From contig NZ_VDMR01000004.1 in assembly GCF_006346315.1 (NCBI RefSeq), positions 248,001 to 312,000 of the forward strand: DNA of 64,000 nt. The letters run 5' to 3'. Numbering within the stretch: the stretch's first letter is position 1; each line of letters begins with the position of its first letter. Both the position numbers and the translations under genes were made by a program. The notes below the pieces were generated by a model that had not been told where the DNA came from, searched no databases, and was given only the letters and a program-made list of their open reading frames with translations. This document shows, piece after piece, positions 1 through 64,000 of the stretch. This DNA is from Nocardioides litoris (lineage in GTDB: Bacteria > Actinomycetota > Actinomycetes > Propionibacteriales > Nocardioidaceae).

Positions 1-1376
1 TGGCCGCGTTCGGCGCGACCCGCAAGGCCGGCGTACGCGCGGCCGACGACCCGCAGGTCGCCGCGCTGCGCGACAGCGGGGCCGGCACCGTCACGCTGGT
101 CGCCAAGTCGCACGACCGGCACGTCGAGCTGGCGCTGCGCACCACGCTCGAGGAGAACCTCGCGATGGTCCGCGACACCGTCAGCCACCTGCGCGAGGAG
201 GGCCAGGAGGTCTTCCTCGACGCCGAGCACTTCTTCGACGGCTACCGCCGCAACCGCGACTACGCCCTCGAGGTCGTCCGCGTCGCGGCCGAGGCCGGCG
301 CCTCGGTCGTCGCGCTGTGCGACACCAACGGCGGCATGCTGCCGACGTGGGTCGGCGACACCGTCGCCGACGTCATCGCCACCACCGGCGTGCGGGTCGG
401 CATCCACGCCCACAACGACACCGGCTGCGCGGTCGCCAACAGCATCGCCGCCGTCGACGCGGGCGCGACGCACGTCCAGGGCTGCATGAACGGGTACGGC
501 GAGCGCACCGGCAACGCCGACCTCGTCACCGTCGTGGCCAACCTCGAGCTCAAGCACGGCCGCCAGGTGCTGCCCGAGGGCCTGCTGGCCGAGTCGACCC
601 GCATCGCCCACGCCGTCGCCGACGTCACCAACTTCCCGCCCGCCTCGCGCCAGCCGTACGTCGGCACCTCGGCCTTCGCGCACAAGGCCGGCCTGCACGC
701 CAGCGCGATCAAGGTCGACCCCGACCTCTACCAGCACATGGACCCCACCGGCGTCGGCAACGACATGCGGCTGCTCGTCTCCGACATGGCCGGACGCGCG
801 TCCATCGAGCTCAAGGGCAAGGAGCTCGGGTTCGACCTCACCGGCGACCGCGACGTGGTCACCCGGGTCACCGACCGGGTCAAGGCCATGGAGCAGCGCG
901 GCTACACCTTCGAGGCCGCCGACGCCTCCTTCGAGCTGCTGCTCGCCGAGGAGGTCGAGGGCCGCCGGCCGGCGTACGTCGAGGTCGAGTCGTGGCGCGT
1001 CATCACCGAGACCCTCGCCCACCGCGACGCCCTGGAGGAGGCCGTCTCCGAGGCGACGGTCAAGCTGACCGCCGAGGGCGTGCGCTACGTCGTGACCGGC
1101 GAGGGCAACGGACCGGTCAACGCGCTCGACTCCGCGCTCCGGCTCGCCATGGTGCAGGCGTTCCCCGAGGTGGCGAAGTTCGAGCTGGTCGACTACAAGG
1201 TCCGCATCCTCGACCAGGGGCACGGCACCGACGCCATCACCCGGGTCCTCATCGAGACCTCCGACGGCGGGTCGACCTGGGTGACCGTCGGCGTCGGCGC
1301 CAACGTCATCGAGGCCTCGTGGGAGGCGCTGCTCGACGGCCTGACCTACGGGCTGCGGCGCCGCCACCGGGACTGA
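1..1376 (+). CDS. cimA: Citramalate synthase, 5' end outside window
   Basis: Condenses acetyl-CoA with pyruvate to (R)-citramalate, the threonine-independent entry to isoleucine synthesis. The open frame runs in from the window edge (first full codon at 3), so the N-terminus is missing. The visible start matches the CimA family (FGATRKAGV, then TTLEENLAM). The HMGL-like barrel follows with CDTNGGMLP, HAHNDTGCAVANS and GYGERTGNADL. A C-terminal LeuA-type allosteric dimer domain ends near LDQGHGTDAITRVL. 2-isopropylmalate synthase is the main alternative, but the GxGERTGNADL and AFAHKAGLHASA context fits CimA. An ATP at 165 is an internal Met, not the start. The next gene begins three bases after the stop, suggesting a shared transcript. 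Confidence 0.9.
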   Translation, partial: AAFGATRKAGVRAADDPQVAALRDSGAGTVTLVAKSHDRHVELALRTTLEENLAMVRDTVSHLREEGQEVFLDAEHFFDGYRRNRDYALEVVRVAAEAGASVVALCDTNGGMLPTWVGDTVADVIATTGVRVGIHAHNDTGCAVANSIAAVDAGATHVQGCMNGYGERTGNADLVTVVANLELKHGRQVLPEGLLAESTRIAHAVADVTNFPPASRQPYVGTSAFAHKAGLHASAIKVDPDLYQHMDPTGVGNDMRLLVSDMAGRASIELKGKELGFDLTGDRDVVTRVTDRVKAMEQRGYTFEAADASFELLLAEEVEGRRPAYVEVESWRVITETLAHRDALEEAVSEATVKLTAEGVRYVVTGEGNGPVNALDSALRLAMVQAFPEVAKFELVDYKVRILDQGHGTDAITRVLIETSDGGSTWVTVGVGANVIEASWEALLDGLTYGLRRRHRD

Positions 1377-1379
1377 CCC

Positions 1380-2186
1380 GTGGCCGGCGCCCCGGCGGAC
1401 GCCGTCCTGGTCCTGCCCCCGGGGCTGACCGCGTCCGCCTCCCGGGTGGCCGCGGCGGCGCGGCGGCGTGGCCTCGACGTCGTCCGGCTGCCGTCGCCGG
1501 TCGTCCCGGCCGACCTCGCGGCGCGGGCCGGGGCGGCGCACCTGCACGCCGGGCCGACGTTCGTCGACGCGGTGGCCGGGGCCCTCGACGTCGCGCCGCT
1601 CGAGGCGCCCGTCGACTGGCTGGCGCGGTTGCCGCGGGCCCTCGTGCGGCGGCGGATCGAGGCGGTGAGCCTGCGCGAGGCGCACGGGCTCCGCAGCCCC
1701 GCGTTCGTGAAGTCACCCAACGACAAGAGCGTCCCCGCCCGGGTCTACCCCGACGGGACCCGTCTGCCCGGCTCCGACGCGGTCGACCCCAGCGCACCGG
1801 TGCTCGTCAGCGACGTGGTCACCTACCGCTCGGAGGTCAGGCTGTTCGTGCTCGACGGTGAGGTCCGCACCGCCAGCCGGTACGCCGAGGACCGCGACCT
1901 CGCTCCGGGCCCGGCCCCCGCCGACGCGCTGGCCTTCGGCGCGGACGTCCTCGTCGCGGCGGGGGCCTCCCTGCCCTCGGCGATCGTGGTCGACGTCGGC
2001 CGCGACGCCGACGGTGCGTGGAGCGTCGTCGAGGCCAACGCGGCCTGGGCCAGCGGGTCCTACGCCGCCGATCCCGACGCGGTGCTCGACGTCGTGCTCC
2101 GCGCCGCGGGCCCCCGGGCCGCCGTGGCCGACCGGGACCGCCCCTTCGTCCGGGGCGGGTGGGGGTCGGTCGACGAGGAACCCTGA
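1380..2186 (+). CDS. ATP-grasp domain protein (DUF4343-like)
   Basis: A 268-residue protein from a GTG codon three bases after cimA. The second half looks like an ATP-grasp fold: a strand with a conserved lysine (FVKSPNDKSVPARVY), then YRSEVRLFVLDGEVRTASRY, then an acidic metal-binding C-terminus (VVDVGRDADGAWSVVEANAAW). Related actinobacterial proteins are annotated as ATP-grasp/DUF4343. The substrate is unknown. ATP-grasp enzymes usually ligate a carboxylate to an amine or thiol, and that is the most that can be said here. Cotranscription with cimA is likely from spacing, but no functional link is evident. Confidence 0.7.
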   Translation: MAGAPADAVLVLPPGLTASASRVAAAARRRGLDVVRLPSPVVPADLAARAGAAHLHAGPTFVDAVAGALDVAPLEAPVDWLARLPRALVRRRIEAVSLREAHGLRSPAFVKSPNDKSVPARVYPDGTRLPGSDAVDPSAPVLVSDVVTYRSEVRLFVLDGEVRTASRYAEDRDLAPGPAPADALAFGADVLVAAGASLPSAIVVDVGRDADGAWSVVEANAAWASGSYAADPDAVLDVVLRAAGPRAAVADRDRPFVRGGWGSVDEEP

Positions 2187-2258
2187 CCGGTACCCCGGGC
2201 GTGGTCGTCGGCACCTCAGGCTGATCTGCGGAGCCCCGCGCCGGCGCACCCTGGAGGC

Positions 2259-2897
2259 ATGACGACCTACGAGGCCCCGGTGCTCACGGGCCACGCCCGC
2301 TCCGCCCACCCCGCCGTACGCCGCCCGCTGCTCGTCGCGGCCGGGGCGGGTGTCGCGCTCGGGGTCGTCGACCTGGCCCTGCAGCTGTCGCTGCCCTACC
2401 CGCTGGCCGACCTGGCCAACAGCTCGGCCGTGTGGGCCGTGCTCGCGCTGGTGCTGGCGCGGGTCCTCGGCACGGGCGAGGTGCGCTCGGCCCTGGCGGG
2501 CGTCGTGGCCCTCGTGGTCGCGGTCGAGGCCTACTATCTGGCCGCGATCGCGCTCGACAAGGCGGCCGTGACCAGCCTGGTCGCGCCGACCTCGGTGGCC
2601 TGGATGGTCATGGGCGTGGTCGCCGGGGCCGGGTTCGGGGTCGCGGGCGCATGGAGCCGGCGCGGCCGGTCCTGGTGGGCCGCGGCGGGCATCGGGGCCG
2701 GTGTCGCCGTGCTGCTCGCGGAGGCGTGGCAGCGGTCCGACCAGCCCGGCACCGCCCTGCTCACCGCGGGCCTCGGCGCGGCGCTGCTCGCGGCCACGGC
2801 CCGTCAGCCGGTGCTCCTCGGGCGCACGGTCGTCGCCGCCGTCGCGCTGACGCCCGTGTGCTTCGTGCTGTTCGGCTTCGCGGGCTTCGGCGGCTGA
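2259..2897 (+). CDS. Integral membrane protein, unknown function
   Basis: A 212-residue protein with about six hydrophobic segments (near residues 24-44, 55-70, 80-100, 112-130, 140-158 and 190-210) and short polar loops. The pattern LADLANSSAVWAVLALVLA recalls the actinobacterial DUF6518 family, a tentative match from memory. The ATG at 2259 follows a GGAGG six to ten bases upstream. It lies tail to tail with the TetR gene, 17 bases apart. No catalytic motif is visible. Confidence 0.7.
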   Translation: MTTYEAPVLTGHARSAHPAVRRPLLVAAGAGVALGVVDLALQLSLPYPLADLANSSAVWAVLALVLARVLGTGEVRSALAGVVALVVAVEAYYLAAIALDKAAVTSLVAPTSVAWMVMGVVAGAGFGVAGAWSRRGRSWWAAAGIGAGVAVLLAEAWQRSDQPGTALLTAGLGAALLAATARQPVLLGRTVVAAVALTPVCFVLFGFAGFGG

Positions 2898-2914
2898 CGG
2901 CGGCTGACGGCGGG

Positions 2915-3523
2915 TCAGGGCCGCGGGCCGACGACCCGCTCGACCAGGTCGTCCCAGCCGTCGCAGATGCGCTCGAGGGACAGGCCGTCGTGGCGCAGCT
3001 GCTGCTCGAGGATGGGGATCTCCAGCGGCGCCAGCAGCGCGGCGGTCAGGTAGGTCAGGTCGCCCCGGACGCCGATCTCGCCCAGCAGGTGCCGCACGTG
3101 CATCGCGGTGAACGACGCCGCGGCGGTCGACCGGGAGCCGGCGTGGCCGGCGGCGCGGATCAGGGCCGCGCCGCGCAGGCTGGCGTCGATGCGGGAGTGG
3201 CCGAAGGCCAGCAGCCGCTCGCGGGCCGGTGCGCCGGGGCCCAGGGGTGGCGGGCCGGAGAGGACCGAGGCCTGCCAGTCGGCCTCGACGTGGTCGAGCA
3301 GGGCGGCCATCAGGCCCTCGCGGCTCTCGAACCGCCGGAACACCGTGCCCTTGCCGACCCCGGCGCGCTGGGCGACGGCGTCCATCGTCACGCCCTCGAC
3401 GCTGCAGTGGTCGACCAGCTCGGCCGCGGCGCGCAGGAGGGCCTCGCGGTTGCGGGCGGCGTCGGCCCGCTCGACGGGCCGGTCGTCGGCCAGCGGCAGC
3501 AGCCGGCGCGGCCCCTCGTCCAT
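2915..3523 (-). CDS. TetR-family transcriptional repressor
   Basis: An N-terminal TetR helix-turn-helix (about residues 24-70, VTMDAVAQRAGVGKGTVFRRF) is followed by a divergent ligand-binding and dimerisation region. The frame stays open to 3580, but that ATG lies inside a near-perfect palindrome that is probably this protein's own operator. The internal ATG at 3523 (MDEGPRRLLP) is therefore preferred, giving 202 residues. It is divergent from the FMN reductase gene starting at 3598 with the palindrome between them, so it probably represses that gene and itself. The inducer is unknown; related pairs respond to quinones or electrophiles, but nothing here shows that. Confidence 0.88.
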   Translation of the reverse strand: MDEGPRRLLPLADDRPVERADAARNREALLRAAAELVDHCSVEGVTMDAVAQRAGVGKGTVFRRFESREGLMAALLDHVEADWQASVLSGPPPLGPGAPARERLLAFGHSRIDASLRGAALIRAAGHAGSRSTAAASFTAMHVRHLLGEIGVRGDLTYLTAALLAPLEIPILEQQLRHDGLSLERICDGWDDLVERVVGPRP

Positions 3524-3569
3524 GGCTCCGAACCTACCGGCGCAGAAATCTCCTCGCGGGTGGGAATGA

Positions 3570-3589
3570 AACCGGACCATGGTCCGTTT
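3570..3589. promoter_or_regulatory. Probable TetR operator (20-bp palindrome)
   Basis: The core GGACCATGGTCC (3574-3585) is a perfect 12-base palindrome. It extends to 20 bases with nine of ten pairs matching. It lies between the divergent tetR and FMN reductase genes, nine bases before the ATG at 3598, where a bound repressor would block initiation. Half-sites of the CGGACC type are common among TetR operators; binding by the neighbouring protein is inferred. Confidence 0.75.
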
Positions 3590-3597
3590 GGCCGGTC

Positions 3598-4161
3598 ATG
3601 ACCACCTCGAACAGCCCCCTCGCCCGTACCCGCGTCGCCGTGCTCGTCGGCAGCCTGCGACCCGACTCGCTGAACCGCAAGGTCGCCGAGCTGGTGCGCG
3701 ACCGCGCCCCCGAGGGCGTCGAGCTCGACATCGTCGACGGCCTCGACGACCTGCCCTTCTACGAGGAGGGCCTCGACGCCACCGCGACCCCGGCCGCCGC
3801 GACCGCCCTGCGCGAGCGGGTCCGGGCCGCCGACGCCATCCTCGTCGTCACGCCCGAGTACAACGGCACCATGCCGGCCGTGCTCAACAACGCCATCGAC
3901 TGGCTCTCGCGCCCCTACGGTGCGGGCGCGATCGTCGGCAAGCCGCTGGGCGTCACCGGCACCACCCCCACGCCGTACGGCGGCAAGTGGGCGCACGAGG
4001 ACACCGTCCGCTCCGCGGGCATCGCCGGGGCGATCGCCGTCGACGGCGCCGTGCACTCGCAGTCGGTGCTCGAGGTCGACCCGCTGGGCGACGACGAGGT
4101 GGTCGCGGAGTTCCTGCGCGTGCTCGACGCCGTCGTCAGCTACCAGCCCGTCGCCGCCTGA
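3598..4161 (+). CDS. NAD(P)H-dependent FMN reductase
   Basis: A 187-residue flavodoxin-like reductase. The phosphate-binding loop GSLRPDSLNRK is near residue 17 and the family signature PEYNGTMPAVLNNAIDWLS near residues 85-103. GVTGTTPTPYGGKW lies near the flavin ring site. The family transfers two electrons from NAD(P)H via FMN to quinones, azo dyes, chromate or other acceptors in the cytoplasm. The ATG at 3598 sits just behind the TetR operator, so expression is probably induced by the ligand of that repressor. Quinone or electrophile detoxification is a reasonable but unproven role. Confidence 0.9.
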   Translation: MTTSNSPLARTRVAVLVGSLRPDSLNRKVAELVRDRAPEGVELDIVDGLDDLPFYEEGLDATATPAAATALRERVRAADAILVVTPEYNGTMPAVLNNAIDWLSRPYGAGAIVGKPLGVTGTTPTPYGGKWAHEDTVRSAGIAGAIAVDGAVHSQSVLEVDPLGDDEVVAEFLRVLDAVVSYQPVAA

Positions 4162-4231
4162 CACCGGCGCCCCGCCGGACCGGGTGACCGGGTGACCGTG
4201 TGACGGCTCGGTCACGGGGCAGGCTCGCCCC

Positions 4232-4630
4232 GTGACCGAGCCGCTCTGGCGTCCCCACGCCTCCCAGGTCTCCACCGCCCCGGTCGCGGACGCCGCTCCG
4301 CGCCGGCAGCCGCGGCCGGTCGACGTGACCGTGACCGTGCTGCTGCTCGTCGTGCTGGCCCCCCTGGCCTTCGTGGCGATGGTCCTGGGCCTGCTCACCG
4401 GCATGGGGGTCTCCAGCTGCGAGGGCCGGGAGCCGTGCGGCACCGTGCTCACCGGCGGCACGGCGGTGATGACGGTCGCGCCGGCGCTGCTCTGGCTCGT
4501 CGCGCTCGTCTGGGCCGTCGTCCGGATGGTGCGCGGTCGGCTCGCGTGGTGGCTGGCCCCGGGTGCCTTCCTGGCCTGGATGGCCCTGGCCGCGGCGTAC
4601 GTCGGGCTGGCCTCGCTGCTGGTGCCCTGA
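4232..4630 (+). CDS. Small membrane protein, unknown function
   Basis: A 132-residue protein with a polar proline-rich N-terminus and three hydrophobic segments (about residues 32-57, 73-96 and 104-130). Two cysteines flank a short loop (SSCEGREPCG) that would face outside if the first segment is anchored N-in. The GTG at 4232 has no Shine-Dalgarno sequence. CAGGCT lies exactly six bases upstream, the spacing seen at other probable leaderless starts here. No family was recognised. Confidence 0.65.
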   Translation: MTEPLWRPHASQVSTAPVADAAPRRQPRPVDVTVTVLLLVVLAPLAFVAMVLGLLTGMGVSSCEGREPCGTVLTGGTAVMTVAPALLWLVALVWAVVRMVRGRLAWWLAPGAFLAWMALAAAYVGLASLLVP

Positions 4631-4645
4631 GCCGCCCGGTCGCAC

Positions 4646-4651
4646 TAGGTT
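4646..4651 (+). promoter_or_regulatory. Probable leaderless -10 element (TAGGTT) for amidase
   Basis: TAGGTT ends six bases before the GTG at 4658 and no ribosome binding site lies between. This matches the arrangement of leaderless actinobacterial transcripts, in which RNA begins at the start codon. No clear -35 was identified. Confidence 0.55.
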
Positions 4652-4657
4652 GGGCGG

Positions 4658-6142
4658 GTGGCCGACCTCCACGACCTGACCGCACTCGAGCAAGCCGCGC
4701 TCGTGCGGACGGGCGAGGTGTCGTCGGCCGAGCTCACCGAGCACTACCTCGACCGCGCCGGCAGGCTCGACGACGTGGGCGCGTTCGTCCGGGTGACGCC
4801 CGAGGTGGCCCGGGCGCAGGCGCGCGAGGCCGACCGGCGGCGGGCCGCGGGCGAGGCCACGGGGCCGCTGCACGGCGTACCGACGGCCGTGAAGGACCTC
4901 AACCTCACCGCCGGCGTGCCGACGGCGTTCGGGTCACCGGCCTTCGCCGACCACGTGCCGGAGGTCTCCGACGCCGTGGTGGAGGCGGTGGAGGCGGCCG
5001 GCATGCCGATGGTCGGCAAGACGAGCACGCCCGAGCTGGGCTCGCCCTGCTACACCGAGCCCGAGGGGCAGCCCGCCGCCGTGACCCCGTGGGACCGCAG
5101 CCGGATGGCGGGCGGCAGCTCCGGGGGAGCGGCGGCGGCCACCGCGGCCGGTCTGGTGCCCGTGGCGCAGGGCTCGGACGGCGGCGGCTCCATCCGCATC
5201 CCGGCGTCGTGCTGCGGGCTGGTCGGGCTCAAGCCCTCGCGCGGACGCATCAGCGGCGCACCGGCGTACGGCGACCCGGTCGGCCTGGCCACGGCCGGGT
5301 CGATCGGACGCACGGTGCGCGACGCCGCGGCGCTGCTCGAGGTCATGGCCGGTCATCGCGTGGGGGATCCGTCGTGGGCGCCTCCTCTCCGTGGGTCGTT
5401 GGTCGGTGCCTGCGAGCGCGACCCGGGGCGGATGCGGGTCGCGCGCTTCAGCACTCCCGTCATCACAGCACTCGCCACCGACAGTCCTGACCGACGCGAC
5501 CCCGCGACCGGCGACTGGCAGGTCGGCGCGACCCTCGACCCGGAGGTGCTGGAGGCCTACGAGGAGGCCTCGGCGCTGCTCGGGGGCCTCGGGCACGAGG
5601 TGGTCGACGTCGCGGTGCCGCTGCCGCCCGAGGCAGTGGTGGAGTTCGAGACGTGCTGGGCCGTGCTGACCGCGCTCGGCCCGGTGCCGCCCGAGCGGGA
5701 GCACCTGCTGCGCCCGCTGACCCGGTGGCTCACCGCCCGCGGCAACGCCGTCTCGGGCCCCGACCTCGGGCGGGCCATCGGCGCGGTGCGCCGCCACGCG
5801 GCCGCCGCGGTCCGGGCCCTCGACGCCTTCGACGCCGTGCTCACCCCGACCCTGGCCCGGCTCCCGCTGCCGGTCGGGGCGATCCGCGACGACGCCGACC
5901 CGGCGCTCGACTTCGCCCGGCAGAAGGCGTTCACCCCGTGGACCTCGGCGTGGAACGTCACCGGCATGCCGGCGATCTCGCTGCCGCTCCACTGGGCCGA
6001 CGCGCCCGGCAGCCCGGCCGGGGTCCTCCCGGTCGGCGTGATGCTCGCCGGCCGGCCCGCCGGCGAGGAGGCGCTCCTCTCCCTGGCCGCCCAGCTCGAG
6101 GCGGCCCGACCCTGGCACGACCGGAGACCGCCCCGATGGTGA
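4658..6142 (+). CDS. Amidase-signature family hydrolase
   Basis: A 494-residue serine amidase. The Lys-cisSer-Ser triad is complete: K79 (TAVKDLN), S154 (AGGSSGGAAAA) and S178 (SDGGGSIRIPAS). Spacings of 75 and 24 residues match GatA-type enzymes. The family hydrolyses linear amides such as aliphatic or aryl amides. It is unlikely to be GatA, because no gatB or gatC is adjacent and the 240-320 segment (DPSWAPPLRGSLVG) resembles stand-alone amidases. The start is a probable leaderless GTG. The last seven bases overlap the ATG of the acetyltransferase gene, so the two are cotranscribed. Confidence 0.9.
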   Translation: MADLHDLTALEQAALVRTGEVSSAELTEHYLDRAGRLDDVGAFVRVTPEVARAQAREADRRRAAGEATGPLHGVPTAVKDLNLTAGVPTAFGSPAFADHVPEVSDAVVEAVEAAGMPMVGKTSTPELGSPCYTEPEGQPAAVTPWDRSRMAGGSSGGAAAATAAGLVPVAQGSDGGGSIRIPASCCGLVGLKPSRGRISGAPAYGDPVGLATAGSIGRTVRDAAALLEVMAGHRVGDPSWAPPLRGSLVGACERDPGRMRVARFSTPVITALATDSPDRRDPATGDWQVGATLDPEVLEAYEEASALLGGLGHEVVDVAVPLPPEAVVEFETCWAVLTALGPVPPEREHLLRPLTRWLTARGNAVSGPDLGRAIGAVRRHAAAAVRALDAFDAVLTPTLARLPLPVGAIRDDADPALDFARQKAFTPWTSAWNVTGMPAISLPLHWADAPGSPAGVLPVGVMLAGRPAGEEALLSLAAQLEAARPWHDRRPPRW

Positions 6143-6648
6143 CGCCCACCGCCCTGCTCCCCGACGACGACCTCCGCCAGGCCCGCGACCTCATGGACCG
6201 CGCGTTCGTCGACTTCACCGACGACGACTGGTCGCACGCCCTCGGCGGGCTGCACGCCCTGGTCCACCGCGAGGGCCGGGTCGTCGCGCACGCGGCGCTC
6301 GTGCAGCGTCGGCTGCTGGTGCGCGGCCGCTCGCTGCGCTGCGGGTACGTCGAGGCCGTGGCCGTCGACCCGGCGTTCCAGGGCCAGGGGCTCGGGGCCG
6401 CGGTGATGGCCGAGCTCGAGGGCCACGGCCCGGCCCACGACGTGCTCGCGCTGAGCGCCTCGACCCGCGCGGTCGGGTTCTACGAGGCGCGGGGCTGGCA
6501 GCGCTGGCGCGGGCCCTCCTCGGTGCTCTCGCCCGACGGCCCGCTGGCCACACCGGAGGACGACGGAGCGATCCACGTCCTCGGCGGGCACGGTCTCGAC
6601 CTCGACGCCCCGATCGCCTGCGAGTGGCGCGACGGCGACGTCTGGTAG
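6136..6648 (+). CDS. Aminoglycoside 2'-N-acetyltransferase, AAC(2')-I type
   Basis: A 170-residue GNAT protein strikingly like the mycobacterial AAC(2')-I enzymes over most of its length. It shares TDDDWSHALGGLHALV, LRCGYVEAVAVDPAFQGQGL (acetyl-CoA loop QGQGLG), FYEARGWQRWRGPSSVL, TPEDDGAIHVL and the C-terminal CEWRDGDVW. That family acetylates the 2' amine of aminoglycosides such as gentamicin and tobramycin. In mycobacteria it is chromosomal and may also act on cell-wall or thiol substrates. It overlaps the amidase gene by seven bases, and its stop lies three bases from the convergent gene at 6652. Activity on drugs is inferred from family membership only. Confidence 0.85.
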   Translation: MVTPTALLPDDDLRQARDLMDRAFVDFTDDDWSHALGGLHALVHREGRVVAHAALVQRRLLVRGRSLRCGYVEAVAVDPAFQGQGLGAAVMAELEGHGPAHDVLALSASTRAVGFYEARGWQRWRGPSSVLSPDGPLATPEDDGAIHVLGGHGLDLDAPIACEWRDGDVW

Positions 6649-6651
6649 GGC

Positions 6652-6954
6652 TCAGATGCCCCAGGCCGTGCGGAACTCGGCCGGGCTGAGGGTCGCCAGC
6701 TGGTCGCGCACGACGTCGAGCAGCACGGCCGCGTCCTCGGCGCCGGCCACCGGCACCCGCAGCTCGGCCACCCCGTCGTAGCGCCGGCGGACGACGACCA
6801 CGCCCGCCCCCGTCAGCTCGAACCGGCCGCCCGTGGTGGCGCACCACAGGTCGAGCGCGCCCGCGACCAGCCGACCCCACCGGGCACGCCGCCGCGGCTC
6901 GAGGCCGAGCAGGTAGACCTCGTCGGCGGTCGCGGGGTCGAGGACGTCGGGCAC
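6652..6954 (-). CDS. Small conserved protein, paralogue of 7042-7332
   Basis: About 100 residues from a GTG at 6954; the start is uncertain because the frame is open to 7020. It aligns along its length with the next upstream protein: a shared A(D/G)EVY motif, an arginine-rich stretch ending in RWG or LGRWG, a central VVVRRR-DG strand with LRVP, and a C-terminal helix with VR(D/E)QL, then (A/D)F and WG. No known domain was recognised. It is the last gene behind bioB-A-F-D, separated from its paralogue by 87 bases. The tandem duplication beside biotin genes is notable. Confidence 0.6.
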   Translation of the reverse strand: MPDVLDPATADEVYLLGLEPRRRARWGRLVAGALDLWCATTGGRFELTGAGVVVVRRRYDGVAELRVPVAGAEDAAVLLDVVRDQLATLSPAEFRTAWGI

Positions 6955-7041
6955 CCCTCGAGTGTGGCACCCGGGGCCACGTGAGGTCCTGGCTGCGACG
7001 CCATGACCGACCCGCCGCACCCGTCCCGGCCAGCCCGAGGG

Positions 7042-7332
7042 TCAGTCGTCGAGGCCCCAGCGGTCGCTGAAGTCCGCGACCGAGAGGTGCTCGAGCTGCT
7101 CGCGCACGCTCTGCAGCGTCCAGGCCAGCTCCTCGGCCGGGCCGCCCGGCACGCGCAGCACCTCCGACCCGTCGCCGCGGCGGCGGACGACCACGTCGCC
7201 GGCGCTCGTCGGGTCGTCCGTCCCGCCGATGGAGGCGCTGGCCAGCCGGGCCACGGCCGCGCCCCACCGGCCGAGCCGGCCCCGGCGTACCGGCTCGGCG
7301 CGGGCGGCGTACACCTCGCCGGCCGGGGTCAC
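7042..7332 (-). CDS. Small conserved protein translationally coupled to bioD
   Basis: A 96-residue protein. The frame opens upstream to 7416, but the GTG at 7332 overlaps the bioD stop as GTGA, the same junction used between bioA, bioF and bioD, so it is the likely start. It has an N-terminal GEVYAARAEPVRRGRLGRWG segment, then GDVVVRRRGDGSEVLRVP, and a C-terminal helix ending ADFSDRWGL. It is paralogous to the downstream protein. No domain was recognised. The coupling suggests stoichiometric expression with BioD, but a role in biotin metabolism is unproven. Confidence 0.7.
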   Translation of the reverse strand: MTPAGEVYAARAEPVRRGRLGRWGAAVARLASASIGGTDDPTSAGDVVVRRRGDGSEVLRVPGGPAEELAWTLQSVREQLEHLSVADFSDRWGLDD

Positions 7333-8018
7333 GGAGCGCCCGGCAGCCAGCCCGGTGCGGCCGCGCGGAAGGCCGCCGGGTCGAGGGCGCCCGACCCCGC
7401 GGGCACACGACCCCACAGCGGCACGCGGCTGACCCGCGGCAGCTCCTCGGCGTTGACCGACTCGGCGAGGCCGGGGTCATCCGGCCAGGAGCCGATGACG
7501 AGGCCGGCGGGCTCGAGGCCGCGGGCACGCAGCGCGCCGACGGTGAGCTCGGTGGTGTTGAGGGTGCCGAGCGCGGGAGCGCAGACGACCACCACCTGCG
7601 GGTCGTCGAGGGCGGCGGCCAGGTCGAGCAGCGTGCCGCCGTCGGTGTCGAGGCGCACCAGCAGGCCGCCGGCGCCCTCCACCACCACCACGTCGTACGC
7701 CGACGCGAGGTCGCGCACCCGGGCTGCGTGGTCGGCGACCGGCGGCAGGTCGACCCCGGCCCGCCGGGCGGCGGTGTCGGGGGCGAGCGGCTCGGCCAGC
7801 TCGGTGAACGTGGTGACGTCGACCCCGGGCCCGGCCAGGTGGGCGACCACGTCGGCGTCGCGGGGCTCGTCACCGGCGATGCCGGTCTGCACGGGCTTGA
7901 CCACGAGCACCCGGTCACCCCGGGCGGCGGCGACCGCGGCGAGGGCGGCGGTGGTGACGGTCTTGCCGACCTCGGTGCCGGTGCCGGTGACCACGACGAA
8001 GCGCGGCCCGCCGCTCAC
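7329..8018 (-). CDS. bioD: Dethiobiotin synthetase
   Basis: Closes the ureido ring of dethiobiotin from 7,8-diaminopelargonate and CO2 using ATP, the penultimate step of biotin synthesis. It has 229 residues. The P-loop GTGTEVGKT is near residue 11, KPVQTGI near 41, and VVVEGAGGLLVRL near 110-122, all as in BioD. The GTG at 8018 overlaps the bioF stop (GTGA), and its own stop overlaps the next small gene in the same way. Cytoplasmic homodimer by family. Confidence 0.95.
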   Translation of the reverse strand: MSGGPRFVVVTGTGTEVGKTVTTAALAAVAAARGDRVLVVKPVQTGIAGDEPRDADVVAHLAGPGVDVTTFTELAEPLAPDTAARRAGVDLPPVADHAARVRDLASAYDVVVVEGAGGLLVRLDTDGGTLLDLAAALDDPQVVVVCAPALGTLNTTELTVGALRARGLEPAGLVIGSWPDDPGLAESVNAEELPRVSRVPLWGRVPAGSGALDPAAFRAAAPGWLPGAP

Positions 8019-9169
8019 GGCGTCGACCCCGCGTGCTCCTTGACGACCGCGACGAGCACGTCGACCGCGCGGGTCCAGGCGTCGTCGGGGAGCCCCGCCG
8101 AGACCGTGACCCGCAGCCGCGAGACCCCGTCGGGCACCGACGGGGGCCGGAAGCAGCCGACCCGCACGCCCTGGTCGAGGGCCGCGGCCTGGGCGGCCAG
8201 GGCGATGGTGGGCGACGGCATCGGCACCGAGAGCACCGCGCCCACGGACGGCTCGACGCCGAGCGCGGCCGCGAGGTCGCGCATGCGGGCCTGCACGAGC
8301 AGCGGGAGGTCGGGGGAGGAGCGCAGCACCCGGAGCGCGGCCAGGGCCGCGCCGGTGGCCGCCGGGGCGAGGCCGGTGTCGAAGATGAACGGCCGGGCCC
8401 GGTTGACCAGGTGGTCGACCACGGCCTGCGGGCCGAGCACCGCGCCGCCCTGCGACCCCAGGGACTTCGAGAGCGTGGCCGTGACGAGCACGTGGGGCGC
8501 ACCCGCCAGGCCGGCGGTGGCCACCAGTCCCGGACCCCAGACGCCCAGGCCGTGGGCCTCGTCGACCACGAGCAGCGCCCCGGCCTCCTCGCACACCGCG
8601 GCCAGCTCGACCAGCGACGCGGCGTCGCCGAGCACCGAGTAGACCGACTCGACCAGCACCATCGCCCGGGTGCATCCGCGCGACCCGGCCGAGGCGAGCG
8701 CCCGGCGCACGGCGTCGACGTCGTCGTGGTCGACCACCGCGACCTGTGCCCGGGACAGGCGCACGGCGTCGATGAGGGAGGCGTGCACGTGGGCGTCGGA
8801 GACGACGAGGGTGTCGCGGTCGGCCAGCGCGGAGACGACGCCGAGGTTGGCGTGGTAGCCGGTGGAGAAGACCAGGGCGGCCGGCTGCCCGAGGTAGTCG
8901 GCCAGCTCGCGCTCGAGGTCGCCGTGCAGGTCGAGGGTGCCGGTGACCAGCCGCGACGCGGCCGCGCCCCCGCCCCACCGCTCGGCCGCCTCCACCGCGC
9001 CGGCGACCACGCGCGGGTCGCGGGCGAGGCCGAGGTAGTCGTTGCCGGCCAGGTCGAGCGTCGGGTCGTCGGGCCCACGGTGGGCCAGGGCCCTGACCAG
9101 GCCGGACGACTCACGGGCCGCCGCCTGCTCGGCCAGCCACGCGGTCCAGGTCGGCGCGACCACGTTCAC
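8015..9169 (-). CDS. bioF: 8-amino-7-oxononanoate synthase
   Basis: A PLP enzyme that condenses pimeloyl-thioester with alanine to give 8-amino-7-oxononanoate (KAPA). It has 384 residues. The alpha-oxoamine synthase motifs are present: NDYLGLA near residue 44, [32 protein letters not shown] and the PLP lysine in [13 protein letters not shown]. The GTG at 9169 overlaps the bioA stop as GTGA and the stop overlaps bioD. The gene order places it where its product feeds BioA. Confidence 0.95.
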
Positions 9170-10407
9170 GCCACCTCCGCCGCGCGGCGCAGGGCCCGGC
9201 AGATACGGTCGACGTCGTCGTCGCTGCAAGCGAAGGGCGGCATCGCGTAGACGAGGTCGCGGAAGGGTCGCAGCCAGACGCCCTCGGACGCGGCCGCGTC
9301 GGTGGCCGCGACGACGTCGACCGGGTGGTCGAGCTGCACGACCCCGACCGCGCCGAGGGTGCGCACGCCGGGGAGGCCGGCCAGGCCCGCCTCGAGCCGA
9401 GCGCCGATGCGGGCCACCTGGGCTCGCCAGTCGCGCGCGTCCAGCAGGTCGAGGGAGGCGAGCGCGACCGTGCAGGCCAGCGCGTTGCCCATGAACGTCG
9501 GCCCGTGCATCAGCACGCCCGACTCCGAGGCGGAGATGCCCCGGCCGACCTCGTCGGTGCACAGCGTCGCGGCGATGGTCAGGTAGCCGCCGCCGAGCGC
9601 CTTGCCGACGCACATCACGTCGGGCACGACGCCCGCGTGGTCGGCCGCCCAGCGCTCGCCGGTGCGCCCGAACCCGGTCGCGATCTCGTCGCACACCAGC
9701 AGGAACCCGTGCTCGTCGCAGACCTCCCGCAGCACGCGCAGGCACGCGGCGTCGTACACCCACATGCCGCCGGCGCCCTGCAGGACCGGCTCGACGACGA
9801 CCGCGGCGACCTCGTCGCGGTGCTCGGCCGCCAGGCGACGCACGTCGGCCGCCCAGCCCTCCACGTCACCGCCCGGTGCCGGTGGCCGCGGCGCGAACAG
9901 CTGCTCCGGCAGCACCCCCGCCCACATCGCGTGCATGCCGCCCTCGGGGTCGCACACGCTCATCGCGCCGAACGTGTCGCCGTGGTAGCCGCCGCGCACC
10001 GTGAGCATCCGGGTGCGCCCCGGGCGGCCGCGCCCGCGCTGCCACTGCAGCGCCATCTTGAGCGCCACCTCCACCGAGACCGACCCGGAGTCGGCGAGGA
10101 AGACCCGCTCGAGCCCTCCCGGGGCCAGGTCGACCAGCCGCTCGGCCAGCCGTACGGCGGGGGCGTGGGTCAGCCCGCCGAACATCACGTGCGCGAGGTC
10201 GACCGACCGCAGCGCGGCGTCGAGCTCGGGCACGGCGTACCCGTGCACGGCCGCCCACCACGACGACATGCCGTCGACCAGCTCGGTGCCGTCGTCGAGC
10301 CGCAGCCGCACGCCGGACGCCCCGGTCACGACGCGGACCGGCGTCGGGTCGGTCATCGACGTGTAGGGGTGCCACACGTGCTCGCGGTCGTAGGCGAGCA
10401 GGTTCAT
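9166..10407 (-). CDS. bioA: Adenosylmethionine-8-amino-7-oxononanoate aminotransferase
   Basis: Transfers an amino group from S-adenosylmethionine to KAPA, giving 7,8-diaminopelargonate. It has 413 residues and is a fold-type I PLP aminotransferase. Hallmarks are HVWHPYTSM near residue 11 (the BioA substrate loop), [10 protein letters not shown] near 50, [27 protein letters not shown] and the PLP lysine in [10 protein letters not shown]. The ATG at 10407 lies seven bases after the bioB stop. The stop overlaps bioF. Confidence 0.96.
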
Positions 10408-10414
10408 GCGGTCC

Positions 10415-11500
10415 TCAGGCGTTGGGGGCGAGCTCGGTGCCCGCGCCGCGGCGCCGCTTGGCCGGGTCGTGGGAGGCGCCGGCCTCGGGCAGGCCGGCGG
10501 TGTCGGCCTCGGAGCCCAGCACGACGAAGCCGTTGTCGCGGATCAGCTCGAGGTCGGCCTCGGCGGCCTGGCCCTCGGAGGTGAGGTAGTCGCCGAGGAA
10601 GAGGGAGTTGGCGACGTGCAGGGCGAGGCCCTGGAGGGAGCGCAGGTGCATCTCGCGGCCGCCCGCGATGCGCACCTCCTTGTCGGGGCACACGAAGCGC
10701 GCCATGGCCAGGATCCTCACGCAGCGCTGGGGCTCGAGCTCCCAGGTGTTCTCGTACGGCGTGCCGTCGAACGGCATGAGGAAGTTGACCGGGATCGAGT
10801 CCGAGCCCATCTCGCGCAGCGCGAAGAGCGCCTCGACCAGCTGCTCGTCGCTCTCGCCGAGCCCGGCGATCAGGCCGCTGCAGGCCGACAGGCCGGCCGA
10901 CTGCGCTTTGCCGACGGTGTCGACGCGGTCGGCGTAGGTGTGGGTCTGGACGATGTTGTCGTGGTGGGACTCGGCGGTGTTGATGTTGTGGTTGTAGGCG
11001 TCGACCCCGGCGTCGCGCAGCCGCTCGGCCTGGCCGTCCTTGAGCAGGCCGAGGCAGGCGCAGACCTCGACCTCGGGGTTCTGGCCCTTGATCGCGCCCA
11101 CCATGTCGGCGACCCGGTCGATGTCCTTGTTGGTCGGGCCGCGGCCGCTGGAGACCATGCAGACCCGGGTCGCGCCGCCGCGCACGCCGGCCGCGGCGGC
11201 CTCGAGGGCCTCGTCGGTCTGCAGCCACTTGTACTTCAGGATGTCGGCGGTCGAGCCCAGCGACTGCGAGCAGTAGTTGCAGTTCTCCGGGCACAGGCCC
11301 GACTTGAGGTTGACCAGGTAGTTGACCTTGACCGTGTTGCCGAAGAAGTGCCGGCGCAGCCGCCCGGCCGCGGCCACCAGGTCCAGCAGCTCGTCGTCGT
11401 GGGCCCGCAGCACCGCCAGCGCGTCGTCCTCCGTGGCGGGCTTGCCGTCGAGGACCTGGGTGGCCAGCTGGTCGAACCGGGAGGTGCTGGTGGCGCTCAT
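10415..11500 (-). CDS. bioB: Biotin synthase
   Basis: A radical SAM enzyme that inserts sulfur into dethiobiotin. It has 361 residues. The [4Fe-4S] cluster motif is C70-PEN-C74-NY-C77, followed by [21 protein letters not shown] and [12 protein letters not shown], whose cysteine is typical of the auxiliary [2Fe-2S] site. It is the first gene of bioB-A-F-D on the minus strand. CATACT lies seven bases before the ATG with no Shine-Dalgarno sequence, so the mRNA may be leaderless. The roughly 20-residue C-terminal tail ([15 protein letters not shown]) is polar and probably disordered. No BirA or bioQ gene is nearby. Confidence 0.96.
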
Positions 11501-11584
11501 GGGCGCCAGTATGCCGAGCGGGGTGCTCGCGGGCGTCGGTGGTCCAGCGGCCGGGCCGGTGGGGGTGGGGGTCGGCCGGGCCGC

Positions 11585-11610
11585 GGAACACCCGGTCGAC
11601 CGGGTGTTCC
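11585..11610. repeat. Perfect 26-bp palindrome upstream of bioB
   Basis: The half-site GGAACACCCGGTC is followed directly by its exact reverse complement, leaving no loop. It lies 85 bases upstream of bioB and about 220 bases after the pentapeptide gene stop, both on the minus strand. It could be a terminator for the upstream transcript or a dimeric-protein site. Its GAAC/GTTC ends recall actinobacterial BioQ-type half-sites, but the spacing is too wide to claim that. Confidence 0.6.
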
Positions 11611-11612
11611 TC

Positions 11613-11684
11613 AGCTGGACGGGCAGTTCCCCCGCTGGGAGGGCGGTGCACTGCCCGCCCAGCGCGAGGACTGCCCGTCCAGCT
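11613..11684. repeat. 72-nt imperfect hairpin
   Basis: AGCTGGACGGGCAGT (11613-11627) is exactly inverted at 11670-11684. Between these arms a second near-palindrome runs from GCTGGGAGGGCGGTGC to GCACTGCCCGCCCAGC with two mismatches. The whole can fold into one long hairpin next to the 26-bp palindrome. Together they probably end the des/pentapeptide transcription unit before bioB, though a mobile palindromic element is possible. Confidence 0.6.
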
Positions 11685-11797
11685 CGCCTCGCCCACCGCC
11701 TCGCCCACCGCGCCGCCCCACCGCGCCGTCCACCGCGCCGTCCACCGCACCGTCCACCGCGCCGCCCATCGGACCGTCCACCGCGCCGCCCACCCCA
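11684..11797. repeat. Degenerate 12-bp tandem repeat
   Basis: Units close to CACCGCGCCGTC recur about eight times with substitutions. The tract has no convincing coding frame. It completes the 332-base gap between bioB and the pentapeptide gene, whose other contents are the two palindromes and the bioB promoter. Confidence 0.55.
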
Positions 11798-11832
11798 GGC
11801 CCACGACGGACCCGGACGGCCGGCGTACGCCG

Positions 11833-12432
11833 TCAGGCGGGCGCGTCGAGGTCGACGACGGCCCCGGTGCGCTCGGCCAGGGCGATCGCGCCGGCGAGGT
11901 CGACCCGGGCGCCGCGGAGCACGGTCTCGTCGAGGTCAGTGCCGCCGAGCGTGGCGCCGCGCAGGTCGGCACCCGACAGGTCGGACCCGCGCAGCGTGGC
12001 CCCGTCGAGCCGGGTGCGGGCGAGCGAGGTGCCGACGAGCGAGGCGCCCGACAGGTCGGCACCGGTGAGGTCGCAGTCGGTGAGGTCGAGGCCGGCCAGG
12101 TCAGCGCCGCGCGCGGTGACGTCGCGCCAGATCCCGTCGACGACCTTCATCGGCCGCAGGGTGCACCGGTCGAAGACCGAGCCGGTCATCTTGCAGGCCT
12201 CGAACGTGGCGTCGAAGAAGCTCGTGCCGGCGAAGGTGCAGGCCACGAAGGCCGAGTGCGTGTGCCGTGAGGCGTTGAACCGGCAGGCCCGGAAGACGCA
12301 CGACTCGAAGTGCGCGCCGGCCGTGGCGGCCTCGGTGAGGTCGACGTCGACGAAGGTCACCCCGACGTGCCGCACCGCGCCCAGGTCGTCGCCGTACCAG
12401 TCCTCGCCGGTGATGCGCTCGTCCGTGGCCAC
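11833..12432 (-). CDS. Pentapeptide-repeat protein
   Basis: A 199-residue protein made largely of A(D/N)LxX-type pentapeptide repeats. They are clearest from residue 105 to 175 ([20 protein letters not shown], then [20 protein letters not shown]). More degenerate Phe-centred repeats occupy residues 25-90 (FVDVDL, FESCVF, FVACTF). Such proteins form a right-handed quadrilateral beta-helix. Qnr and MfpA members mimic DNA and protect gyrase, but most have unknown roles. The GTG at 12432 lies nine bases after the desD stop, so it is probably the last gene of the siderophore transcript. Any iron-related role is only suggested by position. Confidence 0.88.
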
Positions 12433-12441
12433 CGACCCACG

Positions 12442-14244
12442 CTAGGGCCTCGCACCAGGTCGGGCCAGGGGGTTGGCCAGCGTCCCGGCGTACATCAGCG
12501 ACGACGCCTGGTCGGTGATGTCGACCATCTGCAGCGTGTTGCGCAGCTGCAGGCGGTTGAGGCAGGAGTGCGCGAACTCGGGGCGCAGCAGGTCGTACGC
12601 CGCGGCCGCACCGGCCAGCTCGGGGTGGTCCTCGGCGTGGCGGCGCACGCAGGCGGCGACCTCGGCCCAGAACGCCTCGACGTCGAGCACGCCGTCGACG
12701 TGCAGGATGGCCGCGAGGTGGCGCAGCACGCCGTCCATGACGTCGGTGTGCAGCGCCAGCGCCTTGACGTCGTCGTCGACCTCGACCCGCACCCGCTCGA
12801 CGTCGGGCGGCAGCTGCTGGTCGCCCATCACCGCGACCTCTTCGCCCACGTCCTTCATCAGCGCGCGGACGGGCACGTGGTCGCGGAGCACGAGCACGAG
12901 GTTCTCCCCGTGCGGCATGAACGCCAGGTCGTGGGCGAGCAGGCAGTGCACGAGGGGGCGCACGTAGGCCTCGAGGTACGACGCCAGCCAGGCCCGCGGG
13001 TCGAGGCCGGACGCCTCGACGAGCGCGGCGGCGTAGGACCGTCCGTCGTGGTCGCGGTGCAGCAGCGAGGCCATGGTCGCGAGCCGTTCGCCCTCGCCGA
13101 CGCGGGGCGCCGGGCTCTCGCGCCACAGCGCCGCCAGCATCTTCAGCTGGGGCGAGCGGACGCCTCGCTCGGCCGCGAGTCCGTGGTAGGCGTCGCCGGT
13201 GTAGCCGATCGCGGCCCGCTCGCGCAGCACGCTGAACCCGCACGCGGCCAGCGTCGGGTCGGCCGCGACGAGGTCGTGCACCCAGTCGTTGATGGCCGGA
13301 GTCGGGCCCATGTAGGCAGGGGAGAGGCCGCGCAGGAACCCCATGTTCTGGATGGCCAGCGCGGTCTTGACGTAGTGCCGCTCGGGCCGGTCGAGGTTGT
13401 AGAAGGTCCGGATCGACTGCTGCGGCTGGTAGGCGTCGGGGCCCTCGCCGAGCAGCACGAGGTCGCGCCGGGCCAGGTCGGGCGCGAAGGTCACCGCGAC
13501 CTTGTTGGTCCACTGCCAGGGGTGCACCGGGAGCAGCAGGTAGTCGGCCGGGTCCAGGCCGAACCCGGCCAGCCGCGCGTCGAAGCCCGCGCGGACCTGG
13601 GGGTCGAGCTCGCCGTCGTACAGCGTCTGCTCGGTGAGGCCGCCGCCGAGCGAGAGCCGCGTCAGGCTGCGGCGGGCCGCCAGCCAGGCCAGCCGGGTCG
13701 GGGCGCCGGCCTCGGGGGCGTGCGCGAGGTAGTCGTCGAGGCCCCAGCCGACGCGGCCGTTGTTAGCCAGGAACGCCGGGTGGCCCTCGGTCATCGCCGC
13801 CTCCACCTCCTGGTAGGTCGCGTCGAGCAGGTCGGCGGCCGTGGCGCGGGCGTGGGCGTGCTTCCAGGCAGAGGACTGGATCGTGGCCGCGAGCTCCTCG
13901 AGGTAGACCGGCAGCAGCGCGTCGGGCACGCCGAGCAGCGGCGCCATCTCCACCACGAACGCCTGCACGTCGAGGTCGGCCGGCTCGCCGTCGACGGTCC
14001 GCCCGACGCTGGCGGGGTCGACGGCCCAGTGCTCGAGCGGCAGCCGCTGCGCGGTGAAGGTGTACGACGCCCGCCCGTCGGGGCTGTCGAGCCGCCACCC
14101 GCCGTCGGTGCCGGCGGCGGTGTCAGGTTCCGGGGCCAGCAGCCGCTCGTGGGTGAGCTCGCTGACCGCCTTGGTCACCAGGTGCCGCTGGACGGCCGCG
14201 AGCGTCTCCGGGGTCAGGTGGTCGGCGGTGGGGAGTGCGCTCAC
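12442..14244 (-). CDS. desD: NIS siderophore synthetase DesD
   Basis: An ATP-dependent IucA/IucC-type synthetase that, by family, condenses N-hydroxy-N-succinylcadaverine units into desferrioxamines (linear or macrocyclic). It has 600 residues. Family motifs visible include LLPVHPWQW, QQSIRTFYN, AIQNMGFLRGLSPAYM, AAIGYTGDAYHGLA and FMPHGENLVLVL (His/Asn near the nucleotide). The GTG at 14244 overlaps the desC stop as GTGA. It is the fourth gene of desA-B-C-D, matching the canonical Streptomyces order. The exact product cannot be read from sequence. Confidence 0.93.
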   Translation of the reverse strand: MSALPTADHLTPETLAAVQRHLVTKAVSELTHERLLAPEPDTAAGTDGGWRLDSPDGRASYTFTAQRLPLEHWAVDPASVGRTVDGEPADLDVQAFVVEMAPLLGVPDALLPVYLEELAATIQSSAWKHAHARATAADLLDATYQEVEAAMTEGHPAFLANNGRVGWGLDDYLAHAPEAGAPTRLAWLAARRSLTRLSLGGGLTEQTLYDGELDPQVRAGFDARLAGFGLDPADYLLLPVHPWQWTNKVAVTFAPDLARRDLVLLGEGPDAYQPQQSIRTFYNLDRPERHYVKTALAIQNMGFLRGLSPAYMGPTPAINDWVHDLVAADPTLAACGFSVLRERAAIGYTGDAYHGLAAERGVRSPQLKMLAALWRESPAPRVGEGERLATMASLLHRDHDGRSYAAALVEASGLDPRAWLASYLEAYVRPLVHCLLAHDLAFMPHGENLVLVLRDHVPVRALMKDVGEEVAVMGDQQLPPDVERVRVEVDDDVKALALHTDVMDGVLRHLAAILHVDGVLDVEAFWAEVAACVRRHAEDHPELAGAAAAYDLLRPEFAHSCLNRLQLRNTLQMVDITDQASSLMYAGTLANPLARPGARP

Positions 14245-14801
14245 CGGTGGGCCTCCCAGCGCTCGCGGGTGCAGAACGAGAGCGCTGCTCGCTTGGGCGG
14301 TGGGCCGGGCAGGTCGACCTCGCGGGCGACGACGAACCCGGCCTCGGCGTTGAGGCGCTGGATCCGCTCGTTGCGCACGTCGGGCTCGACCACGACCCGT
14401 GCGACGGCGGGGTCGGCGAAGCAGTGCGCCACCACGGCGGCGAAGACGCGTCGGGTGTGCCCGGGCACGGCGGGCCCCTCGGGCGGCGCGACCAGGACGT
14501 GCATCCCCAGGTCGCCGTCGCGCACCTCGGGCAGGTCGGCCAGGCCGACCTCGGGCGCCCGCCGCGGGTCGTAGGTCTCGGCCAGGAAGGCCGGCTCCCC
14601 GTCGACCCGCCCCAGCCAGGCGTCGTGGTGCGGGTGCTCGGCGATCGCGGCGTACTCGTGCACCACCTCGGCCCGGGAGGCGCCCTGCATCAGCCAGTAC
14701 GCCGAGCGCGGGTGCGTCACCCAGGCGTGCAGGCGCCCGGCGTGCTCGTCGACGGCCGCCCGGTCGAGCGGCTCCAGGCTCGTGGTGGCCAGGGCCCTCA
14801 C
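14241..14801 (-). CDS. desC: N-hydroxycadaverine acyltransferase DesC
   Basis: A GNAT-type acyltransferase (IucB/RhbD/DesC family) that acylates N-hydroxycadaverine, typically with succinyl- or acetyl-CoA, to form the hydroxamate. It has 186 residues. Motifs are HAWVTHPRSAYWLMQ near residue 26, AFLAETYDP near 71, DLGMHVLVAPPEGP near 97 and RVVVEPDVRNERIQRLNAEA near 136. The GTG at 14801 overlaps desB and the stop overlaps desD, both as GTGA. Confidence 0.93.
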   Translation of the reverse strand: MRALATTSLEPLDRAAVDEHAGRLHAWVTHPRSAYWLMQGASRAEVVHEYAAIAEHPHHDAWLGRVDGEPAFLAETYDPRRAPEVGLADLPEVRDGDLGMHVLVAPPEGPAVPGHTRRVFAAVVAHCFADPAVARVVVEPDVRNERIQRLNAEAGFVVAREVDLPGPPPKRAALSFCTRERWEAHR

Positions 14802-16117
14802 GACGGCACCCGCAGGTGGTCGGGGACGCCGAAGCTCTGCACGGCCACCCGCTTCTCCAGCGGGTAGACCTCGCGGCCGGTGATCGCGGCGATGATGACC
14901 GAGCTGCGGTAGGCGCCCATGCCGAGGTCGGGCGCGACGAAGCCGTGGGTGTGCTCCTCGGCGTTCTGGACGAACACCTCCTGGCCGCTGCGGTCCACGG
15001 CGTACGTCGAGGACGCGGCGAAGCGGCCCTGCTCGTCGAGCACGAGCCGGTCGCGGACGCCGTCGAGGAACGCCGGCGGGGCCGACGCGGCGGCGTACCC
15101 GGTGGCGAGCACGAGCCCGTCGGTGGTGACCGCGAAGTCCTCGCCGGTCTCGGTGTGGTGCAGGTCGAGGCGCACGCCGTCAGGCGTGCGCTCCCCGCCG
15201 ACGACCTCGGTCGAGGCCACGAGCGTCGTGCGCGGGCCGTGCCCGGTGACCCGCAGCTGGTAGTGCAGGTCGGAGATCCGGTCGACCAGGTCACCGCTGA
15301 TGCCCTTGTAGAGAGAGCGCTGCTCGCGGACCAGATCGGTGCGCACGTCGGCGGGCAGGCCATGGAAGTAGGCGGTGTACTCGGGCGAGGTGAGCTCGAG
15401 GGTGAGCTTGGTGTACTCCATCGGGAAGAAGCGTGGGCTGCGCGTCAGCCAGGTCAGCTCGTAGTCGTGCTCGGGGCTGGCGGCCAGCAGGTCGTGGTAG
15501 ACCTCCGCGGCGCTCTGCCCGCTGCCCACGACGGTGATCGCCCGCCGCTGCAGCAGGTCGGCCCGGTGGGTGAGGTAGTCGGCCGAGTGGCAGACGCCGT
15601 CGACGCCCAGCAGGTGCTCGACCGCCGCGGGCACCCGCGGCCGCGAGCCCACGCCGAGCACCAGTCGCCGCCCCCGGAAGACGTCACCGCGAGCGGTGCT
15701 CACGACGTACGCCGACCCGTCGTGCTCGACGGCGACGACCTCCTGCCCGAACCGGACCGAGCCGACGCCCTCGGCCGCCCAGCGGCAGTAGTCGTCGTAC
15801 TCGCGGCGCAGGGGGTAGAAGGACTCGCGGACGTAGAAGGCGTAGAGGTGGCCTGCCTGCTTGAGGTAGTTGAGGAACGACCAGCGCGAGGTCGGGTCGG
15901 CCATCGTCACCAGGTCGGCCAGGAACGGCACCTGCAGAGTGGCGTCGTCGAGCATCATCCCGGGGTGCCACGACACCTGGTCGCGGGCCTCGAGGACGAC
16001 GACGTCGAGGTCGTCGACGGGGTCGGCCAGGCAGGCCAGGCCGAGGTTGAAGGGGCCGGCGCCGATGGCGACGACGTCGTGCACGTGCTGGTCCTGCTCG
16101 GGTCGAGGAGCGCTCAC
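14798..16117 (-). CDS. desB: Cadaverine/lysine N-monooxygenase DesB
   Basis: An FAD- and NADPH-dependent N-hydroxylating monooxygenase that makes N-hydroxycadaverine. It has 439 residues. The FAD site is AIGAGPFNLGLA near residue 17, with the substrate region WHPGMMLDDATLQVPFLADL near 50. The NADPH Rossmann motif is VVGSGQSAAEVYHDL near 195, and LATGYAAAS is the late family motif. The GTG at 16117 overlaps the desA stop and its stop overlaps desC. Confidence 0.94.
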   Translation of the reverse strand: MSAPRPEQDQHVHDVVAIGAGPFNLGLACLADPVDDLDVVVLEARDQVSWHPGMMLDDATLQVPFLADLVTMADPTSRWSFLNYLKQAGHLYAFYVRESFYPLRREYDDYCRWAAEGVGSVRFGQEVVAVEHDGSAYVVSTARGDVFRGRRLVLGVGSRPRVPAAVEHLLGVDGVCHSADYLTHRADLLQRRAITVVGSGQSAAEVYHDLLAASPEHDYELTWLTRSPRFFPMEYTKLTLELTSPEYTAYFHGLPADVRTDLVREQRSLYKGISGDLVDRISDLHYQLRVTGHGPRTTLVASTEVVGGERTPDGVRLDLHHTETGEDFAVTTDGLVLATGYAAASAPPAFLDGVRDRLVLDEQGRFAASSTYAVDRSGQEVFVQNAEEHTHGFVAPDLGMGAYRSSVIIAAITGREVYPLEKRVAVQSFGVPDHLRVPS

Positions 16118-17601
16118 GCCACGTCCTCCTCGTCGTCGAGCAGCTCGGTGGCGATCGCGACCAGCGCGTCGACCACGCCGACGACGTCGTCGGCGGTGGC
16201 CATCGGGTTGAGCAGGGTGAGCTTGAGCCAGGCGTGGCCGTCGACCTTGGTCGAGGCGACCATGCCCTGGCCGCGCGCGTGCAGGGCGGCGCGCACGAGG
16301 GGCACCAGGCGGTCGGCCTCGGCGACGGACAGGCCGGCCGGGCGGTAGCGCCAGACCACCGTGCTCAGCTGGGGGTCGGCGGCCAGCTCGACGTCGTCGC
16401 GGGCGGCCAGCCGCCGCCCGACCTCGGCGGCCAGGTCGACGACGGTGTCGACGTACTCGCCCACCCGGTCGGCGCCCATCACGCGCAGGGTCATCCAGAG
16501 CTTGAGCGCGTCGAAGCGCCGCGTGGTCTGGATGCTCTTGTCGACCTGGTTGGCGCTGACGTGCACGCCGCCGCGGGGGTTGAGGTAGTCGGCGTGCCAG
16601 GTGACGTGGCCGAGGTGCCGGGCGTCGGCCACCACCAGTGCGCTCGAGCTCACGGGCTGGAACCACGTCTTGTGGTAGTCGATCGTCACCGAGTCGGCGG
16701 CCTCGATGCCGGCCAGCCAGTGCCGGCGGGTGGTCGAGGCCAGCAGCCCGCCGCCGTACGCCGCGTCGACGTGGAACCACGCGCCGTGCGCCCTGGCCAG
16801 CGCCCCGACCTCGGGCAGCGGGTCGACGGCGCCGAAGTCGGTGGTGCCGGCGGTCGCGACGACGGCCGCCACGTGGTCGCCGGCCGCGGCGAGGCGGGCG
16901 AGGGTGGCGGCGAGGGCCACGACGTCCATCCGGCGGCGGTGGTCGACGGGCACGGTGACCACGGCGTCGTCGCCGAGGCCGAGCAGGCGGACGGCCTTCT
17001 GGACGCTGAAGTGGCCGTCGGCCGAGGCGACGACCCGCAGCCGGGTGGCGTCGGCGCCGGAGGCGAGGGCGTGGTCGCGGGCCAGCAGCAGGGCCTGGAG
17101 GTTGGACTGGGTGCCGCCGCTGGTGAAGACGCCGTCGGCGCCGGGCCCGAACCCGAGCCGGCCGGCGGTCCACTCGACCAGTCGCCGCTCGATGAACGTG
17201 CCGCCCACGCTCTGGTCGAAGGTGTCGAGGCTGGAGTTGACCCCGCTCACGAACACCTCGGCCAGCAGCGCCGGGATGACGACCGGGCAGTTGAGGTGCG
17301 CGGCGTACGTCGGCTCGTGGAACCACACGGCGTCGTCGAGGTAGAGGCGGGTCACCTCCTCCAGGGCGGCGTCGACGTCGAGGAGCGGGGCGTCGAGGTC
17401 GACGTCGGCCACCGGCTTGGCCGCCTGCGCCGGGGCGACGCCGGTCGAGGCCCGACCCTCCGCGCGGGCCAGCGCCGCGGTCAGGTGGTCGACGCCGCGA
17501 CGCATCGTGGCGGCGTACATCGCGGCGTGCCGGGGGTGGAACAGGTGCGAGAGCGGGTGCACCTGGTCGACGCCAGGGCTCTGGGCAGGGGGAGCAGCCA
17601 C
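16114..17601 (-). CDS. desA: Lysine decarboxylase DesA (PLP)
   Basis: First enzyme of desferrioxamine synthesis, converting lysine to cadaverine. It has 495 residues and is a group II PLP decarboxylase. The cofactor lysine is K311 in DYHKTWFQP, preceded by WFHVDAAYGGG, with FTSGGTQSNLQAL near 159 and ADGHFSVQKA near 194. The GTG at 17601 has AGGA about eight bases upstream and lies 20 bases from an iron box. Alternatives such as diaminobutyrate decarboxylase are less likely given the downstream desBCD. Confidence 0.93.
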   Translation of the reverse strand: MAAPPAQSPGVDQVHPLSHLFHPRHAAMYAATMRRGVDHLTAALARAEGRASTGVAPAQAAKPVADVDLDAPLLDVDAALEEVTRLYLDDAVWFHEPTYAAHLNCPVVIPALLAEVFVSGVNSSLDTFDQSVGGTFIERRLVEWTAGRLGFGPGADGVFTSGGTQSNLQALLLARDHALASGADATRLRVVASADGHFSVQKAVRLLGLGDDAVVTVPVDHRRRMDVVALAATLARLAAAGDHVAAVVATAGTTDFGAVDPLPEVGALARAHGAWFHVDAAYGGGLLASTTRRHWLAGIEAADSVTIDYHKTWFQPVSSSALVVADARHLGHVTWHADYLNPRGGVHVSANQVDKSIQTTRRFDALKLWMTLRVMGADRVGEYVDTVVDLAAEVGRRLAARDDVELAADPQLSTVVWRYRPAGLSVAEADRLVPLVRAALHARGQGMVASTKVDGHAWLKLTLLNPMATADDVVGVVDALVAIATELLDDEEDVA

Positions 17602-17621
17602 CGGTGGGTCCTTCCGAGAGG

Positions 17622-17640
17622 TTAGGTAAGCCTCACCTTA
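17622..17640. promoter_or_regulatory. Iron box (DtxR/IdeR/DmdR operator)
   Basis: TTAGGTAAGCCTCACCTTA is a 19-base interrupted palindrome close to the consensus TTAGGTTAGGCTAACCTAA. It lies immediately upstream of desA. Fe-loaded DtxR-family repressors bind such sites, so the des operon is expected to be switched on by iron starvation. The plus-strand gene at 17831 is nearly 200 bases away and may not be affected. Confidence 0.85.
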
Positions 17641-17830
17641 TGGGTGCTGCACGGGTTGGCGGCAAGCAGGCCGGGGTGCGAGCGCGGTCACAGCGTGGCG
17701 GGGCGCCGCCGAGCCCGGGATCGGGAGAACCTGTCGCCCCCCGGGGTGGTGCGGCCGCCCAAACTGGATAAAGTCGGTCGAGTTACACACCCATGGCTCC
17801 CGGCGGGAGCGCGAGTCCAGGAGGACCAGC

Positions 17831-19051
17831 ATGACCACCACCCCCGTCCGACCCGGCACCGGCAGCCCGGTGCGCCCCGGCTCGCCCGAGCTCCGCGCCC
17901 TCCTCGACCGCATCTCGGTCGACGCCGACGTGCGCGACCGTGACCGCGTGGCGCCCCACGAGCAGATCGCCTGGGCCAAGGAGGCCGGTCTCGGCCGCCT
18001 GCGGGTCCCGGTCGAGCAGGGCGGGGCCGGGGCGAGCGTCCGTGAGTTCTTCGCCACCCTCATCGAGCTCGCCGAGGCCGACTCCAACGTCGCGCACATC
18101 CTGCGCACGCACTACTGGTTCGTCGAGCAGCAGCTCATCGCCCCCGACCCCGAGGCGAAGGCCCGCGGCCTCGCGCTCATCACCGCGGACCAGCTCGTCG
18201 GCAACGGGTTCAGCGAGCAGAGCAAGCACGCCGTCGGCCTGCGCTTCGACACCACGCTCACGCCCGACCCCGCCGGGGGCTTCCGCCTCAACGGCACGAA
18301 GTTCTACTCCACGGGCACCCTGTACTCCGACCACACCCAGATCTGGGCCGCCGCGCCCGACGGCAAGATCGCCGGCGCGGTCATCCCGCTCGACCGCGAG
18401 GGTGTCACCGTCGAGGACGACTGGGACGGCTTCGGCCAGCGCCTCACCGGCACCGGCAGCACGCGGCTGGACGACGTGCACGTGCGCGAGGAGGAGTTCT
18501 TCGACCTCGGCGACCCCGACGAGCTCGACCCCGGCTACAACGGCGCCTTCCTGCAGCTCTACCTGCAGGCCGTGACCGCCGGCATCCTGCGCAGCGTCCG
18601 CAACGACGCCGTCGCCTGGGTGCAGAAGCGCTCGCGCAACTTCGGCCACTCCGGTGCCGCGACCGCCGCCGAGGACCGCCAGGTGCTGCAGGTCGTCGGT
18701 GAGATCTCGGCCGACGTCTTCGCCGCCGAGGCCATCGTGCTCGCCGCCGCCGACGTCATCCAGGACGCCTTCGACTCCGTCGTCGACGGCGCCCCCACCC
18801 CCGAGGCCACCGAGGCCGCCCAGCTCGCCGCCGCCCAGGCCAAGGTCGCCCTCGACCGCTTCTCCTACGCCACTGCGGCCAAGCTCTTCGACGTCGGCGG
18901 AGCCTCGGCCACCCAGAAGGTCCACAACCTCGACCGGCACTGGCGCAACGCCCGCACCGCCTCCACGCACAACCCGACCTTCCTCAAGGCCAGCGCCATC
19001 GGCGACCACCACGTCAACGGCGCCGGGTTCCCCGGCAACGCCTACTTCTGA
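17831..19051 (+). CDS. Acyl-CoA dehydrogenase-fold flavoprotein (DszC/SfnB-like)
   Basis: A 406-residue protein with the acyl-CoA dehydrogenase fold but motifs nearer to flavin-dependent monooxygenases for sulfur compounds (DszC, SfnB). These are RVPVEQGGAGASVREFF near residue 58, VGNGFSEQSKHAVG near 126, LNGTKFYSTGTLYSD near 155 and a C-terminal DVGGASATQKVHNLDRHWRN. These enzymes use reduced FMN from a partner reductase to oxygenate substrates such as sulfones or dibenzothiophene. The ATG has a strong AGGAGGA six bases upstream. The substrate is unknown; a sulfur role is inferred from similarity only. Confidence 0.8.
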   Translation: MTTTPVRPGTGSPVRPGSPELRALLDRISVDADVRDRDRVAPHEQIAWAKEAGLGRLRVPVEQGGAGASVREFFATLIELAEADSNVAHILRTHYWFVEQQLIAPDPEAKARGLALITADQLVGNGFSEQSKHAVGLRFDTTLTPDPAGGFRLNGTKFYSTGTLYSDHTQIWAAAPDGKIAGAVIPLDREGVTVEDDWDGFGQRLTGTGSTRLDDVHVREEEFFDLGDPDELDPGYNGAFLQLYLQAVTAGILRSVRNDAVAWVQKRSRNFGHSGAATAAEDRQVLQVVGEISADVFAAEAIVLAAADVIQDAFDSVVDGAPTPEATEAAQLAAAQAKVALDRFSYATAAKLFDVGGASATQKVHNLDRHWRNARTASTHNPTFLKASAIGDHHVNGAGFPGNAYF

Positions 19052-19147
19052 CCCGATTGGTCGCAGACCGGCGGCCCTGCGCAGCGGCCCCGCGTCGCTC
19101 TCGCAGGGCTGCCGCGACCTGGTACGGCGGGGCCGATCCCACCCCAC

Positions 19148-19686
19148 GATGGTCGAGGAAGGCGCGCTGGCGCCTGTCTCGAGACCACTCACCGGCTGCC
19201 GTCGCGTGGTCTCAAGACGGGACTTCGTCCCTCCTCGACCACCGTGTGGTCGCTCCTGACCTGGCGCCACGGTGGTCGAGGAAGGCCGCCTGGCGGCCTG
19301 TCTCGAGACCACTCACCGGCTGCAGTCGCTTGGTCTCGAGACGGGACTCCGTCCCTCCTCGACCACCGTGTGGTCGCTCCTGACCTGGCGCCACGGTGGT
19401 CGAGGAGGGCGCGCTGGCGCCTGTCTCGAGACCATTCACCGGCTGCCGTCGCGTGGTCTCGAGACGGGACTTCGTCCCTCCTCGACCACCGTGTGGTCGC
19501 TCCTGACCTGGCGCCACGGTGGTCGAGGAAGGCGCGCTGGCGCCTGTCTCGAGACCATTCACCGGCTGCCGTCGCGTGGTCTCGAGACGGGACTTCGTCC
19601 CTCCTCGACCACCGTGTGGTCGCTCCTGACCTGACGCCACGGTGGTCGAGGAAGGCCGCCTGGCGGCCTGTCTCGAGACCACGCAG
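19148..19686. repeat. Palindromic repeat array 1 (period about 123 bp)
   Basis: Four full units and one half unit recur at 19148, 19271, 19395, 19518 and 19641. Each unit holds two inverted elements. The first runs from GGTGGTCGAGGAAGG to CTGTCTCGAGACCA with inner stem AGGCGC/GCGCCT, or AGGCCGC/GCGGCCT in the units at 19271 and 19641. The second runs from GTGGTCTCGAGACGGGAC to GTCCCTCCTCGACCACC. A spacer rich in CACCGGCTGC separates the two, and a GTGTGGTCGCTCCTGACCTG linker joins units. Long open frames here are by-products of the repeats. The rest of the 19052-19746 gap holds no other recognisable gene. Confidence 0.93.
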
Positions 19687-19746
19687 CCCCAGCCGACGTA
19701 CCCGACCCCACCCCGCGTCCCACCCGAACCCCGAAAGGCCCCATCC

Positions 19747-20382
19747 ATGTCCTCAGTCGGACTGCTCTTCGTCGGAGCCGTGCTGTTCGTCAACGGCCTC
19801 CTCCTGCTCGGCCACGTCGACCCCAAGACCGCCGGCGTCTTCAACCTGTTCGTCGGGGCGCTCCAGACGGCGATCCCCTTCTACCTCATCGCGACCGCGA
19901 CCTCGCCCGACGTCGTCCTGTCGGCGGCGGGAGTGTTCATGTTCGGGTTCACCTACCTGTACGTCGGCATCAACAACCTCGCCGGCTTCGACGGCCCCGG
20001 CCTGGGCTTCTACTCCGCGTGGGTCGCGATCATGGCCGTCGGCTTCGGCGTCACCAACCTGGTCCGCTTCGACGACACCGCGAGCGCGCTGCTGTGGTTC
20101 CAGTGGGCGGTGCTGTGGGGCCTGTTCTTCGTCGTCATCGGCCTCGGCCAGGCGCAGTGGACGACCTTCACCGCCTGGCTGACGCTCATGCTGTCGTTCA
20201 CCACCTGCACCGTGCCGGGCTTCGTCTACCTGCTCGGCGAGACCGTGCCGGCCTGGGCCGTCGCGGCCTCGATCGTGCTCACCGCGGTCGCCCTGGCCCC
20301 GCTCGCCCTGCGGGCCCTGCGCGACGGCGGGTCGACGGCCGTCGAGCCGTCGGCGCCCTCGCCGGTGGCCGTGCCTGCCTGA
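19747..20382 (+). CDS. AmiS/UreI-family channel protein
   Basis: A 211-residue protein with six or seven transmembrane segments and the family N-terminus GLLFVGAVLFVNGLLLLGHV, followed by VFNLFVGALQTAIPFYL. AmiS/UreI proteins conduct urea or short-chain amides across the inner membrane, often beside amidase or urease genes. No such gene adjoins it here; the amidase at 4658 is 15 kb away. The ATG at 19747 has AAAGG about ten bases upstream. It lies directly after the repeat array, so its promoter must be within or just beyond the repeats. Confidence 0.9.
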   Translation: MSSVGLLFVGAVLFVNGLLLLGHVDPKTAGVFNLFVGALQTAIPFYLIATATSPDVVLSAAGVFMFGFTYLYVGINNLAGFDGPGLGFYSAWVAIMAVGFGVTNLVRFDDTASALLWFQWAVLWGLFFVVIGLGQAQWTTFTAWLTLMLSFTTCTVPGFVYLLGETVPAWAVAASIVLTAVALAPLALRALRDGGSTAVEPSAPSPVAVPA

Positions 20383-20384
20383 GC

Positions 20385-20957
20385 TCAGACGTGGGCGGCG
20401 GTCCACCCCGTGGCCGCCGCCCACCGCTCCGCGGCCGCGATCACGAGGTCGCAGGCGGGGTCCTTCACCGCGTGGTAGGCGTCGACGTCGTCGGGGTGCA
20501 GCTGCGCCAGCGCCCGCTTCACGCGGGCGTAGGCCTCGGCGGCCTCGGCGTCGGCCCGCAGGTAGTCGCGGAACAGCAGCGCGTAGCGGTGGTTGGCCCG
20601 TCCGGCCTGCCGCACGTGCAGGTGGGTACCACGCCAGCCGGCCGGCGCGCGGTAGTACCGCTTCTCCCACCCGGACGGGTCGCCGGCCCCCGGCGGCGGG
20701 TGGTCCGCGGTGATCTCGCTCCGCTCGGAGCCCAGGGTCGCGAAGCCCGCCTCCACCCGCGGGTCGTCAAGGTCGGCCACCGTCACCTGCACGTCGATCA
20801 CGTCCTTGGCCGCCAGGCCGGGCACCGAGGTCGACCCGACGTGGTCGACGGCCAGCGCGGCCGGGCCGAGCGCGTCGCGCAGCACGCCCGCCACCCGCTC
20901 GAACTCGGCCGGCCAGCCCTCGTCGTACGGCTCGATGACGATGCTGGGGGAGGTCAT
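20385..20957 (-). CDS. GrpB family protein
   Basis: A 190-residue protein of the GrpB/UPF0157 group, which has a nucleotidyltransferase-like fold. Typical motifs are IEPYDEGWPAEFERV, VDHVGSTSVPGLAAKDVIDV, HLHVRQAGRANHRYALLFRD and YARVKRALA near the C-terminus. The biochemical role is not established; some members are fused to dephospho-CoA kinase. The ATG overlaps the stop of the small membrane protein gene as ATGA. It is last in a three-gene minus-strand operon. Confidence 0.88.
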   Translation of the reverse strand: MTSPSIVIEPYDEGWPAEFERVAGVLRDALGPAALAVDHVGSTSVPGLAAKDVIDVQVTVADLDDPRVEAGFATLGSERSEITADHPPPGAGDPSGWEKRYYRAPAGWRGTHLHVRQAGRANHRYALLFRDYLRADAEAAEAYARVKRALAQLHPDDVDAYHAVKDPACDLVIAAAERWAAATGWTAAHV

Positions 20958-21136
20958 CGCTGGCGCGATGCCCGGCGGAACCCGAGCACCCCCACCAGGA
21001 CCGCGAGCACGCCGAGGACGACCAGCAGCAGCGTGGGCTGCTCGCTCGAGGCCCGACGCGCCAGGGCCAGGACGAGGACGCCGACCCCCACGCCGCCCAG
21101 CAGCGAGAACAGCCGGGCCTGGGTCTCCGCGCTCAC
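20954..21136 (-). CDS. Small two-helix membrane protein
   Basis: A 60-residue protein with two hydrophobic helices (about residues 9-27 and 34-52) joined by a short charged loop (ARRASSEQP), with an arginine-rich C-terminus. The GTG at 21136 overlaps the upstream stop and its stop overlaps the GrpB start, so both junctions support it as a real gene. No family was recognised. Confidence 0.7.
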   Translation of the reverse strand: MSAETQARLFSLLGGVGVGVLVLALARRASSEQPTLLLVVLGVLAVLVGVLGFRRASRQR

Positions 21137-22038
21137 GCGCGCACCCTAGCCGCGGGCACGGTCGGGGCCAGGTCGGCCAGCACCCGGTCGCAGACCTCGA
21201 CCAGCGCGGCCCGGACGGGCGCGGCGCGCTCGGCGAAGACGAGCTGGGCCTCGGCGTAGGCACGCTTGCCCTCCGCCGTCTCGACCGGCACCGGTGACCA
21301 CTGCTCGCCGGTGTGGTCGAGCACCACCCCGCCGAAGTCGTACGGCGCCGCCCGCATGTCGAGCACCCGGATGTCCCACGCCAGCTCGAAGGCGTCCAGC
21401 ACCAGCTCCGACGGCACGAGCGGCGAGAGCCGGAAGGCGTGCTTGTAGAGGTCCATCCCGGCGTGGAGGCATCCCGGCTGCTCGAAGTCGGCGCGGTCGT
21501 CGCGGCCGGGGGAGAGCGTGTTGAGCGGGCGGGCGGGCTCGGTGAAGAACCGGAACGCGTCGAAGTGCGAGCACGCCACCCGGTGCGACTCCACGACCCG
21601 GTCGGTGCCGGCACCGCCGAGCCGCAGCGGCCAGGCGTGCCGGGTGCCGGGGCCGCCCTCGTCCGCCCGGTAGACCATCGCCCACTCGTGCATCCCGAAG
21701 CACCCGGTGTGGGCGGGCCGGGCCGCCGTCGCGGCGAGCAGCCGGCGCAGCGCGAGCACCAACGGCCGTTGCGTGGCGGCCCACGACGCCGTGACGGTCC
21801 CGTCGGCGTACCCCTTCAGCCCGTCGTACGCCGGCGCGTCGGCCAGCCGCGCGCCCCAGCCGGGGTGCCAGCGGCGCAGCTGGGCGGGCCGGTGGGAGTA
21901 GTAGGTGAAGAGGAAGTCGTGGACGGGGTGCTGCTCGCCGGCGTCGCGACGGGCCAGGTGGGGGGCCACGAGGCGGTCGACCCGGGCCGCGTGCGCAGCG
22001 GCGCGGGGTTCCCACTCCGCGCGCGCCAGGGTCTCCAC
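21133..22038 (-). CDS. Conserved protein, putative 3-methyladenine DNA glycosylase
   Basis: About 301 residues from a GTG at 22038; a TTG at 22047 is an alternative. The sequence contains HPVHDFLFTYYSHRPAQLRRW, TGCFGMHEWAMVYR, SHFDAFRFFTEPARPLN and CLHAGMDLYKHAFRL. From memory, similar actinobacterial proteins carry the label 3-methyladenine DNA glycosylase. No helix-hairpin-helix or other glycosylase motif is visible, so that function should not be relied on. The conserved His, Glu and Asp could form a metal or active site. It heads an operon with the small membrane protein and GrpB, and is divergent from the TAXI gene. Confidence 0.65.
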   Translation of the reverse strand: METLARAEWEPRAAAHAARVDRLVAPHLARRDAGEQHPVHDFLFTYYSHRPAQLRRWHPGWGARLADAPAYDGLKGYADGTVTASWAATQRPLVLALRRLLAATAARPAHTGCFGMHEWAMVYRADEGGPGTRHAWPLRLGGAGTDRVVESHRVACSHFDAFRFFTEPARPLNTLSPGRDDRADFEQPGCLHAGMDLYKHAFRLSPLVPSELVLDAFELAWDIRVLDMRAAPYDFGGVVLDHTGEQWSPVPVETAEGKRAYAEAQLVFAERAAPVRAALVEVCDRVLADLAPTVPAARVRA

Positions 22039-22065
22039 GACCGTCAAGCGTAGGCGGGACCGTGG

Positions 22066-22071
22066 GATGCT
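22066..22071 (+). promoter_or_regulatory. Probable leaderless -10 element (GATGCT)
   Basis: GATGCT ends six bases before the GTG at 22078, without a ribosome binding site between. It follows the same spacing as the other leaderless candidates in this window. Confidence 0.45.
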
Positions 22072-22077
22072 GCCCCG

Positions 22078-23052
22078 GTGACCAGGGTCGGTCGACGCAC
22101 CGTGCTGCTCGCCGGGGCGGGTCTGCTCGGCGCCTGCGGTGGTGACCCGTCCTGGACCGGGGCCACCGGCCGGCTGCGACTGGCCACCGGCAACGCCGGC
22201 GCCGTCTTCTTCCGGTACGGCGAGGCGCTGGTCGCCGAGGCCGCCGCCCGCGTGCCGGGCCTGGAGGCCGCGGTGGTGCCCTCGGGCGGGTCGGTCGACA
22301 ACGTCCGCCTGGTCGCCGGGGGTCGCGCCGACGTCGGGTTCTGCCTCGGCGACACCGCGCTGCTCGCGCTGGCGGGGGACGCGCCGTTCGACGCGCCGCA
22401 GCGGCTGGTGGCGGTGTGCCGCCTCTACGACAGCTTCCTGCAGGTCCTGGTGCGCGCCGACTCCGCGGTGCGGTCCGTGCGCGACCTGGCGGGCCGGCGG
22501 GTCGAGGCCGGCCAGGCCGGGTCGGGCACGCGCCTCGCGGTCGGGCGCGCGCTGGCCGCCGCCGGCCTGCGGCCCGGGGAGGTCGAGCTGGGCGCCGACG
22601 ACCTCGCGACCGGCCTCGCCCGGTTGCGGGCCGGCCGCACCGACGCCCTGTGCTTCGTCAGCGGCTACCCGATCCCGGCGATCGTCGAGGCCGGTCGCAC
22701 CCTGCCGCTGCGCGCCCTCGACCTCGGGGCCGTCGTGCGCCCGATGGCCGAGCGGTACGGCGCGCAGTACGTCGCCGGGCCGCTGCCGGCGGGCGGCTAC
22801 GGCCTGCCCGCGAGCGTCGAGACCCTCTCGGTCAAGACCTACCTGGTCGCCGCGCCCGACCTGCCGGCTCCGGTGGCCGAGGCGGTGGCCGGCGTCGTCT
22901 TCGGCCGCCAGGACGCCCTGACCCGCCGGGTGCCCGACGTGCGGCAGCCGACCGTCGCCGCGGGCGTCTTCACCGAGCCGCTGGACCTGCACCCGGGGTC
23001 GGTGCGCTGGTTCCGGGAGCGGGACCGGTCGCTGCGGCCGCCGGGAGCCTGA
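22078..23052 (+). CDS. TAXI-family TRAP solute-binding lipoprotein
   Basis: A 324-residue protein with a lipobox (LLGAC, Cys19) and the TAXI signature LATGNAGAVFFRYGEAL near residue 35. SGGSVDNVRLVAGGRADVGF follows near 68, then AGQAGSGTRLAVGRAL. It would be a membrane-anchored extracytoplasmic receptor for a carboxylate or amino acid. No TRAP permease gene (4TM/12TM) is adjacent. Its 3' end instead overlaps a sensor kinase on the other strand by 83 bases. A sensing role for the kinase is an attractive inference. Confidence 0.88.
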   Translation: MTRVGRRTVLLAGAGLLGACGGDPSWTGATGRLRLATGNAGAVFFRYGEALVAEAAARVPGLEAAVVPSGGSVDNVRLVAGGRADVGFCLGDTALLALAGDAPFDAPQRLVAVCRLYDSFLQVLVRADSAVRSVRDLAGRRVEAGQAGSGTRLAVGRALAAAGLRPGEVELGADDLATGLARLRAGRTDALCFVSGYPIPAIVEAGRTLPLRALDLGAVVRPMAERYGAQYVAGPLPAGGYGLPASVETLSVKTYLVAAPDLPAPVAEAVAGVVFGRQDALTRRVPDVRQPTVAAGVFTEPLDLHPGSVRWFRERDRSLRPPGA

Positions 23053-24412
23053 CCCGCACGCGCAGCCCGGGGTCGCCCGGGGCGATCTCGACCCGCCCTC
23101 CGGCGTCGCGCACCCGGGCCACCACGATGGCCAGGCCCAGCCCGGTGCCCTCGACGTCGGCGTGCCGGTCGAGCCGCCGGAACCGCTCGCCGAGCGCGGC
23201 CGCCTCCGCGGCGTCGACCCCGGGGCCGGCGTCACGCACCTCGAGCAGCCACGCACCGTGGTCGTGCCCGTCGGCGGCGAGCCGCACCGTGACGGCAGCT
23301 CCCTCGGCGTACTTGCCGGCGTTGTCGAGCAGCGCGTCGACCACGGTGGGCACGAGGTCCTCCTCGAGCACCGCGGGCGCGGTCGTGGGCTCCACCTCGA
23401 GTGCCAGCAGGTCGCCGAACAACGGCCGCCACAGCTGCACCCGCTCCCCGAGCCGGGTGACGACGTCGACGGGCACCGGCGTCCGGTCCGACCCGCCCGC
23501 GCGGCTCACCTCGACCAGGCCCTCCAGGGCCCGGCTCATCCGGTCGGTCTCGGCGAGGACGGGACCCAGGTCGAACGGGTCGTCGGGCCCGCCGGCGCCG
23601 CGACCCTCGGCGGCGGCCGCCACGGCCAGGTTGTCCAGGCGCAGGCGCAGGGCGGTCAACGGGTTGGCCAGCTGGTGGGAGACGTCGCTGACCAGGTCGC
23701 GCTGCTGGCGCTGCGACAGCTCGACCCGTTCGGCCATCGTGTTGAACGCCGCGCCGAGCCGCCGCAGCTCCGGCGGCCCGACGGTGTCGACGCGCACCGA
23801 GGCGTCGCCGTCGGCGAGCCGGCCGGCGCTGTCCTCGAGCCGCCGCACGGGCCGGGTGATCCACCCGACCAGCGGGATGGCCACCAGCCACCCGACCAGG
23901 CCCAGCACCAGCAGGCCGAGCGCCGCCACCCACGCCGTACGCCGCGCGACCGCGTCACGCACCACGCCGGTGTCCTGCACGAGCACGACCGCGCCGAGCA
24001 CCTGCGCGTCGCGGCCGACCGGGGTCGCGACGACCATCCGCTCGGTCCGCCACGGCCACGCTGCCGGCGGGGGAGCGGTGGGGGTGCCGTCGAGCGCCGT
24101 GGCGACCGCGGCGTCGAGGTCGTCCGCCGCGGCCGGTGCCGAGCCGGCCACGACCGTGCCGTCGGCGTCGACGACCCACACCCGGGCCCCGTACACCTCG
24201 TCGTAGCGCTCGAGGTCGGGCTCCAGCCCGGCCGGCCCGCCCTCGTCGAACCCGGCGGCGGCCAGGGTGGCGAAGCGGGTCGCCGCGGCCAGCCGGTCGG
24301 CGTGCAGGGCCGTCGTGCGGCCCTCGGCCCACCCGGTGAGCAGGGGGACGGCCAGGCTGGTCAGGAGGGCGGCGAGCAGCACCAGGGCCAGCGCCAGGAG
24401 CCGGCGGCGCAC
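22970..24412 (-). CDS. Two-component sensor histidine kinase
   Basis: A 480-residue kinase. TM1 is about residues 5-26, with a periplasmic sensor region to about 155 and TM2 about 158-182. HAMP follows (ITRPVRRLEDSAGRLADGDA), then the H-box DVSHQLANPLTALRLRLDNL with the phosphorylated His. N-box DNAGKYAEG, G1 DAGPGVDAAE and G2 GTGLGLAIV are present. The GTG at 24412 lies three bases after the regulator gene. The C-terminal 27 or so codons overlap the TAXI gene on the opposite strand. Confidence 0.93.
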   Translation of the reverse strand: MRRRLLALALVLLAALLTSLAVPLLTGWAEGRTTALHADRLAAATRFATLAAAGFDEGGPAGLEPDLERYDEVYGARVWVVDADGTVVAGSAPAAADDLDAAVATALDGTPTAPPPAAWPWRTERMVVATPVGRDAQVLGAVVLVQDTGVVRDAVARRTAWVAALGLLVLGLVGWLVAIPLVGWITRPVRRLEDSAGRLADGDASVRVDTVGPPELRRLGAAFNTMAERVELSQRQQRDLVSDVSHQLANPLTALRLRLDNLAVAAAAEGRGAGGPDDPFDLGPVLAETDRMSRALEGLVEVSRAGGSDRTPVPVDVVTRLGERVQLWRPLFGDLLALEVEPTTAPAVLEEDLVPTVVDALLDNAGKYAEGAAVTVRLAADGHDHGAWLLEVRDAGPGVDAAEAAALGERFRRLDRHADVEGTGLGLAIVVARVRDAGGRVEIAPGDPGLRVRVRLPAAAATGPAPGTSAPTPGAGPAAR

Positions 24413-24415
24413 GCC

Positions 24416-25108
24416 TCAGCCCTCCTCGACCAGCAGCCGGTAGCCCACCCCGCGGACCGTCTCGATCCGCGCCGCCGAGCCGAGCTTGGCCCGCAGGGAC
24501 GCGACGTGCACGTCGAGCGTGCGGCTCGCGCCGACCCAGGTGGTGTCCCAGACCTCCTCCATGAGTGCGGCCCGGCTCAACGGACGACCCGCCCCGCGGG
24601 CCAGGGCGAGCAGCAGCTCGCACTCCTTGGCGGTGAGGCCGACCGTGCCCTCGGGCGTGTGCAGCTCGCGGGTCTCGACGTCGAGGTCGACCGGCAGGTC
24701 GGGCGCGGGCGGGGCCACCGCCGCTCCCGTCGTACGACGCAGCACGGCCTCCATCCGGGCCAGCAGCACCGGGAGGCTGTAGGGCTTGGTGACGTAGTCG
24801 TCGACGCCGGCCCGCAGGGCGCCGACGACCGAGCTCTCGGCCCGGCGGGCGGTCAGGGCCACGATCGGGACCCCCGACCGCTCCCGGATGCGGGCGCACA
24901 GCCACAGGCCGTCGTGGTCGGGCAGCCCCATGTCGAGCAGGACCAGGTCGAGCCGGTCCTCCTCGGCCGCGCCCGCGGCGTCGTCGGGCACCAGGTCGAG
25001 CCCGGCCCGCGCCGTGCCGGCGTGCCGCACCGACCAGCCCGCGACCTTGAGCCCCTGGGTGAGGCCGGCGGCCACGCCCTCGTCGTCCTCGACCACCAGG
25101 ACCCGCAC
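24416..25108 (-). CDS. OmpR-type response regulator
   Basis: A 230-residue protein. The receiver domain (1-120) has acidic residues VVEDDEG, the phosphorylated Asp in LVLLDMGLPD, ALTAR and the conserved Lys in YVTKPY. The winged-helix domain (130-228) ends RIETVRGVGYRL. The frame opens to 25144, but the GTG at 25108 has GGAGGGG five bases upstream and gives the usual N-terminus VRVLVVEDD. It is cotranscribed with the kinase three bases downstream. The likely target is the nearby TAXI gene or an unlinked transporter. Confidence 0.93.
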   Translation of the reverse strand: MRVLVVEDDEGVAAGLTQGLKVAGWSVRHAGTARAGLDLVPDDAAGAAEEDRLDLVLLDMGLPDHDGLWLCARIRERSGVPIVALTARRAESSVVGALRAGVDDYVTKPYSLPVLLARMEAVLRRTTGAAVAPPAPDLPVDLDVETRELHTPEGTVGLTAKECELLLALARGAGRPLSRAALMEEVWDTTWVGASRTLDVHVASLRAKLGSAARIETVRGVGYRLLVEEG

Positions 25109-25175
25109 CGCGACCCCCTCCACCGGCCCGACCGACGGACGCACCCTAGGACATGACCGGCGGAGGGAGGGGCGC

Positions 25176-26525
25176 TCAGACCCGGGCCGCCTCGCGGGAC
25201 CCGGTCGAGAGGCCCTGCTCGGCGTCGAGGGCCGTGGGCGCCTTGTTCTTGAGGAAGAAGACGTAGACCACGAGCGAGGCCGCGATGGCGACCGTCACGT
25301 AGATCGCGAACGCGCCGGTGGCCTCCCGCGACTTGGCCGCCTCGTAGACCAGGGGCGCGGTGCCGCCGAAGGCCGAGTTGGCCAGCGCGTAGCCCAGGCC
25401 GACGCCGAGGGCGCGGACGTGGGCCGGGAAGAGCTCGGCCTTCACGATCGCGTTGATCGAGGTGTAGCCGGTGAGCAGCACGTAGGTGCCGGCCAGCATC
25501 GCGAAGCTGCCGAGCGGCGAGGTGACCTGCGGCAGCAGGGTGATGAAGGCGTAGGTCCACAGCACGCCGCCGATGCCGAACGCGACCAGCAGCGGCTTGC
25601 GGCCGACCTTGTCGCTGAGCAGCCCGCCCAGGGGCTGGATGAGCATGAGCAGCACCAGGGCGGCGAAGTTGATCCAGGTCGCGGTCATCCCGGCGTCGGC
25701 GTAGGCGCCCTTGACGATGCTCGGGCCGGTGACGCTGTAGGTGTAGAAGGCGATGGTGCCGCCCATGGTGACCAGGAAGCACAGCGCCAGCTGGCGCGGG
25801 TAGGCGGTGACCAGCTCGACCAGCGAGCCCGACCTGCGGGCGGTGCCCTCGTCGAGCTCGGGCAGCGACTCGTCCATGGCCGTGCGCAGCCACAGCACGA
25901 CCACGGCGCTCACGGCGCCGAACGCGAAGGCCACGCGCCAGCCCCAGGCCTCGATCTGCGCGTCGGTCAGCAACGACTGCTGGAGCAGCAGCATCAGCTG
26001 CGCCAGCACGTGGCCGCCGACGAGGGTGACGTACTGGAAGGAGGAGAAGAAGCCGCGGCGCCCGGGCGTCGCCGCCTCCGACATGTACGTCGCGGACGTG
26101 CCGTACTCCCCGCCCGTCGCGAAGCCCTGCAGCAGGCGGCACAGCACGAGGATGACGACCGCGGCGGCCCCGATGGACTCCCGCGTGGGCGTGACCGCGA
26201 TGACCAGCGACGAGGCCGCCATCAGGCTGATGCTGAAGACCAGCGCGGGTCGTCGTCCGTGCCGGTCGGCGAACCGGCCGAAGAACCACGAGCCCACCGG
26301 CCGCATCACGAAGGTCACCGCGAAGATGGCCATCGTGTAGATGCCGGCGTTGGGCTCCTCGTCGCCGAAGAACTGGGTCTCCAGGTAGGCGGCGAAGACC
26401 GTGTAGACGTACACGTCGTACCACTCGACGAGGTTGCCCAGCGCGCCGCGCACGGTGTTGACCACGGCCCGCGCCGTGCTCGGCGGGCCTCCAGGTGTCC
26501 GGGGGCTCTTCGTGCCGCTCGCCAT
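25176..26525 (-). CDS. MFS transporter, metabolite:H+ symporter (MHS) family
   Basis: About 449 residues and 12 membrane segments. Family signs are NLVEWYDVYVYTVFAAYL near residue 30, the loop motif FGRFADRHGRRPAL, RLLQGFATGGEYGTSATYM and EAWGWRVAFAFGA. MHS members import alpha-ketoglutarate, citrate, proline/betaine or shikimate with protons. The substrate is not readable. The frame opens to 26594, but the ATG at 26525 has GAGGAG seven to twelve bases upstream. It is divergent from the FAH-family hydrolase across 201 bases; an AT-richer block at 26618-26637 may be promoter DNA. Confidence 0.92.
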   Translation of the reverse strand: MASGTKSPRTPGGPPSTARAVVNTVRGALGNLVEWYDVYVYTVFAAYLETQFFGDEEPNAGIYTMAIFAVTFVMRPVGSWFFGRFADRHGRRPALVFSISLMAASSLVIAVTPTRESIGAAAVVILVLCRLLQGFATGGEYGTSATYMSEAATPGRRGFFSSFQYVTLVGGHVLAQLMLLLQQSLLTDAQIEAWGWRVAFAFGAVSAVVVLWLRTAMDESLPELDEGTARRSGSLVELVTAYPRQLALCFLVTMGGTIAFYTYSVTGPSIVKGAYADAGMTATWINFAALVLLMLIQPLGGLLSDKVGRKPLLVAFGIGGVLWTYAFITLLPQVTSPLGSFAMLAGTYVLLTGYTSINAIVKAELFPAHVRALGVGLGYALANSAFGGTAPLVYEAAKSREATGAFAIYVTVAIAASLVVYVFFLKNKAPTALDAEQGLSTGSREAARV

Positions 26526-26714
26526 GGTCTCGCTCCTCTCGCCGCCCGGGCCGGCGGCTCGGGGTCCCTCGACGCTAGGTGTGACCGTCGCCACGCGCCG
26601 AGCGTCGGAGCCCCGGCTTTACACACACTTTGCAAACCCGGCCGCCACCGCGGGGCCACCGCCCGTCCCGCCGCCCGTCCCACCGCCAGGGCCGGACCGA
26701 CGGCGGCCGCTCGC

Positions 26715-26720
26715 TAGGGT
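26715..26720 (+). promoter_or_regulatory. Probable leaderless -10 element (TAGGGT)
   Basis: TAGGGT ends six bases before the GTG at 26727 and no Shine-Dalgarno sequence intervenes. It would initiate transcription at the start codon of the FAH-family gene and drive the FAH-gltX-CPBP operon. Confidence 0.6.
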
Positions 26721-26726
26721 CGAGCC

Positions 26727-27536
26727 GTGCGCATCGCGAGGTTCACCACAGGCGAGGAGCCGTCCTTCGGCGTCGTGACGGGCGAGCTCGACGAGCACGG
26801 GCAGCTCGACGAGGACGCGACGGTCGTCGCGCTCGCCGGCGACCCGTTGTACGTCGGCATCAAGCTCCTCGACCAGGAGCACCGGCTCGCCGACGTACGC
26901 CTGCTGGCGCCGGTGCTGCCGCGCAGCAAGGTCGTCGGCATCGGCCGCAACTACGCCGCCCACGCGGCCGAGCTGGGCCACGACCTGCCGAGCTCGCCCC
27001 TGATGTTCTTGAAGCCCAACACGAGCGTGGTCGGGCCGGGCGACCCGGTCTTCTACCCCCCGCAGACCGAGGACCTGCACTACGAGGGCGAGCTGGCCGT
27101 GGTCATCGGCCGCATCTGCCGCGACGTGCCGCCCGAGCAGGCCACCGACGTCATCTTCGGTTACACGATCGGCAACGACGTCACCGCCCGCGACCTGCAG
27201 AAGAGCGACGGGCAGTTCACCCGCGCCAAGGGCTTCGACTCCTTCTGCCCGCTCGGGCCGTGGATCGAGACCGACCTCGACCCGGCCGACTTCGGCGAGG
27301 GTCGCCGCGTGCAGACGTTCCTCAACGGCGACGTGGTGCAGGACGGCTCCACCGCCGACATGATCTTCGACGTCCCCACCCTGGTCGCCCACGTCTCCAG
27401 CGTCATGACGCTGCTGCCGGGCGACGTCATCCTCACCGGCACCCCCGAGGGCGTCGGTCCCATGCAGGTCGGCGACGAGGTCGAGGTCTCGATCGCCGGC
27501 CTCGGCTCGCTCACGAACAGGATCGCCACCCGATGA
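26727..27536 (+). CDS. Fumarylacetoacetate hydrolase family protein
   Basis: A 269-residue protein with the FAH C-terminal-type fold. Motifs are [33 protein letters not shown], metal ligands in [13 protein letters not shown] (two Glu) and [14 protein letters not shown] (Asp), then [15 protein letters not shown]. Family members hydrolyse or decarboxylate 2-oxo-diacids, including acylpyruvases and 2-hydroxyhepta-2,4-diene-1,7-dioate isomerases. The substrate is unknown. The ATG of gltX overlaps its stop, a pairing often seen in actinobacteria. Confidence 0.92.
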
Positions 27537-29002
27537 ACGCCGTCCGCGTCCGCTTCTGCCCCTCCCCGACGGGCTCGCCCCACGTCGGCTTCGCGCGGGC
27601 GGCCCTCTACAACTGGGTCTTCGCCCGCCACCACGGCGGCACCTTCGTCTTCCGGATCGAGGACACCGACAAGGCGCGCAGCACCGAGGAGTCCTACGAG
27701 GGCATGCTCGGGGCGATGCGGTGGCTCGGCCTCGACTGGGACGAGGGCCCCGAGGTCGGCGGCCCCTACGCCCCCTACCGGCAGTCCGAGCGCGAGCACC
27801 TCTACCGCGAGGTGCTGGCGCAGCTGGCCGCCTCCTCGGCCACCTACGACTGCTTCTGCACCACCGAGGAGGTCGACGCCCGCCGCAGGGCGGCCGGCTC
27901 CAAGGTGCAGGGGTACGACGGGTTCTGCCGCGACCTGACGGCGGAGCAGCGGGCGGCGTTCGAGGCGGAGGGCCGCTCGAGCGTGGTGCGGTTCCGCATG
28001 CCCGACGGCGCGATCACCTGGGACGACCTGGTGCGGGGCGAGGTGTCCTTCGACACCGAGCACGTGCCCGACTTCGCGCTCTGCCGGGCCAACGGCGACC
28101 CGCTGTACACCCTGGTCAACCCGGTCGACGACGCCCTGATGCGCATCACCCACGTGCTCCGCGGCGAGGACCTGCTCTCCTCCACCCCGCGCCAGATCCC
28201 CCTCCACCAGGCGCTGGTCGACCTCGGGGTCTCCGAGGCCGTGCCGCAGTTCGGGCACCTGCCGCTGATCATGGGCGAGGGCAACAAGAAGCTCTCCAAG
28301 CGCGACCCCCAGGCCCACCTGTTCGCCTACCGCGACGAGGGCTTCCTCCCCGAGGGCCTGCTCAACTACCTCGCGCTGCTGGGCTGGGCCATCAGCGGCG
28401 ACCGCGACGTCTTCACGCTCGAGGAGATGGTCGAGGCGTTCGACATCGCCGACGTCAACCCCAACCCGGCGCGGTTCGACGTCAAGAAGGCCAACGCGAT
28501 CAACGGCGACCACATGCGGATGCTGCCGCTCGACGTCGTCACCGACCGCGTGCTCCCGTTCTTGAAGTCCGCCGGGGTCGTCTCCGACCCCGTCAGCGAC
28601 GCCGACGCCCAGCTGCTGGAGCAGGCCATGCCGCTGGTGGCCGAGCGCATCAACAAGCTCACCGAGGCCGCCGACATGCTCGGCTTCCTCTTCGTCGACG
28701 AGGAGCAGTTCACCCGCGACGAGGCCGACGTGGCCAAGCTGCTCGACGGGGACGACGGGGCCGGGCGCGAGGTCGTCCGCGCGTCGTACGACGCCGTGGC
28801 CGAGCTGCCCACGTGGTCGACCGCGGCCATCCAGGAGGCGCTGCAGCGGGTGCTGGTCGAGGAGCGCGGGCTCAAGCCGCGGGTCGCCTTCGGCCCGGTG
28901 CGGGTCGCGATCACCGGCCGCCGGGTCTCCCCGCCGCTGTTCGAGTCGATGGAGCTCCTCGGGCGCGACCGGAGCCTGGCCCGGCTCCGCAGCGCCTCGT
29001 GA
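27533..29002 (+). CDS. gltX: Glutamyl-tRNA synthetase
   Basis: A 489-residue class I aminoacyl-tRNA synthetase that charges tRNA-Glu. The HIGH-like motif lies in [20 protein letters not shown] at the N-terminus. [11 protein letters not shown] is next, [15 protein letters not shown] near 205 and the KMSKS-like KKLSKRD near 245. The C-terminal alpha-helical anticodon-binding region runs to the end. The ATG at 27533 overlaps the previous stop (ATGA), and its stop overlaps the CPBP GTG. tRNA-Glu and tRNA-Gln genes follow 1 kb downstream. Confidence 0.97.
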
Positions 29003-30000
29003 GCCTGCCCCAGCCGGCGGGGGAGCCGGGCACGGCTCCCGGGGCCGACCCCGAGGCCACCGAGCTCGCCTACCACCGGCTGCTCCGCGCCGGCCGGCCC
29101 GGTCGTCCCGGTGGCGCCGGGTGGTCGGTGCTGGCGGCGCTCGCCGCCCTGCTCGCCTTCCTGCTCGCGCAGGTCGTGGCCACCATCGGGTTCGGCGCGT
29201 ACGCCGCCGCGCGCGGCGACGACCTCGTCGCCGCGGTCGCCCCCTCGACGTTCTCCCCGCTCGGCCTGGCCTACCTGCTCGCCTCCATCGCCCTGTCGAT
29301 CCCGGCGGTCCTCGTCGGCGCCTGGCTGGTCTCCGGCATCCGGCCCCGCTTCCTGACGTCGGTGGTCGGGCGCCTGCGGTGGGGGTGGCTGGCGACCTGC
29401 CTCGGGGTGTCGCTGGTGGTCTTCGTGCTCACGATCGTCGTGGGTGGCCTGCTCCCGACCGGCGGCACCGCGACGAGCGCCGACGCCCAGCTGGGCGACG
29501 TGACGAGCACGACGTGGCAGTTCCTGACCATCCTGGTCGTGCTCGGCCCGCTCCAGGCGGCCGCCGAGGAGTACGTGTTCCGCGGCTTGCTGGCCCAGGG
29601 CTTCGGCAGCCTCGGTCGCAACCTCCAGGTCGCCCGCGTGGTCGCCGTGGTGGTGCCGGCGGTCATCTTCGCGCTGCTGCACGGCACGCAGTCCGCGGCG
29701 GCCTTCGTCGACCGCCTCGGCTTCGGGCTGGCCGCCGGGGTGCTCGCCATCGTCACCGGCGGTCTGGAGGCGGGCATCGCCTTCCACGCGGTCAACAACT
29801 ACCTCGCCTTCGGCATCGCGATCTTCTACGACGACCTCGAGGCGGCGCTCGAGGCGCAGGGTGGCAACGGCTGGGACGTCGTGGTGAGCCTGGTGAAGTA
29901 CGCGCTGCTCCTGGGGCTGGTGCTCGCGGCCGCCCGGGCCACGGGGCTGCGCACCACCGCGCCCCGAACCGAATTGGTGGCCCCCGGCCCCCGCGTGTAA
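28999..30000 (+). CDS. CPBP-family intramembrane metalloprotease
   Basis: A 333-residue protein with a polar N-terminus of about 45 residues and about eight membrane segments. The CPBP motifs are intact: EEYVFRG (EExxxR) near residue 192, FALLHG (FxxxH) near 225 and HAVNNYLAF (HxxxN) near 263. These proteins are intramembrane proteases related to Rce1; substrates here are unknown. The GTG overlaps the gltX stop as GTGA. Confidence 0.92.
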
Positions 30001-30066
30001 TCTTCCTGATCGGTCCTGGGGCCGGTCGCGAGGCCGGTCAGCAGCGGCCGAACACTGGTAAGTCAG

Positions 30067-30138
30067 TGGGATATGGTGTAATTGGCAGCACGACTGATTC
30101 TGGTTCAGTTAGTCAAGGTTCGAGTCCTTGTATCCCAG
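30067..30138 (+). tRNA. tRNA-Gln (CUG anticodon)
   Basis: A 72-base cloverleaf. The acceptor arms TGGGATA and TATCCCA pair perfectly, with discriminator G. The anticodon stem ACTGA/TCAGT carries loop TTCTGGT, giving anticodon CTG, and the T loop is TTCGAGT. CCA is not encoded. A hairpin lies between this gene and the next tRNA. Confidence 0.95.
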
Positions 30139-30181
30139 CGAGATCGACGTCACCACGCGAGTGAGGACCTCGATTTGTTGC

Positions 30182-30197
30182 CCGGCCGAGAGGCCGG
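30182..30197 (+). other. Spacer hairpin between tRNA genes
   Basis: CCGGCC, loop GAGA, GGCCGG: a six-base-pair stem with a GNRA-type loop midway between the two tRNAs. It probably helps processing of a joint tRNA precursor. Confidence 0.45.
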
Positions 30198-30215
30198 ATA
30201 ACGTTTCACCAGCAC

Positions 30216-30288
30216 GCCCCCGTTGTGTAGCGGCCTAGCACGGCGCCCTCTCACGGCGTTAGCGCCGGTTCGAATCCGGTCGGGGGTA
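30216..30288 (+). tRNA. tRNA-Glu (CUC anticodon)
   Basis: A 73-base cloverleaf closely matching actinobacterial tRNA-Glu. The acceptor arms are GCCCCCG and CGGGGGT, the anticodon loop CTCTCAC gives anticodon CTC, the T loop is TTCGAAT and the discriminator is A. Base pair 27-43 is a G-T wobble. It is probably cotranscribed with tRNA-Gln. Confidence 0.95.
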
Positions 30289-30297
30289 CGCAACTCC

Positions 30298-30327
30298 GAG
30301 AGCCCCAGCCACCAGGCTGGGGCTCTC
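30298..30327 (+). terminator. Terminator hairpin after tRNA-Glu
   Basis: GAGAGCCCCAGCC and GGCTGGGGCTCTC form a perfect 13-base-pair stem with loop ACCA, starting nine bases after tRNA-Glu. There is no U-run, as is usual for this GC range. Confidence 0.85.
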
Positions 30328-30343
30328 GTGCGTCCGGGCCCAC

Positions 30344-31040
30344 GGTCGTCGAGGGAGGCGCGCTGGCGCCTGTCTCGAGCCCACGAGAGGCGCTGCGGTC
30401 AGTGGTCTGGAGACGGGACTTCGTCCCTCCTCGACCACCGTGTGGTGCCGGGCCACACGGTGGTCGAGGAAGGCGCCCTGGCGCCTGTCTCGAGACCACG
30501 AGAGCCGCTGCGGTCAGATGGCCTCGAGACGGGACTTCGTCCCTCCTCGACCACCGGGCCGGTGCGGTCAGGTGGTCTCGAGACGGGACTTCGTCCCTCC
30601 TCGACCACCGTGTGGTGCCGGGCCACACGGTGGTCGAGGAAGGCGCCCTGGCGCCTGTCTCGAGACCACGAGAGCCGCTGCGGTCAGATGGCCTCGAGAC
30701 GGGACGCCGTGTCTCCTCGGCCACCGGGCCGGTGCGGTCAGGTGGTCTCGAGACGGGACTTCGTCCCTCCTCGACCACCGTGTGGTGCCGGGCCGCACGG
30801 TGGTCGAGGAAGGCGCCCTGGCGCCTGTCTCGAGACCACAAGAGCCGCTGCGGCCTGGTGGTCTCGAGACGGGACTTCGTCCCTCCTCGACCACCGTGGG
30901 GTGCCGGGCCGCACGGTGGTCGAGGAAGGCGCCCTGGCGCCTGTCTCGAGACCACAGCTGCCGCTGCGGTCGGGTGGCCTCGAGAGGGGACTCCGTCCCT
31001 CCTCGACCACGGTGGGGTGCCGGGCCGCACGGTGGTCGCG
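30344..31040. repeat. Palindromic repeat array 2
   Basis: About six elements with inner stem AGGCGC(C)/(G)GCGCCT (30344, 30471, 30631, 30799, 30915 and a fragment near 31031) alternate with seven inverted elements carrying inner stem GGGAC/GTCCC. Those seven lie near 30402, 30518, 30572, 30688, 30741, 30858 and 30975. Outer arms are GTGGTCTCGAGAC and CTCGACCACC as in the other arrays. Spacers read GAGAGCCGCTGCGGTCAG and GTGTGGTGCCGGGCC. The copy at about 30688 has TGGCC matched by GGCCA, a compensating change. The array fills the gap between tRNA-Glu and the convergent LCP gene, with no other gene visible. Confidence 0.93.
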
Positions 31041-31056
31041 GACAGACCGGCCAGCC

Positions 31057-32256
31057 TCAGGCGCAGAGACCCGCCTGGCGGCGCTGCTCGGCCCGCTCGG
31101 CCCGGTTGTCGGCGTTGCCGCCCCCGTCGCCGCCGTTGCCGCCGGCCGACGGGTCGTCGTCCTGGCCCTCGGTGCCGACGCCGTCGTCGGCGCCGATGCT
31201 GTCGGCGCGGAAGTCCTTGCCGAGCTTCTGGTCCTGCGCGATGCGTCGCCACAGCCTGTCGGCGCTGTCGGCCCACACGAGGGTGACCTCGGGGTTGTCG
31301 GGGTCGGGCACGACCGGCACCGTGACGAACTTGATGGCCTCCAGGCCGGTGTCGCGGAACTCCATCGCCAGGTCGACCAGCTTGCCCACCGAGTCGAGGT
31401 CCTGGTCGACCCGGATCGAGGAGGTGACGGCGTTGACGAAGTCGATGACCTTCTTGGGCTGCGAGAGCGTGCCCGCCGAGCTGACCTTGCTGATCATGGA
31501 GGCGATGAAGGCCTGCTGGCGCTTCATCCGGCCCAGGTCGCCGGTGACCGAGAGCTTGTAGCGCTCGCGCACGTAGTTGAGCGCGTCGTCCCCGGTGAGG
31601 GTCTGGGTGCCGGCGTCGAAGAAGATGTCGTGCTCGGGGTCGTCGACCTCGAACGGGATGCACACCTCGACGCCGCCCACGGCGTCGACCATGTCCTTGA
31701 AGCCGCGGAAGTCGAGCACCAGGAAGTGGTCGATGTAGATGCCGGTGAGCTTCTCCACGGTCTGCACCGTGCACTGTGGGCCGCCGACGGAGAACGCGGT
31801 GTTGAACCGGACACCGTCCTCGCCCTCGATCTTCTTGCCGTCCACCCGGCACTCGGGCCGGTCGACGATCGCGTCGCGCGGCATGCTCACGCCGTAGGCG
31901 TTGGTGCGGTCGGCCGAGACGTGCACCAGGATCACGGTGTCGGAGCGCTGCGAGCCGTCGGCGTTCTCGCCGTCGATCCCGTTGCCCTCGCCGACGCGGG
32001 TGTCGGAGCCCATCACCAGGATGTTCATCGGCCCCTGCGGGCCGTCGTCGGCCGTCTCGGGCTTGTCGACCACGTGGGAGACGACGTCGCCCTCGTCGAT
32101 GCGGTCGTTCCAGCTGCGGTGCACCCAGAAGACGCCGCTCGCGGTCAGCAGCGCGACCACGAGCTGGCTGGCCACGATGGTCGTCCAGACCGCTCGCCGG
32201 TGCGTCGGAGGCAGCGGGCGCGACGGGTCGTCGGCGGGCGGGGGCGCGTCGGTCAC
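31057..32256 (-). CDS. LytR-CpsA-Psr (LCP) family cell-wall ligase
   Basis: A 399-residue protein with a cytoplasmic N-terminus and one membrane anchor (about residues 22-44). The extracellular LCP domain contains MNILVMGSDTRVG, SDTVILVHVSADR, GVSMPRDAIV, VDAVGGVEVCIPF and YVRERYKLSVTGDLGRMKRQ. LCP enzymes attach teichoic acids, arabinogalactan or capsule to peptidoglycan from polyprenyl-phosphate carriers. The C-terminus is a Gly/Asp/Asn-rich low-complexity tail of about 40 residues (NGGDGGGNADN) ending QAGLCA. The GTG at 32256 is chosen where similarity begins; the open frame continues much further upstream. Confidence 0.92.
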   Translation of the reverse strand: MTDAPPPADDPSRPLPPTHRRAVWTTIVASQLVVALLTASGVFWVHRSWNDRIDEGDVVSHVVDKPETADDGPQGPMNILVMGSDTRVGEGNGIDGENADGSQRSDTVILVHVSADRTNAYGVSMPRDAIVDRPECRVDGKKIEGEDGVRFNTAFSVGGPQCTVQTVEKLTGIYIDHFLVLDFRGFKDMVDAVGGVEVCIPFEVDDPEHDIFFDAGTQTLTGDDALNYVRERYKLSVTGDLGRMKRQQAFIASMISKVSSAGTLSQPKKVIDFVNAVTSSIRVDQDLDSVGKLVDLAMEFRDTGLEAIKFVTVPVVPDPDNPEVTLVWADSADRLWRRIAQDQKLGKDFRADSIGADDGVGTEGQDDDPSAGGNGGDGGGNADNRAERAEQRRQAGLCA

Positions 32257-32358
32257 CCCCGCATCCTCCCAGAACAGCCGAAATCCGCCGCCGGACCAGG
32301 CCACGGCCGTGTCCGATTCCCGCCGGACCCACCGGTCGTGGGGCACCATGATGGAGCC

Positions 32359-33870
32359 ATGGACCCGACGCACCGCCTCGACCCCGAGACCTGCTACGGC
32401 GCCCTGAAGTCCCGCGACCGGCGCTTCGACGGCGTCTTCTGGGTCGCGGTGCGGACCACCGGCATCTACTGCCGACCCTCCTGCCCGGCCCGCACGCCGG
32501 CGTACGCCAACGTGGACTTCCACCCGAGCCCGGCTTCGGCCCAGGCCGCCGGCTACCGCGCCTGCAAGCGGTGCCTGCCCGACGCGACGCCGGGCAGCCC
32601 CGACTGGGACGTCGCCGCCGACGTGGCCGGTCGGGCGATGCGGCTCGTCGCCGACGGCGTGGTCGACCGCGAGGGCGTCGACGGCCTGGCCGCCCGGATG
32701 GGCTACACCGCGCGCCACCTCGGCCGCGTCCTCACCGCCGAGCTCGGCGCCGGACCGCTCGCCCTGGCGCGGGCGCGGCGCGCCCAGACCGCCCGGGTGC
32801 TGCTGGAGACCACCGACCTGGGACACGCCGACGTGGCCTTCGCCGCGGGGTTCGCCAGCGTGCGGCAGTTCAACGACACCGTCCGCGAGGTGTACGCCGC
32901 CACGCCGACCGAGCTGCGCGGTCGCCGCCGCGGCACCTTGGTCGGGCCCACGACCGGCGCGGTGACGATGCGGCTCGCGGTGCGCACCCCGTTCGCCGGA
33001 CGGGCGCTGCTCGACTTCCTGGCCTACCACGTCGTCGCGGGCGTCGAGGCGTCCGGACCGGGCTGGTACGCCCGCACCCTCGACCTGCCGCACGGTCCCG
33101 GCACCGTGCGCCTGACCATGGCCGACGAGCCCGAGCCGGGCCGGACGGCGTACGTCGAGGCCGAGCTGCGGCTGGCCGACCTGCGCGACACCGCCGCGGC
33201 CGTCGAGCGGTCGCGTCGGCTGCTCGACGCCGACTGCGACCCGGTCGCGGTGGGCGACCACTTCGTCGGCGACCCGGTGCTCGGGCCGCTCGTGCGGGCG
33301 GCGCCCGGGCTCCGGCTGCCCGGCCAGGTCGACGGCCCCGAGACCGCGATCCGCACCGTCATCGGCCAGCAGGTCAGCGTCACCGGCGCGCGCACGGTGA
33401 CCCGGCGCATCGTCGAGGCGCACGGCCGCCGCGTCGAGACGGGCGTGCCCGGCCTGACCCACCTCTTCCCGACGCCCGAGGCACTGGCCGCGGCTGACCC
33501 CGAGACCCTGCCCATGCCCCGGGCCCGCGGCCGGGCGCTCGTCGGCCTCGCCGCCGCGCTGGCCGACGGCCGGGTCGCCCTCGACCGCGGCACCGACCGC
33601 GACGAGGTGCGCGCGGCGATGGTCGCGCTGCCCGGCATCGGGCCGTGGACCGCCGACTACACCGCGATGCGCGCGCTCGGCCACCCCGACCTGTTCCTGC
33701 CCACCGACCTCGGCGTCCGCAACGCCCTGCGCGGCCTGGGCCACGACCCCGCCGAGGTCGTCGCCCGCACCGACGCCTGGCGACCGTGGCGCTCCTACGC
33801 CCTGATGCACCTCTGGAACACCCTCATGCCCCCGGCCGCCCCCGGTGCCACCGCCCCCGAAGGAGCCTGA
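32359..33870 (+). CDS. Ada-type regulator fused to AlkA DNA glycosylase
   Basis: A 503-residue protein with three parts. The first is an Ada N-terminal zinc domain with C38, C42, C69 and C72 at the same positions as E. coli Ada (GIYCRPSCPARTP, YRACKRCLPD). The second is an AraC-type helix-turn-helix (about 85-185). The third is an AlkA-like glycosylase (about 195-495) with helix-hairpin-helix LPGIGPWTADYTAMRALG and the catalytic Asp in FLPTDLGVRN. C38 would take methyl groups from phosphotriesters and switch on transcription. The glycosylase removes 3-methyladenine. The Ada O6-methylguanine domain is absent and is supplied by the next gene. Confidence 0.94.
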   Translation: MDPTHRLDPETCYGALKSRDRRFDGVFWVAVRTTGIYCRPSCPARTPAYANVDFHPSPASAQAAGYRACKRCLPDATPGSPDWDVAADVAGRAMRLVADGVVDREGVDGLAARMGYTARHLGRVLTAELGAGPLALARARRAQTARVLLETTDLGHADVAFAAGFASVRQFNDTVREVYAATPTELRGRRRGTLVGPTTGAVTMRLAVRTPFAGRALLDFLAYHVVAGVEASGPGWYARTLDLPHGPGTVRLTMADEPEPGRTAYVEAELRLADLRDTAAAVERSRRLLDADCDPVAVGDHFVGDPVLGPLVRAAPGLRLPGQVDGPETAIRTVIGQQVSVTGARTVTRRIVEAHGRRVETGVPGLTHLFPTPEALAAADPETLPMPRARGRALVGLAAALADGRVALDRGTDRDEVRAAMVALPGIGPWTADYTAMRALGHPDLFLPTDLGVRNALRGLGHDPAEVVARTDAWRPWRSYALMHLWNTLMPPAAPGATAPEGA

Positions 33871-33872
33871 CC

Positions 33873-34358
33873 ATGTGGACCGTCATCGACTCGCCCATCG
33901 GTGAGCTGCGGCTCGTCGAGCGCGGCGGCGCCGTCATCGCCATCGAGTTCTCCCCGTTCACCGACGCGACCGCCGACGGCCGCCCGCGCGGCTCCCGGAA
34001 GGACGACCACCCGGTGCTCGTCGAGTGCGCGCACCAGCTGGCGGCGTACTTCGCGCGCGACCTCAAGGAGTTCGACCTGCCGCTGGCGCCCGGCGGCTCG
34101 GCGTTCCAGCAGCAGGTGTGGGCGCAGCTGCGACTGATCGACTACGGCCAGACCGCGACGTACGGCGAGGTGGCGCACCGCCTCGGCCGCACCAACGCCG
34201 CCTCGCGTGCCGTCGGCCTGGCCAACGGAAGCAACCCCATCCCGGTGGTCATCCCCTGCCACCGCGTCATCGGCGCCAACGGCACCCTCACCGGGTACGC
34301 CGGCGGCCTCGAGCGCAAGCAGCTGCTGCTCTCGCTGGAGCAGGACGCGCTGTTCTGA
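33873..34358 (+). CDS. ogt: Methylated-DNA-protein cysteine methyltransferase
   Basis: A suicide repair protein for O6-methylguanine in DNA. It has 161 residues. The active-site motif VIPCHRVIG (Cys near 130) and the DNA-binding segment YGEVAHRLGRTNAASRAVG match the family. The ATG lies two bases after the Ada-AlkA stop with AAGGAG upstream, so both repair genes are one operon and probably induced together by alkylation. Confidence 0.95.
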   Translation: MWTVIDSPIGELRLVERGGAVIAIEFSPFTDATADGRPRGSRKDDHPVLVECAHQLAAYFARDLKEFDLPLAPGGSAFQQQVWAQLRLIDYGQTATYGEVAHRLGRTNAASRAVGLANGSNPIPVVIPCHRVIGANGTLTGYAGGLERKQLLLSLEQDALF

Positions 34359-34386
34359 TCGACCCGCGCCGACGGACGGGCGGGGC

Positions 34387-35109
34387 CTACTCGGCCGCAG
34401 CGCGGCGCAGCGACTCCGAGAGCCGCTCGGCGGCGGCGAGGACGGCGGGGGCGTGCATGCGGCCGGGCTGGCGGGAGAGCCGCTCGAGCGGGCCCGAGAC
34501 CGAGACCGCGGCGATGATCTTGCCGCCGGGGGAGCGGACGGGGGCGGAGACCGACGCGACGCCCTGCTCCCGCTCGCCGACCGACTGCGCCCAGCCGCGG
34601 CGGCGGATGCCGGAGAGCGCGGCGGCGGAGAAGGCGGCGTTCTGCAGGCCCCGGTGCATGCGCTCGGGGTCCTCCCACGCGAGCAGCACCTGGGCGGCGG
34701 AGCCCGCGCGCATGGTCAGCTGCGAGCCGACCGGGATCGTGTCGCGCAGGCCGGAGGGGCGCTCGGCCGCCGCGACGCAGACACGGTGCTCGCCCTGGCG
34801 GCGCCACAGCTGGGCGGACTCGCCGGTGATGTCGCGCAGCCGGGCCAGCACGGGGCCGGCGGTGGCGAGCAGCCGGTCCTCGCCGGCGGCGGCGGAGAGC
34901 TCGGCGAGACGGGGACCGAGGACGAAGCGGCCCTGCATGTCGCGGGCCACGAGGCGGTGGTGCTCCAGGGCGACCGCGAGGCGGTGCGCGGTGGGACGGG
35001 CGAGGCCGGTCCCGGCGACCAGGCCGGCCAGGGTCGCGGGCCCGGACTCGAGGGCCGTGAGCACCAGGGCGGCCTTGTCGAGCACGCCCACGCCGCTGGA
35101 GTTGTCCAT
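34387..35109 (-). CDS. IclR-family regulator (NdgR/LtbR type)
   Basis: A 240-residue protein with an N-terminal winged helix (SSGVGVLDKAALVLTAL, then TGLARPTAHRLAVALEHHRL) and a C-terminal effector domain (SAQLWRRQGEHRVCVAAAE, VSAPVRSPGGKIIAAVSVSG). Divergent position next to leuCD is typical of NdgR/LtbR, which regulates leucine and other amino-acid genes in actinobacteria. The ATG at 35109 has GAGTAT exactly six bases upstream, so the mRNA is probably leaderless. The effector is likely an amino acid or pathway intermediate, by family only. Confidence 0.92.
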   Translation of the reverse strand: MDNSSGVGVLDKAALVLTALESGPATLAGLVAGTGLARPTAHRLAVALEHHRLVARDMQGRFVLGPRLAELSAAAGEDRLLATAGPVLARLRDITGESAQLWRRQGEHRVCVAAAERPSGLRDTIPVGSQLTMRAGSAAQVLLAWEDPERMHRGLQNAAFSAAALSGIRRRGWAQSVGEREQGVASVSAPVRSPGGKIIAAVSVSGPLERLSRQPGRMHAPAVLAAAERLSESLRRAAAE

Positions 35110-35226
35110 ATACCGATACTCGCATCTCATTCCGTGGGACGCAAGCGTACGGTGGTGTGACGTGGCCCGGGAGATCCCCGGGGTCGCGAGCAGACCAGCG
35201 AGCAGCAGACCAGCGAGGAGAGCGCG
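35110..35226. promoter_or_regulatory. Divergent iclR / leuC promoter region
   Basis: A 117-base intergenic segment. On the minus strand GAGTAT (35116-35121) is the probable -10 of the IclR gene. The block from 35110 to 35150 is AT-richer than its surroundings and is the natural place for IclR binding. Near leuC there is a short CCCGGGAGATCCCCGGG inverted repeat and a GAGGAG ribosome site ending a few bases before the ATG. No Leu-rich leader peptide was seen. Confidence 0.5.
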
Positions 35227-36633
35227 ATGGGCAGGACCCTGTCGGAGAAGGTGTGGGACGAGCACGTCGTCCGGTCGACCCCAGGGGAGCCCGACCTCCT
35301 CTACATCGACCTCCACCTCATCCACGAGGTGACCAGCCCGCAGGCCTTCGACGGCCTGCGCCTGAGCGGTCGCACGGTCCGCCGGTCCGACCTCACGCTG
35401 GCCACCGAGGACCACAACGTGCCCACGGTCGACTGGGACAAGCCCATCGCCGACCCGGTCTCGCGCACCCAGGTGGAGACGCTGCGTCGCAACGCCGAGG
35501 AGTTCGGGGTGCGCCTGCACCCGCTGGGCGACATCGAGCAGGGCATCGTGCACGTCGTCGGCCCGCAGCTCGGCCTGACCCAGCCCGGCATGACCATCGT
35601 GTGCGGCGACAGCCACACCAGCACCCACGGGGCGTTCGGCGCCATCGCCTTCGGCATCGGCACCTCCGAGGTCGAGCACGTGCTCGCCACCCAGACGCTC
35701 CCGCAGTCCAAGCCCAGGACCATGGCGGTGACCGTCAACGGCAGCCTCCCCGCGGGCGTCACGGCCAAGGACCTCGTGCTCACCCTCATCGCCCACACCG
35801 GCACCGGCGGCGGCCAGGGCTACATCGTGGAGTACCGCGGCCAGGCCATCGAGGAGCTCTCGATGGAGGGCCGGATGACCGTGTGCAACATGTCGATCGA
35901 GTGGGGCGCCAAGGCCGGCCTCATCGCCCCCGACCAGACGACCTTCGACTACATCGAGGGCCGGCCCGAGGCGCCGAAGGGCGCCGACTGGGACGCCGCG
36001 GTCGAGCACTGGGCGAGCCTGCGCACCGACGACGACGCGGTCTTCGACGAGGAGATCGTCCTCGACGCCTCGACCATGACGCCGTTCGTCACCTGGGGCA
36101 CCAACCCGGGCCAGGGCGTGCCGCTCGGCGCGGCCGTGCCGAGCCCGGAGGACTTCGAGGAGGAGTCCGACCGCATCGCCGCCCAGAAGGCGCTGGAGTA
36201 CATGGCTCTCGAGGCCGGCACGCCGATGCGCGAGGTCAAGGTCGACACCGTCTTCGTGGGCTCCTGCACCAACGGCCGCATCGAGGACCTCCGCCTCGCC
36301 GCGGAGATCGTCCGGGGCCGCCAGGTCGACGCCGACACCCGGCTGCTCGTCGTCCCCGGCTCGGTGCGCGTGCGCCTGCAGGCCGAGCAGGAGGGCCTCG
36401 ACGTGGTCTTCAAGGAGGCCGGCGGCGAGTGGCGCGGTGCGGGCTGCTCGATGTGCCTCGGCATGAACCCCGACACCCTCGCCCCCGGCGAGCGCAGCGC
36501 GTCGACCTCCAACCGCAACTTCGAGGGTCGCCAGGGCAAGGGCGGGCGCACCCACCTGGTCTCGATCCCCGTCGCCGCCGCCACCGCTATCCGCGGCACC
36601 CTCTCCTCCCCGGCTGACCTGGAGGCCATCTGA
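35227..36633 (+). CDS. leuC: 3-isopropylmalate dehydratase large subunit
   Basis: An aconitase-family enzyme that isomerises 2- to 3-isopropylmalate in leucine synthesis with LeuD. It has 468 residues. The [4Fe-4S] ligands are visible in VGSCTNGR and GCSMCLGMN. Other motifs are [21 protein letters not shown] and [10 protein letters not shown]. The ATG has GAGGAG upstream, and the leuD ATG overlaps its stop by one base. Confidence 0.97.
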
Positions 36634-37238
36634 TGGACGCGTTCACCACCCACACCGGCGTCGGCGTGCCGCTGCGCCGCAGCAACGTCGACACCGACCA
36701 GATCATCCCCGCCGTCTACCTCAAGCGGGTCACGCGCGACGGGTTCGAGGACGGCCTGTTCGCCGCCTGGCGGGGCGACCCGTCGTTCGTGCTCAACAAC
36801 GAGGCGTACGCCGGCGCGTCGGTCCTCGTGGCCGGGCCCGACTTCGGCACCGGCTCGTCGCGCGAGCACGCGGTGTGGGCGCTGCAGAACTACGGCTTCA
36901 AGGTCGTCATCTCGCCGCGCTTCGCCGACATCTTCCGCGGCAACTCCGGCAAGGCCGGGCTGCTGACGGCGAAGGTCGACGAGAAGGTCGTCCAACGCCT
37001 GTGGGACCTGCTCGAGGACCAGCCGGGCACCGCCGTCACCGTCGACCTCGAGTCGCGCACGGTCCGGGCCGGCGAGGGTCCCGACGCCATCGAGGACTCC
37101 TTCGACATCGACGACTACACGCGGTGGCGCCTGCTCGAGGGCCTCGACGACATCGGCATCACCCTGGGGCACGCCGACGACATCGCGGCCTTCGAGGCCG
37201 AGCGGCCGCGCTGGAAGCCGGTCACGCAGCGGGCCTGA
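36633..37238 (+). CDS. leuD: 3-isopropylmalate dehydratase small subunit
   Basis: A 201-residue swivelling subunit partnering LeuC. Motifs are [20 protein letters not shown] at residues 12-31, [17 protein letters not shown] near 70-86 and [18 protein letters not shown] near 94-111. The start overlaps leuC (TGATG). A ten-base-pair hairpin follows the stop. Confidence 0.97.
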
Positions 37239-37260
37239 GCCGCGGCGGGACGACGTGGTC

Positions 37261-37292
37261 GACCCGCGGGAGGTGTCTCACCCCCGCGGGTC
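37261..37292 (+). terminator. Terminator hairpin after leuCD
   Basis: GACCCGCGGG at 37261-37270 is exactly inverted at 37283-37292, with a 12-base loop. It begins 22 bases after the leuD stop and separates leuCD from the hydrolase promoter. Confidence 0.75.
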
Positions 37293-37316
37293 TGTCGTCC
37301 CGTCCTCGTCCGTGAA

Positions 37317-37338
37317 ATTGTCTTGTGCACAAGGCAAT
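37317..37338. promoter_or_regulatory. MarR/OhrR-like operator (22-bp palindrome)
   Basis: ATTG-N-CTTGTGCACAAG-N-CAAT: a perfect 12-base core (37322-37333) with matching outer tetrads and one mismatched pair. TTGTGCACAA cores are typical of MarR/OhrR-type sites in actinobacteria. It lies 31 bases before the hydrolase start. No MarR gene is adjacent, so the regulator would act from elsewhere. Confidence 0.7.
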
Positions 37339-37368
37339 CACCCCCGCGCCGAGGAGAGGACCCATCCC

Positions 37369-38190
37369 GTGCCCGACATCACCAGCAACGGCATCACCCT
37401 CCACTACACCGACACCGGCGGCCACGGTCGTCCCGTCGTGCTGATCCACGGCTGGCCGCTGAGCGGCAAGTCCTGGGCCGACCAGGAGGCGGCCCTGACC
37501 GACGCCGGCTACCGCGCCATCGCCTACGACCGCCGCGGCTTCGGTGACTCCGACAAGCCGGAGTCGGGCTACGACTACGACACCTTCGCCGCCGACCTGG
37601 CCGGCCTCCTCGACGAGCTCGACCTGACCGACGTGACCCTGGTCGGCTTCTCCATGGGCGGCGGCGAGGTCGCCCGCTACCTCGGCACGTACGGCGACGC
37701 GCGGGTGCGCTCGGCCGTGCTGGCCGGCGCGGTGCCGCCGTACCTGCTCAAGACCGACGACAACCCCGACGGCGGCCTCGCCGAGGACGACGTGCAGGAG
37801 ATGGAGAGCGGTGCTCGCGACAACCGCGAGGAGTTCCTCGACGGCTTCACCACCAACTTCTTCTCCGTCGACGGCGAGCTCAAGGTGAGCGAGGACCAGC
37901 GCCAGCAGGCCCTCGCCCTCGAGGCCCCGGCGCGTGACGAGGCCTTGGTCGGCTGCATCGGCGCGTTCGGCCGCACCGACTTCCGCGGCGACCTGGCCAA
38001 GATCGCGGTGCCGACGCTCGTCATCCATGGTGACGGCGACGCCGTCGTGCCGTTCGAGGTGAGCGGCAAGCGCTCCGCCGAGGCGATCTCGGACTCCGAG
38101 CTCGTGGTCGTGAGCGGTGCTCCGCACGGCTTCAACGTCTCGCACCGCGACGAGTTCAACGCCGCGCTGCTGGCCTTCCTCGGGCGCTGA
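37369..38190 (+). CDS. Alpha/beta hydrolase, non-heme haloperoxidase type
   Basis: A 273-residue alpha/beta hydrolase. The oxyanion region is [13 protein letters not shown] near residue 25. The nucleophile Ser lies in [13 protein letters not shown] near 96, the acid in [12 protein letters not shown] near 223 and the His in [10 protein letters not shown] near 252. The GFSMGG elbow and the [10 protein letters not shown] motif are those of cofactor-free haloperoxidases and perhydrolases, which also act as esterases. The GTG at 37369 has GAGGAGAGG upstream. The MarR/OhrR-like operator suggests induction by organic peroxide or a phenolic. Confidence 0.9.
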
Positions 38191-38356
38191 CGTCCACGAC
38201 GTCGCCGCGCCGGACGCAGCGGGACCCGCTCAACGGCGGGCAAAAAACCCCCCAGCGCCCGGCGTGGCGATTGTGGCGCAGGCCACGAGTGCCTACGTTG
38301 ACGAGGAAAGTCGGGCGTGGGCTCGGCGTCACATTCGTCTCCGGAAGGACGAGCAC

Positions 38357-39124
38357 GTGAACAAGTCGCAGCTCATCGACGCGCTGGCCGACCGCTTCGA
38401 GGGCAACCGCAAGGCCGCGGCCCATGCCCTGGAGTCGGTGCTCGACACCATCACCCGCGAGGTCGCGAAGGGCGAGAAGGTCGCGATCACCGGCTTCGGT
38501 TCCTTCGAGAAGCGGGTCCGCGAGGCCCGGTGGGTCCGCAACCCTCAGACCGGCGAGAAGATCAAGGCCAAGAAGACCTCCGTGCCGAAGTTCACCGCCG
38601 GGGCCGACCTGAAGAACGTCGTCTCGGGTGCCAAGAAGCTGCCCAAGCTGACCATCGCCGCCGCGACCGCCCCGGCCAAGGCCGCCGCCGCCCCGGCCAA
38701 GAAGGCCGCCGCCGCGGCGAGCAAGGTCGCCTCGCCGGCCAAGAAGGCCACGGCGACGAAGGCCCCGGCCAAGAAGACCCCGGCCAAGAAGACCACGACG
38801 GCCTCCACGTCGACGGCCAGCGGGAGCACCGCCGCCACGAAGGCCCCGGCGAAGAAGGCCCCGGCCAAGAAGGCCCCGGCCAAGAAGACCTCGACGTCCA
38901 CGGCGTCGAAGTCCACCGCGACGAAGTCCACCCCGTCGAAGTCGACCGCCTCCAAGTCGACCGCCTCGAAGTCGACGGCCTCGAAGTCGACGGCGTCGAA
39001 GTCCACGGCGAGCAAGAGCACCGCGGCCAAGAAGGCGCCGGCGAAGAAGTCCACCTCGACCGCCGCCAAGAAGGCCCCGGCCACGAAGGCCCCGGCCAAG
39101 AAGGCTCCCGCCAAGAAGGCCTGA
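38357..39124 (+). CDS. hup: Histone-like protein HU with long basic tail
   Basis: A 255-residue nucleoid protein. Residues 1-90 are a standard HU fold ([46 protein letters not shown]). Residues 95-255 are a histone H1-like tail of lysine, alanine, proline, serine and threonine with (A/P)AKK repeats. A central run of TASKS-type repeats (about residues 175-218) contains five near-identical copies. This matches mycobacterial and nocardioform HupB, which compacts DNA and can be acetylated on tail lysines. The GTG has GGAAGGA upstream. Confidence 0.95.
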
Positions 39125-39193
39125 CCACCCCCGCACCTCGACGGGCCGTCCTCCTCCGGGTGGGCGGCCCGTCGCCGTGCCCGGACCGCGGCG

Positions 39194-39230
39194 GCCGTCG
39201 AGGTCGCGCTAGCGACCGCCTCGAGACCAC
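39194..39230. repeat. Single palindromic repeat copy overlapping cofC 3' end
   Basis: On the minus strand it reads GTGGTCTCGAG, inner stem GGTCGC, loop TAGC, GCGACC, then CTCGAC. This is the outer-arm pattern of the three arrays with a different inner hairpin. The TAG that stops cofC lies in the loop. The trailing CACC of the arm is lost. Confidence 0.8.
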
Positions 39231-39841
39231 AGCGCCGCAGCGGCCGCGGCCGTCCGGGGCCCGAGGCCGAGCAGGGACGCCGCGCGCAGGTCGTCGAGGT
39301 CGTCGACGTCGCGGCGCAGGGTCGCCAGCTCGCCGCGCACCGGGAGCGCGCCGCCGAGGCGGTGCGCCGTCGCGGAGTCGGCCCCGAACGCCGGGTCGAA
39401 CTCGTCGTACGGCGCGGTGTACATCGTGGTCCCGGTGCCGTCGGCGTCCCCGACGTACGACGGCCCGCCCGGTACCAGCGCGGCCAGCGCCGCGTCGAGG
39501 TCGGCCGGGTCGAGTGCGGGCAGGTCGGCGAGGAGCGCGACCGGCTGGCGGTCGGGCCAGCGGCGGCGCGCCTCGGCGGCGGCCTGGAGCAGCGCGCCGT
39601 TGAGCCCGTCGCCGGCGTCGGGCACGGTCGCGCACCCGGCCGCGGCCAGCAGCCCGGCGAGCGCGGCGTCGTCGGTGACGGCCAGCACGGCCTCGACGGC
39701 CGAGGCCCGGAGGCAGGCGGCGGCGGTGTCGAGCGCGAACGCCTCGGCGAGCCCGCGGCGCTGGTCGTCGGGCACGCCGCGCAGCCGTGACTTGCCCCGG
39801 GCCGGCGGCTTGGCCGGCAGGACCACGACGTACGGACGCAC
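39209..39841 (-). CDS. cofC: Phosphoenolpyruvate/2-phospho-L-lactate guanylyltransferase
   Basis: Makes the GDP- (or GTP-derived) phosphoester intermediate of coenzyme F420; actinobacterial homologues (FbiD) use phosphoenolpyruvate. It has 210 residues. Motifs are VVVLPAKPPARGKSRL near the N-terminus, VLAVTDDAALAGLL, GDGLNGALLQAAAEA, LLADLPALDP and FGADSATAH. The GTG at 39841 is chosen from family length. The last codons (SRGGR, stop) are encoded by a palindromic repeat, so the natural C-terminus may have been replaced. No other F420 gene is in view. Confidence 0.9.
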   Translation of the reverse strand: MRPYVVVLPAKPPARGKSRLRGVPDDQRRGLAEAFALDTAAACLRASAVEAVLAVTDDAALAGLLAAAGCATVPDAGDGLNGALLQAAAEARRRWPDRQPVALLADLPALDPADLDAALAALVPGGPSYVGDADGTGTTMYTAPYDEFDPAFGADSATAHRLGGALPVRGELATLRRDVDDLDDLRAASLLGLGPRTAAAAAALWSRGGR

Positions 39842-39901
39842 CTGCCGATCCAAGCAGGTGTGCCCAGGAGCGTGGACCTCCGGCCGAGTAGCCTGCGCGG
39901 T

Positions 39902-40666
39902 GTGAGAGTGCGCACGTTGCAGGAGCCGAGGGGCTGGCCGTTCGTCGTCGGGGCTGCGATCCTCAAGCCGCTGTTCTTCCTCACCACCAAGCCGCACTGG
40001 GTCGACGGCACCAAGATCCCCGCCACCGGTGGCTGCGTGCTGGTCATCAACCACCTCTCGCACGTCGACCCGCTCACCGCCGCCCACTTCTGCTACGACC
40101 ACGGCCGGCTGCCGCGCTACCTCGCCAAGTCGGGCCTGTTCCGCAACCGCGTCCTGGGCCACTTCCTGCGCAGCGCCCGGCAGATCCCCGTCGAACGGGC
40201 CAGCAGCACCGCCGTCGGGGCGTACGACGCCGCGGTGGCCGCGGTGCGCGCGGGGGAGTGCGTCGTGGTCTACCCCGAGGGCACGATCACCCGCGACCCC
40301 GACCTCTGGCCGATGCGGGGCAAGACCGGCGCCGCGCGGATCGCGCTCGAGACGGGCTGCCCGGTCATCCCGATCGGCCAGTGGGGTGCGCAGGAGCTGC
40401 TGCCGCCGTACAGCACGAAGCCGCGCCCGATCCCGCGCAAGACGATCCACGTGCTCGTCGGCGACCCCGTCGACCTCGCCGACCTCGAGGGACGTCCGCG
40501 CTCGGCAGCGACGCTCACCGAGGCCACCGAGCGGATCATGGCCGCGATCACCGCGCTGGTGGAGGAGGTCCGCGGGGAGCGGGCCCCGGCCGAGCGGTTC
40601 GACCCTCGCCGGGCCGGCGTGGCCGAGCTCGGCAACCCCCACGGCGACGAGAGGTCGGCCTCGTGA
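39902..40666 (+). CDS. plsC: 1-acyl-sn-glycerol-3-phosphate acyltransferase
   Basis: Acylates lysophosphatidic acid to phosphatidic acid in phospholipid synthesis. It has 254 residues. The HxxxxD catalytic motif is NHLSHVDPL near residue 44, with the substrate site VVVYPEGTITRDP near 122. The C-terminal 50 residues are polar. The GTG at 39902 has TAGCCT seven bases upstream, a possible leaderless promoter. The stop overlaps the gpsA start (GTGA), pairing two enzymes of glycerophospholipid synthesis. Confidence 0.93.
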   Translation: MRVRTLQEPRGWPFVVGAAILKPLFFLTTKPHWVDGTKIPATGGCVLVINHLSHVDPLTAAHFCYDHGRLPRYLAKSGLFRNRVLGHFLRSARQIPVERASSTAVGAYDAAVAAVRAGECVVVYPEGTITRDPDLWPMRGKTGAARIALETGCPVIPIGQWGAQELLPPYSTKPRPIPRKTIHVLVGDPVDLADLEGRPRSAATLTEATERIMAAITALVEEVRGERAPAERFDPRRAGVAELGNPHGDERSAS

Positions 40667-41667
40667 GCGGCAAGGTCGCGGTGCTCAGCGCCGGCTCCTG
40701 GGGCACCGCCTTCTCCATCGTGCTCGCCGACGGCGGCAACGACGTGACCCTGTGGGCGCGCCGCGAGGAGGTCGTGGCCGACATCGTCGAGCGGCGCGAG
40801 AACGCCGAGTACCTCCCCGGCGTGCAGCTGCCCCCGTCGGTCGACGCGACCGCCGACGTGGAGAAGGCGCTGCACGGCGCGGACGTCGTCGTGCTGTCGA
40901 TGCCCTCCCAGCTGCTGCGGCCCACCCTGGAGGGCTGGGCGCCGTTCATCGAGCCCGACGCCGTGATCGTCTCGCTCATGAAGGGCGTCGAGCTCGGCAC
41001 GCTCAACCGGATGAGCGAGGTCGTCCACCAGGTCACCGGCGCCGGGCCCGAGCGGATCGCCGTGGTCAGCGGGCCCAACCTGGCCAAGGAGATCGCCCGC
41101 CGCGAGCCCGCCGCCGCCGTCGTGGCGTGCGAGGACGAGGACGTCGCCAAGATGCTCCAGCGACGCATCCACTCCCCGGCCTTCCGCCCCTACACCAGCG
41201 TCGACGTGCTGGGCTGCGAGCTCGGCGGCGCCTACAAGAACGTCGTCGGCCTCGCGGTCGGCATGGCGGTGGGCCTGGGGTTCGGCGACAACACCACGGC
41301 CGGCGTCATCACCCGCGGCCTCGCCGAGACCGCGCGCCTGGCGATGCGGCTCGGCGCCAACCCGCTGACCCTCATGGGCCTGGCCGGCCTCGGCGACCTC
41401 GTCGCCACCTGTTCCTCGCCCCTGTCGCGCAACCGCACCTTCGGCGAGAAGCTCGGCCAGGGCCTGACCACCGAGGAGATCTACGCCTCGACCCGCCAGG
41501 TCGCCGAGGGGGCCAAGTCGTGCTCCTCGCTGCGGGCGCTCGCCGACCGGCACGGCTGCGACGCCCCCGTGGCGGCGTACGTCGACGACGTGGTCGCCGG
41601 CCGGATGACGGCCCCCGAGATGGTCGAGGCGATCCTGGCCCGCGACACCAAGGCGGAGATGGAGTAG
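40663..41667 (+). CDS. gpsA: Glycerol-3-phosphate dehydrogenase [NAD(P)+]
   Basis: Reduces dihydroxyacetone phosphate to sn-glycerol-3-phosphate for phospholipids. It has 334 residues. The N-terminal Rossmann motif is AVLSAGSWGTAFS, with VVLSMPSQLLRPTL, GPNLAKEIARREPAA and the catalytic Lys region in ELGGAYKNVVGLAVGMAVGL. GLGDLVATCSSPLSRNR is the family late motif. GTG overlaps the plsC stop. It ends six bases from the convergent PLP-enzyme gene. Confidence 0.96.
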   Translation: MSGKVAVLSAGSWGTAFSIVLADGGNDVTLWARREEVVADIVERRENAEYLPGVQLPPSVDATADVEKALHGADVVVLSMPSQLLRPTLEGWAPFIEPDAVIVSLMKGVELGTLNRMSEVVHQVTGAGPERIAVVSGPNLAKEIARREPAAAVVACEDEDVAKMLQRRIHSPAFRPYTSVDVLGCELGGAYKNVVGLAVGMAVGLGFGDNTTAGVITRGLAETARLAMRLGANPLTLMGLAGLGDLVATCSSPLSRNRTFGEKLGQGLTTEEIYASTRQVAEGAKSCSSLRALADRHGCDAPVAAYVDDVVAGRMTAPEMVEAILARDTKAEME

Positions 41668-41673
41668 CGCGCG

Positions 41674-42774
41674 TCAGGCGGTGCCGCCGGGCAGCGCGGC
41701 GATCGCGTCGAGGGCGGCGGCGAGGTCGACCCAGAGGTCCTCGACGTCCTCGATGCCGACCGAGAGCCGCACCAGGCCCTCGGGGATCGTGGCGGCCTCG
41801 GTCTTCCAGCGCCGGCGCCGCTCGAACGTCGACTCGACCCCGCCCAGCGAGGTGGCGTGGACCCACAGCGAGGTGCTGCGGCACAGCAGGTCGGCGGCGA
41901 GCGCGTTGTCGAGCACCATCGCCACGATGCCGCCGAACCCGGGGTAGCGGACCTCGGCCACGGCGCGGTGGGCCCGCAGCCGCTCGACCAGGACCTCGGC
42001 GTTGGCCTGGGCGCGCTCGACCCGCAGGTGCAGGGTGCGCAGGCCGCGCAGGGCCAGCCAGGTCTCGAACGCGCCGGGCACCGACCCGGTCAGCGACCGC
42101 CGGCCCTGCAGGACGCCGTGCAGCTCCTCGTCGCGGGTCACCACGGCGCCGAGCAGGAGGTCGCTGTGCCCGGCGAGGTACTTGGTCGCCGAGTGCAGCA
42201 CGATGTCGACCCCGTGCTCGAGCGGTCGCTGCAGCAGGGGCGTGGCGAAGGTGTTGTCGACGACGACGTAGGCCCCGGCGGCGTGGGCGGCGCGGGTGAT
42301 CGTCTCGACGTCGGCGACCTCCAGAGCGGGGTTGGTCGGCGTCTCGATCCACACCAGCGCGGCGCCCTCGCAGGCCGCGACCACGGCGTCGGTGTCCTCG
42401 ATGTCGACCAGCTCGCCGACGAGGCGGCCGCGGGCCTCGAGGTCGGCCAGCGCCATCACGCTGCCCAGGTAGGCGTGGCGGGGGAGGACGACCTTGGCGC
42501 CCTGGCCGACGAGGTCGAGCACGCAGCCGACGGCGGCCATGCCGCTGGCGAAGGACAGGCAGCGCCCGCCCTCGAGCCCGCCCAGCACGTCCTCGAACGC
42601 GGTCCACGACGGGTTGCCGTAGCGGCCGTACTCGAGGTCGCCGCCCGCGACGTACGTCGAGGCCATGGTGATCGGCACGTTGAGCGGCTCGTCGGGCTCG
42701 CGGGGTGGGCGACCCGCCGTGACGGCCACCGTGGCCGGCGTCAGGGGGCGCGTCGGGTGGGGCTGGTCGGACAT
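41674..42774 (-). CDS. Cystathionine gamma-synthase/lyase family PLP enzyme
   Basis: A 366-residue Cys/Met-metabolism PLP enzyme. Motifs are PLNVPITMASTYVAGGDLEY, YGRYGNPSWTAFEDVLGGLE, SFASGMAAV, WIETPTNPALEV and the PLP lysine in SATKYLAGHSDLL. Reaction type (cystathionine synthase, gamma-lyase or related elimination) cannot be settled by sequence reading. It is divergent from ddl with 23 bases between starts, so the promoters overlap. Confidence 0.88.
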   Translation of the reverse strand: MSDQPHPTRPLTPATVAVTAGRPPREPDEPLNVPITMASTYVAGGDLEYGRYGNPSWTAFEDVLGGLEGGRCLSFASGMAAVGCVLDLVGQGAKVVLPRHAYLGSVMALADLEARGRLVGELVDIEDTDAVVAACEGAALVWIETPTNPALEVADVETITRAAHAAGAYVVVDNTFATPLLQRPLEHGVDIVLHSATKYLAGHSDLLLGAVVTRDEELHGVLQGRRSLTGSVPGAFETWLALRGLRTLHLRVERAQANAEVLVERLRAHRAVAEVRYPGFGGIVAMVLDNALAADLLCRSTSLWVHATSLGGVESTFERRRRWKTEAATIPEGLVRLSVGIEDVEDLWVDLAAALDAIAALPGGTA

Positions 42775-42785
42775 GCTGTCGAGGA

Positions 42786-42791
42786 TAGGGT
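42786..42791 (+). promoter_or_regulatory. Probable leaderless -10 element (TAGGGT) for ddl
   Basis: TAGGGT ends six bases before the GTG at 42798 with no ribosome binding site. It lies within the 23-base gap to the divergent PLP-enzyme gene, so the two transcripts share this promoter segment. Confidence 0.6.
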
Positions 42792-42797
42792 CGGCGG

Positions 42798-43928
42798 GTG
42801 TCCGGCACCCCCAGGCCCACCTCCCGGCCCCGCGTCGCCGTCGTCTTCGGTGGCCGCTCCAGCGAGCACGCCATCTCGTGCGTCTCCGCGGGCAGCGTGC
42901 TCGCCGCCCTCGACCCCGCCAAGTACGACGTCGTGCCGGTCGGCATCGCCCGCGACGGCCGCTGGGTGCTCGAGTCGGGCGACCCGGAGCGGCTGCGCAT
43001 CACCGGCCCCGACGTGCTGCCCGCCGTCGACGGCGACCGCACCACGGTCTCGCTGGCCCGTGTCGAGGGAGGCACCGGCCTCGTCGTGTCCGACCCGAGC
43101 GCGCCGCCGCGCACCCTGGGCGAGGTCGACGTGGTCTTCCCGGTGCTGCACGGCGCCTGGGGCGAGGACGGCACGGTCCAGGGGATGCTCGAGATGGCCG
43201 GGGTCCGCTACGTCGGCGCCGGCGTGCTCGCCTCGGCCGTGAGCATGGACAAGGCGTTCATGAAGGTCGTCCTGGCCGACGCCGGCCTGCCCCTGCAGCC
43301 GAGCGTGGTGGTCACCACCCGGTCCTGGGCCGCCGACCCCGACGACGTGCGCCGGCGTACCGAGGGGCTCGGGTGGCCGGTCTTCGTGAAGCCGGCCCGG
43401 GGCGGGTCGAGCTTCGGCATCTCCAAGGTGCACGACGTCGCGGGCCTGGCCGACGCGCTGGCCACCGCCTTCGAGCACGACCCCAAGGTGCTCGTGGAGG
43501 CCTCGGCCGAGGGCGCCCGCGAGGTGGAGTGCGGCGTGCTGCAGGCCCTCGACGGCACGCCGGAGACGAGCGTGGTCGCCGAGCTGCGGATCACCGGCGA
43601 CCACGAGTTCTACGACTTCGAGGCCAAGTACCTGCCCGAGGAGTCCACCGAGCTCGACGTGCCCGCCGACCTGCCCGCCGAGGTCTCCGGCCGCATCCGA
43701 GCCCTGGCCGCGCGGGCGTTCGACGCCGTCGGCGCGGAGGGCCTGGCCCGCGTCGACTTCTTCGTGCTGCCCGACGGGTCGGTCGTGCTCAACGAGATCA
43801 ACACGATGCCGGGGTTCACGCCGCTGTCGATGTACCCGCGCATGTGGGCCGCCACCGGCGTCGACTACCCGGCGCTCGTCGACCGGCTCGTGCAGCTGGC
43901 GCTCGCGCGCGACACCGGCCTGCGCTAG
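42798..43928 (+). CDS. ddl: D-alanine--D-alanine ligase
   Basis: An ATP-grasp enzyme forming the D-Ala-D-Ala dipeptide of peptidoglycan. It has 376 residues. Motifs are VAVVFGGRSSEHAISCVSAG, VFPVLHGAWGEDGTVQGMLE, SMDKAFMKVVLADAGLP, PVFVKPARGGSSFGISKV and the Mg site in NEINTMPGFTPLSMYP. The GTG start is probably leaderless. A palindromic repeat array begins 47 bases after the stop. Confidence 0.96.
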   Translation: MSGTPRPTSRPRVAVVFGGRSSEHAISCVSAGSVLAALDPAKYDVVPVGIARDGRWVLESGDPERLRITGPDVLPAVDGDRTTVSLARVEGGTGLVVSDPSAPPRTLGEVDVVFPVLHGAWGEDGTVQGMLEMAGVRYVGAGVLASAVSMDKAFMKVVLADAGLPLQPSVVVTTRSWAADPDDVRRRTEGLGWPVFVKPARGGSSFGISKVHDVAGLADALATAFEHDPKVLVEASAEGAREVECGVLQALDGTPETSVVAELRITGDHEFYDFEAKYLPEESTELDVPADLPAEVSGRIRALAARAFDAVGAEGLARVDFFVLPDGSVVLNEINTMPGFTPLSMYPRMWAATGVDYPALVDRLVQLALARDTGLR

Positions 43929-43974
43929 GCGGTCAGCGCCCGGCCCGGACGCCCACGGGACTGGCGGCCGTACC

Positions 43975-44339
43975 CACGGTGGTCGAGGAAGGACGGAGTC
44001 CTGTCTCGAGACCACGCACCGCTGCCGTCGCGTGGTCTCGAGACAGGCGCCAGGGCGCCTTCCTCGACCACCGGGTGGCCCGGTCGGGCAAGGAACGCGT
44101 CGCTGTCTCGCGACCACGAGACCGCAGCCGTGGTGTGGTCTCGAGACAGGTTCCAGGGCGCCCTCATCGACCACCGTGCGGCCCGGTCGGGCAAGGAACG
44201 CGTCGCTGTCTCGGGGCCACGACACCGCAGCCGGCCGGACCCACGGTGGTCGAGGAAGGACGGAGTCCTGTCTCGAGACCACGCACCGCAGCCGTCGGGT
44301 GGTCCGCAGCCAGGCGCCGGGGCGCCTTCCTCGACCGCC
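43975..44339. repeat. Palindromic repeat array 3
   Basis: Seven elements of the same family. Two (43978 and 44245) carry inner stem AGGAC/GTCCT. Three in the opposite orientation (44032, 44134 and 44299) carry AGGCGCC or degenerate forms. Two (about 44086 and 44184) are degenerate copies with GGAACGCGTCGCTGTC inside. Outer arms are again GTGGTCTCGAGAC and CTCGACCACC. The copy at 44299 has changes in both arms. The array fills the gap between ddl and the convergent DUF3515 gene; no gene is visible in it. Confidence 0.92.
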
Positions 44340-44366
44340 GGGTGGCCCGGTGCCGGCGCGTGGGGC

Positions 44367-44957
44367 TCAGCCCTCGCAGCGCTGCTCGAGGGTGAGGTGC
44401 TCCTCGACCAGCCCGGAGAGCTGGCCGAGTGCGCCGGCGGTCACGTCGTCGCCGATGTTCTGGTCCTGGGGCCGGTAGTCGGCCGGGACGCGCAGCTCGA
44501 CCACGGGGCGGTAGCCCGGTGCGGCCAGGCGCAGGTCGGTGGTAGGGTCGGCGTCGCTCCCGTCGGGGACGTACCACCCGACCCCGTCCACCTCGTCGCA
44601 GCGCGAGGTCTGGTCGAACCCCTCCGGCAGCGGCACGCCGCAGGTCACGGTGATCGGCGGGTCGCCGTACGCCGCGCCGAGCGCGTCGGCCGGCTCCACC
44701 TCGACCCGCTCCTGGTCGGCCAGGGTGTCGGGGAGGTCGGCGGTGAACGCCTCGCACGCGGCGCGGCCGGCGGCGTCGAGGTCGGTCGAGGTGATCTCGG
44801 GCGGCCCGCTGCACGCGCCGAGGACCACGGCGGCGGCGACGGCGGCGACGGCGGTGAGGCCCGGCCCGAGCGCGGGCGCGCGGACGCCCCGGGCCCAGCG
44901 GGCTCCGGGGCGTCGCGACGGCGTCGAGCGGACGCTCAGATGTGGACGACCGGGCAC
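44367..44957 (-). CDS. DUF3515 family lipoprotein
   Basis: A 196-residue protein with a basic N-terminus of about 30 residues, a hydrophobic stretch and a lipobox (VLGAC, Cys49 or 50). The mature domain has four further Cys (one in TVTCGVPLP, one in TSRCDEVDG, one near the end in QRCEG) and GVGWYVPDG. This is the DUF3515 pattern of actinobacteria, commonly located beside thiL. The function is unknown. The GTG at 44957 overlaps the upstream gene by 22 bases; the signal peptide would then be unusually long, so a later start is possible. Confidence 0.82.
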   Translation of the reverse strand: MPGRPHLSVRSTPSRRPGARWARGVRAPALGPGLTAVAAVAAAVVLGACSGPPEITSTDLDAAGRAACEAFTADLPDTLADQERVEVEPADALGAAYGDPPITVTCGVPLPEGFDQTSRCDEVDGVGWYVPDGSDADPTTDLRLAAPGYRPVVELRVPADYRPQDQNIGDDVTAGALGQLSGLVEEHLTLEQRCEG

Positions 44958-45172
44958 GTCAGGGTGCGGGTGATGCCCTCGAGGTTCTGGACCTTGGAGA
45001 CGACCAGCTTGCCGAGCTCGTCGACGTTGCGGGCCTCGGCGCGCACGATCACGTCGTAGGGGCCGGTGACGTCCTCGGCGAGGGTGACGCCCTTGACCTG
45101 CGCGATGGCCTTCGCGACCTCGGCGGCCTTGCCGACGTCGGTCTGGATGAGGATGTAGGCCTGGACGACCAT
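44936..45172 (-). CDS. Lrp/AsnC ligand-binding (RAM) domain protein
   Basis: A 78-residue protein consisting only of the RAM/SAM domain of Lrp/AsnC regulators (VVQAYILIQTDVGKAAEVAK, GPYDVIVRAEARNVDELGKL). It has no DNA-binding helix-turn-helix. Such stand-alone domains form beta-alpha oligomers that bind amino acids. The ATG has AAGGAG eight to thirteen bases upstream. It is cotranscribed with the DUF3515 gene and divergent from thiL. It may sense amino acids and act through contact with full-length Lrp proteins. Confidence 0.9.
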   Translation of the reverse strand: MVVQAYILIQTDVGKAAEVAKAIAQVKGVTLAEDVTGPYDVIVRAEARNVDELGKLVVSKVQNLEGITRTLTCPVVHI

Positions 45173-45298
45173 GCGTGCGCTCCTTTGCGACGGCGTGCGG
45201 ATCGACCGGAGAGGTCTGGCGCCCAACCTATCGCGGCTCGTCACCGCGGCGACACCCGGCGCCGCGGGGACGTCGTCCCCGTCTGGTGGGATGGGTCC

Positions 45299-46282
45299 AT
45301 GGCCCCGACGACCCCGCTGCCGCCCGACGCGACCCTGGCCGACGCCGGCGAGTTCGGGTTGATCTCCCGCCTCGTCGAGCTGTTCCCCCAGGGCGAGCAG
45401 GTGCTCGTCGGGCCCGGTGACGACGCTGCCGTGCTGCGCGTCAGGGGCGGCCACGTCGTGGTCTCGACCGACCTCATGGTCGAGGGGCGCCACTTCCGTC
45501 GCGACTGGTCCTCGGCCGAGGACGTCGGCCACCGTGCCGCCGCCCAGAACCTCTCCGACATCAACGCCATGGGCGGTCGCGCCACGGCGCTGACCGTGGG
45601 GCTGGCCGCCCCGGCCGACCTGCCGGTCGCCTGGGCGCTCGACCTGGCCCGCGGGTTCGCCGCCGAGTGCGCGCTCGTCGGCGCCTCCGTGGTCGGTGGC
45701 GACCTGACCCGCGCCGACGAGGTCGTCGTCGCCGTCACGGTGCTCGGCGCCTGCACCCGGGCCCCGGTCCTGCGCTCGGGCGCCCGCCCGGGCCACGTCG
45801 TCGCCCTCCGTGGCCGCCAGGGCTGGGCCGCCGGCGGGCTCGCGGTGCTCGGTCGCGGCTTCCGCTCGCCCCGGGCCCTGGTGGAGGCCTACCGCCGCCC
45901 CGAGCCGCCGTACGACGACGGGCGGGTGGCCGCCGAGGCCGGTGCCACCGCGATGATCGACGTCTCCGACGGCCTGCTCGCCGACCTCGGCCACGTGGCC
46001 GAGGACTCCGGCGTCGCGATCGACCTCTGCTCCGCGGCCTTCGAGCTCGCCGAGCCCCTGCAGGCCGTCGGCGCCGCCCTGGGGGTCGACCCGCTCTCGC
46101 TCGTGCTCGGCGGCGGCGACGACCACCCGCTGGTGGCGACCTTTCCCGACGCCGCCTCGGTGCCCGCCGGCTGGCGGGTCGTCGGGGAGGTGCTGGCCGA
46201 CGGCGCTCCCGGCGCGGTCGCCGGCACCGTCACCGTCGACGGCTCGGCGTGGGACGGCGAGGCGGGGTGGACGCACTTCTGA
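45299..46282 (+). CDS. thiL: Thiamine-monophosphate kinase
   Basis: Phosphorylates thiamine monophosphate to the active diphosphate. It has 327 residues. Motifs of the PurM/ThiL fold are GEFGLISRLVELFP, VGPGDDAAVLRV (Mg site), STDLMVEGRHFRRDW, AAQNLSDINAMGG and GATAMIDVSDGLLADL. The ATG at 45299 is where similarity begins. Confidence 0.95.
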   Translation: MAPTTPLPPDATLADAGEFGLISRLVELFPQGEQVLVGPGDDAAVLRVRGGHVVVSTDLMVEGRHFRRDWSSAEDVGHRAAAQNLSDINAMGGRATALTVGLAAPADLPVAWALDLARGFAAECALVGASVVGGDLTRADEVVVAVTVLGACTRAPVLRSGARPGHVVALRGRQGWAAGGLAVLGRGFRSPRALVEAYRRPEPPYDDGRVAAEAGATAMIDVSDGLLADLGHVAEDSGVAIDLCSAAFELAEPLQAVGAALGVDPLSLVLGGGDDHPLVATFPDAASVPAGWRVVGEVLADGAPGAVAGTVTVDGSAWDGEAGWTHF

Positions 46283-46313
46283 GGGGAAAGGGTCTCGTTG
46301 ATGGATCCTGAGG

Positions 46314-46333
46314 TCCACCACCCACGTGGTGGA
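46314..46333. terminator. Terminator hairpin between thiL and rpmB
   Basis: TCCACCAC, loop CCAC, GTGGTGGA: a perfect eight-base-pair stem 32 bases after the thiL stop. It is the first of two hairpins in this convergent gap. Confidence 0.6.
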
Positions 46334-46334
46334 T

Positions 46335-46369
46335 CTCGGGGCCGGACGCACGACGGCCGCCGCCCCGAG
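46335..46369. terminator. Second terminator hairpin between thiL and rpmB
   Basis: CTCGGGGC at 46335-46342 is exactly inverted at 46362-46369, enclosing a 19-base loop. With the previous hairpin it probably terminates transcription from both convergent genes. Confidence 0.6.
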
Positions 46370-46424
46370 GGGACGACGGCCGTGCCGGCGCGCCGGTGGT
46401 GCCGGCGGCGCAGGGGTCAGGGGG

Positions 46425-46610
46425 TCAGCGGCTGACCTTGCCGGCCTTGAGGCAGCCGGTGCACACGTTGAGGCGCTTGGGGGTGCCGTTGACCGTCGCG
46501 CGGACCCGCTGGATGTTGGGGTCGAAGCGGCGCTTGGTGATCTTGCGCGACCACGGCCGGTTGTTGCCGAAGGTCGGCTTCTTGGCGCAGATGTCGCAGA
46601 CGGCAGCCAC
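46425..46610 (-). CDS. rpmB: 50S ribosomal protein L28
   Basis: A 61-residue ribosomal protein (VAAVCDICAKKPTFGNNRP, then RRFDPNIQRVRA). Four cysteines in two pairs (CDIC near residue 5, CTGC near 51) mark the zinc-binding form of L28. Many actinobacteria also have a zinc-free copy elsewhere, repressed by Zur. The GTG at 46610 has AGGAG upstream, and the long open frame before it is not coding. Confidence 0.96.
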   Translation of the reverse strand: MAAVCDICAKKPTFGNNRPWSRKITKRRFDPNIQRVRATVNGTPKRLNVCTGCLKAGKVSR

Positions 46611-46757
46611 GGTGAATCTCCTGGATCGGGTGCGGGGTACAGAACAGAACGATGATCGGGTGCTCGGGCCGAGACGCGCCGGGCAACTGCACGAGGATAT
46701 CCGAGCCGCGCCCCGCCGCCGAATCCGCGGCCGGACGCCCTTAGGCTCCCTCCCACT

Positions 46758-48434
46758 ATGGAGCAGGCACCGGCGAGCGGCCGCATCGAGCTGCCCGTCG
46801 TGCTCCGGTTCGTCGACGTGGCCGTCGACGCGCTGGCCGCGGCCCGCGAGGAGATCGACGCCCTCAACGTCTACCCCGTGCCCGACGGCGACACCGGCAC
46901 CAACATGTTCCTCACCGTCTCCGCCGCCCGCGACGCGCTGCGCCAGGCCGTCGACGCGGCCGCGGCCGCCGGCCACCCGCCCGAGCGCGACCGGTCGCTG
47001 CACGCCCTGGCCCGCGGCGCCCTGCTCGGCGCGCGCGGCAACTCCGGGGTGATCCTCAGCGAGATGCTCGGCGCCGTCGCTCGGCGCATCGCCCGCGCCA
47101 CGCCCGAGGAGCCCAACGCCACCGTCATGGCCGAGGCGCTGCACGAGGCCACCGAGGCCAGCTACCGCGCGGTGGGCGAGCCCGTCGAGGGCACGATGCT
47201 CACCGTCTCCCGCGCCGCCTCCGACGCCGCCCGGGCCCGCGCCGGCGAGGGTGGCGCGCGGGCCCGCGACGTGTTTGCGGTCGCCGCCCGCGCGGCCCGC
47301 GACGCCCTGGCCCGCACGCCGGAGCAGCTGCCCGTCCTGCGCCACGCCGGCGTCGTCGACGCCGGCGGCCGGGGGCTCAGCGTCGTGCTCGACGCGGCCG
47401 AGACGGTGCTGACCGGCCGACGCCCGGTCGAGCCGGCGCGCCCCGCCCGCCCCCACCCGCCGGTGCTGCCGCACGCGCCCGGCGCCGACCTCGCGCCCGG
47501 CGGGCCGGCGTACGAGGTGATGTACCTGCTCGACGCCGACGACGACGAGCGGGTGCGACGGCTGCGCGACAAGCTGGCCACCCTCGGCGACTCCCTGGTC
47601 GTCGTCGGCGGCGAGGGCCTGTGGAACGTCCACGTGCACGTCGACGACGTCGGCGCCGCGATCGAGGCCGGCATCGAGGCCGGGCGGCCCCACCGGGTGC
47701 GGGTCACCCACTTCGCCGAGCAGGTCGAGCAGGCCGGCCACCGCCGCGCCGAGGGCGCCCCGACGGCCCCCGACGGGCGGCGGGTCGTCGCCGTCGCGGC
47801 GGGGCCGGGCCTGGCCGCGGTGTTCCGCGAGGCCGGCGCGGTGGTCGTCGAGGGCGGGCCCGGACGGCGTCCCTCCACGGGCGAGGTGCTCGACGCGGTC
47901 GTGGCCGCGGGCGCCGGTGAGGTGGTCGTGCTGCCCAACGACGCCGACTCGGTGCGCGCGGCCCGCATCGCGGCCAGCACGGCCGAGGCCGACCACGGGC
48001 TCCGCGTCGCGGTGGTGCCGACGACGGCCCAGGTGCAGGGCCTGGCGGCGATGGCGGTCCACGAGCCGGGCCGCAGCTTCGACCAGGACGTGCTCGAGAT
48101 GACCGCCACGGCGCGGCACGCCCGCCACGGCGCGGTGACGGTCTCGGCCCGCAAGGCGCTGACCATGGCCGGCTGGTGCGAGCCCGGCGACGTGCTCGGG
48201 GTCATCGAGGGTGACTTCGTCGTCGTCGGGGGCGACCTCCACGACGTCGCCACCACCGTGCTCGACCGGCTGCTGGCCGGCGGCGGCGAGCTGGTCACGC
48301 TCGTCGCGGGGGAGGGCGCGGTCGACCTCGCCGAGCGGTCCGCGGCCTGGCTCGACGCGGCGCACCCGACCGTCGACGTCGTCGTCTACGACGGCGGCCA
48401 GGAGCGCTACCCGCTGCTGTTGTCGGTGGAGTGA
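46758..48434 (+). CDS. DAK2/DegV-like kinase subunit (FakA/YloV family)
   Basis: A 558-residue protein. The N-terminal DhaL-type nucleotide domain (1-200) has LNVYPVPDGDTGTNM, ARGALLGARGNSGVILSEML and PVEGTMLTVSR. The middle and C-terminal domains (210-558) include NVHVHVDDVGAAIEAG, LPNDADSV and DVVVYDGGQERYPLLLSVE. In Firmicutes FakA phosphorylates fatty acids bound by FakB; the actinobacterial role is not settled. TAGGCT lies ten bases before the ATG. recG follows 15 bases after the stop. Confidence 0.88.
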   Translation: MEQAPASGRIELPVVLRFVDVAVDALAAAREEIDALNVYPVPDGDTGTNMFLTVSAARDALRQAVDAAAAAGHPPERDRSLHALARGALLGARGNSGVILSEMLGAVARRIARATPEEPNATVMAEALHEATEASYRAVGEPVEGTMLTVSRAASDAARARAGEGGARARDVFAVAARAARDALARTPEQLPVLRHAGVVDAGGRGLSVVLDAAETVLTGRRPVEPARPARPHPPVLPHAPGADLAPGGPAYEVMYLLDADDDERVRRLRDKLATLGDSLVVVGGEGLWNVHVHVDDVGAAIEAGIEAGRPHRVRVTHFAEQVEQAGHRRAEGAPTAPDGRRVVAVAAGPGLAAVFREAGAVVVEGGPGRRPSTGEVLDAVVAAGAGEVVVLPNDADSVRAARIAASTAEADHGLRVAVVPTTAQVQGLAAMAVHEPGRSFDQDVLEMTATARHARHGAVTVSARKALTMAGWCEPGDVLGVIEGDFVVVGGDLHDVATTVLDRLLAGGGELVTLVAGEGAVDLAERSAAWLDAAHPTVDVVVYDGGQERYPLLLSVE

Positions 48435-48449
48435 GGCAGGGTCTGTCCT

Positions 48450-50672
48450 GTGATCTCGCTCGACTCGCCGGTGGCGGTCGTCCTCGGCGACTCCAAGAAG
48501 GCCAAGAAGTTCACCGACGGCCTCGGGCTGCGCACCGTGGGCGACCTGCTGCGCCACTTCCCGCGCCGCTACGTCGAGACCGGCACCCTGACCAAGGTCG
48601 AGGACCTCCAGCCCGGCCAGATGCTGGCCGTGGTCGGCGAGATCGAGAAGAGCGAGGTCAAGACCCACCAGGACCGTCGGACGGGCAAGCCGATGAGCCG
48701 GGTCGAGACCTGGTTGCGCACCGACGGGCCCCGGTTGCAGATGACCTTCTTCGCCCGCCACACGGGCTCGGCCCACTGGCGCGCCGGCAAGCTCGCCCCC
48801 GGCCAGGTGGGGCTGTTCCTCGGCCAGGCCAAGCAGTTCAACAACCAGTGGCAGCTGACCCACCCGAGCATGGTGCTCTTCGGGGCCAGCGGCGAGGGCG
48901 GCGACGACGACATCGCCACCGTCGAGGCCATCGGCGACCTCTACCCGATCTATCCCCTGACCAAGGGCCTCGAGTCCTGGGACGTCGCCCGCGTGGTCAC
49001 CTTCGCCCGCTCCGTCGTCGACGGCCTCCCGGAGGTCGTCCCGGCCGCGGTCCGCGAGCAGTACGACGTCGTCGACGCCCGCACCGCCCTCGACTGGGTC
49101 CACGCCCCGGAGGACGAGCGGCAGGTCGCGCGCGCCCACCGGCACTACCGCTTCGAGGAGGCGCTGGTCACCCAGCTCGTGCTGGCCCGGCGCCGCCGGG
49201 CCGTCCGCGAGCTCGGCGCCCAGGCCCGCGACGGTGGCGACGGCGCGCTGCTCGCCGCCTTCGACGAGCGGCTGCCCTTCGAGCTCACCGCCGGCCAGCG
49301 CGAGGTGGGGGAGCAGGTCGCTGCCGACCTGGCCCGCTCCCACCCGATGAACCGCCTGCTCCAGGGCGAGGTCGGCTCCGGCAAGACCCTGGTCGCGCTG
49401 CGGGCCATGCTCCGCGTCGTCGACTCCGGCGGGCAGGCCGCCCTCCTCGCGCCGACCGAGGTCCTGGCCCAGCAGCACCACCGCTCGATCACCGCGATGC
49501 TCGGCGACCTCGCCGGGGGAGCGCTGCTGGGCGGCACCACCGTCGAGCTGCTCACCGGCTCCATGACCAAGACCCAGCGCACCGGCCCGATGTCGCGGCT
49601 GGCCAGCGGCGAGGCCGGCATCGTCGTCGGCACCCACGCCCTGCTCGAGGACAAGGTCCAGCTCGCCGACCTCGGCCTCGTCGTGGTCGACGAGCAGCAC
49701 CGGTTCGGCGTCGAGCAGCGGGCTGCACTGACCGACAAGGCCGGCAGCCCGCCGCACGTGCTCGTCATGACCGCCACCCCCATCCCGCGCACCGTGGCCA
49801 TGACGGTCTTCGGCGACCTCGAGGTCTCCTCCCTGCGCGAGCTGCCCGCCGGCCGCGCCGAGATCCAGACCAACGTGGTCAACGTGGTCGACCACCCGAG
49901 CTGGCTCGACCGGGCCTGGCAGCGCGTGCGCGAGGAGGTCGAGGCCGGCCACCAGGTCTACGTGGTGTGCCCGCGCATCAGCGGCGACGAGATCGAGCAG
50001 GGGGCCACCGGCGAGCCGGCGTACGACGACGGCGAGGGGGAGGGGCCTGCCGCCGCACGGCCCCTGGCCGCCGTCGAGGACGTCGTCACGATGCTGGCCG
50101 ACGGGCCGCTGGCCGGGCTGCGGCTCGCCGTGCTCCACGGCCGGCTGCACCCCGACGTCAAGGACGCCACCATGCGCGCCTTCGGCCTCGGCGAGGTCGA
50201 CGTGCTCGTCTCGACCACGGTCATCGAGGTCGGCGTCGACGTGCCCAACGCCACCGTCATGGTCATCCTCGACGCCGACCGCTTCGGCGTCTCCCAGCTG
50301 CACCAGCTGCGCGGCCGGGTCGGTCGCGGCGGGCTGCCCGGGCTCTGCCTGCTCGTGTCGGCCGCGCCCTGGCTCTCCCCGGCCCGCGACCGCCTCGACG
50401 CGGTCGCCGCCACCACCGACGGCTTCGAGCTGAGCCGGGTCGACCTCGAGCAGCGGCGCGAGGGCGACGTGCTCGGCCGCTCCCAGTCGGGCTGGCGCTC
50501 CACCCTGCAGAACCTCCGCGTGCTGCGCGACGAGGAGACCATCGTCCAGGCCCGCGAGGCCGCCGAGGCCCTGCTCGAGGCCGACCCCGACCTGGCCGCC
50601 ACCCCGGTGCTGCGCGACGCGGTGGCCGACCTCGAGGCCAGCGCCGCGGCCGACTTCGTGGAGAAGTCGTGA
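48450..50672 (+). CDS. recG: ATP-dependent DNA helicase RecG
   Basis: Remodels stalled forks and branched DNA. It has 740 residues. An N-terminal wedge/OB region (60-190) precedes superfamily 2 helicase motifs: motif I LLQGEVGSGKT near 307, Ia LLAPTEVLAQQH, II VVDEQHRFG near 415, III TATPIPRT near 442, then VLHGRLHPD, VSTTVIEVGVDVPNA and QLHQLRGRVGRG. The GTG at 48450 is 15 bases after the DAK gene. The stop overlaps rsmD (GTGA). Confidence 0.97.
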   Translation: MISLDSPVAVVLGDSKKAKKFTDGLGLRTVGDLLRHFPRRYVETGTLTKVEDLQPGQMLAVVGEIEKSEVKTHQDRRTGKPMSRVETWLRTDGPRLQMTFFARHTGSAHWRAGKLAPGQVGLFLGQAKQFNNQWQLTHPSMVLFGASGEGGDDDIATVEAIGDLYPIYPLTKGLESWDVARVVTFARSVVDGLPEVVPAAVREQYDVVDARTALDWVHAPEDERQVARAHRHYRFEEALVTQLVLARRRRAVRELGAQARDGGDGALLAAFDERLPFELTAGQREVGEQVAADLARSHPMNRLLQGEVGSGKTLVALRAMLRVVDSGGQAALLAPTEVLAQQHHRSITAMLGDLAGGALLGGTTVELLTGSMTKTQRTGPMSRLASGEAGIVVGTHALLEDKVQLADLGLVVVDEQHRFGVEQRAALTDKAGSPPHVLVMTATPIPRTVAMTVFGDLEVSSLRELPAGRAEIQTNVVNVVDHPSWLDRAWQRVREEVEAGHQVYVVCPRISGDEIEQGATGEPAYDDGEGEGPAAARPLAAVEDVVTMLADGPLAGLRLAVLHGRLHPDVKDATMRAFGLGEVDVLVSTTVIEVGVDVPNATVMVILDADRFGVSQLHQLRGRVGRGGLPGLCLLVSAAPWLSPARDRLDAVAATTDGFELSRVDLEQRREGDVLGRSQSGWRSTLQNLRVLRDEETIVQAREAAEALLEADPDLAATPVLRDAVADLEASAAADFVEKS

Positions 50673-51232
50673 CCCGCATCATCGCCGGTGCCGCCAAGGG
50701 CAGGCGGCTGCGCACGCCGCCGGGCGACCGCACCCGCCCCACCAGCGACCGGGTGCGGGAGGCGCTGTTCAGCGCCGTGGAGTCCTGGGCGGGCTCCCTG
50801 CACGACCTCCACGTCCTCGACCTGTACGCCGGCAGCGGCGCGGTCGGGCTCGAGGCGCTCTCGCGCGGGGCGGCGACGGCCACGATGGTCGAGCAGCACC
50901 CGCCGACGGCGGCGGTGGTCCGGGCCAACGCCCGCGACCTCGGCCTGCCCGGCGCCGAGGTCGTGCCGGCCTCGGTGCGGCAGGCGCTGGCCCGCCCGCC
51001 CGCGCAGCCGTTCGACCTGGTCTTCAGCGACCCGCCGTACGACCTCGACGAGGAGGCGCTGGCCGCCGACCTCGACGCGCTGCAGCACCACCTCGCGCCC
51101 GACGCGCTCGTCGTCGTCGAGCGGTCCCGGCGCAGCCCCGAGCCCCGGTGGCCCGCCGGACCGCCGGGCATCACCGGCGACCGGAGCAAGCGCTACGGCG
51201 AGACCACGCTTTGGTACGGTCACGCGCCATGA
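50669..51232 (+). CDS. rsmD: 16S rRNA (guanine966-N2)-methyltransferase
   Basis: A 187-residue SAM methyltransferase. The N-terminus is TRIIAGAAKGRRLRTPPG, followed by RPTSDRVREALFS. The SAM loop is VLDLYAGSGAVGLEALSRGA and the catalytic motif FSDPPYD. It overlaps recG upstream (GTGA) and coaD downstream (ATGA). Confidence 0.95.
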   Translation: MTRIIAGAAKGRRLRTPPGDRTRPTSDRVREALFSAVESWAGSLHDLHVLDLYAGSGAVGLEALSRGAATATMVEQHPPTAAVVRANARDLGLPGAEVVPASVRQALARPPAQPFDLVFSDPPYDLDEEALAADLDALQHHLAPDALVVVERSRRSPEPRWPAGPPGITGDRSKRYGETTLWYGHAP

Positions 51233-51720
51233 GCCGTGCCGTGTGCCCCGGTTCCTTCGACCCGGTCACCCACGGCCACCTCGACATCGTCGCCCGCGCC
51301 GCGCGGCTCTTCGACGAGGTCGTGGTGGCGGTCGGGGTCAACCCCTCCAAGAGCCGGCTCTTCGGCCCCGACGAGCGGGTGTCCATGCTGGAGCGGGCGA
51401 TCGCCGACATCCCCAACGCGCGGGTCGAGGGCTTCACCGGCCTGGTCACCGACTTCTGCCGCGAGCAGGGGGCCGAGGCCATCGTCAAGGGCCTGCGCTC
51501 CTCGGGCGACTTCGACTACGAGCTGCCCATGGCCCACATGAACGTCGCCCTGACCGGCGTCGAGACGGTCTTCCTGCCGACCGCGACCGGCCAGTCGTTC
51601 GTCTCCTCCAGCCTGGTCAAGGAGGTGGCCGCCTTCGGGGGCGACGTCGCCGCCTTCGTCCCCGGCTTCGTGCTCGAGGCCCTCACCACCCGCCTCGCCG
51701 AGCGCGCCGCCGGCGCCTGA
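51229..51720 (+). CDS. coaD: Phosphopantetheine adenylyltransferase
   Basis: Transfers AMP to 4'-phosphopantetheine in coenzyme A synthesis. It has 163 residues. Motifs are VCPGSFDPVTHGHLDIVARA (nucleotide-binding TxGH), GVNPSKSRLF, VKGLRSSGDFDYELPMAHMN and TGQSFVSSSLVKEVA. The ATG overlaps rsmD. It ends the DAK-recG-rsmD-coaD unit. Confidence 0.97.
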   Translation: MSRAVCPGSFDPVTHGHLDIVARAARLFDEVVVAVGVNPSKSRLFGPDERVSMLERAIADIPNARVEGFTGLVTDFCREQGAEAIVKGLRSSGDFDYELPMAHMNVALTGVETVFLPTATGQSFVSSSLVKEVAAFGGDVAAFVPGFVLEALTTRLAERAAGA

Positions 51721-51787
51721 GCGCCGGGCGACCAGGCCCGTTTTTGCTGGTCAACCCCCGAGCAGTAGTCTCATCCCTTGTTCTGTT

Positions 51788-52399
51788 GTGCCCGGACCCG
51801 GAAGTGATCCCCTGACCAGCCTGGACCCGAGAGCGCCGCTCGTGCTCGACACCCGCGAGCTCGGCCGCCGCCCGGGGTCCCAACGTCAGGTGACGCGGAC
51901 GGTGCCGGCCCCGGCAGAGCTGGGCATCGACGTCCTCTCCGTCCCCGAGGGCTCGCCGGTCGACATCGACCTGCGGCTCGAGGCGGTCATGGAGGGGGTG
52001 CTGGTCACGGGTGAGGCGCGAGCCTCGCTCGAGGGCGAGTGCGCACGGTGCCTGGACCCGATCGCCGACGAGATCGACGTGACGTTCCAGGAGCTGTTCG
52101 TGTACGCCGACCACGCCCGCGGCGGCACCGGCGACGGTGACGACGGGGACGACGAGGTCAGCACGCTCGAGGACGACCTGGCCGACCTCGAGCCCCTGCT
52201 GCGGGACGCGGTGGTGCTCGCACTGCCGTTCCAGCCCTTGTGCCAGGACGACTGCCCGGGGCTGTGCCCCGAGTGCGGGGCCAACCTGAAGGACGACCCC
52301 GAGCACGACCACGAAGCACCGATCGACCCCCGTTGGGCGGCCCTGGCCGACCTCGACACCCCGAGCAGCAGCACCACCGCCACCAACGAGCAGCAGTAG
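51788..52399 (+). CDS. DUF177 family protein (YceD-like)
   Basis: A 203-residue protein with the DUF177 signature, two CxxC pairs: [12 protein letters not shown] near residue 82 and [13 protein letters not shown] near 158. [14 protein letters not shown] near residue 18 and [20 protein letters not shown] are typical of actinobacterial members. The gene nearly always precedes rpmF and is linked with 23S rRNA/ribosome assembly. The acidic loop ([15 protein letters not shown]) is lineage variable. The GTG at 51788 may be extended by family; a later start near residue 9 is possible. Confidence 0.9.
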
Positions 52400-52415
52400 A
52401 ACCGAGGAGATCACC

Positions 52416-52601
52416 ATGGCTGTCCCGAAGCGGAAGATGTCGCGGAGCAACACCCGCCACCGTCGCTCGCAGTGGAAGGCCGTCGCGCCGACCCTGGTCG
52501 AGTGCGCCAACCCGGCCTGCGACGCCAAGCACCTGCCCCACCGTGCGTGCGGCGAGTGCGGCCAGTACGGCGCCCGCAACGCCCGCCGCCAGGTCCTCTG
52601 A
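52416..52601 (+). CDS. rpmF: 50S ribosomal protein L32
   Basis: A 61-residue ribosomal protein beginning [20 protein letters not shown]. The zinc ribbon is intact: C31, C36 (CANPAC) then C46 and C49 (CGEC). The ATG has GAGGAG nearby, 16 bases after DUF177. Confidence 0.97.
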
Positions 52602-52608
52602 CCCGCCG

Positions 52609-53352
52609 CTGACCGCGGCCGACGCCATCACCGACTACGGCGAGCTGCGCGCGGCGCTCGGGGACCCCGTCCTGGACCCCGAGCTCCTCGAGCGCGCCCT
52701 GACGCACCGGTCCTACGCCTACGAGAACGGTGGGCTGCCGACCAACGAGCGGCTGGAGTTCCTCGGTGACTCCGTGCTCGGCGTCGTGGTGACCGAGACG
52801 CTCTACCGGATGCACCCCGACCTCTCCGAGGGTCGGCTGGCCAAGCTGCGGGCCGCGGTCGTCAACGCCCGCGCCCTGGCCGGCGTCGCGGTGACGATCG
52901 GGCTCGGCGACCACGTCAAGCTCGGCCGCGGCGAGGAGACCACCGGCGGACGGCAGAAGGCCTCGATCCTCTCCGACACCGTCGAGGCGGTCATCGGCGC
53001 GATCCACCTCAGCGGCGGCATCGAGGTCGCCGGCGACGTCGTGCACCGCCTGTTCGACCCGCTGATGGAGGCCGCGTCCGGCATGGGCGCGGGCCTGGAC
53101 TGGAAGACCTCCCTGCAGGAGCTGGCCGCCGAGCGCGGCCTCGGGGTCCCCGAGTACGTCATCACCGACGAGGGCCCCGACCACATGAAGACGTTCCACG
53201 CGCAGGTGCGCGTGGCCGGTCGGCTCCACGGCAACGGCACCGGCCGGTCGAAGAAGGAGGCCGAGCAGGCCTGCGCCGAGACGGCGTACGGCGAGATCGT
53301 GGCCGACGTCGCCACCGACGGCGCGGCCGCGACGGTCGAGCCCACCGCCTGA
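52609..53352 (+). CDS. rnc: Ribonuclease III, unusual start codon
   Basis: A double-stranded RNA endonuclease that matures rRNA. About 247 residues. The RNase III signature [16 protein letters not shown] is near residue 47, with [13 protein letters not shown] before it. [21 protein letters not shown] provides the second acidic site, and a C-terminal dsRBD ([30 protein letters not shown]) follows. The frame has no ATG, GTG or TTG between 52546 and the conserved domain. CTG at 52609, seven bases after the rpmF stop, gives the expected N-terminus. A GTG at 52543 inside rpmF is the alternative. Confidence 0.9.
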
Positions 53353-53366
53353 CCCGAGGCTGACCC

Positions 53367-54248
53367 GTGCCCGAGCTGCCCGAGGTCGAGACCGTCCGCG
53401 CGGGCCTGGCCCGCCACGTCCTCGGCGCCACCGTCACCGGTGTCGACGTGCTGCACCCCCGCCCGGTGCGCCGCGACCCGGGCGGCCCCGAGGGGTTCGC
53501 CGCTGCGGTGGTCGGCCGCACGCTGGTCGACGCCCGTCGCCGCGGCAAGTACCTCTGGGTCCCGCTCGACAACGGCGACGCGGTCCTGGCCCACCTCGGG
53601 ATGAGCGGGCAGCTGCTCGTCCAGCCGCCCGACGCCCCGCCCGAGCGGCACCTGCGCGTGCGGTTCCGGCTCGCCGGGTCCGACGAGGGTCGCGAGCTGC
53701 GCTTCGTCGACCAGCGGATGTTCGGCGGCCTGTCGGTGAGCGCCGGGGGAGCCGAGCTGCCGGCCGAGATCGCCCACATCGCCCGCGACCCCCTGGACCC
53801 CGAGTTCGACGACGACCTCTTCGTGAGCCGGGTGCGGCGCCGCGCCTCCGGGGTCAAGCGCCAGCTGCTCGACCAGGGCCTGGTCTCCGGCGTCGGCAAC
53901 ATCTACGCCGACGAGGCGCTGTGGCGCGCCGGCATCCACGGCGAGCGGCCCGGCGACAGGCTCACCGCCCGCCAGGTCCGCGACCTGCTCGGCCACGCCC
54001 GCGACGTGATGGGCGACGCCCTGCGCCAGGGCGGCACGTCCTTCGACGCGCTCTACGTCAACGTCAACGGTGAGTCGGGTTACTTCGACCGCTCGCTGCA
54101 CGCCTACGGCCGGGCCGACGAGCCCTGCGACCGGTGCGGCACGCCGATCCGGCGGGCGGCCTTCATGAACCGCTCGTCCTTCTTCTGCCCCCGCTGCCAG
54201 CCCGTCCCGCGCCGTCGTCGTGCGCCGGTCCCGCGGGTCCCGGACTGA
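53367..54248 (+). CDS. mutM: Formamidopyrimidine-DNA glycosylase
   Basis: Removes oxidised purines such as 8-oxoguanine and cleaves the abasic strand. It has 293 residues. The N-terminal catalytic residues [15 protein letters not shown] start immediately after the initiator. [11 protein letters not shown], the helix-two-turn-helix [18 protein letters not shown] and the zinc finger [10 protein letters not shown]...CPRC follow. A basic Arg/Pro tail of about 15 residues ends the protein. GTG at 53367 is 14 bases after rnc. Confidence 0.96.
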
Positions 54249-54352
54249 CCCGGTGGCAGTTTGACCCGCACCTCGGTGCGGTGGGACTCTTCTAGACGGT
54301 CCCGCTCCCTCCGCCCCTGCCGGACCACCCTCTCGAACGGAAGGCTCAGCCC

Positions 54353-54553
54353 ATGGCCAAGGCGCTCCTCGGCTACGTGCACACCGACGTGCGTGACGCC
54401 CGACTGGCCGGTGAGAACGCGCGGCTGCGCCAGCGCGTCGCCGAGCTCGAGGCCCTCGTGCTCCGGCTCTCGGAGGACAACGACCGCCTGGTCGCCGCCC
54501 GGGCCGCCGAGCTGCTCGACACCGCGCCGGCGCTGGAGATGCAGCCCGCCTGA
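54353..54553 (+). CDS. Small coiled-coil protein
   Basis: A 66-residue protein with MAKALLGYVHTDVRDARLAG at the N-terminus and a predicted coiled coil from about 18 to 55 (ENARLRQRVAELEALVLRLS). The ATG has GGAAGG nine to fourteen bases upstream. A terminator hairpin follows. Similar short proteins are found in many actinobacteria, without known function. Its own promoter is probably in the 104-base gap after mutM. Confidence 0.8.
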   Translation: MAKALLGYVHTDVRDARLAGENARLRQRVAELEALVLRLSEDNDRLVAARAAELLDTAPALEMQPA

Positions 54554-54568
54554 CGGCCACACGCAGGA

Positions 54569-54599
54569 GTGCCCCCGACCTCGTGGAGGTCGAGGGCAC
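54569..54599. terminator. Bidirectional terminator hairpin
   Basis: GTGCCC-C-CGACCTC, loop GTG, GAGGTCG-A-GGGCAC: a 14-position stem with one mismatch, between the convergent coiled-coil and SGNH genes. Confidence 0.85.
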
Positions 54600-54620
54600 C
54601 TGCGAGGTCGGACCAGGGCG

Positions 54621-55748
54621 TCAGCGTCGACCCTGGCGCACGGCGGCAGTGACGGTCGGTGCGAAGAAGCGGGCCAGGGTCCGAGACGTGCGCTGACCCA
54701 CGTGCAGCCCGTCGTAGTAGACCGGCAGGCCGCCGAGCGTGCCGTGGCAGACCTTGGTGTCGCACAGTCCCTGCGCCGGCCGGACCATGAAGCCCTTGCG
54801 GGTGAGGAGCCGACGCATCTGCCAGGCCCGGGCGTTGTTGGCCTTGATGTCCTTGAGCACGCCGGCACGCGGCAGGTCGCAGCGCAGCGGCCCCTCGGGG
54901 CACGCGGGAGCACCCTGGTAGACCATCGGCATCGGCATGATGATGTCGGTCGGGATACGCATCCGGCCCAGCTGCCTGAAGGCGGCGGGGACACCCTTGA
55001 CCGCCTTGCGGGCGTTGGTCGCGACGTACTCGTTGTCGGTCAGGCCAGGGTACTTCTGGTCGGCGGCGTTGGGCGGGGTCGTGATGTTGTGGTACAGCTC
55101 CCACGACGTGCCGACGACGACGCGCAGCTTCATCCCCTTGGCCTGCTGGCGGGCCAGCCAGTCGAACACGTAGTGGCCGTAGACGTCACAGCCCGCGCGG
55201 CTGTTGGCAGGCGTCAGCTTGCGGAGCATGGGCGGGCAGCCGCCGGCGAAGAACATGACGAGGTTGACCCGCTTGTTGCCGACGGCCTTGCGCAGGGCCG
55301 GCAGCATGTGCCAGGCGTGCGAGTCGCCCCAGAGCACGATCGTCGCGGCGCGTGGCTTGAGGCGGGTGATCCGGCAGGGGGTCTTGCGGGCCACCGGGAG
55401 GCCGTCGCTGGCCCGGCAGGGCCGGGGCACGTCGACGAAGTCGGGGTTGGCGTACCACGGCAGCGGCGCTGCGGGGGTGGAGTCACCGGGCACGGGGGCA
55501 GGGTCCTCGGTGGGTTCCTCGGACGCCGCCGTGCGGGTCCCGTCGGAGCCCCTCGCGGGGGCACCAGGAAGGACGTCGCACAGCACGGTGAGCCCGAGCA
55601 GGCAGGCGGAGTCGGCGGCAGGGGCTGGTGCCTCGGCGGCCTGCGCCGGGGTGCCCTGCGAGGCGAGCAGGGCGAGCACGAGGGCCAGGACGAGCGCGGC
55701 GGGGCCGTGTCGCAACCGGCGATGACGGGGGGAGGGGGAGGGAGTCAT
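54621..55748 (-). CDS. Secreted SGNH-hydrolase domain protein
   Basis: A 375-residue protein with a signal peptide (basic RHRRLRHGP, hydrophobic core about 17-31, AQAA cleavage region). A low-complexity Pro/Glu segment follows to about residue 95. The rest is an SGNH domain like that at the C-terminus of OafA-type acyltransferases. Its catalytic Ser is in VLWGDSHAWHMLPAL near 139, and the Asp/His pair is in VYYDGLHVGQ near 350. Several Cys could form disulfides. It is probably an extracellular O-acetyl esterase or transferase acting on cell-surface glycans. The ATG at 55748 starts the signal peptide. Confidence 0.85.
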   Translation of the reverse strand: MTPSPSPRHRRLRHGPAALVLALVLALLASQGTPAQAAEAPAPAADSACLLGLTVLCDVLPGAPARGSDGTRTAASEEPTEDPAPVPGDSTPAAPLPWYANPDFVDVPRPCRASDGLPVARKTPCRITRLKPRAATIVLWGDSHAWHMLPALRKAVGNKRVNLVMFFAGGCPPMLRKLTPANSRAGCDVYGHYVFDWLARQQAKGMKLRVVVGTSWELYHNITTPPNAADQKYPGLTDNEYVATNARKAVKGVPAAFRQLGRMRIPTDIIMPMPMVYQGAPACPEGPLRCDLPRAGVLKDIKANNARAWQMRRLLTRKGFMVRPAQGLCDTKVCHGTLGGLPVYYDGLHVGQRTSRTLARFFAPTVTAAVRQGRR

Positions 55749-55853
55749 GGCCGGGCCATCATGACACCCGGGTCTCCCGGACGGGCCGGTTTGGCGGTGC
55801 GCGGCGGTCTCCGAGCGCGGGCGACGGTCCCGACCCGGCCCCGGTCGCGCAGG

Positions 55854-55859
55854 TAGGGT
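55854..55859 (+). promoter_or_regulatory. -10 element upstream of smc (TAGGGT)
   Basis: TAGGGT lies about 90 bases before the TTG start of smc. The GTG at 55858 overlaps it and so cannot start the protein. A leader of roughly 85 bases is implied. Confidence 0.5.
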
Positions 55860-55950
55860 GGGGCCGCTGCGGCCGCCGCCCGGCCGTTCCCGGCCGGTCC
55901 GGTCTCCCTGGTCCGGCGCCCCGCACACCCACCGGCGACGGAGCCCCGCG

Positions 55951-58900
55951 TTGTACCTCAAGAGCCTGACCCTCCGGGGCTTCAAGTCCTTCGCGTCGGC
56001 GACCACGCTCCAGCTCGAGCCGGGCATCACCTGCATCGTCGGGCCCAACGGGTCGGGCAAGTCCAACGTCGTCGACGCCCTGGCCTGGGTGATGGGCGAG
56101 GCCAGCGCCAAGAGCCTGCGCGGCGGCAAGATGGACGACGTCATCTTCGCCGGCACCTCCGGGCGCCCACCCCTGGGCCGGGCGGAGGTCGTGCTGACCA
56201 TCGACAACACCGACGGCGCGCTGCCGATCGAGTACGCCGAGGTCACGATCAGCCGCACCATGTTCCGCAGCGGCGGGTCGGAGTACGCCATCAACGGCAC
56301 GGGATGCCGGCTGCTCGACGTGCAGGAGCTGCTCAGCGACTCCGGCATCGGCCGCGAGATGCACGTCATCGTCGGTCAGGGCCAGCTCGACACGATCCTG
56401 CACGCGACGCCCGAGGACCGGCGCGGCTTCATCGAGGAGGCCGCGGGGGTCCTCAAGCACCGCAAGCGCAAGGAGAAGGCGCTCCGCAAGCTCGACGCCA
56501 CCGAGGGCAACCTGACGCGGCTCGGCGACCTGCTCCACGAGCTGCGCCGCCAGCTCAAGCCGCTGGGCCGGCAGGCCGAGATCGCCCGCCGCGCGGCCGA
56601 CGTGCAGGCCGACGCCCGCGACGCCCGCGCCCGCCTGCTGGCCGACGACCTCGTCACCGCCCGCACGGCGCTGGAGCAGGAGCTGGCCGACGAGTCCGTG
56701 CTGGTCGAGCGCCGGGCCGAGGTCGAGGCCCGGATCGCCGAGGGCCGGCGCCAGGAGGCCGCGCTCGAGGCCGCCCTGCGCGAGGACCTGCCGGCGCTCA
56801 GCGCGGCCCAGGAGGTCCAGTACGCCCTGACCGGCCTGCGCGAGCGGCTCCGCGGCACCCAGGGCCTGGCCGCCGAGCGCATCCGCAACGCCGCCGGCGT
56901 GGCCGAGGTTGCCCCCGACCAGGGACGCGACCCCGACGCGCTGGAGGCCGAGGCCGAGCGCGTCCGCACGCAGGAGGAGCAGATCGCCGCGGAGGTCGAG
57001 GCCGGCCGCACCGGCCTCGAGGAGGCCGTCGCGGGCCGTCGTGCGGCCGAGGACGCCGCCGCCGAGGAGGAGCGCCGCATCGTGGCCCTCCAGCGGGCGG
57101 CGGCCGACCGGCGCGAGGGGCTGGCCCGGCTGCACGGCCAGGTCAACGCGCTGCGCTCGCGCGCCGCGGCCGCCGCCGACGAGGTCGGCCGGCTCGGCCT
57201 GGCCCGGGCGGAGGCCCTGGCCCGGGTGGAGCGGGCGCAAAAGGACTTCACCGCCCTCGAGACCCGCGTCGCCGGCCTCGACGCCGGTGAGGAGGGGCTC
57301 GACGCCGAGCACGAGGCCGCGGTCGCGCAGCTCGACGACGTCGAGGAGGCGCTGGCCGCGACCCGCGCCGAGGCGCAGCAGGCCGACCGCGACCGGTCCG
57401 CCCTCGCGGCCCGCAAGGACGCCCTCGAGATGGGTCTGGCCCGCAAGGACGGCGCGGGTGCGCTGCTCGCGGCCGCCGAGGGGCCCAGCGGCCCGCCGGG
57501 GCTGCTCGGCTCGGTCGCCGGCCTGCTCGGCGTCCGACCCGGCTACGAGGCCGCCCTGGCCGCTGCCCTCGGTGCCGGGGCCGACGCGGTCGCCGTGGCC
57601 GACGTCGAGTCCGCCGTGGCCGCGCTGGCCCACCTCAAGGAGGGCGACCTCGGCCGGGCCGGCCTCGTGCTCGCCGGGGGCACCGAGCCCGCCCGCGACG
57701 ACTGGCCGGCCCTGCCCGACCACGCGGCGTACGCCGTCGACCTCGTCGAGTGCCCCGACCGGCTGCGCCCGGCGCTGGTCCGGCTGCTCGAGCGGTCCGC
57801 GGTGGTCGACGACCTCGACGCCGCCCGGGCCCTCGTGGCGGCCCACCCCGACCTGGTCGCGGTCACCCGCGACGGCGACCTGCTCTCCACCCACCTCGCC
57901 GCCGGCGGGTCGAAGGAGCAGCAGAGCCTCATCGAGATCCAGGGCGCCGTCGACGAGGCCACCGAGGCCCTGGCCGCGGCGACCGCCACGGGCGAGCGGC
58001 TCGGGTTCGAGCTCAGCCGGCTCGAGGCCGAGCGCCTCGAGGCCCACAAGCGGGTCGACGTGGCCCTGGCCCGGCTGCACGAGTCCGACGCCACCTTGGC
58101 CGCGGTGGCCGAGGAGCTCGGCCAGCACGGGTCGCAGGCCCGGGCGGCGAAGGGCGAGGCCGAGCGGCTCGCCCAGGCCATCGCGAAGGCCGAGGCGGCC
58201 CGCGACGCCGACCTGTCCGGGCTGGCCGACCTCGAGCAGCGGCTGGAGGCGGCCGAGGCCGCGGGCGCCGACGGCGCCGACGGGGCGACCGAGCCCGACA
58301 CCGCCGAGCGCGAGCGGCTCGTCGAGGCGGCCAAGGCCTCCCGCCAGGCCGAGATGGAGGCGCGGCTGGCGCTGCGCACCGCCGAGGAGCGGGCCCGGGC
58401 CATCCACGGCCGCGCCGACGGCCTGCTGCGCCGCGCCCGCGCCGAGCGCGAGGCCCGCGCCCGGGCGGCCGAGCGTCGCGAGCGCCTGCTGCGCGAGGGC
58501 GCGGTGGCCGAGGCCGTGGCCGCCGCGGCGTCGTACACCCTGGCCCGGCTGGAGGTGGCGGTGCACGAGGCCACCGCGGCGCGGCTCGAGGTCGAGCGGG
58601 CCCGCAGCGGCCGCGAGCGCGAGCTGCTCGACGTGCGGGCCGCGCTGCGCGACCTGGGCCGCGAGCACGACGACCTGGTCAACAGCGTCCACCGCGACGA
58701 GATGGCGCGGGCCCAGCAGCGCATGCGCATCGAGCAGCTGGAGGAGCGCGTGCTCGACGAGCTCGGGCTCGACGCCGACGGGCTGGTGGCCGAGTTCGGG
58801 CCCGAGCAGCCGGTGCCCGCCCCCGCGTCGGTCCTGGCCGGGCTGGCCGAGGGGGAGGAGCCGCCCGAGCCGACGCCCTACGACCGCGACGAGCAGGTCA

Positions 58901-59544
58901 AGCGGCTGCGCACGGCCGACCGGCAGCTGCGCGAGCTCGGCAAGGTCAACCCGCTGGCCCTGGAGGAGTTCTCCGCGATGGAGGAGCGGCACAAGTTCCT
59001 CACCGAGCAGCTCGAAGACCTCCGCTCCACGCGCAAGGACCTCCTCGACATCGTCAAGGAGGTCGACCACCGGGTCGAGCAGGTCTTCCGCGAGGCGTAC
59101 GCCGACGTGGAGCGCGCGTTCGACTCCGCCTTCGAGCGGCTCTTCCCGGGCGGGGAGGGCCGGCTGGTCCTCACCGACCCCGACGACATGCTCACCACCG
59201 GCATCGAGGTCGAGGCCCGGCCCGCCGGCAAGAAGGTCAAGCGGCTCTCGCTGCTCTCCGGCGGCGAGCGGTCGCTGGTCGCGGTGGCCTTCCTCGTGGC
59301 CCTGTTCAAGGCCCGGCCCTCGCCGTTCTACATCCTCGACGAGGTCGAGGCCGCGCTCGACGACACCAACCTCGGCCGGCTGCTCGAGATCTACGAGGAG
59401 CTGCGCGAGAGCTCCCAGCTGCTCGTCATCACCCACCAGAAGCGCACGATGGAGGTGGGCGACGCGTTGTACGGCGTGACCATGCGCGGCGACGGCGTCA
59501 GCACCGTCATCAGCCAGCGCCTCCGCGACACCCAGGACGCCTGA
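55951..59544 (+). CDS. smc: Chromosome segregation SMC protein
   Basis: The ATPase of the SMC-ScpAB condensin. It has 1197 residues from a TTG start (LYLKSLTLRGFKSFA), the usual family N-terminus. Walker A is VGPNGSGKSN at 30-39, with MGEASAKSLRGGKMDDVIF next. Long Ala/Glu/Arg coiled coils cover about 170-505 and 665-1000. The hinge is about 510-650 (GLLGSVAGLLGVRPGYEAAL). Signature LLSGGERSLVAVAF and Walker B FYILDEVEAALDD close the head. The GTG at 55858 is rejected because it overlaps the -10. The next gene starts three bases later. Confidence 0.97.
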   Translation: MYLKSLTLRGFKSFASATTLQLEPGITCIVGPNGSGKSNVVDALAWVMGEASAKSLRGGKMDDVIFAGTSGRPPLGRAEVVLTIDNTDGALPIEYAEVTISRTMFRSGGSEYAINGTGCRLLDVQELLSDSGIGREMHVIVGQGQLDTILHATPEDRRGFIEEAAGVLKHRKRKEKALRKLDATEGNLTRLGDLLHELRRQLKPLGRQAEIARRAADVQADARDARARLLADDLVTARTALEQELADESVLVERRAEVEARIAEGRRQEAALEAALREDLPALSAAQEVQYALTGLRERLRGTQGLAAERIRNAAGVAEVAPDQGRDPDALEAEAERVRTQEEQIAAEVEAGRTGLEEAVAGRRAAEDAAAEEERRIVALQRAAADRREGLARLHGQVNALRSRAAAAADEVGRLGLARAEALARVERAQKDFTALETRVAGLDAGEEGLDAEHEAAVAQLDDVEEALAATRAEAQQADRDRSALAARKDALEMGLARKDGAGALLAAAEGPSGPPGLLGSVAGLLGVRPGYEAALAAALGAGADAVAVADVESAVAALAHLKEGDLGRAGLVLAGGTEPARDDWPALPDHAAYAVDLVECPDRLRPALVRLLERSAVVDDLDAARALVAAHPDLVAVTRDGDLLSTHLAAGGSKEQQSLIEIQGAVDEATEALAAATATGERLGFELSRLEAERLEAHKRVDVALARLHESDATLAAVAEELGQHGSQARAAKGEAERLAQAIAKAEAARDADLSGLADLEQRLEAAEAAGADGADGATEPDTAERERLVEAAKASRQAEMEARLALRTAEERARAIHGRADGLLRRARAEREARARAAERRERLLREGAVAEAVAAAASYTLARLEVAVHEATAARLEVERARSGRERELLDVRAALRDLGREHDDLVNSVHRDEMARAQQRMRIEQLEERVLDELGLDADGLVAEFGPEQPVPAPASVLAGLAEGEEPPEPTPYDRDEQVKRLRTADRQLRELGKVNPLALEEFSAMEERHKFLTEQLEDLRSTRKDLLDIVKEVDHRVEQVFREAYADVERAFDSAFERLFPGGEGRLVLTDPDDMLTTGIEVEARPAGKKVKRLSLLSGGERSLVAVAFLVALFKARPSPFYILDEVEAALDDTNLGRLLEIYEELRESSQLLVITHQKRTMEVGDALYGVTMRGDGVSTVISQRLRDTQDA

Positions 59545-59547
59545 CGC

Positions 59548-60021
59548 ATGAGCACCCGCCCCGCCGCCCCGACCCGCGCCGAGTTCGCCGCCTGGCGCAC
59601 CGCGACGACGCGCTGGTCCGACGACGACGTCTTCGGCCACATGAACAACGCCCGCTACTTCGACCTGATGGACGTCGCGGTCAACGTGCACATGGCCGAG
59701 GCCCTCGGCACCGACATCCGCCGGCTCCCGGTCGTCGGGCTCGTGGCCGAGGTGTCGTGCCGCTACTTCTCCGAGATGGGCTACCCCCTCGACGTCGAGC
59801 TCGGACTCGCCGTCGACCGCATCGGCAGCTCCTCGATCGTCTACCGCATCGGGATGTTCCAGGGCGCCGGCCCCGAGGCCGACGTCGCCCGGGCCGAGGG
59901 CCGCTTCGTCCAGGTGTACGTCGACAACAGCGCCGGCCGCGGGGCGCCGCGGCGCAGCGTGCCCATCCCCGACGACGTGCGGGCGGCGGTCACCCCGCTG
60001 CTGCGCGAGCGCCCGGCCTGA
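59548..60021 (+). CDS. Acyl-CoA thioesterase (hotdog, 4HBT family)
   Basis: A 157-residue hotdog-fold protein with RWSDDDVFGHMNNARYFDLM near residue 22, the 4-hydroxybenzoyl-CoA thioesterase signature with catalytic Asp/His/Asn. GLVAEVSCRYFSEM lies in the central helix. It hydrolyses acyl-CoA or thioester substrates; chain-length preference is unknown. It is three bases after smc and four before the methyltransferase gene. Confidence 0.9.
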   Translation: MSTRPAAPTRAEFAAWRTATTRWSDDDVFGHMNNARYFDLMDVAVNVHMAEALGTDIRRLPVVGLVAEVSCRYFSEMGYPLDVELGLAVDRIGSSSIVYRIGMFQGAGPEADVARAEGRFVQVYVDNSAGRGAPRRSVPIPDDVRAAVTPLLRERPA

Positions 60022-60025
60022 CCGC

Positions 60026-60907
60026 GTGGGCGACCAGACCGACGCCCGACCGCCCGCGCGACCGCCCGCGCGGATCGAGGACACCCCCGGCCGCTACTGC
60101 CCCTGCTGCGACCGGCACGTGCGGGGCGGCCTCAAGCCCGGCCCCGACGGCCGGCCCGACGCGACCTGCCCGCACTGCCGCTCCCTGGAGCGCCACCGGT
60201 TCTTCGCCGTGCTCCTCGGCGCGCTGCGCCCCGCGCTGGGCCGGGTCGGCACGCTGCTCGACGTCGCGCCGGCGCCGCAGCCCCGGGCCCAGCTGCTCCG
60301 CCTCGAGCCGCGCCGCTACGTGCGCTGCGACCTGCGGCCCGGTCGCGGGGTCGACGTCCGCGGGGACCTGACGAGCCTGCCGTTCCGCGACGGCTGCGTC
60401 GACCTGCTGGTCTGCTACCACGTGCTCGAGCACGTCGTCGACGACCGCACCGCGATCCGCGAGCTGGCCCGGGTGCTGGCGCCCGGCGGCCTCGGCATCG
60501 TGCAGGTGCCGTGGCGCCCGGGCACCGTCACCGACGAGGACCCCGACGCGCCCGAGGAGGAGCGCGTGCGCCGCTTCGGGCTGGCCGACCACGTGCGCTA
60601 CTACGGCGACGACGTCGAGGACCGCCTCGTCGAGGGCGGCCTCGACGTGCACCGGGTGACGCCGCTCGACCTCGTCGGGCCGGCCGCCAACACCTTCCTC
60701 GGGCTGGGCCAGGACCAGTCGGTGTGGCTCGTGCGCCCCGCGACCGACGGGCCCACCCCACCGTGGGCACTGCCGTCGTCCGGCGGCCTGGGCGACACGT
60801 TGGAGGCGATGGTCACCGAGATCGCCGCCCTGCGGCGCGACCGGCGCGAGGCGCGCCAGGCGCTGCGCCGTGAGCAGGACGCCCGGTCCGGGCCCGCGGC
60901 CCCCTGA
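60026..60907 (+). CDS. Zinc-ribbon SAM-dependent methyltransferase
   Basis: A 293-residue protein. The N-terminal four-Cys ribbon (CPCC near residue 27, CPHC near 49) is followed by a class I methyltransferase fold (70-190). LLDVAPAPQPRAQLL is in the SAM motif I position, with LPFRDGCVDLLVCYHVLEHV and ELARVLAPGGLGIVQVP. The C-terminal 70 residues are polar with a short coiled coil. Motif I departs from the usual GxGxG (DVAPAP). The substrate is unknown. It is cotranscribed with smc and the thioesterase gene. Confidence 0.85.
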   Translation: MGDQTDARPPARPPARIEDTPGRYCPCCDRHVRGGLKPGPDGRPDATCPHCRSLERHRFFAVLLGALRPALGRVGTLLDVAPAPQPRAQLLRLEPRRYVRCDLRPGRGVDVRGDLTSLPFRDGCVDLLVCYHVLEHVVDDRTAIRELARVLAPGGLGIVQVPWRPGTVTDEDPDAPEEERVRRFGLADHVRYYGDDVEDRLVEGGLDVHRVTPLDLVGPAANTFLGLGQDQSVWLVRPATDGPTPPWALPSSGGLGDTLEAMVTEIAALRRDRREARQALRREQDARSGPAAP

Positions 60908-61002
60908 CCCGGCCGGCTGGCTCGGGAGTGGGTGTGGGACGGGTGGGGCGGGTGTGACACCGTGGGCCTGCCGTCGACCCTGCTCGGAGGAGTGCCCGAC
61001 CC

Positions 61003-61263
61003 ATGACCGCCGTCATCGTGACCATGACCCTCGTGCTCGTCGTCGCTGCCGCCGCCCTCGCCTTCGCGGCCTGGCCCCACCGGGGCGAGCCGCTCCCCGT
61101 CGCCCCCTGGCTCAGTGACCTCGTCGAGCGGGCGGCCGTCGCCGTACCCACGCTGCGGGAGGACGACGGCCCCGACGGCCCCACGGGCGCCCCGGGCGAG
61201 CAGGGCCCCGCGGGCCGGGGCGTGCCCGGGCTGGGCGAGCAGGACCGCACCGCCGCCCGGTGA
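61003..61263 (+). CDS. Small membrane-anchored protein with collagen-like tail
   Basis: An 86-residue protein. A hydrophobic N-terminal helix (about 4-24) is followed by a short amphipathic region and a Gly-X-Y-like tail (GPDGPTGAPGEQGPAGRG) of about 20 residues. The ATG has GGAGGAG nine to fifteen bases upstream, which supports it as a gene. No family is recognised. Confidence 0.65.
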   Translation: MTAVIVTMTLVLVVAAAALAFAAWPHRGEPLPVAPWLSDLVERAAVAVPTLREDDGPDGPTGAPGEQGPAGRGVPGLGEQDRTAAR

Positions 61264-61318
61264 CGCACGCGGGGCCGGGGCCGCGGCGAGCGGCGGCCCG
61301 GCTGGTTGGATAGCGCTC

Positions 61319-62479
61319 ATGGAGTGGCTCTACCTCGTCATCGGCATCGCCGTCGTCGCCCTCGCCGCGGTCGTCGGCCTGGTCACCTCCCGTGGGCGGC
61401 GCACGCCGCCCGAGGTCCCGCCCGGGGGCGGCACCGACGTGCTGGCGCCGCCGACCGAGGCGCCCACCCAGGTCCCGACCGACACCCCGACCGAGACGCC
61501 GACTGAGACGCCGACCGAGGCCCCGGTCGCCGAGCCTGTCGCGCCCCCGCTCGACCGGCCCGAGGGCACGCGGTCGCGCCTGGTCCGGCTCCGGGAGCGG
61601 CTGGCCGGCTCGCAGGGGGGCTTCGGCCGCGGGCTGCTGGCCCTGCTCAGCCGCGACCGGCTCGACGAGGACACGTGGGAGTCGATCGAGGACGTGCTGC
61701 TGACCGCCGACATCGGCGTTGCGCCCACCCAGCAGGTCGTGGACAACCTGCGCACCCGCCTCCGCGTCGACGGCGGTGCCGCGGCCGACGCCCGCACGGT
61801 GCTCCGCGAGGAGCTCGTGGCGCTCGTCGATCCCGACATGGACCGGCGGCTGCAGGTGTCAGGCGCCGACGGCAAGCCCGGCGTGGTGCTGGTGGTCGGG
61901 GTCAACGGCGCCGGCAAGACCACCACGGTCGGCAAGATCGCTCGCATCCTGGTCGCCGAGGAGCGGTCGGTGACGCTCGGCGCCGCCGACACCTTCCGCG
62001 CGGCCGCCGTCGACCAGCTGGCCACCTGGGGAGAGCGCGTCGGCGTCGAGGTCGTGCGCGGCGCGGAGGGGTCCGACCCCGCCAGCGTGGCCTTCGAGGC
62101 CGTCCGCACGGGCGTCGAGCAGCAGGTCGACACCGTCATCGTCGACACGGCCGGGCGCCTGCAGAACAAGCAGGGCCTGATGGACGAGCTCGGCAAGGTC
62201 AAGCGCGTGATCGAGAAGCAGGCCGAGGTCACCGAGGTGCTGCTCGTCCTCGACGCCACCACCGGCCAGAACGGGCTCATCCAGGCCCGCGTCTTCCGCG
62301 AGGCGGTCGACGTGACCGGCATCGTGCTGACCAAGCTCGACGGGTCGGCCAAGGGTGGCATCGTCGTCGCGGTCCAGCGCGAGCTCGGCGTCCCGGTCAA
62401 GCTCGTCGGCCTCGGCGAGGGCCCCGACGACCTCGCGCCGTTCAGCGCCGAGGCGTTCGTCGACGCGCTGCTCGGGTGA
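61319..62479 (+). CDS. ftsY: Signal recognition particle receptor
   Basis: The SRP receptor GTPase for co-translational membrane targeting. It has 386 residues. A hydrophobic N-terminal anchor (4-22) is followed by a low-complexity acidic/threonine-proline stretch (about 35-75) with TPTE-type repeats. The NG domain has GVNGAGKTTTVGKIA, TLGAADTFRAAAVDQL, DTAGRLQNKQGLM and TKLDGSAKGG. An anchored FtsY is usual in actinobacteria. The ATG at 61319 is preceded by TAGCGC, so a leaderless transcript is possible. Confidence 0.97.
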   Translation: MEWLYLVIGIAVVALAAVVGLVTSRGRRTPPEVPPGGGTDVLAPPTEAPTQVPTDTPTETPTETPTEAPVAEPVAPPLDRPEGTRSRLVRLRERLAGSQGGFGRGLLALLSRDRLDEDTWESIEDVLLTADIGVAPTQQVVDNLRTRLRVDGGAAADARTVLREELVALVDPDMDRRLQVSGADGKPGVVLVVGVNGAGKTTTVGKIARILVAEERSVTLGAADTFRAAAVDQLATWGERVGVEVVRGAEGSDPASVAFEAVRTGVEQQVDTVIVDTAGRLQNKQGLMDELGKVKRVIEKQAEVTEVLLVLDATTGQNGLIQARVFREAVDVTGIVLTKLDGSAKGGIVVAVQRELGVPVKLVGLGEGPDDLAPFSAEAFVDALLG

Positions 62480-62484
62480 GGTCC

Positions 62485-62511
62485 GGGCGGCGGTCACGCA
62501 GACCGCCGCCC
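62485..62511 (+). terminator. Terminator hairpin after ftsY
   Basis: GGGCGGCGGTC, loop ACGCA, GACCGCCGCCC: a perfect 11-base-pair stem starting six bases after the stop. Confidence 0.85.
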
Positions 62512-62528
62512 CCGTTCTCGTGGCGGGC

Positions 62529-63617
62529 CTACCCGCGCCGCAGCCGACGGGCCAGGTCGGCCGGCTTGGCCACGACCGAGCCGACCCGGTAGCGCGTCGA
62601 GGACCGCAGCGCCTGCAGCTGCTCGCGGGCGCGCGCCTCGCGGCGCCGCGCCTTCTCGGCGGCGGCCTGGGCACGACGCTTGCGCGACCGTGCCCGGCGC
62701 AGCACCGACTTGAGGCGAGCGATCTCCTCCTGCTGCTCGCGCAGCCGGACCCGCAGGTCGCGGTCGTCGGCGATCCAGTCGGGCAGGTCGGGCAGGGGGT
62801 GCGGCTCCGTGGCGAGCAGGTCCTCGGTCCACTCGCGGTCCCGCGGGAGGCGGCGCAGGACCATGTGGAACTCGAGCTGGCCCGGCGCGGTCGGGCGGTG
62901 GACGTCGATGGCCCACTCGCTGAGGCCGAGCTCGCGGAGCTCGACCAGCTGCTCGACCAGGGAGCCCGGCGTGAAGGTCCACACGTGCGAGTCGACGTAC
63001 TCTCCACCCCGCGCCTTCTCGACCTGGGCGAGGGCGTGGGACATCGGGTGCTCCCGCCGCTCGTAGCCCGGGCGCTCGCCGGCCCAGAGCTCGGCTGCCG
63101 AGGCAGGTGCGTAGCTGCGGGCCGAGTCGTAGACGGCGCGGACGGAGGGAGTCGTGTCGCCGGAGTCGTGCGCCTGCAGCACCTGGCCGATGGTGGTCGC
63201 CGGGCGGTGGTGGTCGAAGCAGTAGCGCCGGTCCGGCACGGCCAGGACGAGCTTGCCGCCGTCGGAGACGATCGAGGCGATCTGCTGCAGCCAGCCCACG
63301 AGGTCCGGGACGTGCTCGATGACGTGCGAGGCCATCACCCAGTCGAAGCGGTCCTCACCGATGGTCTCGGGGATGGAGCGGACCCGGTCGCCGTCGGAGA
63401 GCACGTAGTCGATCTCGGGGATGAGCGAGACGTCGACGAGCGGGCCGGCGTAGTGCTCGACCAGCTTGTCGCGCCCGAAGACGTCGAGGTAGCTCACCTG
63501 TGCGAGCTCGCGCGGCACGATCGCGCTGTGCAGCGGCCCGATCTCGAGCCCGCGGCCCTCGGAGAAGTCGAACAGCGACCACATCATCTTCTGGCGCGCG
63601 TTCAGGGTGGGATTCAC
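62529..63617 (-). CDS. Methyltransferase with C-terminal coiled coil
   Basis: A 362-residue protein. The N-terminal half is a class I SAM methyltransferase (FDFSEGRGLEIGPLHSAIV, SYLDVFGR, VMASHVIEHVPDLVGWLQQI, GGKLVLAVPDRRYCFDHHRP). Such GRGLEIG-type enzymes often occur in O-antigen or capsule loci. The C-terminal third (about 285-345) is a basic coiled coil rich in Arg/Ala. The ATG has AAAGGA upstream. A polysaccharide role is inferred from family and from the next gene (DUF2304). Confidence 0.85.
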   Translation of the reverse strand: MNPTLNARQKMMWSLFDFSEGRGLEIGPLHSAIVPRELAQVSYLDVFGRDKLVEHYAGPLVDVSLIPEIDYVLSDGDRVRSIPETIGEDRFDWVMASHVIEHVPDLVGWLQQIASIVSDGGKLVLAVPDRRYCFDHHRPATTIGQVLQAHDSGDTTPSVRAVYDSARSYAPASAAELWAGERPGYERREHPMSHALAQVEKARGGEYVDSHVWTFTPGSLVEQLVELRELGLSEWAIDVHRPTAPGQLEFHMVLRRLPRDREWTEDLLATEPHPLPDLPDWIADDRDLRVRLREQQEEIARLKSVLRRARSRKRRAQAAAEKARRREARAREQLQALRSSTRYRVGSVVAKPADLARRLRRG

Positions 63618-63791
63618 CTGGTGTCCTTTCGCAGGGACGTCGGGGGCGCACGGTCGCGCCGTCAGGCACGACCCAGGGCGGCCGTGGTCGGGCGGCCCGG
63701 GCCGGTGGGCACGCCGTGGGGAAGGTACCCGTCCCGGCCGCCGAGGGCGAGTCGACCGGGGTCGGCCTCGCCCCGGTCGCGCGGGACCCGG

Positions 63792-64000
63792 TCAGGAGGA
63801 CGTGTCCGGGGAGCGGCCTGCGGACTGCTCGTGCAGCTCCAGGCGCAGCAGCGCGACCTCCTCGGCCAGGGTCCGCGTCTTCTCCTCCAGCCGACCGAGC
63901 TCGACGCTGTGCTGGATGCTCGTCAGCAGCAGCACCATGCTCGCGACGAAGAAGAGGAGGTTGGACGGCACCTGCACCCCGACGAGGTCGGAGGCCCAGC
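63792..64000 (-). CDS. DUF2304 domain protein, 5' end outside window
   Basis: A partial frame that runs off the window end; the GTG at 63977 is internal. The visible part reads WASDLVGVQVPSNLLFFVA, then a membrane helix and a coiled coil (LGRLEEKTRTLAEEVALLRL). This matches the C-terminus of DUF2304 proteins, small membrane proteins typically next to polyprenyl-phosphate glycosyltransferases in polysaccharide loci. Confidence 0.85.
   Translation of the reverse strand, partial: WASDLVGVQVPSNLLFFVASMVLLLTSIQHSVELGRLEEKTRTLAEEVALLRLELHEQSAGRSPDTSS

Follow-up and report, generated by a model that had tools for sequence, protein, structure and literature searches.

A tandem array of dispersed palindromic hairpins in Nocardioides litoris, with a small GIY-YIG nuclease as the proposed partner

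The window, a stretch of 64,000 nucleotides of Nocardioides litoris (contig NZ_VDMR01000004.1, positions 248,001 to 312,000 of the forward strand), carries an array of short hairpins between two genes of the plus strand. The layout, in window coordinates, is as follows.

17831..19051, plus strand: acyl-CoA dehydrogenase-like gene, upstream of the array
19149..19682, no strand assigned: hairpin array of 9 elements (5 plus, 4 minus), unit 123-124 bp
19149..19188, plus strand: element, inner stem AGGCGC/GCGCCT (unit 1)
19206..19242, minus strand: element, inner stem GGGAC/GTCCC
19272..19312, plus strand: element, inner stem AGGCCGC/GCGGCCT (unit 2)
19330..19366, minus strand: element, inner stem GGGAC/GTCCC
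19396..19435, plus strand: element, AGGCGC-like inner stem with one base altered (unit 3)
19453..19489, minus strand: element, inner stem GGGAC/GTCCC
19519..19558, plus strand: element, inner stem AGGCGC/GCGCCT (unit 4)
19576..19612, minus strand: element, inner stem GGGAC/GTCCC
19642..19682, plus strand: element, inner stem AGGCCGC/GCGGCCT (unit 5), at the array end and without a partner
19747..20382, plus strand: AmiS/UreI family channel gene, downstream of the array

The plus-strand elements start at 19149, 19272, 19396, 19519 and 19642, which reproduces the 123/124/123/123 spacing given in an earlier, sequence-only reading of this DNA, and TRF reports 4.4 copies of a 123-bp unit, with 94% matches, at 19144-19682. 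The inner stems named there, AGGCGC/GCGCCT and GGGAC/GTCCC with common outer arms, are seen as described, as is the swap to AGGCCGC/GCGGCCT with pairing kept, which falls in units 2 and 5. Its description of two inverted elements per unit holds for units 1-4, while unit 5 has the first element only. The plus and minus elements of the array share a single design, GTGGTCGAGGA-stem-loop-GTCTCGAGACCAC, read in one direction or the other. A CRISPR test found no unique spacers, whole 123-bp units being near-identical, spacers included, and no T-run intrinsic terminators were found in 18900-19900.

Further copies of the family, overlooked in the earlier reading, lie elsewhere in the window.

30345..31010, no strand assigned: second array of the same family, 11 or 12 elements depending on the finder
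39191..39230, plus strand: lone diverged element, from the element finder
43979..44282, no strand assigned: third array, partly decayed; its convergent neighbours are the D-Ala-D-Ala ligase and DUF3515 genes

The second array also lies between convergent genes. Periods are 170 and 116 bp in the 30.4-kb array and 103 bp in the 44-kb array, and the regular format reported for the 19-kb array thus stands for that array, the others in the window having different periods. Two tRNA genes (30067-30288), directly ahead of the 30-kb array, are all that Rfam reports in the window at gathering score. Window positions 38357-39124 encode a protein that reads as HU-like, with a long Lys/Ala/Pro-rich tail of 15-bp repeats.

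Two arrays of the window are absent from relatives. The spacer between the acyl-CoA dehydrogenase and AmiS genes measures 10-102 nt in 12 relatives (the loci, of 29, where both flanking genes were found) against 695 in N. litoris. The site of the 44-kb array, for which 13 genomes were searched, measures 13-29 nt in 5 of 10 distinct relatives against 438 in N. litoris; in two of the others the spacer is short and the gene ends are incomplete, and the last three hold other sequence of 829-1205 bases.

A genome-wide search for the element, as proposed in the sequence-only reading, revealed a dispersed family and not a peculiarity of a single contig. The 13-base core GTCTCGAGACCAC occurs in 164 exact copies (84 + 80) in the 4.66-Mb genome, and as the reversed control gives 0, these copies are not due to chance. 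Surroundings were surveyed in part of the genome, namely in stretches round the first 100 listed core sites plus two arbitrary stretches. From the survey stretches, the window and locus L124, a finder demanding 4 bp or more in the inner stem collected 165 elements; this supersedes an earlier neighbour count of 184, which was inflated by reading the GTCTCGAGAC palindrome on both strands (gap -16). An arms-only finder gave 167 elements in 67 clusters. By our own codon-usage gene calls, 34 of these clusters lie between co-directional genes, 26 between convergent and 4 between divergent genes, with 1 mostly in a gene and 2 undecided; three single-element clusters wholly within gene calls (one a 24-nt partial match) are placed in this tally by their neighbours. 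With the remaining spacers of these stretches as background, the clusters are over-represented in convergent spacers (p = 1e-6) and under-represented in divergent ones (p = 0.04). Close neighbours are inverted in 72 cases and direct in 18. The family therefore shares with REPs both its short, mostly extragenic, high-copy imperfect palindromes and their arrangement in inverted pairs and alternating arrays.

The element is a hairpin of 37-41 nt with the frame N4-GAG-inner stem-loop-CGA-N4', in which the part that recurs is a GAG adjoining the left arm and a CGA adjoining the right arm. Inner stems differ from copy to copy and arms differ by lineage (the variants are referred to below as dialects), with pairing kept in both. 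Folded as single-stranded DNA, four of five sequences form a long hairpin with a two-base bulge (z -4.7 to -2.5), and an idealised dialect-B sequence folds least well (z -1.6). Tandem G.A steps of the PyGAPu kind are stable in DNA; GAG and CGA could pair as such a step, although the fold program prefers a bulge.

Because the requirement for a stem of at least 4 bp favours pairing, covariation was recounted on copies chosen by their arms alone. Among 56 distinct 40-nt copies, 96.4% of inner-helix cells are paired compared with 77.3% after shuffling (maximum 81.0%), and there are 66 double changes compared with 22.7 (maximum 32). A set of 54 copies and 12 pairs gives 95.4% paired against 85.3% and 63 double changes against 19.9, with all six inner pairs altered on both sides. 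Two of five covariation measures, pairs with a change and pair types with a change, were not above shuffles (77 and 100 of 500). The outer helix shows no double change within the N. litoris genome; between genomes the arms occur as GGTC/GACC, GGTT/AACC and GGCT/AGCC, with pairing kept.

Among 72 inverted neighbours within 60 bases, no two partners have the same inner stem, although 25% would be expected to (p = 1e-9; stems of equal length and 80% identity count as alike), and the same is seen when one inverted pair per locus is taken (0 of 32, p = 1e-4). Direct neighbours have the same inner stem in 17 of 18 cases. Elsewhere in the genus, 72 of 89 direct and 2 of 114 inverted neighbours scored alike, and the latter two, when inspected, differ as well (GGTTGC and GGTCGC; AAGGCC and AGGCGC). 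Inverted pairing and covariation, on which the sequence-only reading had staked its case, are thus both found in the stretches surveyed. Its view of the inner stems as interchangeable needs to be narrowed: they vary among copies, but are not freely interchangeable because inverted partners are always unlike. Cells tend to delete or break near-perfect inverted repeats of ~40 bp that lie a few bases apart. Partners with like stems would form long unstable inverted repeats of this kind, and this is the likely cause of only unlike pairs persisting.

An element-flanked Y1 (RAYT-like) transposase gene, sought in keeping with the REPIN resemblance, did not turn up: PF01797 has 0 matches in the N. litoris genome and is absent from 196 of 198 genomes of the taxonomic family, including the two richest in the 13-mer core, and in the two genomes with Y1 no recognisable hairpin of the GAG..CGA kind lies beside the Y1 genes. 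The linked enzyme is of a different type. The sole match to P0001 in the N. litoris genome is a small GIY-YIG (UPF0213-like) gene in cluster L049, with elements on both sides.

L049:2139-2477 = G000:C12:986141-986476, minus strand: GIY-YIG nuclease gene of N. litoris, 112 aa, PF01541 E = 4e-16

PDB relatives of this nuclease are UPF0213 proteins (1zg2, E = 3e-13; 1ywl, E = 4e-7), and NCBIfam gave no match for it. The protein reads YHVG, with His where 49 of the 50 proteins compared have the Tyr of the YIG motif, so the enzyme may be altered or impaired. A single-sequence AlphaFold model was poor (pLDDT 65) and was set aside.

Matches to P0001 are present in 125 of 215 genomes of the genus. We analysed 50 nuclease loci: those of the 30 genomes with the best scores, and 20 more selected manually, for the most part in genomes already known to carry arrays. 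At 46 of them both flanks have the motif no more than 500 bases from the gene, at 3 one flank does, and at 1 neither does, short hairpins CGCCGAGCTTGTCGAGGCG being present there; the reversed motif gives 7 hits against 280 true ones. (A first, dialect-bound finder had placed elements at 32 of the 50 loci and was replaced by one based on arm complementarity.) Motif density falls from 4.86 per kb within 500 bases of the nuclease to 0.49 at 500-1000 and 0.29 at 1000-1500, and the nearest elements face inward in 29 of the 46 loci. As the main finder requires complementary arms, arm pairing was recounted without that demand: 99 of 501 hits are fully complementary compared with 21.3 after shuffling, and at control loci 1 of 170. 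At 27 loci of long GIY-YIG genes, taken for UvrC/DnaQ types, the motif is found on both sides at 0 and on one side at 1, a weak control because these windows fall mostly within long genes. A hit anywhere was seen at 9 of the 27 UvrC/DnaQ-type loci (0.13 per kb) and at 4 of 17 loci of acyl-CoA dehydrogenase genes (0.06 per kb). Linkage across genomes was examined for the GIY-YIG gene; in N. litoris, an HNH-domain gene (L052:602-1894) also sits between element clusters (143-388 and 2031-2408), and an SLT-domain gene was noted in L047.

Copy number follows the nuclease as well. Across the genus the median element count is 17 in genomes with the nuclease and 1.5 in those without (p = 5e-8; the pattern counts some elements twice and the statistics ignore kinship), and 100 or more elements are found in 22 of 125 genomes with it and 1 of 90 without. 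Twenty or more elements are nevertheless present in 17 of the 90 genomes that lack a match to P0001; PF01541 matches in the 18 richest of these genomes are mainly long frames taken for UvrC/DnaQ-type genes, some being shorter or weak, and G307 (69% complete) has no PF01541 match. The N. litoris genome itself holds 23 class-D elements, copies of a second dialect (GAGGTGCGA..GCCTCGARRCC) without a matching nuclease gene, its single P0001 match being of dialect A. Such orphan elements fit a loss of the enzyme, and they also weaken any strict dependence on it. In G322, the relative closest at the window locus, the nuclease is flanked by this second class, with GGCT/AGCC arms.

Dialect and nuclease lineage go together. 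Mapped on the nuclease tree, whose inner branches have good support in 13 of 47 cases, the dialect classes require 12 changes compared with 28.3 after shuffling, a value that none of 200 shuffles brought down as far. Taken by class, B, C and D are clustered (0 of 500 shuffles), and A, which is scattered, is weakly so (9 changes where shuffling gives 13.8; 3 of 500 shuffles go as low). The paralogues in G235 and in G117 are separated on the tree in keeping with their dialects and those of G061 less clearly so. L215 (dialect A) sits within the D clade, next to L216, a paralogue from its own genome, and the G259 paralogues fall together despite differing dialects. Linkage alone would make the flanking dialect follow the nuclease gene. 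The genome-wide copies, in counts that include the few at the nuclease itself, match it too. Where the nuclease is flanked by dialect A, the genome-wide A fraction is at least 0.97 in 15 of 16 genomes (the exception being G207, at 0.2), and where it is flanked by dialect B this fraction is at most 0.5 in 12 of 12 (A against B, p = 7e-6, kinship ignored). This sharpest test was limited to A and B because the class C pattern also matches coding sequence; with all four classes, the observed score was equalled in 0 of 20000 permutations (45 genomes, one unclassed).

The association extends beyond the genus. A scan of GTDB contigs found at least 569 relatives of the nuclease, and 80 named loci were kept, which among the matches listed comprise 65 from Actinomycetota, 11 from Chloroflexota and 4 from Bacteroidota (phyla assigned from titles). 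The motif is on both sides at 66 of these listed loci, on one side at 6 and on neither at 8; among the matches listed, both sides carry it in 11 of 11 Chloroflexota and 3 of 4 Bacteroidota. The reversed motif gives 8 hits at the 80 listed loci against 376 true ones. Of the 8 listed loci that lack it, seven have similar hairpins with other or imperfect arms by eye (e.g. CACTGAGTAG..CGTATCGAAGTG) and one is at a contig end. A stricter motif with five-base arms leaves 33 of the 80 listed loci with both sides, 20 with one and 27 with none (180 hits, against 15-63 for scrambled cores and 125-132 for self-complementary control cores); the four-base-arm version was preferred because the fifth arm base is often unpaired. 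In the plasmid and phage collections, relatives of the nuclease were found only below 60% identity (35 and 22 records). Five records were examined of 35 hits. Among the Pseudomonadota, hairpins flank the nuclease match on both sides in Methylobacterium bullatum and Sphingomonas parapaucimobilis, the downstream hairpin of the latter falling in the end of the annotated gene; in the records of Sphingomonas paeninsulae, E. coli yhbQ and B. subtilis yazA none adjoins the gene. The hairpins beside the Methylobacterium and Sphingomonas matches (L339 and L340) are CCTGAG..CGAAGG and GGCTGAGCGAAGTCGAAGCC. Repeats that look like these are very common in both groups.

We consider it probable that the array arose by local tandem amplification of a dispersed palindromic element whose partner is a small single-domain GIY-YIG nuclease, its gene bracketed by the hairpins, and we propose that the nuclease drives the spread of the family. 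Judging from sequence patterns, recognition of the hairpin by the nuclease is likely, and we infer from the same patterns that the nuclease may also spread it. It would recognise and nick the hairpin when this is single-stranded, on the lagging strand or during repair or DNA uptake; repair of the nick from another copy would spread and convert elements and keep the family uniform, and tandem arrays could then grow by unequal exchange.

Judged by the enzyme, the nearest known system is that of Neisseria, in which Ssn, a small GIY-YIG single-strand nuclease, is accompanied by hundreds of target-like NTS/dRS3 copies in the genome, the repeat also flanking the nuclease gene. Ssn cuts single-stranded DNA at NTS and thereby modulates DNA uptake or recombination. 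The system described here, as read from sequence, likewise joins a small GIY-YIG nuclease to many repeat copies and has the repeat flanking the gene, and the two are probably kin. The Neisseria repeats have other sequences and, to our knowledge, no GAG..CGA frame; nor are we aware of similar heterotypic inverted pairs or lineage-specific dialects among them. By analogy, the nuclease might act as a gatekeeper, cutting single-stranded DNA at these sites and modulating uptake or recombination while the repeats spread by other means. The GIY-YIG domain, the UPF0213 relatives in PDB and the many-copy target-like repeats would suit such a role, which is also compatible with nuclease-driven spread and not exclusive of it. 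The tie between copy number and nuclease speaks against it, and the uniformity of dialect within genomes is easiest to understand if the enzyme drives copying; neither point is proof, and we regard the gatekeeper role as the less likely reading, though a serious one. The sequence relationship to UPF0213/YhbQ/YazA (1zg2, 1ywl) does not extend to the arrangement, since E. coli yhbQ and B. subtilis yazA, in one record each, are without an adjoining hairpin; near yazA, three hits that overlap one another and look like chance fall ~600 bases further along, within the following gene.

It is improbable that the hairpins are simply useful to the host, as terminators, mRNA stabilisers or gyrase-type sites acting in RNA or DNA, with the nuclease merely a neighbour. 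Their enrichment between convergent genes and their stable single-strand folds (z to -4.7) would be expected of such elements; however, the array has no T-run terminators, orthologous sites of relatives lack the elements, one nuclease family is linked to them in 49 of 50 loci and 72 of 80 listed loci, and the dialect match holds in trans.

A true REPIN or BIME, as in REP-RAYT systems with a Y1 transposase as the mover, is more improbable still, even though the layout is REP-like. In Nunvar et al. 2010 (PMC2817692), RAYT genes are stated to be always flanked by two inverted REPs, and the definition of a REP includes a GT(A/G)G head before the palindrome. The present family resembles REP/REPIN/BIME-RAYT systems in its dispersed imperfect palindromes, inverted pairs and alternating arrays and, going by PMC2817692, in an enzyme gene flanked by inverted copies. 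Unlike in those systems, the linked enzyme is a GIY-YIG nuclease without a Y1 transposase, PF01797 being missing from N. litoris and nearly all of the family genomes; the elements lack the GT(A/G)G head of that source and have the N4-GAG..CGA-N4' frame instead; and arms change by lineage, inner stems recur across species and inverted partners are unlike. The REPIN resemblance noted in the sequence-only reading therefore survives as one of layout (dispersed, mostly extragenic inverted palindrome pairs) and not of enzyme, and the best reading of the system is a nuclease-linked counterpart of REP/RAYT, not a REPIN. The word nuclease is absent from the available part of a paper on stem-loop families (PMC2267715), and among open-licence PMC papers we recognised none that treats these repeats.

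An ordinary minisatellite is the least probable explanation of all: replication slippage of an inert spacer would suit the near-identical 123-bp units and the tandem units at other sites, and likely accounts for growth of the array itself, but not for an element that stands single or paired, with compensatory changes, in dozens of further spacers. Minisatellites, the mycobacterial MIRU among them, are tandem intergenic units of tens to a hundred bases; the unit here differs in being a covarying hairpin pair, with dispersed single copies and a linked nuclease.

Many bacterial genomes harbour dispersed palindromes without a known mover. For this hairpin family there is a clear partner enzyme, with a chemistry different from that of RAYT. 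More tentatively, and with somewhat less than even confidence, we suggest that these are transposase-free mobile palindromes of at least four phyla, in which GAG..CGA hairpins (with a putative tandem G.A step) would be spread by a linked GIY-YIG single-strand nuclease, with co-evolving dialects and a strict rule of unlike stems for inverted partners. The matching dialects make recognition by the nuclease directly testable, and such nucleases could serve as tools that cut single-stranded DNA in a structure- and sequence-specific manner. If the nuclease does spread the hairpins, selfish repeats of this kind would have arisen at least twice, with unrelated enzymes.
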